From Candidatus Cloacimonadota bacterium (GTDB taxonomy: Bacteria; Cloacimonadota; Cloacimonadia; Cloacimonadales; Cloacimonadaceae): DNA of 44,115 bases. This document shows positions 1 to 44,115 of this stretch, one piece after another (within the stretch, counting starts at the first letter, position 1; each line of letters begins with the position of its first letter). The notes beneath the pieces were generated by a model that searched no databases, had not been told where the DNA came from, and saw nothing but the letters and a program-made list of their open reading frames with translations. Made by a program: the position numbers and the translations under genes. Location: NCBI GenBank assembly GCA_028681035.1, contig JAQUJJ010000015.1:1-44115 (forward strand). The letters run 5' to 3'.

Positions 1-886
1 TCGGAACACCGGCTGCCATGAGAATGCTGAAAGTGCGAGAAAACTTGCTCATAATAGAATTGTTTATCACAGCTCCAATAACAGGAATCTTAAGCTTCAT
101 CGCATCTATTACGAATCTTCCTCGGTCGGTTAAATAAATCAGAAATAAGCCAAAGAGCGCAACTATAATAAGTAACACAGTAGCAAACGCATGAGCTACA
201 ATGAAATTACTGATGGTAATCGCCAGAACTGTAAGAGCGGGGAGTTCAGCGTTGAAATCTGCATAAACAGCGGCAAACATGGGGATTATGTAATAGAACA
301 TAGCCCAAACAACACCGACTAAGAAAATAAGCATAAATACTGGATAAGCCATTGCGCTGGTAACCTTGCGGCGGGTATCTTCTATCTTTTCAAGATAATC
401 TGACAACTCGTCCAACACCGTATGCAGCGTACCGGATACTTCACCGGCTTTTACAAGAGCTATGTACAATGGATTAAAAACGCCTGGATGTTGCTCCATA
501 GCCTCAGAAAGCGAAAATCCCTTACGGATATCGTCTGAGAGCTTGCGCAAAACCTTAGCGAATTTCTTTTGCTTTTCCTCTTTCTCTAGGTCTGTAATAG
601 CTTTTTCGATGGTTAAGCCGGCGGAAAACATAGTGGAAAGCTGGCGTGTAAAGAACACTAAAGTTTTTAGGCTTACTCCAGTGCGTATTTTGTAGATGGT
701 AAGCATCAGCTTGTCGAAAAGCGACATTTTACCCTTGAAAGCTCCTTCTGCAGCAGCTTTCACGCTGATAATAGTGCTTCCTTCTTTGGCTAGCTTATCC
801 ACAGCCATATCGAGAGTATCGGCTTTTATTATACCCTCAATCCTGGCACCCTTGGCATCTTTAACAATGTAGGCAAAAGTTGGCAT
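1..886 (-). CDS. pilC: Type IV pilus inner-membrane platform protein PilC (partial, C-terminus off the window)
   Basis: The reverse strand from the ATG at 886 reads open to the window edge (about 295 residues). The product starts MPTFAYIVKDAKG, the usual start of PilC/GspF platform proteins. A first cytoplasmic T2SSF domain is visible (motifs FFTRQLSTMFSAGL and ALVKAGEVSGTL), followed by a hydrophobic hairpin (VFMLIFLVGVVWAMFYYIIP and a second stretch near AFATVLLIIVALFGLFLIYL). The beginning of the second T2SSF repeat (FSRTFSILMAAGVP) is where the window ends. PilC is the inner-membrane platform that couples the PilB and PilT motors to pilin extraction. The gene follows pilB by 28 bp on the same strand, so it is probably the next gene of the pilus operon. 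It is truncated only by the window edge. Confidence 0.93.
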   Translation of the reverse strand, partial: MPTFAYIVKDAKGARIEGIIKADTLDMAVDKLAKEGSTIISVKAAAEGAFKGKMSLFDKLMLTIYKIRTGVSLKTLVFFTRQLSTMFSAGLTIEKAITDLEKEEKQKKFAKVLRKLSDDIRKGFSLSEAMEQHPGVFNPLYIALVKAGEVSGTLHTVLDELSDYLEKIEDTRRKVTSAMAYPVFMLIFLVGVVWAMFYYIIPMFAAVYADFNAELPALTVLAITISNFIVAHAFATVLLIIVALFGLFLIYLTDRGRFVIDAMKLKIPVIGAVINNSIMSKFSRTFSILMAAGVP

Positions 887-914
887 ATCAGTTTACCTTT
901 TTTTCTGGTTTATT

Positions 915-2624
915 TTATTCTACCACGGTCATCTTGATGACTTCGCGGATGGTGGTGATACCTCGTATCATTTTGGACATAGCAGCATCATGTAAGGTGC
1001 GCATTCCGGCGTTTATAGCGGCGTCACGAATAAGATCCTGATTCCCGCCTTGGAATATTAAGCTACGGATTTCCGGGGTTACGATAAGCAGTTCGAAGAT
1101 GCCTTCTCGTCCAGAAAATCCGGTATTATCACAATGTACGCATCCAGTACCCATTTTGAAGTTTGTTTTCTCTGCTTCCTCTGGAGGCATTCCACTGTCT
1201 TTAATTTCTTGCTCGGAGGGCTTATAGTCCTTAATGCAATTCTTACAGATTTTACGAACCAAGCGTTGAGCCATCACCAGCGATAAAGACGAACCCACCA
1301 GATATGGCTTGATACCAATATCAATGAGACGTGTTACTGTGGAGGGAGCATCGTTCGCGTGCAATGTGGAAAATACTAAGTGACCAGTAAGGGAAAACTT
1401 AATGGCTATATCGGCGGTTTCTTCGTCGCGGATTTCACCAATGAGCACGATGTCTGGGTCTTGACGTAAAACAGACCGAAGAGCTGCACTGAAAGTTAGA
1501 CCTATCTGTTCCTTTGTTTCAATCTGAGTGATACCTTCCAAACGGTATTCCACAGGGTCTTCCACGGTAATAATGTTTGTTTCAATATCTTCAATTTCTT
1601 TTAGTGCTGCGTGTAGAGATGTTGATTTACCGCTACCTGTAGGACCGGAAACGATGATGATTCCATAAGGACGGCGGATAATCTTTTTAAAGATATCCAT
1701 ATCGCTAGATTCAAAACCGAGCGTGGTAAGTTTGAAACCGAATTCACCCTTGTCCAATAGCCGCATCACAACTTTTTCACCTAGCACGGTGGGGGTTATT
1801 GATACACGTACATCAACGCTTTTTACGGCGGTTTTCAGGGAAATATGACCATCCTGGGGCAGACGACGCTCTGCAATGTTTAGCTTACTCATCACCTTGA
1901 TGATGGAAATTACGCCGGGGTGCATACCGATGGGAGGGGTCATCACTTCGCGCAAAGCTCCATCAATACGGAAACGAATACGAGAGGTTTTTACCAAAGG
2001 CTCGATATGGATGTCAGTTGCACCAGCTTTGATAGCTTCGTTGATAATGAGATTAACCAGCTTTACCACCGGAGCTTCGGCATCAGCCGAGGCAGCGGCA
2101 ATGGTAATCTCGTTTTCATCTTCATCTATAGCCACAAAATCAAAACCACCAACAGCATCTTCTACTTGTGAAGTTGTACGAATGCTTTTGTAATATTTCT
2201 CAATGGTGTCGTGTAAAACAGAATCACCAATCAACTCGGGCTTAATATTCTTGCCCAGCAGTTTCTTCAAACTGTCCAGCACTGTTAAGTTTTCCGGATC
2301 AGCCAAAGCAACTACTATGCCATCGCCTTCTTCACGAAGAGCAATAACTCTATTCTCTAACGCATATGGCTCTGGAATTAGACTAACAATACTGAGATCG
2401 AGATCCATTAACTCTCGCTCGTTAACAATATCGTAACCGAGTTGAAGATTCAGGGCGGTCAATAGCTCACGCTCAGTTACATATCCGAGCTTGATCAGTG
2501 TTTCGCCCAACTTCAGCCCAAAATTACCTTGCTTAACGAGAGCTTCTTTTACGTGATCCTCAGTAATATAAGCCTCATTCACTAGGACTTCGCCAATACG
2601 GGCAAATTGTGGATTAAATACCAT
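915..2624 (-). CDS. pilB: Type IV pilus extension ATPase PilB / GspE family
   Basis: The protein has 569 residues, normal for PilB/GspE. Residues 1-150 form an MshEN-type N-terminal domain (ARIGEVLVNEAYITEDHV). A T2SSE ATPase domain follows from about residue 190, with Walker A GPTGSGKST at 327-335, an Asp box (ITVEDPVEYRLEGITQ), a Walker B region (RQDPDIVLIGEIRDEET) and a His box (LVFSTLHANDAP). A tetracysteine zinc site (CKNC near 458 and CVHC near 494) is typical of extension ATPases and absent from PilT. It powers pilus polymerisation at the cytoplasmic face of the inner membrane. It sits between the lipoprotein gene and pilC in the operon. PilB is favoured over GspE because pilT and a major pilin are in the same cluster. 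Confidence 0.95.
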   Translation of the reverse strand: MVFNPQFARIGEVLVNEAYITEDHVKEALVKQGNFGLKLGETLIKLGYVTERELLTALNLQLGYDIVNERELMDLDLSIVSLIPEPYALENRVIALREEGDGIVVALADPENLTVLDSLKKLLGKNIKPELIGDSVLHDTIEKYYKSIRTTSQVEDAVGGFDFVAIDEDENEITIAAASADAEAPVVKLVNLIINEAIKAGATDIHIEPLVKTSRIRFRIDGALREVMTPPIGMHPGVISIIKVMSKLNIAERRLPQDGHISLKTAVKSVDVRVSITPTVLGEKVVMRLLDKGEFGFKLTTLGFESSDMDIFKKIIRRPYGIIIVSGPTGSGKSTSLHAALKEIEDIETNIITVEDPVEYRLEGITQIETKEQIGLTFSAALRSVLRQDPDIVLIGEIRDEETADIAIKFSLTGHLVFSTLHANDAPSTVTRLIDIGIKPYLVGSSLSLVMAQRLVRKICKNCIKDYKPSEQEIKDSGMPPEEAEKTNFKMGTGCVHCDNTGFSGREGIFELLIVTPEIRSLIFQGGNQDLIRDAAINAGMRTLHDAAMSKMIRGITTIREVIKMTVVE

Positions 2625-2675
2625 TACCTTATCCTTCTTTACTATCTAATTACTCAAAGTACTACAAGCAGCCTA

Positions 2676-2704
2676 TCAGCGGGCTGGGAAAACCAACCCG
2701 CTGA
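2676..2704 (-). other. Intergenic hairpin between the lipoprotein gene and pilB
   Basis: An 8-bp perfect stem (TCAGCGGG paired with CCCGCTGA) is extended by 3 bp across single-base bulges and closes on a GAAAA loop. No clear U-tract follows on the minus strand, so this is more likely an mRNA stability or processing hairpin that lowers distal expression than a strong terminator. The 105-bp gap it sits in is one of the larger gaps inside the pilus operon. Confidence 0.4.
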
Positions 2705-2729
2705 CAAAAGCTAAGCTATATTTATTCTT

Positions 2730-5027
2730 TTACCAAGGAGATGTTCCAAGATAACGGAAACCCGTTATGGAAGTGTTTGATTCAGTACCAGCTCCGAGTA
2801 TTCTACCCGTAACAAGTGCAGTTTCAGTTCCGGGTGTCCCAGCCTGCGGGTCTGGAGGCGGAATTTCCGCAGTTTTTAATGCAAGCCTACCCTTAGCACG
2901 ACCCTCACTATTAGTAATAATACGCCAAGGTAGAGGCGGATTATCAGCATACAAACCAATCCCCTCTATACCTTGAATTTCAATAATCATGCCTCGAGTA
3001 TTCGTTAGCATGATAATGGAATCCTTGATAGGTATCCCTTGCCCGTCTGTAAGGAAACAATGGATATCACTTGTCTTGTATTCGGGGTTACTGGGCGAAT
3101 AAGGAGGCGTGGGTGGATTCTCATCAAAGTACAATGCAATAGGTTGCGCTTGCATTTCAAAACGAGGGTCATTTAGTGGCAGAAAGACAGTTGTCAGACC
3201 ATAGTTGTCATTGCCAAATTGGTCGTCACCGCAATTAGCACGGATAGTAATTGACTGGTTCGTTAGGGATCCAGTATAGGTGAGAATTGTAAAGGCAGTA
3301 CCTATAATGGAATCACCATTAACGCTAACATTGCCAACATAGGCTTCTGCGCCTATCTGACAATCAGGCGCACCAAGCAATTCAAACCAAACTGCGGTTC
3401 CTTTATCCACTGGGTTGTTATGAATGTCTTTTACTGAAGCACCAGCAATGACGCGCCATAAACCACCACCCATATTTGTCCCCGTGTTGAATTCCCCAAT
3501 AAAGGGAATGATACCATTAGGGAATGGAGCAGGAGGTCCGGCATGAATAACGATGTTTGTCTTCAGAGAATAGATATAACTATTCCCCTTGCTAACGGAA
3601 GCTCTGATTTTTAGCATACCCGAAGCTGTACCGCTATTCACCGATATCTGCGCCTCACCCCCATTTGATATCACCAACACCGAATCCATTTGACCTTGAT
3701 TATTCAGGTTTGCGCCAGCAGGAGCATTAGTGTTTACGATTTTGAAATATACTGAATCTGCTGAATTTATCAGGTTGCCGTTGATATCTCGCAATTTCAC
3801 TCTAAGAATGGCAGATTGCAAGCCACCAGTATTGGCAACATTAAGATTAATCTGATCTGTTTGGGTAAAGCTAATGGAGTGTATTTCGTCGGAAGTTACA
3901 TTAAAGATGGTGTTGGCAATAAGCGTATCACCATTTGCTGTAGCTTGAATCTGAGCTGCACCGGCAGATAAACCAGGAGTAAAACGAACCTTTGCAATGC
4001 CATTAGTTTCTGTGTTTATCCTAACTAACTGAGTGGTGTTCAAGAATGAACCAAGATCAGTAGTAAACTTCACCGATTGCTGAGGACAATCATTGTTGAA
4101 CACATCAGTGAGATGCGCGTGCATATTGATATGAGCGGAACTGCCCACATCACTGCTGTATGATTCGATCTCAGTACTACCAGTTTGAACCCATGCGGTT
4201 AAGCCCATATTGGCTGGGCGTCCGGGAGAGATAACAATCTGTCTGGTCTTACTAACGCCACCAATTGCCGCAGTTATTGTTTCATTAGTAGAGCCAGGTC
4301 CGGTGGTGGCAGTAGTCCATGAACTATACTTTACTGCTGCTGTGCCATTTAGCGTTAGTGCCAAAGTTGATTTCCCAATTTCTACACCTGCGGCATCAAC
4401 AAATCTACCTTTTTCACAAGTAAAGACTACCAGAGTGTTATTAGGTACATTTTCACCAACGGTATTTATCGGTTTGGCAGTAACGTTGATGGTCTGCATA
4501 ACGATCATTTTAAGGGGATCGTATTGCTCTTCCTTAGGCAAATTAAGCTGAATCGAAGCAATTGCGGGTATCGGTTTGATCTCCACCATAATTGAATCGG
4601 TGCTTGAGGCAACGACAGAATCTGGAGCTGTTGCGGAATACTTCCTGACAACTGCGAATATCTTTGCCATACCAACATCGCCATCGTCCCAGAATGTAGT
4701 TCTGGCAACACCGGTACTATCGGTAGCAACACTGGTTAATACACGACCCTTATCAGTTTTAAATTGAACTATTTGGTTAAATACGCCAAAGTTCTCACCG
4801 TCTTTTACTTCTACACCAATGGTTGAAGAAGTGATGTTATTATCTTGATAGATAAACTCAGGTTCTGCCCATATACGGGTTATTGTGCGTAACTCTGACA
4901 ATGGAGCAGGAGCAGCGACAGCGGGAATAATGGGAGGTGGATTCCTTTTATCGCAACTTGCCGTAAAGCCCACCAAAACGATCAGCATTAGGGTAAGAAT
5001 AGGTATAAGCGAAGTAATCTTCTTCAT
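2730..5027 (-). CDS. Large Ig-like-repeat lipoprotein encoded in the pilus operon
   Basis: The protein has 765 residues. The first 25 are a lipoprotein signal (MKKITSLIPILTLML, then VLVGFTASC with the lipobox Cys near residue 25), followed by a proline-rich linker. The rest is a chain of beta-sandwich repeats of the Big-1/invasin type. Telltale strings recur: FKTDKGRVLTSVATDSTGVA, FTTDLGSFLNTTQ, NGIAKVRFTPGLSAGAAQIQ and NSEGRAKGRLALKT. It is probably anchored in the outer membrane and acts as a stalk or adhesin, or as a secretin accessory. The start immediately follows the secretin stop (0-bp gap), so the two are translationally linked and probably work at the same place. No enzymatic motif is visible. 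The exact role is unknown; the pilus connection is inferred from position. Confidence 0.82.
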   Translation of the reverse strand: MKKITSLIPILTLMLIVLVGFTASCDKRNPPPIIPAVAAPAPLSELRTITRIWAEPEFIYQDNNITSSTIGVEVKDGENFGVFNQIVQFKTDKGRVLTSVATDSTGVARTTFWDDGDVGMAKIFAVVRKYSATAPDSVVASSTDSIMVEIKPIPAIASIQLNLPKEEQYDPLKMIVMQTINVTAKPINTVGENVPNNTLVVFTCEKGRFVDAAGVEIGKSTLALTLNGTAAVKYSSWTTATTGPGSTNETITAAIGGVSKTRQIVISPGRPANMGLTAWVQTGSTEIESYSSDVGSSAHINMHAHLTDVFNNDCPQQSVKFTTDLGSFLNTTQLVRINTETNGIAKVRFTPGLSAGAAQIQATANGDTLIANTIFNVTSDEIHSISFTQTDQINLNVANTGGLQSAILRVKLRDINGNLINSADSVYFKIVNTNAPAGANLNNQGQMDSVLVISNGGEAQISVNSGTASGMLKIRASVSKGNSYIYSLKTNIVIHAGPPAPFPNGIIPFIGEFNTGTNMGGGLWRVIAGASVKDIHNNPVDKGTAVWFELLGAPDCQIGAEAYVGNVSVNGDSIIGTAFTILTYTGSLTNQSITIRANCGDDQFGNDNYGLTTVFLPLNDPRFEMQAQPIALYFDENPPTPPYSPSNPEYKTSDIHCFLTDGQGIPIKDSIIMLTNTRGMIIEIQGIEGIGLYADNPPLPWRIITNSEGRAKGRLALKTAEIPPPDPQAGTPGTETALVTGRILGAGTESNTSITGFRYLGTSPW

Positions 5028-6467
5028 TTAGTTTTCCTCCTCTTGATCTTCATATTCAATGAGGGTCTTTGTTAAACGTTTGTCTATTTTTAGTTCTGGC
5101 ACGGTTTCATCCATCGACACCAGCCGAGGAGTGATCTCAATGATGAGATCAGTGTTTTCAACCACTTCATAACGATGCTGGAATATTTTGCCAATGAAAG
5201 GAAGGTCACCAAGGAAAGGAAGCTTATTTGTTTTTTGCTGAATGCTGGAATTCAATAAGCCACCAACGATTATCTTGTGTTCATTCGGGACAGTAACGGT
5301 TGAAGTTATGCGGCGGACTTTGGAACGAGGAACATAGCCACCTACCAATTCAGTAATAGAGCTAACTTCTGGATTTATCACCATAGTTATATCTCCATCT
5401 TTGTTAACCTTTGGCGTAACTTTTAGCATAATGCCAACTTCAGCACGTTCCACCTGGATTTGCTTTTCAGTATCTGTTACCACAAAGGGTACCACTTCAC
5501 CAATATGCATCTCGGCAAGTTCTCCGCTAAGAGCTGTCACGCGAGTATCAGTAAGTAAGGACGCTGCATTATTTTCCAGCAGCCAATCAATGGTTACATC
5601 AAATGCTGATAGTTGTCTGCTAAAATGTCCGATATCATCAAAACCGTTAATCCTCTGGAAATATTGTGCGTCTGGGACAATACCGAAATTACTCGGATTG
5701 CCGTGAGGAAGATAACCAGTTACATCAGAATAGTTGTAAGGAAGCCCAGCTCCGCTTGAATTAATTGGGTCTTCCGCAAGGATTGTAGTCAAGTGGTTCA
5801 GCTTGCTCCAGTCTATTCCATATTTCTTGGCATTGTTCAAATGAACTTCTATAAGGCGTACACGAATCTCAACTTGGTCTTGTTTGGAATCTATGGAAGA
5901 AATCAGTTCCTTAATGTCTTTAAAAGAATCAGGATTACCATAAACCATGATAGCATTTTGACCTTCAAGAGGAGTAATGGTCATTCCTGTGCTCTGTAAA
6001 GAATCACTAACTTTTTTCGAATCCAGATTATTCAGGAATATAACGTCACTACGTTCGCCAACTTCTTCCATAATGTTCTGTTTCTGACCAACCAAGAAGG
6101 TGTGCCCGCCAATAACGCGGTAAGAGTAGCCTACCGAACGAGCAACTAATGAAACAGCAGTTTCAATACCAACATCTTTGATGTTAATAGTAACTCTCGG
6201 CTCGTTTTTTTGCTCTACGGTGCCTAATTGATTCGATTGAGAAGACGAGGCTGCATTTTGATCTACAGCAACAACAATATTAGTGCCACTAAGACGCGAG
6301 AGCGCCTTAATAACAGAAGATAAGGTCGCATCATCTGCAGAGAAAGTTACTTTAGTATCCAAAACTGGATTTCTGCTTAACTGAGCATTGAGTGCAGAAA
6401 TGCCTGCAAGCAACACCAGAACGACTGTAATAACTAGATAACGCTTTGTTAAAAGCATGTTTTTCAT
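5028..6467 (-). CDS. pilQ: Type IV pilus secretin PilQ (GspD/PilQ family)
   Basis: I place the start at the ATG at 6467 because GGGAG lies just upstream and the product then begins with a signal peptide (MKNMLLTKRYLVITVVLVLL, cleavage after ALNA). Upstream in-frame codons would bury that signal. The 479-residue product has an STN/N0-like domain (about 35-110), an N1/KH-like region (about 130-210, VIFLNNLDSKKVSDSL) and a C-terminal secretin beta-barrel domain (about 310-465). The secretin core motif VPNEHKIIVGGLL and the closing stretch LPFLGDLPFIGKIFQHR are clear. It forms the outer-membrane pore for the pilus. It is shorter than proteobacterial PilQ, with no AMIN domains, which is common outside Proteobacteria. 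Confidence 0.93.
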   Translation of the reverse strand: MKNMLLTKRYLVITVVLVLLAGISALNAQLSRNPVLDTKVTFSADDATLSSVIKALSRLSGTNIVVAVDQNAASSSQSNQLGTVEQKNEPRVTINIKDVGIETAVSLVARSVGYSYRVIGGHTFLVGQKQNIMEEVGERSDVIFLNNLDSKKVSDSLQSTGMTITPLEGQNAIMVYGNPDSFKDIKELISSIDSKQDQVEIRVRLIEVHLNNAKKYGIDWSKLNHLTTILAEDPINSSGAGLPYNYSDVTGYLPHGNPSNFGIVPDAQYFQRINGFDDIGHFSRQLSAFDVTIDWLLENNAASLLTDTRVTALSGELAEMHIGEVVPFVVTDTEKQIQVERAEVGIMLKVTPKVNKDGDITMVINPEVSSITELVGGYVPRSKVRRITSTVTVPNEHKIIVGGLLNSSIQQKTNKLPFLGDLPFIGKIFQHRYEVVENTDLIIEITPRLVSMDETVPELKIDKRLTKTLIEYEDQEEEN

Positions 6468-6492
6468 ATTTACTCCCAATATCATATTAATA

Positions 6493-7032
6493 TTACCAGT
6501 TCCCTGTAGTGCCTGTGGCAGTTCGGGGGTCATCAACAGGTTTTGTTGGACGGGGGGCAAGTTCGGTGGTAGAAACAACACCGTTCATACTGTAACGAAT
6601 GCTATTATCTCTGATGTCTAGTATCTTGCGTCCCTCAACTATCTCACCTATACGTGCTTCATGCAAGGCACCACGGTACTCAATAAAAGCAATCTTGTTA
6701 CCAGAGTCATCTCGGGCAGTTGTAGCAAGCCGGAATGTGTTCAATAGTAAATCTGCAAATTCCATTTCCCGATCCGCTTTGTCTTTGATTATGTTGCCTT
6801 GGCGCAGTGGATCCTTGGTTGAACTAAACACAAACATTTTCCGGTCTTGGATAGAGTTTTCTATAGTTTTAATCTTGTTTAGCAGGGTGTCCGATACTGA
6901 TTCCTGTGTGTAAATAGATTTAACAGGTATCTTAGACCAACCGCGCTCTATCACCACCAGCCTCATAGCTAATGCGAAGAGGAGTATAACGATAAGGGCA
7001 ACAGCAAGGTCTTTAATAAATCTCAGTTGCAT
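6493..7032 (-). CDS. pilP: PilP-like inner-membrane alignment protein
   Basis: The protein has 179 residues: one N-terminal transmembrane helix (about 8-27, KDLAVALIVILLFALAMRLV), a helical linker, and a small beta domain at about 105-160 (KIAFIEYRGALHEARIGEIV, GRKILDIRDNSIRYSM) resembling the GspC/PilP HR domain that contacts the secretin N0 domain. It ends in a Pro/Thr-rich tail. Gene position between pilO and pilQ is the classical place for pilP. Classical PilP is a lipoprotein, and this one has a transmembrane anchor instead, so it may be nearer to GspC. The symbol rests on fold pattern and position. Confidence 0.72.
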   Translation of the reverse strand: MQLRFIKDLAVALIVILLFALAMRLVVIERGWSKIPVKSIYTQESVSDTLLNKIKTIENSIQDRKMFVFSSTKDPLRQGNIIKDKADREMEFADLLLNTFRLATTARDDSGNKIAFIEYRGALHEARIGEIVEGRKILDIRDNSIRYSMNGVVSTTELAPRPTKPVDDPRTATGTTGNW

Positions 7033-7033
7033 G

Positions 7034-7585
7034 CTATACCGCCTTTTTAACTTTGAATATTGAAAGTTCGATATTTACTCTGTAGCGATTGGATGCTCCC
7101 GCCACTGCGACTTGTTTATCTGATACCTGAGCGGGGCTAACATCAAGCGCATGGATTTTTAAGATGTTATCTAGAGATTCAAGATCGGAGATAAACTGCC
7201 CGATTTGAACATAACTGGCTTCCAGCTCTAAGTTGTAGGTTGATTCAATTAAACCAGGAAGGGAAAACTTATTGCTGTCCGAAAGCTTGTTAATCTGAAT
7301 AGAACGCTGGTCAGCTATTTGCCCTATCTTTGTTTTAAAGTCGTTAACCTCATCAAAGCTAAAGCTTGGTGTTTTAGTCAAGCTATTGTCAATGATAAGT
7401 GCAAATTGGCTAAGCTGTTCATCCAATATTCTTGCACTGTTAAGCTGCTCTTGAGCAGTTTTAATCTTAGCGTCATATTCCTTGATTCTGTCTGTATTCT
7501 GCTTAACATTGTTTGACGTTACCATATAGAAGGCAACCGCCATCACCAACATTAAAAGCACAAAGATTAAGTATTTTTCTCTCAT
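7034..7585 (-). CDS. pilO: PilO-like pilus assembly protein
   Basis: The protein has 183 residues: a single N-terminal membrane helix (LIFVLLMLVMAVAFYMV), a coiled-coil segment (about 25-60, NTDRIKEYDAKIKTAQEQLN), then a ferredoxin-like periplasmic domain with the PilO signature region LELEASYVQIGQFISDLESL. Its start overlaps the pilN stop by 4 bp (ATGA), and it is followed directly by the pilP-like gene. PilO pairs with PilN to form the inner-membrane alignment complex between PilM and the secretin. Topology, length and position all fit. Confidence 0.85.
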   Translation of the reverse strand: MREKYLIFVLLMLVMAVAFYMVTSNNVKQNTDRIKEYDAKIKTAQEQLNSARILDEQLSQFALIIDNSLTKTPSFSFDEVNDFKTKIGQIADQRSIQINKLSDSNKFSLPGLIESTYNLELEASYVQIGQFISDLESLDNILKIHALDVSPAQVSDKQVAVAGASNRYRVNIELSIFKVKKAV

Positions 7586-8181
7586 TGCTGTGGGCTCCTT
7601 CCAGAAGATGCTTCATTACTGTAACATTCAATCACAAACTCCAGAATGGCAGTATCTTTCACAATCTGTCGGGTAATTTGACCAGACTTAATCTGAGGGA
7701 AGTCATTACTAATCTCAGGATTGCTTTTTAACCGGTTTATGAAAGCTTGAATCAAATCCAATTCTTTAATGTTTTTCTCTACTTCTGTGATTCCGTTCAA
7801 AGTCAAAATGCCGGTAGAAAAGGTGAACTTGCTCACAGCTAGCTTATCGTCAATCTCAGCACCTAAGGCTATCATTTTCTTTGCCCAGAAGATACGATTG
7901 TTAAATGTTTGGGCAAGATTGTCTAGATCATCACTTGAAAGATAATCAGCACTCGTTTGAAAGCTAGCAAGCTGTTTTTGAGTCTCGGTAAGATAATCTT
8001 TGCGGCTATTAACTCTTTCTTTACCCTTGGAATTAATGTAGAACCAAGCTCCAAGCAGAATTACAAAGCCTACAAGGAAACATACCACGGCTGTAATGAA
8101 AGCTTTTTTATCCTTAACAGCCTGGAGACGCATTTCGCCGAATTTATTTAGGTTAATTTTGAAGTAAAAAGCGGTTGTCAT
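7582..8181 (-). CDS. pilN: PilN-like pilus assembly protein
   Basis: The protein has 199 residues, starting with a short cytoplasmic segment (FYFKINLNKFGEMR). That segment contains an INLN-like motif, as in the PilN N-terminus that binds PilM. A membrane helix (about 28-50, AFITAVVCFLVGFVILLGAW), a coiled coil, and a C-terminal ferredoxin-like fold follow. A GGGGGAGG Shine-Dalgarno sequence lies 5-6 nt before the ATG. It overlaps pilO by 4 bp and follows pilM by 11 bp, so the two are probably coupled. It transmits signals between cytoplasmic PilM and periplasmic PilO/PilP. Confidence 0.87.
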   Translation of the reverse strand: MTTAFYFKINLNKFGEMRLQAVKDKKAFITAVVCFLVGFVILLGAWFYINSKGKERVNSRKDYLTETQKQLASFQTSADYLSSDDLDNLAQTFNNRIFWAKKMIALGAEIDDKLAVSKFTFSTGILTLNGITEVEKNIKELDLIQAFINRLKSNPEISNDFPQIKSGQITRQIVKDTAILEFVIECYSNEASSGRSPQQ

Positions 8182-8192
8182 TTGCCCTCCCC

Positions 8193-9260
8193 CTATTCCA
8201 TTCTCATTGCCAAGCCAATAGCTAAGGCAAGTTGTGGGTCTTTTTTATCTTGGAACTTCTCAGGCATTTCCACATTGATGAAGGGCATAAATGTTTCAGT
8301 TGGGATAGCGACTTTCTCCTGGATATATTCCTGCAAGCCCTTAAGCTTTGCAGAACCTCCCATGAGATATAGTTTTCGGAAATCACTATTGCCTGCTTCT
8401 TTAACATAAAAACGTAAAGATCTACGCACTTCATCTACAATTGAATCTTCCGTGCTTTTCTCAGAAATATCAAGCATAGATATAGTTTGCACATTTGGCA
8501 CATCGGGATTATCAAGCAATCCGTATTCAAGTTTGTGATGCTCTGCTGCTTCCCATTCGAGCTGACGTCTGCGCATAATATCTCTGGTAAAGTTATATCC
8601 ACCATAAGGAATATCACGGGCAAAAAGCTTAGAATCGGGACCCCAAATAACCATATTGCTGCGATGTGCCCCAAGATTTAACAGCACATATACACCTTCT
8701 TCGGCAAAAGCATTAAGAGCAAAGCTATTAACGACTGCCAATGAATCGATGTCCACCAAGTTTGGGTTCAGCCCTGCACTCACTAAGATGTTGGTATGTT
8801 CGTTTAGCACATCTTTGGAAGTAGCCGCCAAAAGGATATTCATGTTGTTAGTCTTTTCTTCTACACTTAACACCTGATAGTCCAGCACCATGTCAGTGCC
8901 GCTGATAGGTATGTGTTTTTTGGCTTCGAAGAAAAGGGCGGATTCCAGCTCTTCATCCGGCAGAAAGATGGTTTTAATCTGCTTGATGCTGGTATTATCT
9001 CCACCAATGGAAGTAACCAAATGCTTAATACTCTTAGGGTTTATCCTAAGTGTCTTCAGCATTTCGATGATCACGGGGGCAAATCGTTCTGAACGCAAAT
9101 CGCTGGGAATATACTCGATACCGGTAGGCACCGTGGGGCGAATTTCGTAATTCAGTAACTTAAAGCCATCGTGCAGCTTCTTAAGATGAACGATTTTAAC
9201 GCTGTGGCTACCGATATCAATACCCACAGTTTCCTTGAATCGTACGGTTTTCTTCTTCAT
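8193..9260 (-). CDS. pilM: PilM, actin-like cytoplasmic ATP-binding pilus assembly protein
   Basis: The protein has 355 residues, normal for PilM. The actin/FtsA-like phosphate-1 motif VGIDIGSHSVKIVHL is at about 12-26, and the adenosine motif LYLMGGSAKLKGLQEYI is near 300. The middle contains the SHS2-type segment found in FtsA and PilM. PilM is a soluble ring protein that binds the PilN N-terminus and links the alignment complex to the motor ATPases. It is the first of the pilMNOPQ block and starts after a 33-bp gap with an AGAGGAAG ribosome-binding site. No key residue appears to be missing. Confidence 0.93.
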   Translation of the reverse strand: MKKKTVRFKETVGIDIGSHSVKIVHLKKLHDGFKLLNYEIRPTVPTGIEYIPSDLRSERFAPVIIEMLKTLRINPKSIKHLVTSIGGDNTSIKQIKTIFLPDEELESALFFEAKKHIPISGTDMVLDYQVLSVEEKTNNMNILLAATSKDVLNEHTNILVSAGLNPNLVDIDSLAVVNSFALNAFAEEGVYVLLNLGAHRSNMVIWGPDSKLFARDIPYGGYNFTRDIMRRRQLEWEAAEHHKLEYGLLDNPDVPNVQTISMLDISEKSTEDSIVDEVRRSLRFYVKEAGNSDFRKLYLMGGSAKLKGLQEYIQEKVAIPTETFMPFINVEMPEKFQDKKDPQLALAIGLAMRME

Positions 9261-9293
9261 TCTTCCTCTTTATATCACTTGCATTATTAATAT

Positions 9294-11267
9294 CTATATT
9301 AACGCGCGTGGCGGTTTCTTCAATAACCAGTTACCCTGCTCCATGGGCAGTTTCTCACCTTGTTTTTTAAATTCAGGCCAGTCTGGTGGTTTCTTTTTGT
9401 ACATGCGAGTATCGTAATTATAGTTCTTCCTATATCCTACCTGGTCTGTTGAAGCTGCACCCGGGAAATGACGCGTTTGCAAAGTAACAGAAACATTAGG
9501 ATTCTGATACAAGGGGATAGTAGTAGCTATTGCAGGAGATGTAGAACCTCCGCATTTATCCACTGGCGGATTCCACACACCCGCAGTGTTGGGATTATCG
9601 GCATCCACATGGTTTCTGCGCACAAAGCCACGACGGCGTTGGTTCACACCGCCCCAGATGTTAATTGTCCCTCTCATCAAATAGGGATTTTTCTCGGGCC
9701 AAAGTGGATTGTACCACGGATAATCCAGCCAAGCAGGCCAGCGTTGGCTGGTAGTTTGTGGCCATTTATTACGATGCAGATCTATCCAAGTGAAAAGTGT
9801 CGGAACAGGTCCCGTAGGAGTAGGTATATTGATACGTTGAGGCGGGATTGAACCATGAGGATGTTGGTATTCGAAAGTAAAAACTCCATCTTTAAATGGG
9901 TTTCCGCGTCCATCACCTAAAGCTGCCATAGCTGCGTAAATCCATACCCCGCCACCTGCTGGCTCTAAAAAATCGGTATCCGCACCCATATTTGTATGAA
10001 TGCGAAGGCTGTCTGCGGGATTCATGTAACCGTATTTTAAAACTATAGATTTCTCTGATATCAAACCTACCATATCGTACTTATTGGTTAAGGGGCTAGC
10101 CCCAATGGCTGTGTTCTGAAGTTTAATATCCCCAAGGATAAATAAAGTATCAGCAGCTCCCCAAGTTTGCATCCCCTCAAAAACACCGCTAATCCATAAT
10201 TTGTTATTAACAAAATTTGATTTACCCCTGCTTGTCCCTCCCTCCATAGAGGTCCACACTGTATCAGTAACCGTAAATAAGTTCCTGTAGCTTGGCAGAA
10301 CGGGTGTTCCATCAGGATTAGTTGTTCCAAAGGGATAATTTGGCCACACATCTGCATATTCTCGGCGAGGTAGTTGTATTTTCCCCCACGAAACTTGATA
10401 GCTTGAACCAATACATTTAATCATGACGATGTTATTGGGATCATAGCTATCGGGTCCCACTCGATTTCCGTTTACACGTACATCTGCCATCTGGGTGGGA
10501 TACTCATAATTCTGATAGTTTTCTATTAGCCCGCCCGGAAAAACTACATCCTCAGGATAATCATCCCCACCAGCAGGATATACTTTTACCGTTCCACTAG
10601 TAGTTACCAGCGATTCAAACAGAGGCCAGCCGCTCGGATTGCCACTTGTGTGCCTTATCCATATATCCGTGTTACTATGCACTGGTCCATCAAAATAGTC
10701 TTTCCCATCAAAGCGAACTGGGTTGCCATAAGGGTCTTGCTCATTGTCAGTAAAATACATGAAGATAGGTCCTGTGCCTTGGAACACCTGCAATTCACTA
10801 TATTTGCGTACTATGGATTTATTGTTGCTAAAATAGGCAACCTGTCCAATTCCTGTTTTAGTTTCTATAAGTGATTGCACCAAATATTCTGTCTCGCTTG
10901 CACCCGTAGATCCCGTATTATCACCTACTTGGTAACCTTCAGATTGCGAGATTATTTTGGATATTTTAGATTGCATAGAGTAGGTTTTAGCAAAATGGCT
11001 GCCAGAAATTGCTATGCTTCTCAAGGGTGTACGCAGCCCTGCCCCTAAAGAGGGGTTAATCTTAGCTGCATATTCCAAAAAGGATTGACCCCGCAACGTT
11101 TCTGCTCTAAGAAAATGCAGACTCTGAATACTTTCAAGCTCAGCTTGTGCTGCAATTGTATCCCGTAAACTCATACTAGATATACTTAGCCCGCTCATTG
11201 CCGCTATTACCACCAGCAACATCGCCAGAGCTATGTTGCCAGATTGGTCTTTCAAAATATTCTTCAC
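9294..11267 (-). CDS. PilX-like pilus assembly protein with a large C-terminal domain
   Basis: The protein has 657 residues. The N-terminus (MKNILKDQSGNIALAMLLVV, then IAAMSGLSISSMSL) has a Gly followed by a hydrophobic helix, as in PilX/GspK-type minor pilins, but lacks the conserved Glu at position +5. The remaining roughly 600 residues are unlike a pilin globular domain: they are rich in Gly, Asn, Trp and Tyr (NYPFGTTNPDGTPVLPSYRN) and predicted to be beta-rich. A region near 185-240 (FDGKDYFDGPVHSNTDIWIR) resembles proteins annotated DUF4900 in FCB genomes; that is from memory and not searched. It overlaps the preceding prepilin gene by 4 bp (ATGA). It may be a pilus-tip or surface protein. 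The function is inferred from operon position only. Confidence 0.7.
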   Translation of the reverse strand: MKNILKDQSGNIALAMLLVVIAAMSGLSISSMSLRDTIAAQAELESIQSLHFLRAETLRGQSFLEYAAKINPSLGAGLRTPLRSIAISGSHFAKTYSMQSKISKIISQSEGYQVGDNTGSTGASETEYLVQSLIETKTGIGQVAYFSNNKSIVRKYSELQVFQGTGPIFMYFTDNEQDPYGNPVRFDGKDYFDGPVHSNTDIWIRHTSGNPSGWPLFESLVTTSGTVKVYPAGGDDYPEDVVFPGGLIENYQNYEYPTQMADVRVNGNRVGPDSYDPNNIVMIKCIGSSYQVSWGKIQLPRREYADVWPNYPFGTTNPDGTPVLPSYRNLFTVTDTVWTSMEGGTSRGKSNFVNNKLWISGVFEGMQTWGAADTLFILGDIKLQNTAIGASPLTNKYDMVGLISEKSIVLKYGYMNPADSLRIHTNMGADTDFLEPAGGGVWIYAAMAALGDGRGNPFKDGVFTFEYQHPHGSIPPQRINIPTPTGPVPTLFTWIDLHRNKWPQTTSQRWPAWLDYPWYNPLWPEKNPYLMRGTINIWGGVNQRRRGFVRRNHVDADNPNTAGVWNPPVDKCGGSTSPAIATTIPLYQNPNVSVTLQTRHFPGAASTDQVGYRKNYNYDTRMYKKKPPDWPEFKKQGEKLPMEQGNWLLKKPPRALI

Positions 11268-11938
11268 GGTACCTCCGGTGTTCTAGACATGTTTTTGGTC
11301 GCCATCACCGTATGGAAATGGACATAACTGAATTTGTTCTTCGCAGTTTTTACTTTTGCTTTCAAATCTACATTCACAACGCAAAGGGGTTCGCCAATTA
11401 TATTATCGAAAAGTACATTGTAGGCATTAGCGTCACTAATTTTGAAACTTTCAATTATCACATTATCTGTTTCACTACGTTTGGGAAACATATAAGCTGG
11501 GGTGTTTACTTGAACTCCGTTAAACATATAATTAACACGTATCACTTTGTCTTGCAGGTAAAAGTGCATGAAATCATGGGGATACTCTTCTTTTAGCGGG
11601 GGTGATATTCTAATTCCATTCCCCGTACCTGCTTCGTTTGTTCTGCCGGTTATCGTTATCGCCTTGGCATTTATAATTCCATTAAACTGAATGTGATTAC
11701 CTGAGCCAACATTGTAACCATTTTTCAAGTAATTTAAGAATTCCATGGCATCTTTTTGCAGCTCCACATACGCATTGATTTCTTGATACTTGGCAAAAAA
11801 TACGCTAAGTCCCACACCAGCAATCACAATCAGCAATGTAGATATTATCATTACAGTGATTAGCTCGACAAGGGTGAATCCCTTAGAGCTGCGTAACAAG
11901 CCAATACATGAGGTGCGGGATCGATGCAATTGCTTCAT
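11264..11938 (-). CDS. Minor pilin / pseudopilin with type III signal (PilW/PilV-like)
   Basis: The protein has 224 residues. The prepilin peptidase site is SSKG/FTLVELITVMIIST at about residue 20, with the conserved Glu at +5 and a hydrophobic helix after it. The C-terminal part is a beta-rich globular domain without visible disulfide cysteines near the end. The leader is longer than usual (20 residues). It overlaps both neighbours by 4 bp (ATGA type), so it is translationally coupled to the other prepilin and to the PilX-like gene. This fits a minor-pilin priming set. Confidence 0.85.
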   Translation of the reverse strand: MKQLHRSRTSCIGLLRSSKGFTLVELITVMIISTLLIVIAGVGLSVFFAKYQEINAYVELQKDAMEFLNYLKNGYNVGSGNHIQFNGIINAKAITITGRTNEAGTGNGIRISPPLKEEYPHDFMHFYLQDKVIRVNYMFNGVQVNTPAYMFPKRSETDNVIIESFKISDANAYNVLFDNIIGEPLCVVNVDLKAKVKTAKNKFSYVHFHTVMATKNMSRTPEVP

Positions 11939-12489
11939 GGATTCACCTTTCCTTCCACGTCATAGAAATCCTCACGTAATGTTACTTTGTTTCTTTTCTT
12001 GGAGATTGGGTCAACCCAAACAACATCCACAATTAGATAAAAGTAAGGGTATATTTTAGAAACGTTATACTCAACATCTTCTTTCACGGATACGGTTACG
12101 CTGCCTTTTACCACATCATCAGTAATGTCGTCTATGAATACTTCTTTGCCTGTGAAGGGCATAAAGCGCCCAGTTTTCATGAATATTGTGTATTGCTTTT
12201 CAATTTCGCCTGAAGCTATAAAGGTAGCAACCCGATGTCTGTAGTTTAACCGCGTTTGCTTGTCTGCATAGATAACCCCTGTATAGATAGTCGCTACCAT
12301 TGCAGCCAGAACCACGGTTAACACCATTGCTTCGATCAGCGTGTAGCCTCGCTGGTTTCTAAGCAAGCCAAGAAATTGGCTTGCTTTACGCGACTGAACA
12401 GCACCATCAGGAGTGCAGAGCGGAACTGATACATCTTGTGCAGTTACGCCCGTATATTTACCTTTCTGCTTTAAGCTATTTAACTTCAT
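11935..12489 (-). CDS. Prepilin-like protein with an unusually long leader
   Basis: The protein has 184 residues. The class III signal is RNQRG/YTLIEAMVLTVV, with Glu at +5 and a hydrophobic helix. With the annotated ATG, 48 residues precede the cleavage glycine, far more than the 6-25 typical of prepilins. No Shine-Dalgarno is obvious before that ATG, so a later non-ATG start is possible (a TTG codon lies about six residues before the cleavage Gly). The globular part (KEVFIDDITDDVVKGSVTVS) is small and beta-rich. It lies 2 bp after the pilT stop. It is probably a minor pilin. Confidence 0.78.
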   Translation of the reverse strand: MKLNSLKQKGKYTGVTAQDVSVPLCTPDGAVQSRKASQFLGLLRNQRGYTLIEAMVLTVVLAAMVATIYTGVIYADKQTRLNYRHRVATFIASGEIEKQYTIFMKTGRFMPFTGKEVFIDDITDDVVKGSVTVSVKEDVEYNVSKIYPYFYLIVDVVWVDPISKKRNKVTLREDFYDVEGKVNP

Positions 12490-12491
12490 TA

Positions 12492-13547
12492 CTAAAAACC
12501 GGCTCCAGTAGCAAACTGCTTGGGATTTTCGGCAAATTCCTCAGCAACCGTACGTTCGATAAGATTGTTCATTACCAAGTTGTACAGAGATTGGTCTCTG
12601 GTTTGCATCCCTTCTTTGGTGCTAGCTTGAATAACTGAAGGTATCTGATACGTTTTTTCTTCACGAATCAAGTTTCTCACAGCTACGTTGGCTATCATTA
12701 TTTCTACTGATGGCACACGTCCCTTGCCGTCTTTTGTAGGCAACAAGGTCTGGGCTATCACGGCTTCTAACGATTCAGAAAGCATCGATCGCACTTGTTG
12801 TTGTTGTTCTTTGGGAAACATGTCAATAATACGATCTATAGATTTTGTACAGCTTCCTGTGTGCAAAGTGGCAAAAACAAGGTGTCCTGTTTCGGCGGCT
12901 GTCAACGCAAGTGACACTGTTTCCAAATCACGCATTTCTCCCACGAGGATCACATCCGGGTCTTCACGCAAAGCACTTCGCAGAGCAGCAGTAAAGCTCC
13001 AAGTATCGTGCCCCAATTCTCGTTGATTCACCAAGCTGTTTTTACTGCGGTGAACAAATTCGATGGGGTCTTCAACCGTTATTATATGACAGTGACGATT
13101 TTCGTTAACAGAATCAATCATTGTTGCCAGCGTGGTAGATTTACCACTACCGGTGGGACCTGTTACAAGAATCAAGCCCTTTTCTTTCATTGTCAACCGT
13201 TTTAAAATTTCCGGCAAGTGCAGTTCGTCATAAGATTTTATCTCATTGGGAATCACACGGAAAGCACATGATATGCCATTAATCTGGTGAAACGCATTAA
13301 CACGGAAACGAACATCATTGCTTAGTTTCGTGGAAAAGTCAATTTCCAGATGCTTTTTAAACAATTCTTGTTGCGATTCATTCATCACACCGAAAACAAG
13401 GATTTCTACCTCTTCCACAGTAAGAATAGGAAGGTTTAGTCTCTTCATGCGTCCGTTGACTCGCACCATGGGGTGCGAGCCGGCAGCAATATGAAGGTCA
13501 GATGCTCCCGCCTCGGCGGTAAAGCGCAAAAGTTCATGGATTGTCAA
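12492..13547 (-). CDS. pilT: Pilus retraction ATPase PilT
   Basis: The protein has 351 residues, typical for PilT. An N-terminal PAS-like domain (ELLRFTAEAGASDLHIAAGS) is followed by the RecA-like core, with Walker A GPTGSGKST at 130-138, Asp box TVEDPIEF, Walker B region REDPDVILVGEMRD and His box HLVFATLHT. The PilT-specific motif RNLIRE is near 289-294, which separates it from PilB and from PilU-like proteins. No tetracysteine is present, as expected. The start is a TTG at 13547 with AGGAGG 8 nt upstream. It depolymerises the pilus for twitching or DNA uptake. It directly follows the major pilin gene. Confidence 0.95.
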   Translation of the reverse strand: MTIHELLRFTAEAGASDLHIAAGSHPMVRVNGRMKRLNLPILTVEEVEILVFGVMNESQQELFKKHLEIDFSTKLSNDVRFRVNAFHQINGISCAFRVIPNEIKSYDELHLPEILKRLTMKEKGLILVTGPTGSGKSTTLATMIDSVNENRHCHIITVEDPIEFVHRSKNSLVNQRELGHDTWSFTAALRSALREDPDVILVGEMRDLETVSLALTAAETGHLVFATLHTGSCTKSIDRIIDMFPKEQQQQVRSMLSESLEAVIAQTLLPTKDGKGRVPSVEIMIANVAVRNLIREEKTYQIPSVIQASTKEGMQTRDQSLYNLVMNNLIERTVAEEFAENPKQFATGAGF

Positions 13548-13564
13548 TTTACCATCCTCCTGGA

Positions 13565-14002
13565 TTAGTCGCTTTCAGTTCCTCCGGATTCCGGGTTTGT
13601 CCAAGTGTCAATACCATAGCCATGGAATTTAGCATCAGCAACGTCATACCAAACCTGCTTGCCTTCACCACCGGCAAAATCTTGAGTGGAAGTAGCAACA
13701 TATTTCTTGGGAGGTGAACCAATAACTTCAAACTTCCAGTTTTTGTTGGTACTTTCACCTAAACGAGCTTCTTTTTGGGCTTGTTCAAGGCTAAAACCAT
13801 CGGTGGAACCATTGGTTTGCATATAAACGTCGTAAGTTTTACGCAAGGTGCTGATTGCAGTTTGAGCTTCTGTGCTGCGGGATTTTTCCACATAACGCAG
13901 ATAACGTGGCACTGCCAAAGCAGCCAGAATGGCTACGATAATAACCACCACCAAGACTTCGATAAGGGTGAAACCCTTCTGGTTATTCAGTTTCCTGAGC
14001 AT
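13565..14002 (-). CDS. pilA: Major type IV pilin PilA
   Basis: I take the ATG at 14002 because AGGAGG stands 6 nt upstream and the product then has a standard 10-residue leader, MLRKLNNQKG/FTLIEVLVVV, with Glu at +5. Starting further upstream would add an unlikely 39-residue leader. The 145-residue prepilin has the N-terminal helix and a short globular domain ending with SGGTESD. It lacks the C-terminal disulfide loop of Neisseria or Pseudomonas pilins, so it resembles the small pseudopilin-like or Geobacter-type pilins. It is the first gene of the operon, directly behind a -24/-12 promoter at 14044-14061, consistent with high expression. Confidence 0.92.
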   Translation of the reverse strand: MLRKLNNQKGFTLIEVLVVVIIVAILAALAVPRYLRYVEKSRSTEAQTAISTLRKTYDVYMQTNGSTDGFSLEQAQKEARLGESTNKNWKFEVIGSPPKKYVATSTQDFAGGEGKQVWYDVADAKFHGYGIDTWTNPESGGTESD

Positions 14003-14040
14003 TTGTATCCTCCTAAGGGATATTTTTTCGTTACTTTTTA

Positions 14041-14059
14041 GGTATGCACGATGCGTACC
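14041..14059. promoter_or_regulatory. Palindrome overlapping the pilA -24/-12 element
   Basis: GGTATGCA-CGA-TGCGTACC is an 8-bp inverted repeat with one mismatch and a 3-nt centre. Because of the symmetry, the plus strand also shows GG-N10-GC. The site could be an operator or could fire sigma-54 in both directions between pilA and the divergent isomerase gene. Confidence 0.4.
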
Positions 14060-14061
14060 AA
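14044..14061 (-). promoter_or_regulatory. Sigma-54 (-24/-12) promoter of the pilus operon
   Basis: The minus strand reads TTGGTACGCATCGTGCAT. GG and GC are exactly 10 nt apart and the match to TTGGCACG-N4-TTGCAT is good. The predicted transcription start is near 14034, about 31 nt before the pilA ATG, and the AGGAGG site is inside that leader. pilA genes are commonly under RpoN control, which supports the call. Confidence 0.68.
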
Positions 14062-14123
14062 TCTTTGATGAAATCTTTAGTTTTGCTTGTTTTTTACAAA
14101 AGTCTTGACGTCTTATCATTATT

Positions 14124-14133
14124 CACAATTGTG
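14124..14133. promoter_or_regulatory. Perfect palindrome CACAATTGTG, possible upstream activator site
   Basis: This is a 10-bp perfect palindrome about 65 bp upstream of the pilA -24 element, a usual distance for an activator of sigma-54. It could equally serve the divergent plus-strand gene at 14174. No second copy was seen nearby. Confidence 0.3.
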
Positions 14134-14173
14134 GGAACAAATTCAGAACATGCAAATTTTAAGGAGCATAGAC

Positions 14174-16207
14174 ATGTCAAAAACCCTTCTTTTCAGCTTA
14201 GGGCTGATATTCTTGATGGCTTGCCTCTCATTAATGGCAGCCGATCCGCTTCCCGTGAAAGTAACAACTGATAAAAGTGTAAATGATACCGACGTATGGG
14301 CGGAATATGATGGTGGCGTGATTTTGCGTAAAGATATAGATGCCAAAATATCTAAGCTCCCCCCCACTTATCAACCTCGTTATCGCACCGTTGATGGGCA
14401 GATTGAAGTGTTAAACATCACCGCTACCGAAGATGTGTTTTATCAGAAAGCCCTACAAATGGGTTTAGATAAAGATGCAAGCGTTTTAGAGAGCATTAAT
14501 GGGGTAGAAAAACGCTATCTTATTCAGGAGTATTACAAACGCAATGTGTCTGAACTTGTAACCTTAACTGATGCCGATTTGCACGGCTATTATGAGCAAA
14601 ACCTCGCCTCTTTTTACCTGAGTCCTTATCTTACTATAGAATACATTCAGGTTACCGATGAAGCTGAAGGCTTGAAAGCATTGGCAGAAATGAAGAAAGG
14701 CACTACTCTCGCTGAAGTGTCCAATAAATACAATCAAAACACCTACGCCAAGGGATTAAAAGGCATAATAAAAAACATCCGCATGAACGGAAACATCCCC
14801 GGAGTGGGAAATGATGCCGAACTTGAAGTGATGATTGGAAAAAGCGATCCCGCTGCCAGCACATATACAGGACCCGTCCAAACAGAAACGGGCTGGCACA
14901 TCTTCCGCGTTACAGAATCTATCCCTGGACGCCAAAAAACATATGATGAAGTGGTGCCAGAGCTTGAGCAGCGTTATCGTCCCACCAAAGAACGAAGCAT
15001 GCTGGATGCCATGATTGAATCCCTAAAAGCTAAATATAATGTAACCGTAGATAACGATCTCGCTGCCATGATGGATATTAAGGAAAGAGCAAATAACGAT
15101 TCCATCCTCGTCAAGCTTGTTATCAACTCTTCAAATCCAGCTTTGCAGATAAGCGTGAAACAGCTATTAGAAACTTTCGATAAAATACCCGCCCAGGAAC
15201 AGATTTTCATTACCAAGGGTGGTGGAGCGCAGCAACTTGTAGAACAAGAGCTGATGCAAAACATAATCTACATCGAAGCTCAGGCAAATAATTATAGCCA
15301 GTACCTTTCTGACAATTCGGATATCATAGCTATGCGTCGCTCCTATTTGCTACGCAAAGCTTATGAGCTGTTGGTTGTAAACACTGTAACCGTTAGCAAA
15401 GATGATATCCAAGCACGTTATGAAAAAGATATCGACCAATACTCCACCCCCGGTTACCGCTCCATAGAAGCTATGTTCTTCGATTCCAAGAAAACTGCCG
15501 ACCGTGCATGGAGAAAATATAAACTGGCATACAAGAGTAAAAACGAAACGAAAATGAAAAGCATAATCAGCAAGTATTCAAAGCGTCCCGATACTGCGGT
15601 GCTGGACTATCAATACCAAAATGGCATAGTAACTGGCATAGGTCCCGATGCAGATTTTTCCAAAATGATTTGGGATAATCCTCTTGGCTATCTCAGCCCC
15701 GTTTTTACCTCTGCTAAGGGGGAATTTGTGTTCTTCAGAAGCATAAACGAAAGCCCCAAAACTTTTAAGCCACTTGCAGATAATGAAACTAAGATAGAAG
15801 CTGCGATAAAGAAAGAAAAAGAAAAAGCCAAGCAGGACGAGGTTACCGAGCAGCTATTTGTGGAATTCAATATGCGCAAATATCCAGAGCGCGTACAAAG
15901 CCAGCTTAGTGCCGATGAACTCTTTACCAATGCTGATGATGCCGCCAGACAGCGTAATTTTAAGGACGCCATCACTTTTTACGACCAGATTATTAAAAGC
16001 TATAAAAACAACTCCGATGACTATAAGGCATTCTTTATGAAGGCTTTTTTGATTGCAGAGGAAATGAAGAACAAAGATTTAGCGTTGCAGCTTTTCAAAG
16101 ATTTCCTTGTCCAGTATCCAACCGGAGATCTCAACGAATCTGCACAGTTTATGATTGATAGCCTGGAAGGTAATCTTCCTGTTATTATTGAAGAGATTGA
16201 AGAATAA
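14174..16207 (+). CDS. Secreted parvulin-type peptidyl-prolyl isomerase with TPR-like tail (SurA/PpiD-like)
   Basis: The ATG at 14174 has AAGGAG 7 nt upstream and gives a signal sequence (MSKTLLFSLGLIFLMACLSL). LMAC may be a weak lipobox; otherwise cleavage would follow LMAA. The product has 677 residues. Residues 40-130 form a SurA/PpiD-like helical N-domain (LRKDIDAKISKLP). Residues 150-252 form a parvulin domain (YIQV, TLAEVSNKYNQ, GPVQTETGWHIFRV). A second helical/isomerase-like region (about 320-560) lacks clear catalytic signatures. Residues 590-660 look like TPR helices (RQRNFKDAITFYDQIIKSYK). It probably folds periplasmic or outer-membrane proteins. It diverges from the pilus operon and might help the secretin or lipoprotein fold, but that is only positional. 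Confidence 0.85.
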   Translation: MSKTLLFSLGLIFLMACLSLMAADPLPVKVTTDKSVNDTDVWAEYDGGVILRKDIDAKISKLPPTYQPRYRTVDGQIEVLNITATEDVFYQKALQMGLDKDASVLESINGVEKRYLIQEYYKRNVSELVTLTDADLHGYYEQNLASFYLSPYLTIEYIQVTDEAEGLKALAEMKKGTTLAEVSNKYNQNTYAKGLKGIIKNIRMNGNIPGVGNDAELEVMIGKSDPAASTYTGPVQTETGWHIFRVTESIPGRQKTYDEVVPELEQRYRPTKERSMLDAMIESLKAKYNVTVDNDLAAMMDIKERANNDSILVKLVINSSNPALQISVKQLLETFDKIPAQEQIFITKGGGAQQLVEQELMQNIIYIEAQANNYSQYLSDNSDIIAMRRSYLLRKAYELLVVNTVTVSKDDIQARYEKDIDQYSTPGYRSIEAMFFDSKKTADRAWRKYKLAYKSKNETKMKSIISKYSKRPDTAVLDYQYQNGIVTGIGPDADFSKMIWDNPLGYLSPVFTSAKGEFVFFRSINESPKTFKPLADNETKIEAAIKKEKEKAKQDEVTEQLFVEFNMRKYPERVQSQLSADELFTNADDAARQRNFKDAITFYDQIIKSYKNNSDDYKAFFMKAFLIAEEMKNKDLALQLFKDFLVQYPTGDLNESAQFMIDSLEGNLPVIIEEIEE

Positions 16208-16232
16208 CTAATCTAACCCAATAAATCTATTA

Positions 16233-16268
16233 GGGTGATGTTAGGAGAAATCTTAACATCACCCTTTT
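16233..16268 (+). terminator. Rho-independent terminator of the isomerase gene
   Basis: An 11-bp perfect stem (GGGTGATGTTA/TAACATCACCC), extended by a G-U and a G-C pair, is followed by TTTT. It starts 26 nt after the stop codon. Confidence 0.85.
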
Positions 16269-16343
16269 CATATAAGCATAAAAGAGTTGGCTCAAGTTCA
16301 TTTATGGTGGGTAAGATAAATTGAGCTTCAAAAATACAAGACA

Positions 16344-16575
16344 GTAGTCCCGACGGGACGATAGGTATTAGCGACGGGTTTTAACCCGGCGAAGATAGAA
16401 CAAAAACACGTTTTAGTCCCAGCGGGACGACAGATGGTCTTATGTATATTTGGCGATATTTGTTGGCTATACAAAGACAGCTTTCGCCCCGATGGAGCTT
16501 TCCTTGGAATTATATGTTCATTAACGCCGGGTTAAAACCCGTCGCTATTATCTACCATCCCTAATGGGATTTAGG
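16344..16575. repeat. REP-like element with 23-bp inverted arms
   Basis: TAGTCCCGACGGGACG-type palindromes (16344 and again near 16415-16430) surround two inverted 23-bp arms at 16369-16391 and 16525-16547 that match perfectly. Each arm is itself nearly palindromic (CGACGGGTTTTAACCCGGCG). A further CCATCCCTAATGGGAT palindrome closes the element. It looks like a non-autonomous palindromic repeat; no transposase is near. Confidence 0.65.
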
Positions 16576-16759
16576 ATTTAGGCTGCTTGCTCTAAACGAG
16601 CTATAAAATGTTTCATTGATGCACTCACCCACTTTAAATGAACATGAGCCTCATATAACCATAAAAGAATCCACCGAGACGGATTTTCATATAGCAAACC
16701 TTGTAAACAAAACCGCTTCGGCGGTGAGCACTAGCGGCGAATGCTGTTACAGTAAGTGT

Positions 16760-16898
16760 GAAGTTGTTTGGGCTGATGTATTTTCGCTCTTAGCCATATT
16801 TTGTTCAGCCCAAAGGACTACGCCACCATCCATCGCTGTAGTCTTGCTACCCTATAATTCTAGGGATATCTGAGCACTTCTTTGGTAGCATCGAATCC
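16760..16898. repeat. Paired 62-nt hairpin element, copy 1
   Basis: The left half is 16760-16821 and the right half 16838-16898, in inverted orientation, with a 16-nt centre. The left stem pairs GTTTGGGCTGA with TCAGCCCAAAG. It ends with GGACTAC and the right half begins GTAGTC. The architecture is the same as at 20257, 26579 and 40410, but the stem bases differ while pairing is kept. Confidence 0.62.
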
Positions 16899-16930
16899 AG
16901 ACTCACTAATCTCACCAGCATGTCCACACC

Positions 16931-17013
16931 CTTGCTTGAATTGCCCTATCATTGCCCACCCATTGCCCATGTGGAGGGCAATGGGTGGGCAATGATAGGG
17001 CAATTCAAGCAAG
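16931..17013. repeat. Long perfect inverted repeat (38-bp arms, 7-nt loop)
   Basis: Arms 16931-16968 and 16976-17013 are perfectly complementary around the loop ATGTGGA. The left arm contains three ATTGCCC heptamers. A second, slightly diverged copy with the same loop is at 26436-26518. Confidence 0.9.
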
Positions 17014-17044
17014 ATTGGTTTAATAATCTGCTAGTAAAGCTAAA

Positions 17045-17079
17045 ATAGTAACGCCGGGCTGAAAACCCGGCGTTACTAT
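17045..17079 (-). terminator. Strong hairpin, likely terminator of the minus-strand sorting-domain gene
   Basis: A 14-bp perfect stem with core AGTAACGCCGGG/CCCGGCGTTACT and a 7-nt loop lies 66 nt past the stop of the gene ending at 17146. On the minus strand it is followed by the U-rich tail TTTTAGCTTT. The arms are also similar to the CGCCGGGTT arms of the REP-like element at 16344, so it may be a repeat reused as a terminator. Confidence 0.65.
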
Positions 17080-17145
17080 CAATGGTGGTGTGTTAAACTT
17101 CATCTATCACCAAGGCTTTCGCCGATAAATGAAGTAAAATCTCAT

Positions 17146-18966
17146 TTACTCTGATAGGGTGATTTTTAATATATCGTTGCCACTATTGCTGCTCATCTGG
17201 GCAAAATAAACCCCGCTGGAGATACCTAAATCATTAGTATCCCACACCAGGCTGTTTATGCCTTTTTTCTGATTGGCAAGGTGCATGGAATCTACCAATT
17301 GCCCTCTCAGATTGTAGAAACGGACAGTAACGTCAGAATCTTTACTAAGCCCAAAGCGCAAATTAGTAGAAGGATTAAAGGGATTGGGATAGTTGGATTG
17401 GAACCCAGTGATTTGCACCACTTCCGGGGTTGGCGTTTCACCCTGAGATGTCAGGGTTACTTGAATATGCCCATGAAACTGGCTTTCGTTGTTTATGGCG
17501 ATATCTTCCAGCCAATAATAATAAGTTCCTTCTTCATAGAGTTCAATATCTGTAAACACATAATGTGCTCCCTGTGAACTGTTTGCAGCTTGCAGCATAG
17601 AGCTGATGCAAGTAGCATTTGCCAAATCTGCATCATTGGCTCTCCAGATGCGATAGCCCAAGCAATTCGTTTCAGAAGCGGTATTCCATAGTATTTGCAC
17701 ATTATTGAATCCCAAGATGGTGGCAGTGAAAGAAGAAAGCGTAACCGGCAGGGTTTCTTCTTCCTTGGTGTAGGTACCGTTCACAGTCGGTAAAGTCCCT
17801 CCATTTTGCCAAGTCAGGTTTGTATTGATGCCTACCGTGAGGTCATTCACTGTATTCGCAGTGGGCGTTGTGGTAAAAACCCCACTGTCTTGATTTCCAC
17901 TAGCGTTGTAAGTGTAATTTGCCGCGCTGGAATAGCCGGCAAAGTTAGTCTGGATACAGCCTTTGATGATCAGATCGGCTACTGTTTCAGAAGATACGCC
18001 TTCCGAATGCTGCGTGATTAAAGTGGCACCATCTTCCAGGTAAAATCTGGCATCTCCCCATGTTTTAGAAGATTTAATGATATAAGGTCCCATATCCAAA
18101 GTAGAGCCACTCGTTACTCTGGCAAAACCAATGGCATAATTGCCATCTATCTCAATATTATTGTCGAGCGTTACTATTGTGGGATTGTCGATCGTCAAGC
18201 TCCAGATTGGTTCTGGAATATTGCCCACATGCTGAGGCACAGTACCGTTGAACAGGTAATCAGCTTTGGAAAAACTGTTGGTTCCTGTAATGCGAATGGC
18301 ACCATCATCAGCCATAAAACCACCCGGATTGGCAATTTCAAAACGGGGATGTTGACCAGTTACCTGCATCGAACCCGTACCATAGATATAGCCATCATGC
18401 CCGGAATCCAAGATAGAATAGCCTCTAACTTGCAAATTGTAGGTAGCAGCGTTGCCATCGTCAGTCAATTGTATGCTGCTATTATTGATGATTGTAGGGC
18501 GAGCATCTGCAGTTCCTTCTACGAGAATGATGGTGGCACCAGAAAAAGCTGAAAGTATCTGCCCGTTATTGGTGATGGTGCATCCTTGATCGACCTGGAT
18601 GGCTTTGTTCTGTATGACGCCGGTGCTCGCGATTTGCAAATGGGCGCCTAATCTTAAGTTTAGACCTCCACCACTGGACATTACGATATTCCCTTCCAAC
18701 ACTAAATCTCTGTCACAGTAGATAAAGTGATCCAAATATATGGTGTTCCCAATGGGGAAAGGTGATGGCGGTATCACGGTGGCAGTTACCCACCCAGATC
18801 CATTGTAATAAGACCAGCCGCCCGGATCTCCACAAGCAGCATAGCCCCAATTTGTTTTATAATCTCCTTCCACCTGAGCAGAAAGTGAAACTAACACCAG
18901 CACAAAAAGTACTGACAGTAGCAAGCGGTTAAGTATTATTCTGTTGAATTTAATTAAGCTCTTCAT
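17146..18966 (-). CDS. Secreted beta-rich protein with NPFNP-type C-terminal sorting domain
   Basis: I take the ATG at 18966 (AGAGG upstream), which gives a signal peptide ending VSLSA. The product has 606 residues. Residues 35-380 are repetitive, beta-helix-like (GNIVMSSGGGLNLRLGAHLQ; SILDSGHDGYIYGTGSMQVT). An FnIII-like module follows at about 410-510 (LPVTLSSFTATILGFNNVQI, YYYWLEDI). Residues 525-606 are a FlgD-like/type A sorting domain (NYPNPFNPSTNLRFGLSKDS, then GVYFAQMSS). In FCB bacteria such C-termini direct secretion or anchoring at the cell surface. The C-terminal half is clearly related to the protein at 35657-36934. It is monocistronic, with a TTGACA at 19015-19020 (minus strand). 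The substrate is unknown. Confidence 0.85.
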   Translation of the reverse strand: MKSLIKFNRIILNRLLLSVLFVLVLVSLSAQVEGDYKTNWGYAACGDPGGWSYYNGSGWVTATVIPPSPFPIGNTIYLDHFIYCDRDLVLEGNIVMSSGGGLNLRLGAHLQIASTGVIQNKAIQVDQGCTITNNGQILSAFSGATIILVEGTADARPTIINNSSIQLTDDGNAATYNLQVRGYSILDSGHDGYIYGTGSMQVTGQHPRFEIANPGGFMADDGAIRITGTNSFSKADYLFNGTVPQHVGNIPEPIWSLTIDNPTIVTLDNNIEIDGNYAIGFARVTSGSTLDMGPYIIKSSKTWGDARFYLEDGATLITQHSEGVSSETVADLIIKGCIQTNFAGYSSAANYTYNASGNQDSGVFTTTPTANTVNDLTVGINTNLTWQNGGTLPTVNGTYTKEEETLPVTLSSFTATILGFNNVQILWNTASETNCLGYRIWRANDADLANATCISSMLQAANSSQGAHYVFTDIELYEEGTYYYWLEDIAINNESQFHGHIQVTLTSQGETPTPEVVQITGFQSNYPNPFNPSTNLRFGLSKDSDVTVRFYNLRGQLVDSMHLANQKKGINSLVWDTNDLGISSGVYFAQMSSNSGNDILKITLSE

Positions 18967-19295
18967 TTGAATACCTCTTTTAGTTTTGGACGATAATGTT
19001 TGTGGTGCGATATTTGTCAAGCATAATATAGTTGCTATTCACCGATATTATGGGAAAGCAATTTATGGGGTGTAGCAGATTGAATAGGTGTTCCTGTTAA
19101 TAATTTGGGGGATGCCTATAAATCGGCGATGTGTAGGCAAGTGCCGCTTAACTCGAAGATACCGCACCAGTTATCTAAACCAACAGCTAAGGTGTGAAGC
19201 TTGAAAAACCTTTCGTAAATACAAACTAATTTGCCTTGTAGCACTGCTCCAGTTAATCTATAGGTAAAAAGCTATAACATAGGAGCGATACTATT

Positions 19296-20132
19296 ATGAA
19301 TGGAATTGTATTCTTCAAAACTGCTAATCTTGAGCTTATGCGGGGGTTTTACAGCCAAGTATTGGAGCTGCCGCTTTGGTTGGATCAGGGCAAGTGTGCC
19401 ATCTATCAAAACGGCAATATGCTCTTTGGATTTTGCCAGGCGGATAAAGCGGAAACTGAAGGCACGATTACCTTCTTTGTGCCTAAACATAGTGATGTAG
19501 ATGCCTTGTATGCCTCCCTGCAAAGCATTGCAGTGGAAGCTCCCAAAGCCAATCCTCATTTCTCTATCTATCATTTCTGGGCGAAAGATCCGGAAGGACG
19601 GAATCTGGAGTTTCAGGCATTTGAGCATCCCATTGAGCCGCACATTAGCTTAGGAGAAGGCTTAATCACGCGGCGCAGCATCAGGCAATATACTTCCCAA
19701 GCCGTGCCAGAGGAAATGCTTAATAAAGTGTTTGAACTATGCCGTTATGCGCCTACCGCTTGCAATATGCAAAGTTATTACTATGTGGTTATCAAACAGA
19801 GGGATGTGCTGGAGAAAATAGTAAATCTGCGTGGTCCCGCCGGAGAACCTATTCTTGCCTCTCCCTATGCCATTGCGGTGGTATCACGGGGCGAGCTTTC
19901 CCGCCGTAAAGTTCAGGATGCCTGCATCGCTGCATATCATCTGCTGTTGGCTGCAAAAGCTTATGGCTTGGGGACTTGTTGGGTTACCGATATGGATAAG
20001 AACGAGGTTAAAGACCTTTTAGGCGTGTCGCACGAGGATTATATTGCCTGTATAACGCCGATAGGCTTTCCCGCTGAAGATTTTCCCAAACCCAAACGGC
20101 ACGGAGTAAGCAGCTTTGTGAGGTATGTGTGA
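19296..20132 (+). CDS. VOC (glyoxalase-like) domain fused to a nitroreductase
   Basis: The protein has 278 residues. Residues 1-110 look like a VOC/glyoxalase module (FFKTANLELMRGFYSQVLEL, then FWAKDPEGRNLEFQAFEHP). Residues 120-278 are a nitroreductase-family FMN domain (LITRRSIRQYTSQAVPEEML, RYAPTACNMQSYYYVVIK, AYGLGTCWVTDM). The nitroreductase part is short, of the NADH-type SagB/NfnB-like minimal class. The substrate is unknown; such fusions may reduce an activated or electrophilic compound. AGGAG lies 10 nt before the ATG. It stands alone upstream of a repeat region, so there is no operon partner. The domain assignment is solid; the reaction is not. Confidence 0.82.
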   Translation: MNGIVFFKTANLELMRGFYSQVLELPLWLDQGKCAIYQNGNMLFGFCQADKAETEGTITFFVPKHSDVDALYASLQSIAVEAPKANPHFSIYHFWAKDPEGRNLEFQAFEHPIEPHISLGEGLITRRSIRQYTSQAVPEEMLNKVFELCRYAPTACNMQSYYYVVIKQRDVLEKIVNLRGPAGEPILASPYAIAVVSRGELSRRKVQDACIAAYHLLLAAKAYGLGTCWVTDMDKNEVKDLLGVSHEDYIACITPIGFPAEDFPKPKRHGVSSFVRYV

Positions 20133-20441
20133 CAGAAAACACGTTTTCGCAACCGGCAATGAAAGCGAGTCTGGAGTTCAAAGAGCCATTCCTGTCTTCA
20201 TATATACCTATAGTTTATTGGCTCTTTGGACTTTTACATGAAAGCGATTTGTGTCTGGAGTCCTTTGTGCCTATGCTAATTATATGTCCACCTATAACTT
20301 AACGGCACACTGGACTTCAGGAAACACTTTCATTATCGGTAGCGAAGGCAAGGCTTCAGTCAAGTTCAGCGATATCCCCTTGTTTTCTGAAGTCCAAAAT
20401 GCCGCTAAGATACAGGTAGCTATAAAGATATAGGAGGCACT
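20133..20441. other. Repeat-filled intergenic region before the dehydrogenase
   Basis: About 309 bp consist almost wholly of one single 62-nt hairpin (20173-20234) and one inverted pair (20257-20318 and 20389-20450). A 60-codon open frame here lies inside the repeats and is not taken as a gene. Confidence 0.7.
20173..20234. repeat. Single 62-nt hairpin element
   Basis: GGAGTTCAAAGAGCCA pairs with TGGCTCTTTGGACTTT around a loop containing TATATACCTATA. The length and end sequences are the same as in the paired copies. Confidence 0.6.
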
Positions 20442-20450
20442 TTGAACCCC
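20257..20450. repeat. Paired 62-nt hairpin element, copy 2, overlapping a gene start
   Basis: The left half is 20257-20318, the right half 20389-20450 in inverted orientation; the inner flanks continue as a near-perfect inverted repeat (GGACTTCAGGAAACA against TGTTTTCTGAAGTCC). The right half contains the AGGAGG and TTG start of the dehydrogenase gene. The inverse of 20389-20430 matches 26599-26640 with only about two differences. Confidence 0.65.
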
Positions 20451-21425
20451 AAAACACATAGCGTTCATGTAAAGCCCAAATTGTTATTGACTCGCCTCAT
20501 CCCCGAAGCAGCTATTGAACGGTTGCGTGAACATTTTGAGCTAAGCGTAAACCCACACGATAGCCCGCTTTCTCATGCAGAATTATGTGCAAAAGTAGTT
20601 GATGTGCAAGCCTTGATTTGCCTGCTTACCGATACAATCGATAAAAGCGTGATCGATTCAGCCCCTCATCTGAAAGTGATTTCCGCCTATGCCGTGGGCT
20701 ATAATAACATAGATGTGGAATATGCCACGTCTAAAGGAATAGCCGTGTGCAATACCGCAGGAGTGCTAACCGAAAGCACCGCCGACCTTGCCTGGGCTTT
20801 GATTATGGCAACCTGCCGCAGGATTACGGAAAGTGAAGCGTTTTTGCGTGCAGGGAAGTTCAAAGCTTGGGAACCAATGATGATGTTGGGGCAGGATGTA
20901 TTTAGCAAGACACTGGGCATTTTGGGCATGGGCAGAATCGGACAAGCTGTCGCCAAACGCGCTACTGGCTTTGGCATGAGGATAATTTATTATAGTTCTT
21001 CACCCAAAGAACTGCCCTTCAAAGCAGAAAGAGTGGAGCTTGACACCTTGCTGTGCGAATCGGACATCCTTTCTTTGCATGCCCCGCTTACCCCAGAAAC
21101 CAAGCATCTGATTGGGAAAGCTGAAATCGCCCTGATGAAACCCACCGCAACCTTGATAAACACAGCACGGGGTGCAATTGTGGACGAACCAGCACTAATC
21201 GCTGCCCTTAGCGAAAAAAGGATATTTGCCGCTGGCTTTGATGTTTACGAAGAAGAGCCACATATTCCCGCTGCGCTATTAGCTTTGGACAATGTGGTGC
21301 TGCTCCCACATATCGGTTCTGCCAGCATTGCCACACGCATTAACATGGGTATCATGGCTGCCGAAAACGCCCTTGCTGTAATCGAAGGAAGAACACCGCT
21401 ATCGCAGGTGAATAAGCTCGGATAG
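20442..21425 (+). CDS. D-2-hydroxyacid dehydrogenase (glyoxylate/hydroxypyruvate reductase-like)
   Basis: The protein has 327 residues, normal for the family. The start is TTG at 20442, with AGGAGG ending 4 nt before it; no in-frame ATG is near, and the conserved part begins at KPKLLLTRLIPE. The Rossmann motif is GILGMGRIGQAVAKR (about 165-179). The catalytic triad is visible: Arg in NTARGAIVDE, Glu in DVYEEEP, and His in LLPHIGSAS. It reduces 2-keto acids such as glyoxylate or hydroxypyruvate with NAD(P)H, or runs the reverse reaction. The substrate cannot be chosen from sequence alone. Its translation start is inside a repeat element, which is unusual. Confidence 0.9.
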   Translation: MNPKTHSVHVKPKLLLTRLIPEAAIERLREHFELSVNPHDSPLSHAELCAKVVDVQALICLLTDTIDKSVIDSAPHLKVISAYAVGYNNIDVEYATSKGIAVCNTAGVLTESTADLAWALIMATCRRITESEAFLRAGKFKAWEPMMMLGQDVFSKTLGILGMGRIGQAVAKRATGFGMRIIYYSSSPKELPFKAERVELDTLLCESDILSLHAPLTPETKHLIGKAEIALMKPTATLINTARGAIVDEPALIAALSEKRIFAAGFDVYEEEPHIPAALLALDNVVLLPHIGSASIATRINMGIMAAENALAVIEGRTPLSQVNKLG

Positions 21426-21605
21426 TATTGTGCACGTTCTGGGGAGAAAGTATAGCGCAGGAAACTGTTCCTAAATGAATAGATGAGAAACTGGATTACT
21501 GCTCCATGTTGATAAACGAGGAAATGTGAGAAAATCCTTGACATTTCAATATGTATGTTGTTTGTAGCTTTGCTAGTTAATTTAATATAATTAAGGAGAG
21601 CGATT

Positions 21606-22373
21606 ATGCAAAAACTAAAGGATTTAGACAGACTTCATAAGAGCTACAGTACTCTTTTGGTATCACTTAAAAACCATAACATTATCCAAGCTGAGACTTC
21701 CACAAAGGAAATTCTTGAGTTGCAAGATGGATTTTGGGAAAAAGTAAACACCTACATAGAAAGTGCCACTCCCGAAATAGAAGATTTGAAGAACAAATAC
21801 AACGATAACCAAGCTTATGCTGATGTATTAATGCCAATGCTGCTCTCTAGAAGTATCCCTGTGGAAATAGACGGTACTAAATTATTGATTGGTCCCATGG
21901 ATATAGAAATACATGTGAATGAGCATTATCTGCAAATCTCAATGGGACGCAAGAAACTAAGGGTGAGCAATCTGGAACCAGGATTGGTAGTTAAGCTAAT
22001 CGAAAAAACCTATCGTAAACTTAATAGCTCCTTCAATGCAAATAGTTTCTTTAAACGTCTGCTAAAGGCTTATGGTTTTGTTAATACCAGAATGTATTCA
22101 TCCAGAGAGGTAAAATACGGTTTCAGTGTGGCACTTAAAGAACTTTTCGATCTCTTTACGCTTTCACCCGCAGCCAGCGATTACAAGCTGGAAAACTTCC
22201 TGTGGGATATCGGCAGATTAACCGCCACCACCAATTTTGATAACTACCGTCTGGAGCTTGGTTATAGCCGTGATGTAAACAAAATGTACATCATTAAAAC
22301 CGCAAGTGGGGAAACGATAAAAGCCTCTACCATAACTATTCATAAAGAAGTTCCGCAAGATGAAAGCAAATAA
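21606..22373 (+). CDS. First gene of the BrxD/BrxL-like cassette, unknown function
   Basis: The protein has 255 residues and I do not recognise the family. Residues 1-60 are helical and coiled-coil-like (DLDRLHKSYSTLLVSLKNHN). A beta-rich part (about 80-130, VEIDGTKLLIGPMDIEIHVN, then YLQISMGRKKLRVSN) leads to a helical middle and a beta C-terminus. No cysteine pairs, nuclease or transmembrane motif are visible. AAGGAGAG lies 5 nt before the ATG. It overlaps the next gene by 14 bp, so it is part of the cassette. Its position in front of the ATPases resembles the small accessory BrxA/BrxB/BrxE-like genes of BREX loci, but I see no sequence match. A TTGACA at 21538-21543 may belong to its promoter. 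Confidence 0.72.
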   Translation: MQKLKDLDRLHKSYSTLLVSLKNHNIIQAETSTKEILELQDGFWEKVNTYIESATPEIEDLKNKYNDNQAYADVLMPMLLSRSIPVEIDGTKLLIGPMDIEIHVNEHYLQISMGRKKLRVSNLEPGLVVKLIEKTYRKLNSSFNANSFFKRLLKAYGFVNTRMYSSREVKYGFSVALKELFDLFTLSPAASDYKLENFLWDIGRLTATTNFDNYRLELGYSRDVNKMYIIKTASGETIKASTITIHKEVPQDESK

Positions 22374-23544
22374 AGAAGATTTAGAAGCCCTGCAAGGCGG
22401 CTTTCCTCCTAAAGACCCGGATTTAATTGAGTATCTCACGGTTCCCAATGAATGGCTGGAGCTGATGAAGAACTATTGTTTGAATCAAGTTATAGCAGCA
22501 GGTGGGAGCAAGGTTAAGATACTGTACGGTGGCAAGGCGACAGGTAAATCCCACTTCCTGCAAGCTCTAAAAGTTCATGCTGCCAGGGAAGGGTTCTTTG
22601 CCATAGACCTTGATATTTCACAGATTAGCTTTCACCTTACAGATTCCGTTGCTTTTTACAAAGCTGTGGTAGCACAGGTAGATTTGGAAAAGCTGGAAGA
22701 GACGCTTAGCTCTAAGATACTGGATAAACTTGGCTACAACCTTCAGGATTTCACTTCCTTTGGGGGTGCGCTGATGGATTATCTGTGCGAAAGGGAACAA
22801 TCTAACCCCGAACAAGCGAAGAAGGATATTAGAACTTGTGTGCATAGTATTGTGAATTCATTGGAACTGGAGTTTTCCTTTCGCAAGTTTATGCATATGT
22901 TTATGGAAGCTGTGGTGGAAAAAGATAAAGACTTTATGGCAATTGCTCGCGATTGGATACGGGGAGAGAAGATAGCAAGCCCCTATAAAAGATCGAGTAT
23001 GTTACATGAAACTCTTGCTAAGCACAATGCTCGCAGTTGGTTATATTCACTGGTAGAGATACTTAAGTTCATGGGCTATAAGGGCGTGATAATTCTGCTT
23101 GACCAATTTGAAGCAATCCTGCCCAAATCGGAGGCGGTGGTGCATTACACACCCATGAGACGAAATGATGTGTATGAGCTTATTCGGCAACTGATTGACG
23201 ACATGGATTTCTTTCCCAATACCTTAATTGTTATCTCTGGAAGCCGAGAGATATTTGAAGATGAGAAACACGGCTTAGCTAGTTATCATGCTTTATGGAT
23301 GAGGATACAGCCTGGTTTTGAACAATTGCAGAACCTAAATGTCTATTCAGATTTAATAGATTCGGACCTGATATTCCATAACATGCAGCTAAACGGACAA
23401 ATGGAACCACTAAAACAAAAGCTTTTAGAGCTTGGCGTACAGCCTCCCTATGCTGCCGATGATAGGGAAACTAACCGTGGCTTTGATTACCAAAACTTTA
23501 GGGAACTGCTTAGCACTAAAGGCTTTTGGACTGGGGAGAGATGA
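22360..23544 (+). CDS. BrxD-like (DUF2791-type) P-loop ATPase, first copy
   Basis: The protein has 394 residues. Walker A GGKATGKSHF begins at residue 57, directly followed by a helix and FFAIDLDISQ. Walker B is VIILLDQFEA, with Asp at 248 and Gln instead of the usual catalytic Glu next to it (Glu follows two residues later). The spacing of FYKAVVAQV, ARDWIRGEKIA, GYKGVIILLDQFE, SGSREIFEDEKHGLASYHAL matches the pattern I know from BrxD, the BREX P-loop protein (for example a WLRG motif, a GYKGL-D box, and a PEF-D-RGLYSY stretch). The overlaps with neighbours (14 bp and 1 bp) suggest a stoichiometric complex. BrxD is assigned by remembered motifs, not by a search. Confidence 0.75.
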   Translation: MKANKEDLEALQGGFPPKDPDLIEYLTVPNEWLELMKNYCLNQVIAAGGSKVKILYGGKATGKSHFLQALKVHAAREGFFAIDLDISQISFHLTDSVAFYKAVVAQVDLEKLEETLSSKILDKLGYNLQDFTSFGGALMDYLCEREQSNPEQAKKDIRTCVHSIVNSLELEFSFRKFMHMFMEAVVEKDKDFMAIARDWIRGEKIASPYKRSSMLHETLAKHNARSWLYSLVEILKFMGYKGVIILLDQFEAILPKSEAVVHYTPMRRNDVYELIRQLIDDMDFFPNTLIVISGSREIFEDEKHGLASYHALWMRIQPGFEQLQNLNVYSDLIDSDLIFHNMQLNGQMEPLKQKLLELGVQPPYAADDRETNRGFDYQNFRELLSTKGFWTGER

Positions 23545-24851
23545 TGGTAGAAAACTACGAAAATAGTGAACATAACCGCATGGTTCTGCTTTTAGAGGCT
23601 GTCCGAGCAGGAATCCCTACCCGTAGCTTAGTAGGTGCGTTGCCAGACCTAAGACAGAAACTGACCGATAGCATTGATACCGACCTGGAAGGCTTGGCAG
23701 GCGGTAAACAAGTAAAAGGAAGAGTGATTTGGGGAAGCTATGGACAGGGGAAAACGCATTTCCTGAAAACCGTGGAAAAGCGTATTCTGGAGCAAGGCTT
23801 TGCCGTCAGCTACTTTTCTTTAAACCGAGATTTGGGGCTTAACAACCTCTTTAACCTTTTCCCAGCTTTGTCTTCACATGTGCTTACCCGTGAAACCAAT
23901 ATCCCGGGGCTTTTAAATCAGCTTGCGGGGCATAGGTTATCTCTGCCTATGTTAGAGACGCTTTTTGAGCTTTGCAGCGGGATTAGCCATCCTCTTCCTC
24001 GGCTAATCTTTGAGAGCTTTATCAAATACGATGCCAATGAAATGATTCTTCTTTACAATGCTCTGATGGGTAAAAAAGAGAACATTACCGTTGCCAAACA
24101 ACTCGTTAGGTCTTTCCAGAAATTTGAGTATAAAAAGATGCCAAAGTTTGTCCAGAGGGAACACCTAATCTCTTTTGTAGAATTCTTTTCGCTGTTGGTG
24201 AAGAGCCTCGGCTATAAAGGATGGGTAATCCTCATCGACGAGCTGGAAATTGTAGGCAGAATGGGCAGAGTGAGCAGGCTGAACTCCTATAAAAACCTTT
24301 CGTGGCTGATGAATCTTAGTGGAGAACACAAGCTGCCCATTTATACTCTTGTGGCTTCAGCAGATGCCCTGAATGCAGATGTCTTCCGCGGTGCCAGGAA
24401 ACAAGATGCCATAGAGATGCCAATATTAGCCCAAGAGAGATTCGGGGACACAACAGCTAAGCTGCTTACTAAGTTCTTTGATCTTATAACAGGCTCTCAA
24501 GGTATGGTTCTTACCCCACTTAAGCCAAAGGATTATATCGTGCTGCTGGATAAATTGCTGGAAATCCACCAAGAAGCCATTCCCTGGAAACATGAACTGC
24601 CGGAAAACATGGTGCAGGATACTCTGAAACGCATTGACCCATCCACCAAGCCAGTACGCCAGATACTTAGAATGTTCATTGAGACCCTCGATCTATATTC
24701 CACAGTGGGAATCATCCCAGGAAAGTTTAACGACAACCTTCAGGAATTGTACGATTTTGATAGTGAGCTTCCCCACCTTCCGGAGGAAGATAGCAACAAC
24801 GAAACAAGTGGTTTCAGGGAAACACCTCTGAAAGACATGTTTGATGCGTAG
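23544..24851 (+). CDS. BrxD-like (DUF2791-type) P-loop ATPase, second copy
   Basis: The protein has 435 residues from the ATG at 23544, which overlaps the previous stop by 1 bp; GGAG lies 5 nt upstream. ATGs at 23541 and 23526 are alternatives. The N-terminus (HNRMVLLLEAVRAGIPTRSL) resembles the BrxD start, which precedes the nucleotide site. Walker A is GSYGQGKTHF (G64-T71), followed by GFAVSYFSLNRDLGLNNLFN. Walker B is VILIDELEIVG with Asp 232 and an intact Glu. A KFVQREHLISFVEFFSLLVK helix precedes GYKGW. It is more canonical than the first copy. Two divergent paralogues in tandem suggest a heteromeric ATPase. The next gene is 18 bp downstream. Confidence 0.8.
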   Translation: MVENYENSEHNRMVLLLEAVRAGIPTRSLVGALPDLRQKLTDSIDTDLEGLAGGKQVKGRVIWGSYGQGKTHFLKTVEKRILEQGFAVSYFSLNRDLGLNNLFNLFPALSSHVLTRETNIPGLLNQLAGHRLSLPMLETLFELCSGISHPLPRLIFESFIKYDANEMILLYNALMGKKENITVAKQLVRSFQKFEYKKMPKFVQREHLISFVEFFSLLVKSLGYKGWVILIDELEIVGRMGRVSRLNSYKNLSWLMNLSGEHKLPIYTLVASADALNADVFRGARKQDAIEMPILAQERFGDTTAKLLTKFFDLITGSQGMVLTPLKPKDYIVLLDKLLEIHQEAIPWKHELPENMVQDTLKRIDPSTKPVRQILRMFIETLDLYSTVGIIPGKFNDNLQELYDFDSELPHLPEEDSNNETSGFRETPLKDMFDA

Positions 24852-24869
24852 GCACAAGCGGAAATAGAC

Positions 24870-26354
24870 TTGACCTCCATAGATTACCCTACTATTATCT
24901 TAGACGACAAGATAAAACGGGTATTCCCGCGGGAATCCGTTTATAAAAACCCGGATATTTATGACGTGTTTGTGGGGCGCAATCTGCCTTCGTACATCAA
25001 AGATTGGATGGTTAAGTGCTTTACTGATGAAGATATCTTCGACCAAGAAGCCTGCATCGGCTTTATCAATGACAAAATACCCAGAAAAGGCTTGGGCTTA
25101 CGGAAGAGATTACTCCACAGCAGAGCACCAATTCAAATATTCTCTCGTTTAATTATCCAAACTGACCTGCTGCATGGCAAGATGGGCTTTTCCATCCCTG
25201 ATTTGGGAATTGGTCACAAAGAAGGCATTGTATCCATGAACATGGCTCAAGACAAGATAGAACAGTTGCACGAAGGCGAGATATGGGGGGTTCTGACGCT
25301 TACCTACAAAGCTCCCACACCGGGCATGAATGGCTATGTGGAGCTTACTGATTTCCGACCTTTTGAGCCGTATCAAGTGGAGATAGATTACTTTCTGGAA
25401 GCCAGAGGGAAATTCACTACCGATGAGTGGGTTGATGTGCTAATCCGCTCGATGGAAGTGAACCCGAATTATGTTGATCCAGGAAGAGGCTTAACCTTTA
25501 ATCTTGCCCGTAAACTTACCATGTTATCCCGGCTGTTGGTGCATGTGGAACCCAATCTTAATATGATTGAGCTTGCCCCCAAGGGTACGGGTAAATCCTA
25601 TGTTTTCAACAACCTTTCCAAGTTTGGTTGGACAGTTAGCGGTGGCATAGTTTCCCGTGCGGGAATCTTTTACAACCTTAGCACCAAGACACCAGGCATA
25701 ATCCATAACTATGACTTCTTGGCATTGGATGAAGTAGAGACGATTCAGTTTTCCAACGATGAAGATATCCTGGGAGCATTCAAGAACTATCTGGAGAATG
25801 GTAAGATTGTGGTGGGGCAATATAAGAATGTGTCCGATTGCGGTCTTATGCTGCTTGGCAACATCTCTCTAAATAGGCAGTTACAGCCTCGCCATGAAGA
25901 TTTCTTTGCGCACCTGCCCAAGTTCTTCCATTCTTCTGCGTTGGTAGATCGCATCCATGGCTTTATCCCCGGCTGGATTCTATTTAGGTTCACGGAAGAC
26001 CTCAAATTAAGAGGATACGCTCTAAATACCGAGTATTTCTCCGAAATTATGCACCTACTGCGCTGCCAAACAGAATCGGGGCAGATAGTTCAAGAGGCTT
26101 TGCAGATACCCCAAAATGCCGATACCAGAGACACGAAAGCAGTGATAAAGCTATGCACAGCTTATATGAAGTTGCTGTTTCCTCATGTGAGATCGCTTGA
26201 GGAGATTGCGCCAGAGACTTTTAAAGATTACATTCTTACTCCTGCTTTGCGTAGCCGCGGTATCATCAGGCAGCAGCTTGCCACTATGGATGCGGAGTTT
26301 AGCCCCGAAATGCCTGATATTAAGCTGAGAAAAAGCTATTTAGCAGCAACGTAG
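24870..26354 (+). CDS. BrxL-like AAA+ protein lacking a Lon-type C-terminal domain
   Basis: The protein has 494 residues from a TTG start at 24870; no ATG lies nearby and the ribosome-binding site is weak. The N-terminal domain (about 1-200: FVGRNLPSYIKDWMVKCF, FSRLIIQTDLLHGKMGFSIP) fits the BrxL N-domain. The AAA+ core has NMIELAPKGTGKSYVF with Walker A at G239-S244, SGG, Walker B FLALDEVETIQFS with Asp 287, YLENGKIVVGQYKN, LMLLGNI, and the hallmark VDRIHGFIPGW near 360. BrxL of BREX is roughly 650-700 residues with a Lon-protease-like C-terminus; this protein ends about 130 residues after the AAA+ hallmark with no Ser-Lys dyad region. A DNA-binding motor role is inferred. It closes the four-gene cassette. 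Confidence 0.83.
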   Translation: MTSIDYPTIILDDKIKRVFPRESVYKNPDIYDVFVGRNLPSYIKDWMVKCFTDEDIFDQEACIGFINDKIPRKGLGLRKRLLHSRAPIQIFSRLIIQTDLLHGKMGFSIPDLGIGHKEGIVSMNMAQDKIEQLHEGEIWGVLTLTYKAPTPGMNGYVELTDFRPFEPYQVEIDYFLEARGKFTTDEWVDVLIRSMEVNPNYVDPGRGLTFNLARKLTMLSRLLVHVEPNLNMIELAPKGTGKSYVFNNLSKFGWTVSGGIVSRAGIFYNLSTKTPGIIHNYDFLALDEVETIQFSNDEDILGAFKNYLENGKIVVGQYKNVSDCGLMLLGNISLNRQLQPRHEDFFAHLPKFFHSSALVDRIHGFIPGWILFRFTEDLKLRGYALNTEYFSEIMHLLRCQTESGQIVQEALQIPQNADTRDTKAVIKLCTAYMKLLFPHVRSLEEIAPETFKDYILTPALRSRGIIRQQLATMDAEFSPEMPDIKLRKSYLAAT

Positions 26355-26435
26355 CGCAGTACGCCAGAACTCCAAAACCCCAAAACTTCAGCAACACAAA
26401 TCCACTGCGTAATGGTGACTAAAACAGCTTTCTTC

Positions 26436-26518
26436 CTTGCTTGCATTGCCCTATCATTGCCCACTCATTGTCCATGTGGAGGGCAATGGGTGGGCAATGA
26501 TAGGGCAATGCCCGCAAG
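26436..26518. repeat. Second copy of the 38-bp-arm inverted repeat
   Basis: Arms 26436-26473 and 26481-26518 enclose the same loop ATGTGGA as the copy at 16931. The right arm inner 30 nt are identical to that copy; the left arm carries a few changes, leaving about four mismatched or wobble positions. Confidence 0.88.
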
Positions 26519-26578
26519 AATTATAGCTTTGTCGTGCCGGGAACAGAAGAATTGAATTCCAAAAGCTTTCTCCAGCTT

Positions 26579-26736
26579 GGAGTTCAAAGTGCCTCAGCTA
26601 TCTTTATATCTACCTATATCTTAGCGGCATTTTGGACTTCAAGCGTGCTCCTGGCAGCTTTGTGCCGCTTTTTGAAGTCCGTTTCGCCTTGAAACTGGGA
26701 GTAAAGGATGAAATAAGGATAGGCGAATTGAACTCC
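26579..26736. repeat. Paired 62-nt hairpin element, copy 3
   Basis: The left half is 26579-26640 (starting GGAGTTCAAAGTGCC and ending GGCATTTTGGACTTC), the right half 26674-26736 inverted. The left half matches the inverse of the half at 20389 almost base for base. Confidence 0.62.
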
Positions 26737-26771
26737 AAACGCTTTCTTTAGATACTTTATTTAGAGCTTGT

Positions 26772-28823
26772 TCACTCTGTGCATTGGGTCATTTCCCGAA
26801 GAGGGATGTTTAGCTCCTCTGTGCCGGGAACCACGAAGAATCCATCCCGGATAATGTCGGTGCCTTTGCCATCCTTGGATACAGCGGTGATGGAGGACAG
26901 CATTTCGTAAGGCAGGGTGATATCCATGTGTTTCTGGGTGTAGGCGTTGATGGGGTCGGTTTTGCGGGTGCAAGATTTCTCATTTTCCACGGCGATCATC
27001 TCCTTGCCATTCAGAATGCTGGGATGCGGTGCATCTTCTTCGTGCGAATAGCAGGTATCGCCAATGGCAAAGTGCGGACCCATCTTCTCGATAATCAGGA
27101 TGGGCAAAAGGTGCATGATATCGTGCTTTTTGGCGATCTGATAGGCGGTGGTGTTAGTGCCGATGGCAAATTCGCCGATGGGCAGGGTTTTATGCGGCAG
27201 CAGCAGATTTTCGTGGATGTAGCGCTTGCCTTCTTCGGGATCGGCAAAGTTACTGCAAGAGTAATCCTTCACCCAGCCATCTTCAAAATGGACTTTGAGG
27301 TTAAAATAGCGTAAGCCATCCAGATAGATATCTTCCACATGCAGTGTGCCGGTGCTGCCCTTAAGTACTGGCGAAGTAAACACTTCGCCCAACGGGATGT
27401 TCACATCTGCCACGCAGTTTTCAAAGAGCGTCTGGGTAGCGGGATCGGTTAATTTGTGCATCTGCACTCTGATATCGGTATCGTTACCGGCTTTGCCTTT
27501 CACGTGTACGTAATCTGCGGTATCCAGCACATCGATGATGAATTGCTGAATCCTGGCATAGCGATTGCTTTCCAGCAGGTTGATCTTTAGGGTATCTGCG
27601 AAGATTTCGGGAAATTTTTCACCAATCTCCGTGGAGGGGAAAGCGATGATGGAGAAGCTGGATTCGTCGCGCTTGGCATATTTGAGGTAGAGCTGAGTGT
27701 TGCGTGCCGAAAACTCACGGAAGAGCTGTTGCTGTTCATCACTTAGCTTGAGGCAAGTTTTTTTGGGTTCTGGATTGAAGGGGGTTTCACCAAAAAGCAT
27801 CACATAAACAGGCCCCGCTTGTAGCCCGATGAGATCTTTCATGCTTTCGATGGTCTCTTCCGATACTTTAAGACTCATTTCCATATAGTCCTTCGTGAGG
27901 CTGAGGGCGCTATCAAAACGGTGGTCGTAAGCAAGCTGGCGGTTGATGCCCTGGTTTTGCGGAGCAGGCACCGTGCACTGCAAGCCAAGCTGCTCTAATT
28001 CCTGGATAACAAGACGTCCCAAAGCTTCCATGCCTACAGGAATAATCACCGTGGCATAGCGTTTGATGCGGTAATCCCTGCGAGCGCGTTCGAAGCCATC
28101 TACCCAGCATTGCACGATGTAAGAGCCGATCTTCTTTAGCTCCTTGGCATCGTAATGTGAGATGAAATCTGCCATGGCGAGATCGTGTTTACTGAGGCGA
28201 ACGCCATAACGATACAGATAGCGGATGTCGCTGAGATTTGCTTCACAGATGATGCGGCGGTTGTAATCTGCTTCAGGGCTAAAGCGCATTGCGTAATTTG
28301 CTTTCACGAGCTGTTCAAAATCTTGTTGAGAGCGTTGGATGTATGCCTGCAACCAGCTTTGGTACGTCATGTCATCCTTTTGGGCGAGTTCCAGCAGATC
28401 CCAAAAGAGTTCCAGATTGGCTTTAATCGCCACGAAGTTTTGCTGCATATGCATTGCTTTAATGTTAAAGCTGCGCATATAAAGGGCGCTGATCAAAGAG
28501 CCTAGTTCGGCTCCGTAAAGCTCATGAGCATAATCCGGATTGGCGAAGCAAGTGGCGTATCCGGTATCTGGATCAAGCCTTTGATAATAATCGCGATTGA
28601 TCTCCTCTAAACGCTGCAGGGGAGTATTTGCAAAAGTGGGATCGGCATCCAGAAGAACGCCAAAATCCCAGGCAGCCAAAACGCTTTCACGATAGGCAGC
28701 CAGAAAGTTACTAAAAGCCAGCTCAGGCTTTATCTGAAGCTCGCGCAGGGTCTTTATCTGATCCTGGCAGAAGGCTTTGGGAGCAGCCAATTGGCTACGA
28801 ATTTGTTTGATCTCAAAAGACAT
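26772..28823 (-). CDS. M29-type leucyl aminopeptidase (AmpS/aminopeptidase T family), long form
   Basis: The ATG at 28823 has AAGG 5 nt upstream; an upstream in-frame ATG (28886) adds 21 poorly supported residues. The product has 683 residues, against about 410 for classical M29 enzymes. The C-terminal half has the M29 pattern: IPLGEVFTSPVLKGSTGTLH, LPIGEFAIGTNT (acidic metal ligands), EKMGPHFAIGDTCYSHEEDA (His/Asp ligands) and HPSILNGKEM. The N-terminal 300 residues are helical (QSWLQAYIQRSQQDFEQLVK) and then Rossmann-like (RYATVIIPVGMEALGRLVIQ). It probably releases N-terminal residues from peptides in the cytoplasm, as expected for an amino-acid-fermenting organism. It is a single gene, convergent with the cassette. 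Confidence 0.82.
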   Translation of the reverse strand: MSFEIKQIRSQLAAPKAFCQDQIKTLRELQIKPELAFSNFLAAYRESVLAAWDFGVLLDADPTFANTPLQRLEEINRDYYQRLDPDTGYATCFANPDYAHELYGAELGSLISALYMRSFNIKAMHMQQNFVAIKANLELFWDLLELAQKDDMTYQSWLQAYIQRSQQDFEQLVKANYAMRFSPEADYNRRIICEANLSDIRYLYRYGVRLSKHDLAMADFISHYDAKELKKIGSYIVQCWVDGFERARRDYRIKRYATVIIPVGMEALGRLVIQELEQLGLQCTVPAPQNQGINRQLAYDHRFDSALSLTKDYMEMSLKVSEETIESMKDLIGLQAGPVYVMLFGETPFNPEPKKTCLKLSDEQQQLFREFSARNTQLYLKYAKRDESSFSIIAFPSTEIGEKFPEIFADTLKINLLESNRYARIQQFIIDVLDTADYVHVKGKAGNDTDIRVQMHKLTDPATQTLFENCVADVNIPLGEVFTSPVLKGSTGTLHVEDIYLDGLRYFNLKVHFEDGWVKDYSCSNFADPEEGKRYIHENLLLPHKTLPIGEFAIGTNTTAYQIAKKHDIMHLLPILIIEKMGPHFAIGDTCYSHEEDAPHPSILNGKEMIAVENEKSCTRKTDPINAYTQKHMDITLPYEMLSSITAVSKDGKGTDIIRDGFFVVPGTEELNIPLREMTQCTE

Positions 28824-28911
28824 AAATCCTTCTTCATAGTTTTCTTTGATGGCGATGCTGACGGCAATGGCATATCCGTCAAGCAATATCTCCTATGGCA
28901 TTCCCCCTTCA

Positions 28912-29156
28912 GGGAAAACAGGCGTCTCGCTTGTAGTGGAAAACCAAGCGTCTCGCTTGTAGTGGGAAAATAGGCGTCTCGCTTGTACAGGAAAAACAGG
29001 CGTCTCGCTTGTAGTGGAAACCTAAGCGTCTCGCTTGTAGTGGAAACCTAAGCGTCTCGCTTGTAGTGGAAAAATAGGCGTCTCGCTTGCAGTGGAAAAC
29101 ATCCATCTCGTTTGCTTAGCAGGCAAGATGCCTGCTTTTCCTGTATAGGCGAGACG
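28912..29156. repeat. 26-bp-period palindrome array (about 8 exact units plus 2 variants)
   Basis: The core GCGTCTCGCTT starts at 28922, 28948, 28974, 29000, 29026, 29052 and 29078, exactly 26 bp apart, with a degenerate unit at 29104. Each unit is a short palindrome (AAGCG-TCT-CGCTT) plus a spacer such as GTAGTGGAAAA. Two further palindromes follow (GCAGGCA-AGA-TGCCTGC and AGGCG-AGA-CGCCT). It is not a CRISPR: there are no unique spacers. The same palindromes recur at 35313. Confidence 0.85.
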
Positions 29157-29205
29157 CCTATAACTCCTATGTCCTGCAACGGGATTCATCCTGGGCTCAT
29201 TCCTA

Positions 29206-29345
29206 TTAGGCATTCTATGCGACTCTTAGGCATTCTATGTGATTCTTAGGCATTCTATGTGATTCTTAGGCATTCTATGTGATTCTTAGGCATTCTATGT
29301 GATTCTCAGGCATTCTATGTGACTCTTAGGCATTCTATGTGACTC
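29206..29345. repeat. 20-bp tandem repeat, 7 units
   Basis: The unit is TTAGGCATTCTATGTGATTC with T/C variation at a few sites. The period is exactly 20 bp over 140 bp. Confidence 0.92.
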
Positions 29346-29503
29346 TGGCTGTTTTGGGTCGTTGTCTCTATCTAAAATATCGTCCCGATGGGACTCGTTC
29401 GGCGGTTTTTGGCCGCTGCTTCTATCTAAAATGCCGTCCATACAGGACTCTGGCTGTTTTAGGACGTTGTCTCTATCTGAAATAGCGTCCCGATGGGACT
29501 GTG
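29346..29503. repeat. About 53-bp tandem repeat, 3 units
   Basis: Each unit reads GGCTGTTTT, then a CGTTGTCTCTATCT-like core, then CGTCCCGATGGGACT, itself a palindrome like those at 16344. It ends 24 bp before the receiver gene stop, so it could also act on that transcript end. Confidence 0.75.
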
Positions 29504-29527
29504 CTAAGGCTGCTACAACACAAAGGT

Positions 29528-30613
29528 TTATCCAATCGCTTTCAAGGCTTTGTCATACCATATAATCACATCACAAATCTGGTTTAGCAAAGATGTCATA
29601 GTGTAATGGGACAGGCTTTCGGTATTCATGCTTTCAATATCTATAGCCTTACTAAGCTCATGCACACCACAATCGCTGCAAATCTCGAAGATGGATAAAC
29701 AAGCATTGCGGATGATGGAATTGTAGCCAATGTGATTGATGTCGTCATAAGCGAGCAATCCAACACCTCTGTTGCCAACCGTATATCCTTTGACGAAGAA
29801 CTTTATCGTTAACTGTTTTTTCTTGCTTTTGGGATTCCAATACTCTGCATCCGGCTCAGCCATAGCGAATGCCACACTATGCAGGATGTTATCCAAGAGC
29901 TTGCGGAGAGAGAAAACAAACTCATGTCGCTTATCTCTATCGTAGTGTTTTATCAATGCTACAAACTGAGCTACATCATCCTCAGTTAAGTGCTTTCTAA
30001 TGATATCAACCTGCTTACGGTAACGATTCTGTATTTTGAAGGTTGGCATATCAGCGATGATATTGTGGATAATGTTCTCTGTAGAAGAACCCTTTTCAAT
30101 AACATGCTCCTTTGAAAAACTGCCAACGTCCATAAATGCATTTAACTCCGCAGAACTCCGCAAATCGTCCTTGGTATTGGCGGTTAGATAATAGGTCTTG
30201 TCCATCGCCGTGGGATCCAGCTTTAACAGGGCAACAAGCAGATAGTCTCCTTCACGGGTAAGGTAATCTGCAATTCTATCTTCCATGTCCAGCTTGGAGA
30301 GAAGCTCTTTGATTTGGTCAATTTGGTCGAAGTAATCATAGGTGCTTAAATTGCGATCTATGATTATCAGGTCATAGTTGCTATGGTTGTTATATATCAT
30401 CTCCAGGCCTTGCAGAAAAGTATAGCACAAATCCAAATCTGCACAAGGCTGGCATGCATGGATGATATCTTCGGGGTATACACGATCGCTGTTCTCCAGT
30501 TCATCAAGGGCAGTATCGATGTTTCTGTCCCTTAAGAAAATTGGAGTGAAAAACTTCTTGATAGATGCGATGTTCTGGCTCAATTCATCTTCGATGTAAA
30601 GTATTTTAGGCAT
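29528..30613 (-). CDS. Response regulator with atypical receiver and unknown C-terminal domain
   Basis: The protein has 361 residues. The receiver signature is spread by an insertion: ILYIEDE at the N-terminus (acidic pair), a roughly 45-residue insert containing HACQPCADLDLC, then phosphoacceptor Asp 86 in DLIIIDRNLS, switch Thr 144 in YYLTANT and Lys 168 in SFSKEH. The C-terminal 170 residues (LDNILHSVAFAMAEPDAEYW; GNRGVGLLAYDDINHIGYNS) match no DNA-binding or enzyme family I recognise. It overlaps the histidine-kinase gene by 8 bp with GGAGG 5 nt before its ATG, so the pair is a two-component system. An output other than DNA binding is likely. Confidence 0.78.
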   Translation of the reverse strand: MPKILYIEDELSQNIASIKKFFTPIFLRDRNIDTALDELENSDRVYPEDIIHACQPCADLDLCYTFLQGLEMIYNNHSNYDLIIIDRNLSTYDYFDQIDQIKELLSKLDMEDRIADYLTREGDYLLVALLKLDPTAMDKTYYLTANTKDDLRSSAELNAFMDVGSFSKEHVIEKGSSTENIIHNIIADMPTFKIQNRYRKQVDIIRKHLTEDDVAQFVALIKHYDRDKRHEFVFSLRKLLDNILHSVAFAMAEPDAEYWNPKSKKKQLTIKFFVKGYTVGNRGVGLLAYDDINHIGYNSIIRNACLSIFEICSDCGVHELSKAIDIESMNTESLSHYTMTSLLNQICDVIIWYDKALKAIG

Positions 30614-32963
30614 TATTCCTCCATAGATTGTTAAATTCTATCCTGATGCTATAAGTGGTGTCAGTAGTTTTTATTTCTGGATCACTACCCAGCACCTTGC
30701 TAAAGTTTTCGATTACAAGCTTACCCACTCCGGTGGTTTTAGCCTGCACTTCTGGACGGAAACTGTTGCGAACTTCCAGTGTAATCTTAGTATCCGTGCT
30801 ATCCAAACGGATTTCGATAAAGCGTTCTGCTCTGGTAACATAGGAAGTATATTTAACGGCATTGAAGATAATCTCCTGAAACAGAATCATCAGCTTGATG
30901 GCAGAGCTTTTCTCGTTGCCAAGGGTATAATCCGCTGCTTCAGTTAGATTTACATTCAGTTTGCATAAATACTTTTCGGCAAAACCGATTACAGGTTCAA
31001 ATTCATTAACAGACGAAACAGCGTTCCAATCCAGCTTAATACCTTCAAAATCATCTTTGCCAATGCTGCGGGGATAATAGTTTTCGGCATATTGGGGGAA
31101 ATAGCGGAAATCAAACATGTTACCCAAGGAATACTTCAGGCTGTTCAAGAGCATTTCTTGCAGTGACATTCCTTCACTATCGGAATGTGCTATATCCCAG
31201 TTAATATCTTTAATACTGGTCTTGTATGAAGAGTTGATAGAAGTAACCATCTCTCTGATTAAATTAGCTCCTTTGATGGCATTATCTATCACATTAGCCT
31301 TCTGGGGAAATTCTCCTTTCAGGTTTATCAAAGGATCTATAACAGAGCGCAACATATTTTTGATGCTGTGAGATAGATTGGATAAGATGCGATTGCGTTC
31401 GTCGATCTTGGCTCTTTCAATGCGAACAGCGTTCTTTATCATTAGTACACTTATCAATTGTTGCTCAATTCTATGTTTAATCAGCGCAAATCCCTGTATT
31501 TTTTCGCTTTCTTCAAAAGGCAAAGAATATAGTAGCTCCAGCATTATCCCTGCTTCATCGATGGGAGCATCTGCCATAGAACTATCGAGACTGCGAAATT
31601 TAAAACTATAGTTCTGTAAATAGCTGCTGTTATCACCCTCTACAGCATTTCTGATCTCAAGGTACTTTAATGCAATCGACTCTTTACAGATGTCGTTGGA
31701 ATACAACTTATCTAACAAATCTATGAAAAACAACATACTCATCTTTTCAAAAGAAATCGCTGCAAATATAGTATCTAAGCGTTTTTCTTCTGTCTGTGCA
31801 AATCTCATGGGTGTCTCACTTACTAGTGGTTGAAGACATTCTTTTACTAAATCCTCGAAACTGAAACCTGCAAGAAGCTCTCTGGCACTTTTCATGTCTT
31901 TTAAGGCTATGTGTGCACAGATGTTGAACCATAAGATAATAGCACTTTGATTATGAGAGTTATTAAAATGATCCAGCAAGACATTGTATTGCCCTTTTCG
32001 AATAAGTGCATAAAGATGATCAGATAACCTCATTGATATGCCATTGTCTAGTAATTCCTTAAGAAAGCATGTATATTTAGTGTACTCTTCTGTTTTTAGA
32101 AACAACTCCTTTTTCTTTTGATAAGCATTACTTTTAAAGTATGATAATAAATCATCAGAGTCTAAATATGGGGGCGGAGACACTTCAATAATCGTATCCA
32201 GGGTGTTAATTGCCTCATTATATAATCTTTGTTGAATTTGAATATCAGCTTTGAGATACAAATGTTTAACTATATCGTCTGTTTCCAAAGCCATTTCTTT
32301 GCTTAGCAATACTTCTTCCCCTATCCCTAATTTTCTTTTTATACTTTCTTTCAAGGAAAGGCTGGATCTGTTTACCTCAAGCTCAATGCTTTTATCAATA
32401 TCTAACAGTGCTTTATGTAGTATTTCGGTGTACTCTTCTTCTGTTTCACAGCCGATGTGAATCTGAAAGGCCGCTCTTAACTCATAGTACTTTGAAATTG
32501 GATTCATTTCGATGAGTTTGTCCAAGACATCTACAATTTCCCTAGTGTTTACTCGCTCATCATTTTTTATCTCTCCGTTTTCTACAAATAATTCGATTTT
32601 TTCGTGTTCATAATCTAACACTGGCACTTCATATGGAATACTAGTGTGCATTATGTATTCATCAGCACCTTGCAATAACCATAGTTTAACACTAAGGTTA
32701 TGCTCACTGTAACTGAGCGCAAGAGCTTTCTCAATATCGTCCAATGCATTATAATAGCTATCAATATCCGGATTTTGTAAGGCAATAGCAAGTGCCCTCA
32801 TGCGATAGCAATAGCTTGATTCTTTTGTTTCTAAAACGCTATCCATCCTTTGCTTCAATTCATCATATTTCTTCTCAACATACAATTCATTAGCGGTTGT
32901 TTGGATAGTTTCTTTAATTGAGTCTTTCTGTGTTGTAGTAGATGATGTTAGTGATTCTGGCAT
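30606..32963 (-). CDS. Soluble histidine kinase with long TPR-like sensor region
   Basis: The protein has 785 residues and no transmembrane helix. Residues 1-480 are helical repeats of the TPR type (ALDDIEKALALSYSEHNLSV; YLKADIQIQQRLYNEAINTL). The dimerisation/phosphoacceptor region has His 532 in NRILSNLSHSIKNML, not the usual HExxx context. The ATPase domain has an N-box (QEIIFNAVKY, Asn near 701) and a G-box (TTGVGKLVIENF near 741). A cytosolic signal or protein partner is probably read by the TPRs. AGGAG lies 5 nt upstream of the ATG. It partners with the receiver protein downstream and lies behind the 61-residue gene and its sigma-54 promoter. Confidence 0.82.
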   Translation of the reverse strand: MPESLTSSTTTQKDSIKETIQTTANELYVEKKYDELKQRMDSVLETKESSYCYRMRALAIALQNPDIDSYYNALDDIEKALALSYSEHNLSVKLWLLQGADEYIMHTSIPYEVPVLDYEHEKIELFVENGEIKNDERVNTREIVDVLDKLIEMNPISKYYELRAAFQIHIGCETEEEYTEILHKALLDIDKSIELEVNRSSLSLKESIKRKLGIGEEVLLSKEMALETDDIVKHLYLKADIQIQQRLYNEAINTLDTIIEVSPPPYLDSDDLLSYFKSNAYQKKKELFLKTEEYTKYTCFLKELLDNGISMRLSDHLYALIRKGQYNVLLDHFNNSHNQSAIILWFNICAHIALKDMKSARELLAGFSFEDLVKECLQPLVSETPMRFAQTEEKRLDTIFAAISFEKMSMLFFIDLLDKLYSNDICKESIALKYLEIRNAVEGDNSSYLQNYSFKFRSLDSSMADAPIDEAGIMLELLYSLPFEESEKIQGFALIKHRIEQQLISVLMIKNAVRIERAKIDERNRILSNLSHSIKNMLRSVIDPLINLKGEFPQKANVIDNAIKGANLIREMVTSINSSYKTSIKDINWDIAHSDSEGMSLQEMLLNSLKYSLGNMFDFRYFPQYAENYYPRSIGKDDFEGIKLDWNAVSSVNEFEPVIGFAEKYLCKLNVNLTEAADYTLGNEKSSAIKLMILFQEIIFNAVKYTSYVTRAERFIEIRLDSTDTKITLEVRNSFRPEVQAKTTGVGKLVIENFSKVLGSDPEIKTTDTTYSIRIEFNNLWRNNA

Positions 32964-33007
32964 AAAGTCTCCTAGGATTTCATTTAAAAAAAACCCCTGA
33001 TATTCAG

Positions 33008-33193
33008 TTAATACCCCAATCCATTAAGAACATCGTATCTAACAAAAAAGACCAGAAGTCCTTCATTATATACTTTCAACGTAAATTTGGGTTCATCAGC
33101 ATTTTCTCCAATTTCTAACACTACGTTATCATATTCCACTGTTGCGGAAAAAATCCGGTCTATGTATTTCTGTTTAGTAGCGTTGATGTTCAT
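33008..33193 (-). CDS. Small protein (61 residues) directly behind a sigma-54 promoter
   Basis: The family is not recognised. The sequence is compact and beta-rich after an N-terminal helix (MNINATKQKYIDRIFSATVE, then KFTLKVYNEGLLVFFVRYDV). GGAG lies 8 nt before the ATG, and a -24/-12 element sits 40-55 bp upstream, so it is very likely expressed. It is the first gene of the kinase operon (44 bp to the kinase). It may be a small sensor-binding protein, antitoxin or inhibitor; nothing in the sequence chooses between these. Confidence 0.6.
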   Translation of the reverse strand: MNINATKQKYIDRIFSATVEYDNVVLEIGENADEPKFTLKVYNEGLLVFFVRYDVLNGLGY

Positions 33194-33232
33194 GCTAAAT
33201 TCTCCATGTTATATTTAATATACTCATTATAG

Positions 33233-33250
33233 AAGCATGAAACACGCCAA
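33233..33250 (-). promoter_or_regulatory. Sigma-54 (-24/-12) promoter of the kinase operon
   Basis: The minus strand reads TTTGGCGTGTTTCATGC, with GG and GC exactly 10 nt apart. The predicted start near 33224 lies about 31 nt before the 61-residue gene. The adjacent upstream gene encodes a sigma-54 activator, which makes local control likely. Confidence 0.66.
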
Positions 33251-33297
33251 ATCCTTTGATGTAACATTAAGTACTGCAAACAAATCCATTAACTTTC

Positions 33298-33308
33298 AAC
33301 ACAGTGTT
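33298..33308. promoter_or_regulatory. Possible upstream activator site (AACAC-A-GTGTT)
   Basis: This 5-1-5 palindrome is about 50 bp upstream of the -24 element, where an enhancer-binding protein might sit. It is a single short match. Confidence 0.25.
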
Positions 33309-33336
33309 TGTCATAACAGCTAAGAGGTAAATATAA

Positions 33337-34824
33337 TTACTCTCGCTCATCAATATTATTACCATTAGTGTTATTCCTAATCCTTGCCCTAAAAGTATGT
33401 GGTTTCAATCCCAACAATCTTGCTGCTTCTGCAGCATTACCTTTTGCCTTTTTTAATGCAGCGTTATAATAGGCTGGGATTATTACATTGTCCAAATCTA
33501 TGCCCTCGGTGGGGATTTCTATGCTGCAGTTGTTATCTGTTTCGCTTGGCAGCATAAGATCATCAGCTTGGATTACACTTTCCATGCTATTGATGAAGGC
33601 AAGCTTAACCAAGTTCTGCAATTGCCGCACATTACCCGGAAAGCTGAAGTTCAGTAGTTTCTTCTCTGCTGCGGGAGAAAAGCGTTTATCTGTTCTGTAT
33701 TGGGCAGCATAGCTTTTAAGGAAATGGCGTACTAACAGGATAATATCGGTACCACGCGCTCTTAGCGGGATCAGATCAATTTCATATTGCACCAGGCGGT
33801 AAAACAGGTCTTCGCGAAACTCTTCTTTTTGCACCAGAGCTTTCAGGTCTTTATTACTGGCGCTGATAATGTTCACTTTCACCGTTTTGGCTTTTCCGCC
33901 CACGGGCATAATGCTGCCGCTTTCCAGCACCCTTAGCAGTTTCACCTGCATGGGCAGAGGTAGATCACCTATTTCATCCAAAAACAGCGTGCCTCCATTG
34001 GCTTGGGAAAAGTAACCTTCATGGTCAGCTATCGCACCGGTGAAGGAGCCTTTTTTATGGCCAAAGAATTCGCTTTCGAACAGACTGGGGCTAATGGAGC
34101 CACAATTTACGGCGATAAATGGCTGCTCTTTGCGCGGGCTGTGATAGTGCAGCAGCTTTGCCACCACTTCTTTGCCCGTTCCACTTTCTCCGCTTATAAA
34201 CACGGGGATTTCGTATTTCACCAAATTGGCTATTTGTTGTTTAACTTGGGAGATAGATTCGTGTTCGCCTAAAAGCTCATCGCACCCGAGGTTTAACTGT
34301 TGTTTTAGGAGTTTGTTCTCACGGCTGCTTTGGGTAAGCTGGATTTTGATGGCTTTGGTGTTTTCCAGTTTGGGAAAGTCGTCCAGCTTGAAATCTATTT
34401 CTGAGATACCTTGTTCCCTCGACACCTGAATTAGGCGTGCCGGAATAATCCCTCCCTGCGCGATCAGCACCCAACAGGAATGCATCGTGGGGGTGCCGGA
34501 GGTAAGAGAGATCGTGTACTCTACATCTTTGATTCCCTCTTCTTTCTGGATTTCAGTTATTGCCCTGATCATCGCAGGATATACGATATTGTAATCAATC
34601 GGATTTATCGATTCTGCTTCTTGGTATCGCACCGTTAGTTGGGGATATTTATGCCTGCAATAAAGCAGTATTTCAGAGGCATGCTGAAGATAGTGTGTAT
34701 CATTGTAAAGAATATACAGTGCATCAAATTCCCGCAGTTGCAGGATGCTAAGTATCGCGCCCTCTTTTCCCTGGCTTAGCAGGCAGTCATTGTTGCCGAT
34801 GAATGTTAAGAGTATTTTCTTCAT
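33337..34824 (-). CDS. Sigma-54 activator with N-terminal CARF/RtcR-like domain
   Basis: I prefer the ATG at 34824, which starts at MKKILLTFIGNND as CARF domains usually do; the ATG at 34842 would add 6 residues. The protein has 495 residues. Residues 1-165 have the CARF-like Rossmann pattern, including ISLTSGTPTMHSCWVLIAQG and IPARLIQVSR. The AAA+ sigma-54 domain (about 180-415) has GESGTGKEV near 211, GSFTGA in place of GAFTGA near 256, and [14 protein letters not shown] Fis-type HTH follows (EAARLLGLKPHTFRARIRN). It probably senses a nucleotide or RNA-derived ligand and fires the -24/-12 promoter at 33233. RtcR, which senses RNA damage, has the same domain order; the ligand here is not known. 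Confidence 0.86.
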   Translation of the reverse strand: MKKILLTFIGNNDCLLSQGKEGAILSILQLREFDALYILYNDTHYLQHASEILLYCRHKYPQLTVRYQEAESINPIDYNIVYPAMIRAITEIQKEEGIKDVEYTISLTSGTPTMHSCWVLIAQGGIIPARLIQVSREQGISEIDFKLDDFPKLENTKAIKIQLTQSSRENKLLKQQLNLGCDELLGEHESISQVKQQIANLVKYEIPVFISGESGTGKEVVAKLLHYHSPRKEQPFIAVNCGSISPSLFESEFFGHKKGSFTGAIADHEGYFSQANGGTLFLDEIGDLPLPMQVKLLRVLESGSIMPVGGKAKTVKVNIISASNKDLKALVQKEEFREDLFYRLVQYEIDLIPLRARGTDIILLVRHFLKSYAAQYRTDKRFSPAAEKKLLNFSFPGNVRQLQNLVKLAFINSMESVIQADDLMLPSETDNNCSIEIPTEGIDLDNVIIPAYYNAALKKAKGNAAEAARLLGLKPHTFRARIRNNTNGNNIDERE

Positions 34825-35312
34825 AGACTCTATAGTTAGCATAAGGGTTAATTAGTCAAGAAGTAATAATTATGGCTTTCGCACATGCATTTGTTCGTCC
34901 ATTTTTTCACTAAGTCCCGTTGGTATCGTAGGCAAATTGCACATAACTGCGTTACGCAAATAAGCGTAATTGAAATGCTCGCTTTAGGTTACATCAAAAA
35001 GCAGCATGGCATTCACCAAATATATTTCAGAATTCGAAAGATTTATTGGCTTTTTGTCCCAAATTGTCAGATTTGTCCCCCTTACATTATAGAAGTAGTT
35101 CTTTGATGTGTATATAGGTGATTGTACCCGTAGGTACAATAAGTCGAGAGGTCGAGAAGTGAAGAGGTAACAAAGTGATGAAGCTGGCGTAGCGCAGGAT
35201 GCTGTTACTGTGAAAGTAACGAGCTATCTGACGGTGTAATCCCTTTGGCTGTAAAAATTAGATATCCGTATAATATAAGCGATAGCCAAATCGATTCCAC
35301 ACTTCCGGAATT

Positions 35313-35403
35313 ATAGGCGTCCCGCCTATACTGGGGAAGCAGGCATCTTGCCTACCTGAACAAGCGAGACGCTTGTTATCCCTGTACAGGCGGGACGCCT
35401 GTA
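35313..35403. repeat. Four AGGCG/CGCCT-type palindromes
   Basis: Four palindromes: TATAGGCG-TCC-CGCCTATA, GCAGGCA-TCT-TGCCTAC, ACAAGCG-AGA-CGCTTGT and ACAGGCG-GGA-CGCCTGT. Their centres are 26, 21 and 26 bp apart. They belong to the same family as the array at 28912. Confidence 0.75.
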
Positions 35404-35613
35404 GCTCCAGTACAATGAGCGTAAACAGCGATTTAATGAGCATAAAGAGGGATCGATGGTAATGTTAGGGGATTTGCAGCAGCTTATGTAATTGCAGAGA
35501 AAGTTTGACGTTTCGCTATCCTATGGCAACCAAAAGACATTACTCAAAATATATCACTGGCTTTCCTTTTTTTCGTTGCCTGGTTTCTTAAATCTCAAAT
35601 AATGACAATAAAG

Positions 35614-35643
35614 GCAAAAGAGCCTCCGCAGAGGCTCTTTTGC
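35614..35643 (-). terminator. Terminator of the sorting-domain gene at 35657
   Basis: A 13-bp perfect stem (AAAAGAGCCTC/GAGGCTCTTTT with flanking GC pairs) has a 4-nt loop, 14 bp after the stop codon on the minus strand, followed by CTTTATT. Its A/T arms could also let it act in the other direction. Confidence 0.85.
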
Positions 35644-35656
35644 TTATCTAATGATA

Positions 35657-36934
35657 CTATTTCATGAGCATGGCTTTTTGAGTTGAGCGGGTATCTCCGG
35701 CGACCATCCTGACGATATATGTTCCCGAAGCCAGGGGTCTGTTGTTAGCGTCAACGCCATTCCAGACAATATTATAGTTACCTGGCTGTTTTTTCTCCGA
35801 GAGCAGCACTTTCACACATTCGCCCTTAATATTGTAGATACTGATATTTACTGCCTCTGCCTTACTAATGTCATAGTTGATTGTTGTTACAGGGTTGAAA
35901 GGGTTTGGATACACTTTGTTAAGCGATGTAAAACGTGGAGCACTTGGGCTTGTATTGCCATCGTTATCATCGATTTTTACGTAAATATACCCATAATAAT
36001 TGGATTCTCCCGTGTATTCTATGCTTTGCAGCCAATAATACCAACAGCCTTCGTTCACTTCTTTGTCCAGATAGCTATATCTGCTCTCGCTCGATGTATT
36101 TGTAGCCGTAATTAAGGGGCTTACCTGTATGGCGGATTCAAGATTATTGCTTTCGCTGCGGTACAGGTAATAGCCGTTAATGCTTGTTTCGGTTTGGGTT
36201 ACCCAATCGAGTTTTACATAGTTTTGCTGAGTTGCCATTGCGGTAAAAGAAGATAATTCAACGGGAAGGGGAGCGTCAATCGTGCCAAACAGGACAATCT
36301 GATTTCTTACATTTGTTATACCGGATGCGTCGGGTGGACTGGCAGGATCTGGGTTGTTATCATTCAAACCATCATCATCATTGATGTAGTAGATGCTATT
36401 TTTGAGAGTATCATGTCCTTTCCCACCACCGCCATCTGTTCCAAAGCTGCGCCAAGCAGATACATTGATTGGGAAGCTTGAACCAGGAGTATTTTCGTCT
36501 ATTGCAATCACCAGATTATCTGTGCCATTGTACGGGAATGCACTATTCAGGGTTATTTCCCACCATCCTTCTACTGAAGGCAGAGAAAGATTTCCACTGA
36601 AAACCTGCGTCATCGATGCAGCAGGAACCCAGTCTGAAATCGAAGCAAAGCCTAATTTCGTGGTATTGCCCATGTAAATAGTCCAATTTGCGCTATTTGA
36701 TGTATCTCCGGAAACCCAGTAAAACTTGATTGTTGTGATTTCGATTGCTGATCCAATTTCGGCAGCAGTATAAATCTGTTGAGAATAACTATAATCGTCC
36801 CAGGTATTGATAGGAAGGTTATTTGTGGTATCTTCACCACCCAAAGCGGGAATGGTGATTTCATTTGCCCAGACACTTGTAAACGATACCATGATTAGCA
36901 TGGCAAGAACTAAGATAGCAGTTGTGTGTTTCAT
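35657..36934 (-). CDS. Secreted protein with NPFNP-type C-terminal sorting domain
   Basis: The ATG at 36934 has AAGGAG 8 nt upstream and gives a signal peptide (MKHTTAILVLAMLIMVSFTS, cleavage after VWA). The 425-residue product has an N-terminal jelly-roll-like part (about 25-210, WDDYSYSQQIYTAAEIGSAI) and an Asp/Asn-rich stretch (NDDDGLNDNNPDPASPPD). An FnIII-like module (about 225-330, LPVELSSFTAMATQQNYVKL) leads to a C-terminal sorting domain (VYPNPFNPVTTINYDISKAE, then SGTYIVRMVAG). The last two modules are related to those at 17146-18966. It is predicted to be exported and surface-attached. It lies 251 bp behind the pseudo-receiver gene, so shared transcription is possible but unproven. 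Confidence 0.85.
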   Translation of the reverse strand: MKHTTAILVLAMLIMVSFTSVWANEITIPALGGEDTTNNLPINTWDDYSYSQQIYTAAEIGSAIEITTIKFYWVSGDTSNSANWTIYMGNTTKLGFASISDWVPAASMTQVFSGNLSLPSVEGWWEITLNSAFPYNGTDNLVIAIDENTPGSSFPINVSAWRSFGTDGGGGKGHDTLKNSIYYINDDDGLNDNNPDPASPPDASGITNVRNQIVLFGTIDAPLPVELSSFTAMATQQNYVKLDWVTQTETSINGYYLYRSESNNLESAIQVSPLITATNTSSESRYSYLDKEVNEGCWYYWLQSIEYTGESNYYGYIYVKIDDNDGNTSPSAPRFTSLNKVYPNPFNPVTTINYDISKAEAVNISIYNIKGECVKVLLSEKKQPGNYNIVWNGVDANNRPLASGTYIVRMVAGDTRSTQKAMLMK

Positions 36935-37185
36935 TGGAATCTCCTTGTGTAATTTTATAAGCTGTTGATGTTTAATAAGTAGTACTGGATAACAGATCAA
37001 CAGTACAATTTGCTTGCGAACACCAGATAAAATCTTGGTTACTAAGGCTTTCATAGGTTTGAAAGCTGTGGGGTAACCGTTCATTAAACATAATAAATCT
37101 TGGTAAATTGGTTTGTGGTTTAACACATTCGTTGTTTTAATAGACACAGCGGAATGTTCCAAAACCGGTGATGAAGTATGTAGAA

Positions 37186-37575
37186 TCACTTTCCCGCTCC
37201 TGATTTAGCTATTGATGATGAAGGCAAATCTTGAACCCAATTCATCTTCATCGAAAAGTGCTTCACTGTGCTTATCAATGAAAGTTTAGAGCTTACCAAA
37301 TGAACATTTGATCCATGTTTAAGGGATGAAATATCCATTTCCGCCAATCCTACTACCCAGTTGTATAGCTGCTGACTATCAAATTCCTTGGTAAAGTAAT
37401 CAAACTCTTTTTGCGAGTATAACATAATAGTTACCAAATCCATCCTGCCTATCGAGACCAACCTTTTGGCATCGCTCAGACTAACAGCCAAGTGTACACT
37501 TGTGTCTGTCATTTCGCCAAATTGGCTGATGTCTTCTTGCGTGAATCGCTCTGGGTGAATTATAAGTAACTTCAT
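37186..37575 (-). CDS. Small pseudo-receiver-like protein under a sigma-54 promoter
   Basis: The ATG at 37575 has AAGGAG 7 nt upstream; the longer frame from 37623 would run through the promoter. The product has 129 residues. MKLLIIHPERF resembles receiver strand 1, and alternation around VHLAVSLSDAKRLVSIGRMD and VTIMLYSQKEFDYF fits a receiver fold. The acidic pair is absent and no phosphoacceptor Asp stands at the end of strand 3, so it would be a non-phosphorylated pseudo-receiver, if it is one. The last 15 residues are Ser/Lys-rich. It sits between the TPR-sigma-54 activator and the sorting-domain gene, and is the likely target of that activator. Confidence 0.6.
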   Translation of the reverse strand: MKLLIIHPERFTQEDISQFGEMTDTSVHLAVSLSDAKRLVSIGRMDLVTIMLYSQKEFDYFTKEFDSQQLYNWVVGLAEMDISSLKHGSNVHLVSSKLSLISTVKHFSMKMNWVQDLPSSSIAKSGAGK

Positions 37576-37600
37576 CGTTCGCTCCTTGCTTATGTTATAG

Positions 37601-37616
37601 TGCAAGAGCTGTGCCA
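37601..37616 (-). promoter_or_regulatory. Near-perfect sigma-54 (-24/-12) promoter
   Basis: The minus strand reads TGGCACAGCTCTTGCA, the consensus TGGCAC-N5-TTGCA. The predicted start near 37590 is about 15 nt before the ATG at 37575. The gene just upstream encodes a sigma-54 activator. Confidence 0.85.
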
Positions 37617-37693
37617 AATACATAAACGCAACAATAGCTTATACATACGTTTTGAGGGGGAGGTTTTATACAGGGAAAGAGGCGGTAAATTGC

Positions 37694-37705
37694 GACGATA
37701 TCGTC
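37694..37705. promoter_or_regulatory. Palindrome GACGATATCGTC, likely activator binding site
   Basis: This perfect 12-bp palindrome lies about 80 bp upstream of the -24 element. A related half-site (GCGACGAATT) is at 37711 and a near copy at 37875-37886 (GACGAAATCGTC). Such spacing suits an enhancer-binding protein with a Fis-type HTH. Confidence 0.5.
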
Positions 37706-37874
37706 TGAATGCGACGAATTGTGATTGTTTTAGCGGTATTTCTGGGGGTTTAGAAAAGGCAGAGAGGCTACAGAGCTGCAAAAATAATTCTACCCAATGC
37801 TAATAAGCTCTTGAATAAGCGTGTGTTATGGGCACAAAATAATATTAAAGATATTTGGGATACCAAGGCATAGC

Positions 37875-37886
37875 GACGAAATCGTC
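37875..37886. promoter_or_regulatory. Second GACGA-N2-TCGTC site
   Basis: GACGAAATCGTC lies just behind the stop of the TPR-sigma-54 gene and about 260 bp upstream of the -24/-12 promoter. Only the two central bases break the palindrome. It resembles the site at 37694. Confidence 0.42.
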
Positions 37887-37894
37887 CTTTATTC

Positions 37895-40153
37895 TCAGGA
37901 ATCTATAAGGTAATCCTCTTTCCTAATTTTGAATTTGCTTACTCGGCGTTCGACGCCTTTGGCAGATATTCCCAGAAGATTTGCTGCTTTTGCCTGATTG
38001 AAACCCGTGCTCAGCAGGGCTTTTACCAGCATGGTCTTTTCCATCTCGTGCAAGGGATAGATATGGTTTTCGGCAACAACTATCCCAGGTTTGGCTTCAT
38101 GCATGGCAAAATGCTTTATCTGCAGACATTGGCTGTCGCACATAATCATTCCTTTTTCTACCATGTTGGCAAGCTCCCTTACATTACCGGGGAAATGGTA
38201 GCGGGAGAGTGCATTGTAAACTTCCGGATCAATCCGCCGGACGCTCTTCTTTAGTTTTTGCTGATAATAACGCACGAAGTGTTCTGTAAGTACAGGAATA
38301 TCTTCTCTGCGCTCCCGCAGGGGAGGAATGTTTATCACAAATACTGCTAGGCGGTGGTACAAATCGGAACGGAAAGCCTTTTGTTCAATCAATTCTTCCA
38401 AGTTTACATTCGTGGCAGAGATTACTCTTATGTTAACGGCTATTTCCCTTCTTGCACCAACCCTGATGATATTCCTGCCATCCAGGGCGCGGAGCAGCTT
38501 GATTTGCTGATCGACAGGCATATTGCCGATTTCGTCCAGAAACAGAGTTCCATTGTTTGCCACTTCAAACCAACCTGGCTTCATCGAATCTGCACCGGTA
38601 AAAGCTCCTTTCTCGTGTCCAAAGAATTCGCTTTCGAAAAGAGTGGATGAAACCGCAGAGGCATTTACAGCATAGAAATAGTGGCTTTTTCTGGAACTCA
38701 TCTCGTGTATTCCGCGTGCCACAAGCTCTTTGCCCGTGCCGCTTTCACCAGTTATCAAGACGGAGGTATCATCTGTATAAGCTACCTTGCGCATCAATTC
38801 CAGGATATTCTTCATTGCCTCGCTAACCCCTACAATACGGTTGTAACCGGTATGCTGTGATAATTCATTTTTTACAAAAGACAGTTTCAATTCACTTTTT
38901 CTCAGGTCAGCCAGAGTGTTTTCCAGAGCCGCTTTTTGGCTTTCTATCAGATGGTTTTTTTTCTCCAGTTCGCTGTTTATTGTGCGGATATGTTCAAGTT
39001 CTTGTTCCCGTTTGTCCAGCTCCAATTTTGTTTTCATCTCGGCAAGGTTGGATGATTTTTCTTCTTCCCAAAGGGTCTTTATTCTCGTTAGATACTCGTT
39101 AAGATATTCCAGTGCTTGCGCTGAATCTCCCAATGCGCCAAACGCCCGGGATAGGTAATGATAAACTTCAGCAAGTATCACTGGACGCTTAATCCCGCAA
39201 GCCAGTGCTTCTTGAAGGTGGTTCACTGCATCCTGCGGTTTCTTTAGCATCAGGCTGGATTTGCCCAGATTCAGCAGAGAACTGGCAATATAATCGCTAT
39301 CATTTAGAGTTTGCCTGATCTGAAGTGCTTTTTTGTGGTATGTCAAAGCATTTACATAATCTTCCTGCTGATAGTATAGGTTACCGATACCATTTAATAC
39401 TAAAGCAACTGCCGTGTTTTCCTGGTTATCCTCCCTGATTTGCAAGGATTCGTTGAAGCAGCTTAACCCTTGTTCATAATTTCCGATAGATGCGTAGGCA
39501 ATGCCCAAAACATTTAACATCTTTGCCAAATTCCGCTTATCTTCTTCTTGTCTAAAAACCTCGATTGCTTGGTTGCCAAAGTCAATACTATGGTCGTATT
39601 CCTGCAATTCAGTGTATATTATAGCCAGATTGTAGCAGGATGAGCCTATCCCCGGCAGGGAATGCTCTCTCCTTAGTTTCATGGCACGGTAGCAGTACTC
39701 AAGGGCAAGATGGAACTTCCCCAGATAGGTATAGCATTCTCCCAGATTATTAAGCACAGCGCAGCGCGTATCAATATTTACGCTATCATCCATATTATCC
39801 AATGCAAGCCGGTATAGCGTGGCAGCCTGCTCGTACTCTTTCATGTTGAAGTATGTAAAAGCCCGATAATGCCGTATCAAAACTGACCTGGAGGGATTAT
39901 CCAGTTGCTCGAAGTATATTTCAGCTTTATCAAGTAACGACAAAGCAGTAGGGTAATCCTGGCTACAAAAATAGCGATAAAACTCTAAATAGTATAAAAA
40001 CCCCAAGTCCTCTGGGTGCTGAGAATCTGCGATGATTTCCCGCATTTGCCCAATGCACTTGTCCCCGTCATCCAGCTTTCCCCTGCGGTAAAAGTTCAGC
40101 GCAGAATTTAAGATAAGCTGGTATAGCCCAAATTTAGATTCGTTAACACTCAT
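37895..40153 (-). CDS. Sigma-54-dependent activator with N-terminal TPR array
   Basis: The protein has 752 residues. Residues 1-370 are TPRs (for example [60 protein letters not shown]). A coiled coil spans about 370-430 ([20 protein letters not shown]). The AAA+ domain has GESGTGKEL near 468, GAFTGA near 516 and [13 protein letters not shown] near 535. A Fis-type HTH is at the end ([20 protein letters not shown]). There is no receiver domain, so protein or ligand binding at the TPRs probably controls it. An AGG-containing site lies about 10 nt before the ATG. Its nearest plausible target is the -24/-12 promoter at 37601. Confidence 0.9.
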
Positions 40154-40692
40154 GGTCGTTTCCGCCTCGAATAAACTTGAATCATCTTCTCTCCTTTGAC
40201 AATCCGATTGCTATTCTACTAATGTTAAAATCAATTGGAAATACAATTCTGTTTTACCTGCATGAAGTCAAGTGATTTGTTTTATCACTAACTTTGCAAA
40301 TCAGGATACTGTTCAAGTATCAGTATGCTGTTTAATAGTATTTGCTGCTAACTCTGGGAAAAGGTGAGAGCTACGCAAGTGAGAGCTACGCAAGTGCCTA
40401 TGAAAGTGTGGAGTCGTTTAGGCATATATAAATACAAGATTGTAATTCGTTTTGCTGCCTAAAGGACTACACCGGTGGCGATAATCCCTATTTGCAGCTT
40501 TGCAATTTTGCTGTAGTCCTTAGCTCCCTCAAAATGAGTAATGGTGTGTAGCCTGCAAAGGAGCTACCGACTCCAGACACACTGCTTTCACCTTTTCGCT
40601 TGACGTCATTTCTGTTTATCTGAGATGGTTCAAGTTAAAGCAGATTTGCTTAAATCAAGCGGGCAAACGACGACAAAAAAGAGGAAAACAAA
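40154..40692. other. Intergenic region between divergent activator gene and valS
   Basis: These 539 bp hold a 15-bp direct repeat (GTGAGAGCTACGCAA twice at 40364-40393) and the fourth paired hairpin element (40410-40574). A TTGACG near 40602 may serve valS. No gene is supported. Confidence 0.6.
40410..40574. repeat. Paired 62-nt hairpin element, copy 4
   Basis: The left half is 40410-40470, pairing GGAGTCGTTTAGGCA with TGCCTAAAGGACTAC (two mismatches). The right half is 40513-40574, inverted, from GTAGTCC to GACTCC. It lies upstream of valS, outside the coding region. Confidence 0.62.
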
Positions 40693-43344
40693 ATGGAAAT
40701 CAACAAAACCTATGAGCCACAGCAGATTGAAAAGAAGTGGTATCGCTTTTGGGAGGAAGGTGGCTATTTTAAGCCCGATGAAACTTCCACCAAACCAGCA
40801 TTCACCATCCTGATTCCCCCGCCCAATGTAACCGGTATCCTGCATATGGGTCACGTGCTGAATAACACTCTCCAAGATGTCGTTGTCCGTTATCACCGCA
40901 TGAAAGGAGAGCCTACGCTGTGGTTGCCTGGCGTTGACCATGCTGGTATTGCCACGCAGAACGTGGTGGAAAAAGAACTTGCCAAGAGCGGTAAAAACCG
41001 TCATCAGATAGGCAGAGAAAAGCTATTGGAGCTTATCTGGGCATGGAAGAACGAGAAGGGCGGTATCATCATCGATCAGCTAAAGCTCCTTGGGGCAAGC
41101 TGCGATTGGGAGAGGCAGCGTTTCACCTTGGATGAGGGCTTGTCCCGCGCCGTGAAAGAAGTGTTTGTGAGCCTTTATGAAGACGGGCTTATCTATAAAG
41201 GTAAATACATTATAAACTGGTGTCCGCGCTGCGTAACTGCGCTTGCCAACGACGAAGTGGAGCATGCCGATGAAACAGGGAAACTGTGGCATATTCGCTA
41301 TCCCTATGCCGAGGGTGAAGGCTTTGTAACCGTGGCGACAACCCGTCCCGAAACGATGCTGGGAGATGTGGCAGTAGCCGTGAATCCCAAAGATGAACGC
41401 TATCTCCACTTAATTGGCAAAGAACTGATCTTGCCTTTAACAGGACGCAAGATTCCTGTGATTGCCGATGATTATGTGGATAAGGATTTTGGCACAGGCT
41501 GTGTGAAGGTAACTCCAGCTCACGACCCTAATGATTTCGAGATAGGAGTGCGTCATAACCTTGAACAGCTATTGGTGATGGACGAGCACGGCGTTATGAA
41601 CGAGGAAGCAGGGGCAGACTTCGTAGGCTTGGATCGCTATGCCTGCCGTGAGAAAGTGCTGAACTTGCTTAACGAACAAAAGCTGCTGGAAAAGACGGAA
41701 GATCACGAACATGCAGTGGGGCATTGCTACCGCTGTGATACAGTTATCGAGCCTTATCTCTCCGACCAGTGGTTTGTGAAGATGAAGCCTTTGGCAGAGC
41801 GCGCCATTGAAGTGGTGGAAAGTGGCGAAGTGAAGTTTCAGCCCGAACGTTGGACAAAGGTGTATATGCACTGGATGAACAACATCCGGGATTGGTGTAT
41901 ATCCCGCCAAATCTGGTGGGGACACCGCATACCTGCGTATTATTGCGATGATTGCGGGCACATGATGGTTGCCAAAGATCTGCCGACAAGCTGCACTAAG
42001 TGCGCTTCTACCAAGCTGAGACAGGATGAGGATGTGCTAGATACCTGGTTTAGCAGTTGGCTTTGGCCATTCAGCACCATGGGTTGGCCAGATGAAACCG
42101 CAGATTTGCAGAAGTATCTGCCCACCAATGTGCTGATTACCGCTCCCGAGATTATTTACCTGTGGGTGGCGCGGATGATTATGTCCACGCTGCACTTTAA
42201 GAACATTATTCCCTTCGATACCGTGCTGCTGCATGGAACGGTGCGCGATGAGATTGGGCGTAAGATGAGCAAATCCCTGGGCAATTCGCCCAATCCGATA
42301 GATATTATTGCCAGTGTGGGTGCCGATGCCCTGCGCTTTTCTATGATCTTTAACACTCCTAAGGGTGCAGATGTAGCCTATGCTGATAGCATGCTGGAGC
42401 TGGGGCGGAACTTTGCCAATAAGATGTGGAACGCCTACCGCTTCATAATGATGACAGTGACCGAGATTGAGGGTCTGCCAAGCAAGCAGGAACTTCAGCT
42501 TGAGCTTGCCGATAAGTGGATAATCTCCAGGCTGCAGGAAGTAACTGCGGAAGTGCGAGAACATTATGAAAACCTGCGCTTGAACGATGCTGCCACGGCT
42601 ATCTTTAAGTTTATGTGGGACGAGTTTTGTAGCTGGTATATCGAGCTTGCCAAGGACAGATTGCGTCCCGAAGCTGGCTTAAGCAGTCAGTTAACCGCTA
42701 AATACGTGCTGCTGGATGTGATGCAAAGCGGAATGCGCTTGCTACATCCTATTATGCCATTTATAACCGAGGAAATCTGGCAAGGTATTAGAGAAGTATT
42801 CCCCTTAAAGGACGAAGCCCTGATAATAGCAGAGTTCCCTGAAGCTGATACCAGCCTGATAGACCAAGCCATAGACGATGATATGCGCTTTGTGCAGGAA
42901 GCTATCACCGCTATCCGTAATCTGCGCAAACAGGTAAATCTGGCTCCTTCGCAGGAGATAGAGCTTACCATTCGCTATGCAGATGAGAAACAGCAGAGTT
43001 TGTTTGCCGATTATATGGCATATTTCCGTAAGCTCGCCAAGGTGGCACACATCGAAGGTGGAATCGGGATAGATAAGCCTAAAGCGGCGATTGCTGCGGT
43101 GGTGAGGAATATAGAAGTATTCCTGCCTCTTTCCGGTTTGATAGATTTGAATGTGGAAAAAGAGCGTCTTGGCAAACAGATAGAAAAGCTACAAAAAGAG
43201 ATAGCGGGGATAAATTCCAAGCTGAATAATGTTAACTTCATGGCTAATGCCAAAGAAGAAGTTATTGCCAAGGAAAAAGAGAAATACAGCGAAGTGAACA
43301 CAAAACTCTGCTTGACAAAAGACCTGCTTGCAGATTTGCAGTAA
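40693..43344 (+). CDS. valS: Valyl-tRNA synthetase
   Basis: The protein has 883 residues, standard for bacterial ValRS. The class I signatures are PPPNVTGILHMGH (HIGH-type HMGH at 51-54) and KMSKS at 524-528 (GRKMSKSLGNSPNP). The editing (CP1) domain lies between about 190 and 390 with VATTRPETMLGDVAVAVNP. A zinc-type cluster (CDDCGHMM, then CTKCAS) is near 415-435. The C-terminal coiled coil (about 815-883, EKERLGKQIEKLQKEIAGIN) is complete. It charges tRNA-Val with valine. AGAGGA lies 8 nt before the ATG. A tRNA-Ala gene follows after 43 bp. No T-box leader was seen; the upstream repeat pair is the only structured element. Confidence 0.97.
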   Translation: MEINKTYEPQQIEKKWYRFWEEGGYFKPDETSTKPAFTILIPPPNVTGILHMGHVLNNTLQDVVVRYHRMKGEPTLWLPGVDHAGIATQNVVEKELAKSGKNRHQIGREKLLELIWAWKNEKGGIIIDQLKLLGASCDWERQRFTLDEGLSRAVKEVFVSLYEDGLIYKGKYIINWCPRCVTALANDEVEHADETGKLWHIRYPYAEGEGFVTVATTRPETMLGDVAVAVNPKDERYLHLIGKELILPLTGRKIPVIADDYVDKDFGTGCVKVTPAHDPNDFEIGVRHNLEQLLVMDEHGVMNEEAGADFVGLDRYACREKVLNLLNEQKLLEKTEDHEHAVGHCYRCDTVIEPYLSDQWFVKMKPLAERAIEVVESGEVKFQPERWTKVYMHWMNNIRDWCISRQIWWGHRIPAYYCDDCGHMMVAKDLPTSCTKCASTKLRQDEDVLDTWFSSWLWPFSTMGWPDETADLQKYLPTNVLITAPEIIYLWVARMIMSTLHFKNIIPFDTVLLHGTVRDEIGRKMSKSLGNSPNPIDIIASVGADALRFSMIFNTPKGADVAYADSMLELGRNFANKMWNAYRFIMMTVTEIEGLPSKQELQLELADKWIISRLQEVTAEVREHYENLRLNDAATAIFKFMWDEFCSWYIELAKDRLRPEAGLSSQLTAKYVLLDVMQSGMRLLHPIMPFITEEIWQGIREVFPLKDEALIIAEFPEADTSLIDQAIDDDMRFVQEAITAIRNLRKQVNLAPSQEIELTIRYADEKQQSLFADYMAYFRKLAKVAHIEGGIGIDKPKAAIAAVVRNIEVFLPLSGLIDLNVEKERLGKQIEKLQKEIAGINSKLNNVNFMANAKEEVIAKEKEKYSEVNTKLCLTKDLLADLQ

Positions 43345-43387
43345 TACATTAGCAGCATGGGCTTAGCCTGTGCGCAGTAGATTGCGT

Positions 43388-43463
43388 GGGGCTATAGCTC
43401 AGTTGGTAGAGCGATTGGTTCGCAATCAATAGGCCAGGGGTTCGAATCCCCTTAGCTCCACCA
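43388..43463 (+). tRNA. tRNA-Ala (anticodon CGC)
   Basis: This is a complete 76-nt cloverleaf. Acceptor GGGGCTA pairs with TAGCTCC and has the G3-U70 wobble that identifies alanine tRNA. The anticodon loop TTCGCAA gives CGC. The T-loop is TTCGAAT and the 3' CCA is encoded. Confidence 0.96.
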
Positions 43464-43896
43464 TTCGCAAGAATATAAAATCAAATCTCCCTCGAAATCA
43501 CTCATTCTTAACGTTGAAAAAGAGCTTAGAGCAGAATTGCAATCAATTGTAGTTAGAAAATGTAAGCAATATCTCCTATTATATTCCACTTCCCTTGCTG
43601 CTCCCTCCTATCCCATCCATAACTATCCGTTAACTATCCCATATTGCGATATGGGATGGTTACGGGATGGTATCAACCTATATAAGCGTGCTGAACAAGG
43701 TAGCAGGGTTCGCTCTGCAATGTCTGTATCATCACAAACGCACAAGCAAATGATGAAAAACACCTCTTCAATAAAGAGAAATGGTAGGTGGAAAACCAAT
43801 CCATCATATCCTGTTTAAAAACAGGGTGAGGATGAGAAATGATTGAAAAAGGGCTTGACAAATATGCGCCCTCCGGTTTCAAGGATTAATCCTACT
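43464..43896. other. Intergenic region between tRNA genes with an imperfect hairpin
   Basis: These 433 bp include a long imperfect hairpin at 43622-43671 built of repeated ACTATCC units, closed by CCCATAT-TGCG-ATATGGG. A TTGACA at 43855-43860 may be the -35 of the serine tRNA promoter. The plus-strand 93-codon frame has no support. Confidence 0.6.
43622..43671. repeat. Imperfect long hairpin
   Basis: The core TCCCATAT-TGCG-ATATGGGA is perfect; the outer arms ACTATCC.../...GGATGGT pair with a few wobbles and one bulge. The architecture (repeated heptamer in the stem) recalls the inverted repeats at 16931 and 26436, without sequence identity. Confidence 0.55.
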
Positions 43897-43982
43897 GGAG
43901 GATTAGTCCTAATTGGTAAGGCAGCGGTCTTGAAAACCGCCGGGTTATGCCCATGGGGGTTCGAATCCCTCATCCTCCGCCA
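43897..43982 (+). tRNA. tRNA-Ser (anticodon TGA)
   Basis: This is an 86-nt class II tRNA. Acceptor GGAGGAT pairs with ATCCTCC, the discriminator is G, and CCA is encoded. Anticodon stem GCGGT/ACCGC encloses CTTGAAA (anticodon TGA). The variable arm CGGGTTATGCCCAT folds to a short hairpin. Confidence 0.94.
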
Positions 43983-44001
43983 AAGTAAAAAACATTCAGT
44001 T

Positions 44002-44093
44002 GGAGAGATGACCGAGCTGGCTGAAGGTGCACGCCTGCTAAGCGTGTGTGGGTCAAAAGCCCACCCAGGGTTCGAATCCCTGTCTCTCCGCCA
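44002..44093 (+). tRNA. tRNA-Ser (anticodon GCT)
   Basis: This is a 92-nt class II tRNA. Acceptor GGAGAGA pairs with TCTCTCC, discriminator G, CCA encoded. Anticodon stem CACGC/GCGTG encloses CTGCTAA (GCT). The long variable arm GTGGGTCAAAAGCCCAC is a clear hairpin. Confidence 0.95.
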
Positions 44094-44115
44094 TTATATT
44101 GTGTTGGGCAGTCGC

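What the first reader, a model, noticed from the sequence alone, without database searches (positions are those of the whole stretch)
21606..26354. Compact four-gene BrxD-BrxD-BrxL-like cassette without methyltransferase or PglZ
Two tandem divergent BrxD-like P-loop ATPases and a BrxL-like AAA+ protein follow one unknown gene, with overlaps of 14 and 1 bp and an 18-bp gap, so they likely form one complex. In known BREX loci such proteins act with BrxC, PglX and PglZ, none of which is here, and BREX loci normally carry one BrxD. Flanking repeat pairs (20257 and 26579) suggest the block is an insertion. A minimal defence or replication-blocking module that does not need host methylation is a reasonable hypothesis.
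Basis: partly seen in the sequence, partly recalled or inferred. Interest (0 to 1): 0.82.

Follow-up and report, generated by a model that had tools for sequence, protein, structure and literature searches.

The report
Stand-alone BrxD pair with BrxL motor
A four-gene bacterial operon joins two origin-recognition-type ATPases and an unknown partner to a ring ATPase that looks borrowed from a phage-defence system, so it is probably a small immune machine, with no DNA-modification gene of its own, in which one motor was swapped for another.

Summary
The four-gene cassette is real. g1 is unknown; g2 and g3 are BrxC_BrxD-family ATPases; g4 is a BrxL without Lon domain. No PglZ, BrxC or modification gene was found beside it. 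It recurs in 4 of 124 Cloacimonadota genomes, complete in three, which have other flanking genes. One of them shows no long BrxP match and no BREX-sized PglZ.

It belongs to a wider family that I did not find in print: g1-like protein X, BrxD1, BrxD2, then a variable motor: BrxHI/SngC-type helicase, SNF2, SF1 helicase or, here, BrxL. X, D1 and D2 are inherited together (r 0.92-0.96). The cassette's D1 and D2 nest among SNF2/SF1-coupled pairs, its BrxL inside type-4 BREX BrxLs. A motor swap is the best reading. D1 has DQ for the catalytic DE (5 of 5); D2 kept DE (4 of 4).

Best model: an ORC/Cdc6-like loader (X-D1-D2) puts an MCM-like ring (BrxL) on foreign DNA and blocks replication. The architecture is shown; loading, targeting and defence are inferred.

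The parts
21606..22373 (+). g1 = X, 255 aa, unknown family; predicted N-terminal helices, central alpha/beta part, C-terminal part loosely like winged helices
22360..23544 (+). g2 = D1, 394 aa, BrxC_BrxD-family P-loop ATPase; Walker A intact, Walker B reads DQ in place of DE
   Evidence: PF10923 3.6e-32; motif table; same DQ in L001
23526..24851 (+). g3 = D2, 441 aa from the first TTG (435 aa from ATG 23544), BrxC_BrxD-family ATPase with intact Walker A and B; ORC/Cdc6-like predicted fold
24870..26354 (+). g4 = BrxL, 494 aa, N-terminal BrxL domain plus AAA+ ATPase, no Lon-like domain; Walker A and B intact
   Evidence: TIGR02688 8.8e-124 above cut-off; PDB 8EMC BrxL E 4.7e-43; nested in type-4 BREX BrxLs; motifs
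26426..26528 (.). long hairpin just after g4, possible transcription terminator or palindromic repeat element
   Evidence: arms 83% complementary; RNA fold of 26420-26530: -71.6 kcal/mol, z -12.7
20388..20452 (-). hairpin repeat element (copies also at 20172-20233 and 20256-20317), at the start of the dehydrogenase gene
26577..26641 (+). fourth copy of the hairpin repeat element, downstream of the cassette
   Evidence: 91% identical inverted copy of 20388-20452; z -6.8

Best explanation
The operon encodes a compact DNA-acting machine outside BREX. X, D1 and D2 form one inherited unit that works like an ORC/Cdc6-type initiator: D2 is the hydrolysing ATPase, D1 an ATP-binding but probably hydrolysis-deficient partner, and X probably adds DNA contact or sensing. 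In sister systems the unit is coupled to helicases or to SNF2 motors. Here it is coupled to a BrxL taken once from a type-4 BREX, probably of the same phylum. Most likely the unit recognises invading or replicating foreign DNA, assembles the MCM-like BrxL ring on it and stalls its replication, with no host-modification gene in the operon. Shown: gene content, recurrence, co-inheritance, tree positions that fit a motor swap, motif states, predicted D2 fold. Inferred: complex formation, loading, DNA target, self/non-self rule, immunity.
Confidence: 0.5

Rival explanations
1. The same machine serves replication, repair or chromosome upkeep rather than immunity, for example restart of stalled forks.
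For: ORC- and MCM-like parts are replication parts; in the window the cassette lies beside metabolic genes; tandem D-D pairs without X or motor occur in five genomes (L130, L132-L135; their neighbours were not scanned).
Against: Patchy presence, 4 of 124 genomes; other flanks in L055-L057; BrxL source is a defence system; sister motors match ZorD, DpdE, SngC and BrxHI, and the SNF2 protein of L117 carries an Mrr nuclease domain.
Confidence: 0.22
2. It is an effector arm that needs a modification or a BREX system encoded elsewhere in the cell.
For: G041 has a PglZ in an 860-residue frame beside a long BrxL, G043 a further PglZ hit (657-residue frame) and a long BrxL, G001 pieces of a type-4 BREX. 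All seven genomes tested have a PglZ-domain match.
Against: G031 shows only short BrxP matches, one PglZ-domain hit (590-residue frame) and no second BrxL. G041 and G043 have only short BrxP matches. Draft genomes, so absence is weak.
Confidence: 0.13
3. It is a decayed BREX locus that has lost PglZ, BrxC and the modification gene.
For: BrxL and BrxD-family genes are BREX families.
Against: The four genes are open and in the same order in L055-L057. D1 and D2 group with X-D-D pairs outside BREX. PMC12839542 limits BrxL to types 1 and 4 and lists BrxD for type 2, so no BREX type described there combines them.
Confidence: 0.04
4. X-D1-D2-BrxL is an abortive or toxin-like device in which BrxL acts on host DNA after a trigger sensed by X.
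For: X has no known family, which leaves room for a sensor (inference).
Against: No nuclease or other toxic domain in the four proteins; BrxL's known action is DNA binding with ATPase activity.
Confidence: 0.11

Closest known systems
Type-4 (phosphorothioate) BREX: BrxP-BrxC-PglZ-BrxL
   Same: BrxL is of this type: short, no Lon domain, nested in its tree.
   Different: No BrxP, BrxC or PglZ; two BrxD-family genes and X instead.
Type-2 BREX dyad BrxD-BrxHI
   Same: BrxD-family ORC/Cdc6-like ATPase next to a motor.
   Different: Two divergent BrxD paralogues; motor is BrxL; none of the other type-2 components.
Shango (TerB-like SngA, ATPase SngB, helicase SngC)
   Same: g2 and g3 match SngB (5.6e-18, 1.6e-13); sister cassettes carry helicases that match SngC and, better, BrxHI; compact set with no modification gene.
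   Different: X replaces SngA, two ATPases not one, BrxL not SngC; the eight single-BrxD rows labelled Shango in the tree form their own group (89/92).
X-D1-D2-motor cassettes found here (L075-L080, L116-L120, L122-L127, L129, L131, L140; no name found)
   Same: Same three-gene core in the same order; D1 and D2 largely orthologous; X homologous.
   Different: Motor is an SF2 helicase, a long SF2-SF1 fusion, SNF2, SF1, or none in view.
Archaeal/eukaryotic ORC-Cdc6 and MCM
   Same: D2 predicted fold near archaeal ORC2; BrxL is MCM-like.
   Different: No sequence-level membership; loading of BrxL by D1/D2 is untested.
PbeABCD (CxC ABC-ATPase system)
   Same: Four genes; reported to halt virus DNA replication.
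   Different: Unrelated proteins.

Membership tests
BREX | PglZ in the locus | tested here: not met
   No PglZ among the four genes or the flanking genes scanned
BREX | BrxC/PglY large ATPase | tested here: not met
   Only BrxD-sized (394, 441 aa) members; PADLOC matches are BrxD and SngB (and a weak PDC-S20), not BrxC
BREX | Modification enzyme (PglX or BrxP) in the locus | tested here: not met
   None among the window genes scanned. Elsewhere in the cassette genomes: only short BrxP matches in G031, G041, G043; long ones in G008, G038, G106 and, in pieces, G001
BrxL protein family | Above the curated BrxL cut-off | tested here: met
   413.6 bits against 329.3
BrxL, type-4 form | N-terminal part plus AAA+ only, no C-terminal extension; tree position | tested here: met
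   494 aa, Pfam match ends at residue 480; nested among type-4 rows
BrxC_BrxD (PF10923) | Above Pfam gathering score | tested here: met
   112.3 and 88.5 bits against 22.2
BrxD equivalog (NF033438) | Above curated cut-off 350 bits | tested here: not met
   86.1 and 45.5 bits
Shango | TerB-like SngA | tested here: not met
   g1 has no PADLOC match and no Pfam match above threshold
Shango | DEAD/DEAH helicase SngC | tested here: not met
   Motor is BrxL
X-D1-D2-motor cassettes | X homologue, D1 and D2 in this order, with a motor beside them | tested here: met
ORC/Cdc6 AAA+ | Fold of D2 | tested here: met
ORC/Cdc6-MCM loading pair | Loader puts the ring on DNA | not testable with these tools
   Needs complex prediction or biochemistry
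PbeABCD | HKD-SF2 helicase PbeA, CxC ABC-ATPase PbeC, DndE-like PbeD | tested here: not met
   Pfam results of the four proteins against the published parts
Anti-phage defence system | Reduces phage infection | not testable with these tools
   No published test of this cassette came up in the ten searches listed in Tried and rejected

The most novel reading that the evidence does not exclude
Bacteria possess a general immune loader, X-D1-D2, with an exchangeable motor slot. In Cloacimonadota it has become a true counterpart of ORC/Cdc6 plus MCM: a heteromeric loader with one pseudo-ATPase and one active ATPase closes a BrxL ring around invading DNA to stop its replication, and does so without marking host DNA.
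Probability: 0.3. Interest if true: 0.87.

Novelty: new variant of a known kind. Interest (0 to 1): 0.68.

Why it matters
How BREX stops phage replication, and what BrxL does there, is unsettled, in part because BREX needs many parts and a host mark. Here a BrxL works, by inference, with only two BrxD-family ATPases and one unknown protein. That makes the proposed ORC/Cdc6-MCM-like loading step directly testable in four genes. The wider X-D1-D2 family would tie BREX, Shango and SNF2-, SF1- and helicase-based sets together as one kind of loader with interchangeable motors.
Full report
OBSERVATION. The window holds four co-directional ORFs, g1 21606-22373, g2 22360-23544, g3 23526-24851 and g4 24870-26354, with a 14-bp overlap, a 1- or 4-bp overlap depending on which g3 ATG is used (19 bp from the TTG), and an 18-bp gap. 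g2 and g3 belong to Pfam BrxC_BrxD, g4 carries BrxL_N and BrxL_ATPase, and g1 has no family. In PADLOC g2 matches BrxD then SngB, g3 matches SngB then BrxD, and g4 matches BrxL at 2.8e-182. In NCBIfam only g4 passes a curated cut-off.

RECURRENCE. A BrxL scan of one genome per species gave 51 loci. One, L001, has the end of g2, g3 and g4; the others match only g4. g1 has 31 relatives by single-sequence search (32 rows with itself) and 49 rows by profile search; the four whose source name gives an organism are Cloacimonadota (P0018, P0130, P0138, P0145). In 124 genomes of that phylum the g1 profile finds 3 and the g3 profile 7. Four of the 7 are the BrxL type: complete in L055, L056 and L057, cut by the contig end in L001. 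Three are a helicase type, L075, L076 and L077. BrxL itself occurs in 20 of 124 genomes, but copies of 66-73% identity only in the four cassette genomes. The flanking genes of L055-L057 do not match those of the window, apart from one 27% match of a large protein in L055.

A FAMILY WITH A VARIABLE MOTOR. The g3 profile has hits in 5 of 49 genomes of the BrxL loci (L010's genome is not held), 5 of 300 of the class of Sporomusa and 25 of 297 of the phylum of G147. The regions from all of these genomes and from six of the seven (G001 being L001) were mapped, 40 loci in all. 23 of the 40 hold X with a BrxD-family pair, counting L140, whose second ATPase is broken. The motor beside it is BrxL in 3 (plus the window), a BrxHI/SngC-type SF2 helicase in 8, a long protein with SF2 and SF1 helicase matches in 4, a co-directional SNF2 protein in 4 (in two pieces in L120), a divergent SNF2 protein in 2, an SF1 helicase in 1, and none in 1. 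Of the other 17, L121 is the long-helicase type with X out of view, five have a D-D pair without X or motor, seven are Shango-like (large SngA-like protein, one BrxD, helicase), two have one BrxD and a helicase beside other large genes, one (L128) has an X-like gene, one large D and a helicase, and one (L136) has no D by this profile. Motor identities were checked for a sample by Pfam and PADLOC: L075, L077, L078, L079, L080 and L117, L124, L126. The SNF2 protein of L117 ends in an Mrr-type nuclease domain.

X IS ONE FAMILY. A profile built only from the BrxL-type X proteins (A1) finds X of L140, L078 and L116 at 1e-37 to 5e-34, of L079 at 1.4e-9, of the four SNF2-type loci at 4e-8 to 5e-5 and of L077 at 3.4e-7; it misses the other helicase-type X proteins. 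Profile-profile comparison links BrxL type to HELa (1.4e-8) and to SNF2 (1.7e-7), HELa to HELb (2.4e-21) and SNF2 to HELb (4.6e-10). The direct BrxL-HELb comparison fails, as does the control against D2 (probabilities 1.2% and 0.4%).

CO-INHERITANCE AND MOTOR SWAP. In a tree of 66 ATPases, 28 of 29 D2 rows lie on one side of a 100/97 branch and the D1 rows on the other, together with the eight single-BrxD (Shango-labelled) rows and D2 of L124, which groups with its own D1. The sub-clades largely mirror each other. BrxL-type D1 and D2 are each one clade (100/100, 100/99), next to L078 and L116 (100/98, 100/100), within a clade of SNF2, SF1 and motorless types (100/99, 99/96). Distance matrices of X, D1 and D2 correlate at 0.92-0.96, 0 of 2000 permutations as high (28 and 23 loci); species history contributes to this and was not removed. 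In the BrxL tree (60 rows) the five cassette BrxLs form a 100/100 clade on a long stem inside type-4 BREX BrxLs, with two Cloacimonadota type-4 rows at 100/98; in both of their genomes BrxP lies on the same contig. Type-4 labels rest on PglZ-, BrxC- or BrxP-like genes in the locus: 51 of 60 loci, 16 of them by PglZ alone, six of these with E only 1e-8 to 1e-5; 4 of the 9 without are the cassettes. L002 and L010 were confirmed as BrxP-BrxC-PglZ. So the simplest history is one recruitment of a type-4 BrxL by an X-D1-D2 set whose relatives use SNF2 or SF1 motors.

ACTIVE SITES. All 29 D2 proteins in the table keep Walker A and the DE of Walker B. D1 of the cassettes keeps Walker A, but Walker B reads DQ in 4 of 4, and in the fragment of L001, so 5 of 5. 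In the wider clade D1 has DD (L078, L079), DN (L116), or has lost Walker A and the glutamate (L117-L120). In AAA+ proteins this glutamate is the catalytic base (general knowledge). In BrxL a change of the ATPase site (E280Q among the mutants) abolished phage restriction according to PMC10164562 (abstract and passages seen). D1 is therefore probably an ATP-binding, poorly hydrolysing partner, as in ORC, where not all subunits hydrolyse ATP (recalled). BrxL of the cassettes keeps its ATPase motifs, and 87 positions are the same in all 5 cassette sequences and in at least 90% of 26 type-4 sequences chosen for the comparison.

STANDING ALONE. PglZ-domain matches occur in 7 of 7 genomes tested, six of them with a frame of 523-590 residues, perhaps PorX-like regulators (inference from size, not tested). 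G031 has only such a hit, one BrxL (in the cassette) and only short BrxP matches. G041 has a further PglZ in an 860-residue frame beside a 691-residue BrxL; G043 has a second PglZ hit (657-residue frame) and a 693-residue BrxL elsewhere; G001 has separate type-4 pieces. These are draft genomes, so absence is weak evidence.

CONTEXT. PADLOC defence candidates lie near the cassette in L055 (PDC-S01), L056 (PDC-M45B, C and A in a row) and L057 (PDC-S60, residues 6-176 of 402) (10 neighbours chosen, no control set). In the window the nearest neighbours are a 2-hydroxyacid dehydrogenase, a nitroreductase and an M29 peptidase, and PADLOC finds no system there.

LITERATURE. PMC12839542 (abstract, outline, sections 19 and 34, and passages) places BrxL in types 1 and 4 and describes BrxD as a type-2 component and ORC-Cdc6 ATPase that may load BrxHI. 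In the passages seen it names no BrxD-BrxL set, and its text has no hit for Cloacimon, TerB or Shango. PMC10250203 (passages) reports Shango as anti-phage, with modest effect on many phages. PMC6459918 and PMC10853773 (passages) define Pbe. PMC13092281 (one passage) and PMC10952713 (one passage) add nothing on this cassette.

JUDGEMENT. A real, conserved operon outside BREX, related to Shango-like loader-motor sets, with a BrxL recruited from type-4 BREX. Immunity by BrxL loading is the best-supported reading and remains untested.

Noticed in passing
window 33337-34842 (-): RtcR-like sigma-54 activator with a CARF domain (PADLOC RtcR_PspF2 CARF_AAA_HTH, 2.1e-128), about 7 kb after the cassette; a TPR sigma-54 activator lies at 37895-40153.
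   Followed up: no
window 26426-26528: Very stable hairpin with a 31-bp inner stem built of GGGCAATG-like units just after g4 (z -12.7).
   Followed up: partly
window 28884-29300: Two tandem arrays of 26-nt and 20-nt units in the gap upstream of the M29 peptidase gene.
   Followed up: no
L130, L132, L133, L134, L135: Tandem BrxD-family pairs without X or motor in view; both members form clades near helicase-coupled pairs.
   Followed up: partly
L117-L120: An unknown gene of 185-188 aa between D2 and an SNF2 protein in all four loci; no Pfam or PADLOC match in L117.
   Followed up: no
L122, L123, L125, L126: Giant 1790-1960-aa motor proteins (L122 runs to the end of the fetched stretch); L126 joins a BrxHI-like SF2 helicase to an SF1 (AAA_11/AAA_12) helicase.
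   Followed up: partly
L140 7400-9200: X and D1 with a broken D2 beside a divergent SNF2-SWIM-like pair, in the same class as Sporomusa; looks like a decaying copy.
   Followed up: no
G001 C285 and C249: Pieces of a type-4 BREX (BrxP parts, and a BrxL with one internal TAG) in the genome of L001, apart from the cassette.
   Followed up: no
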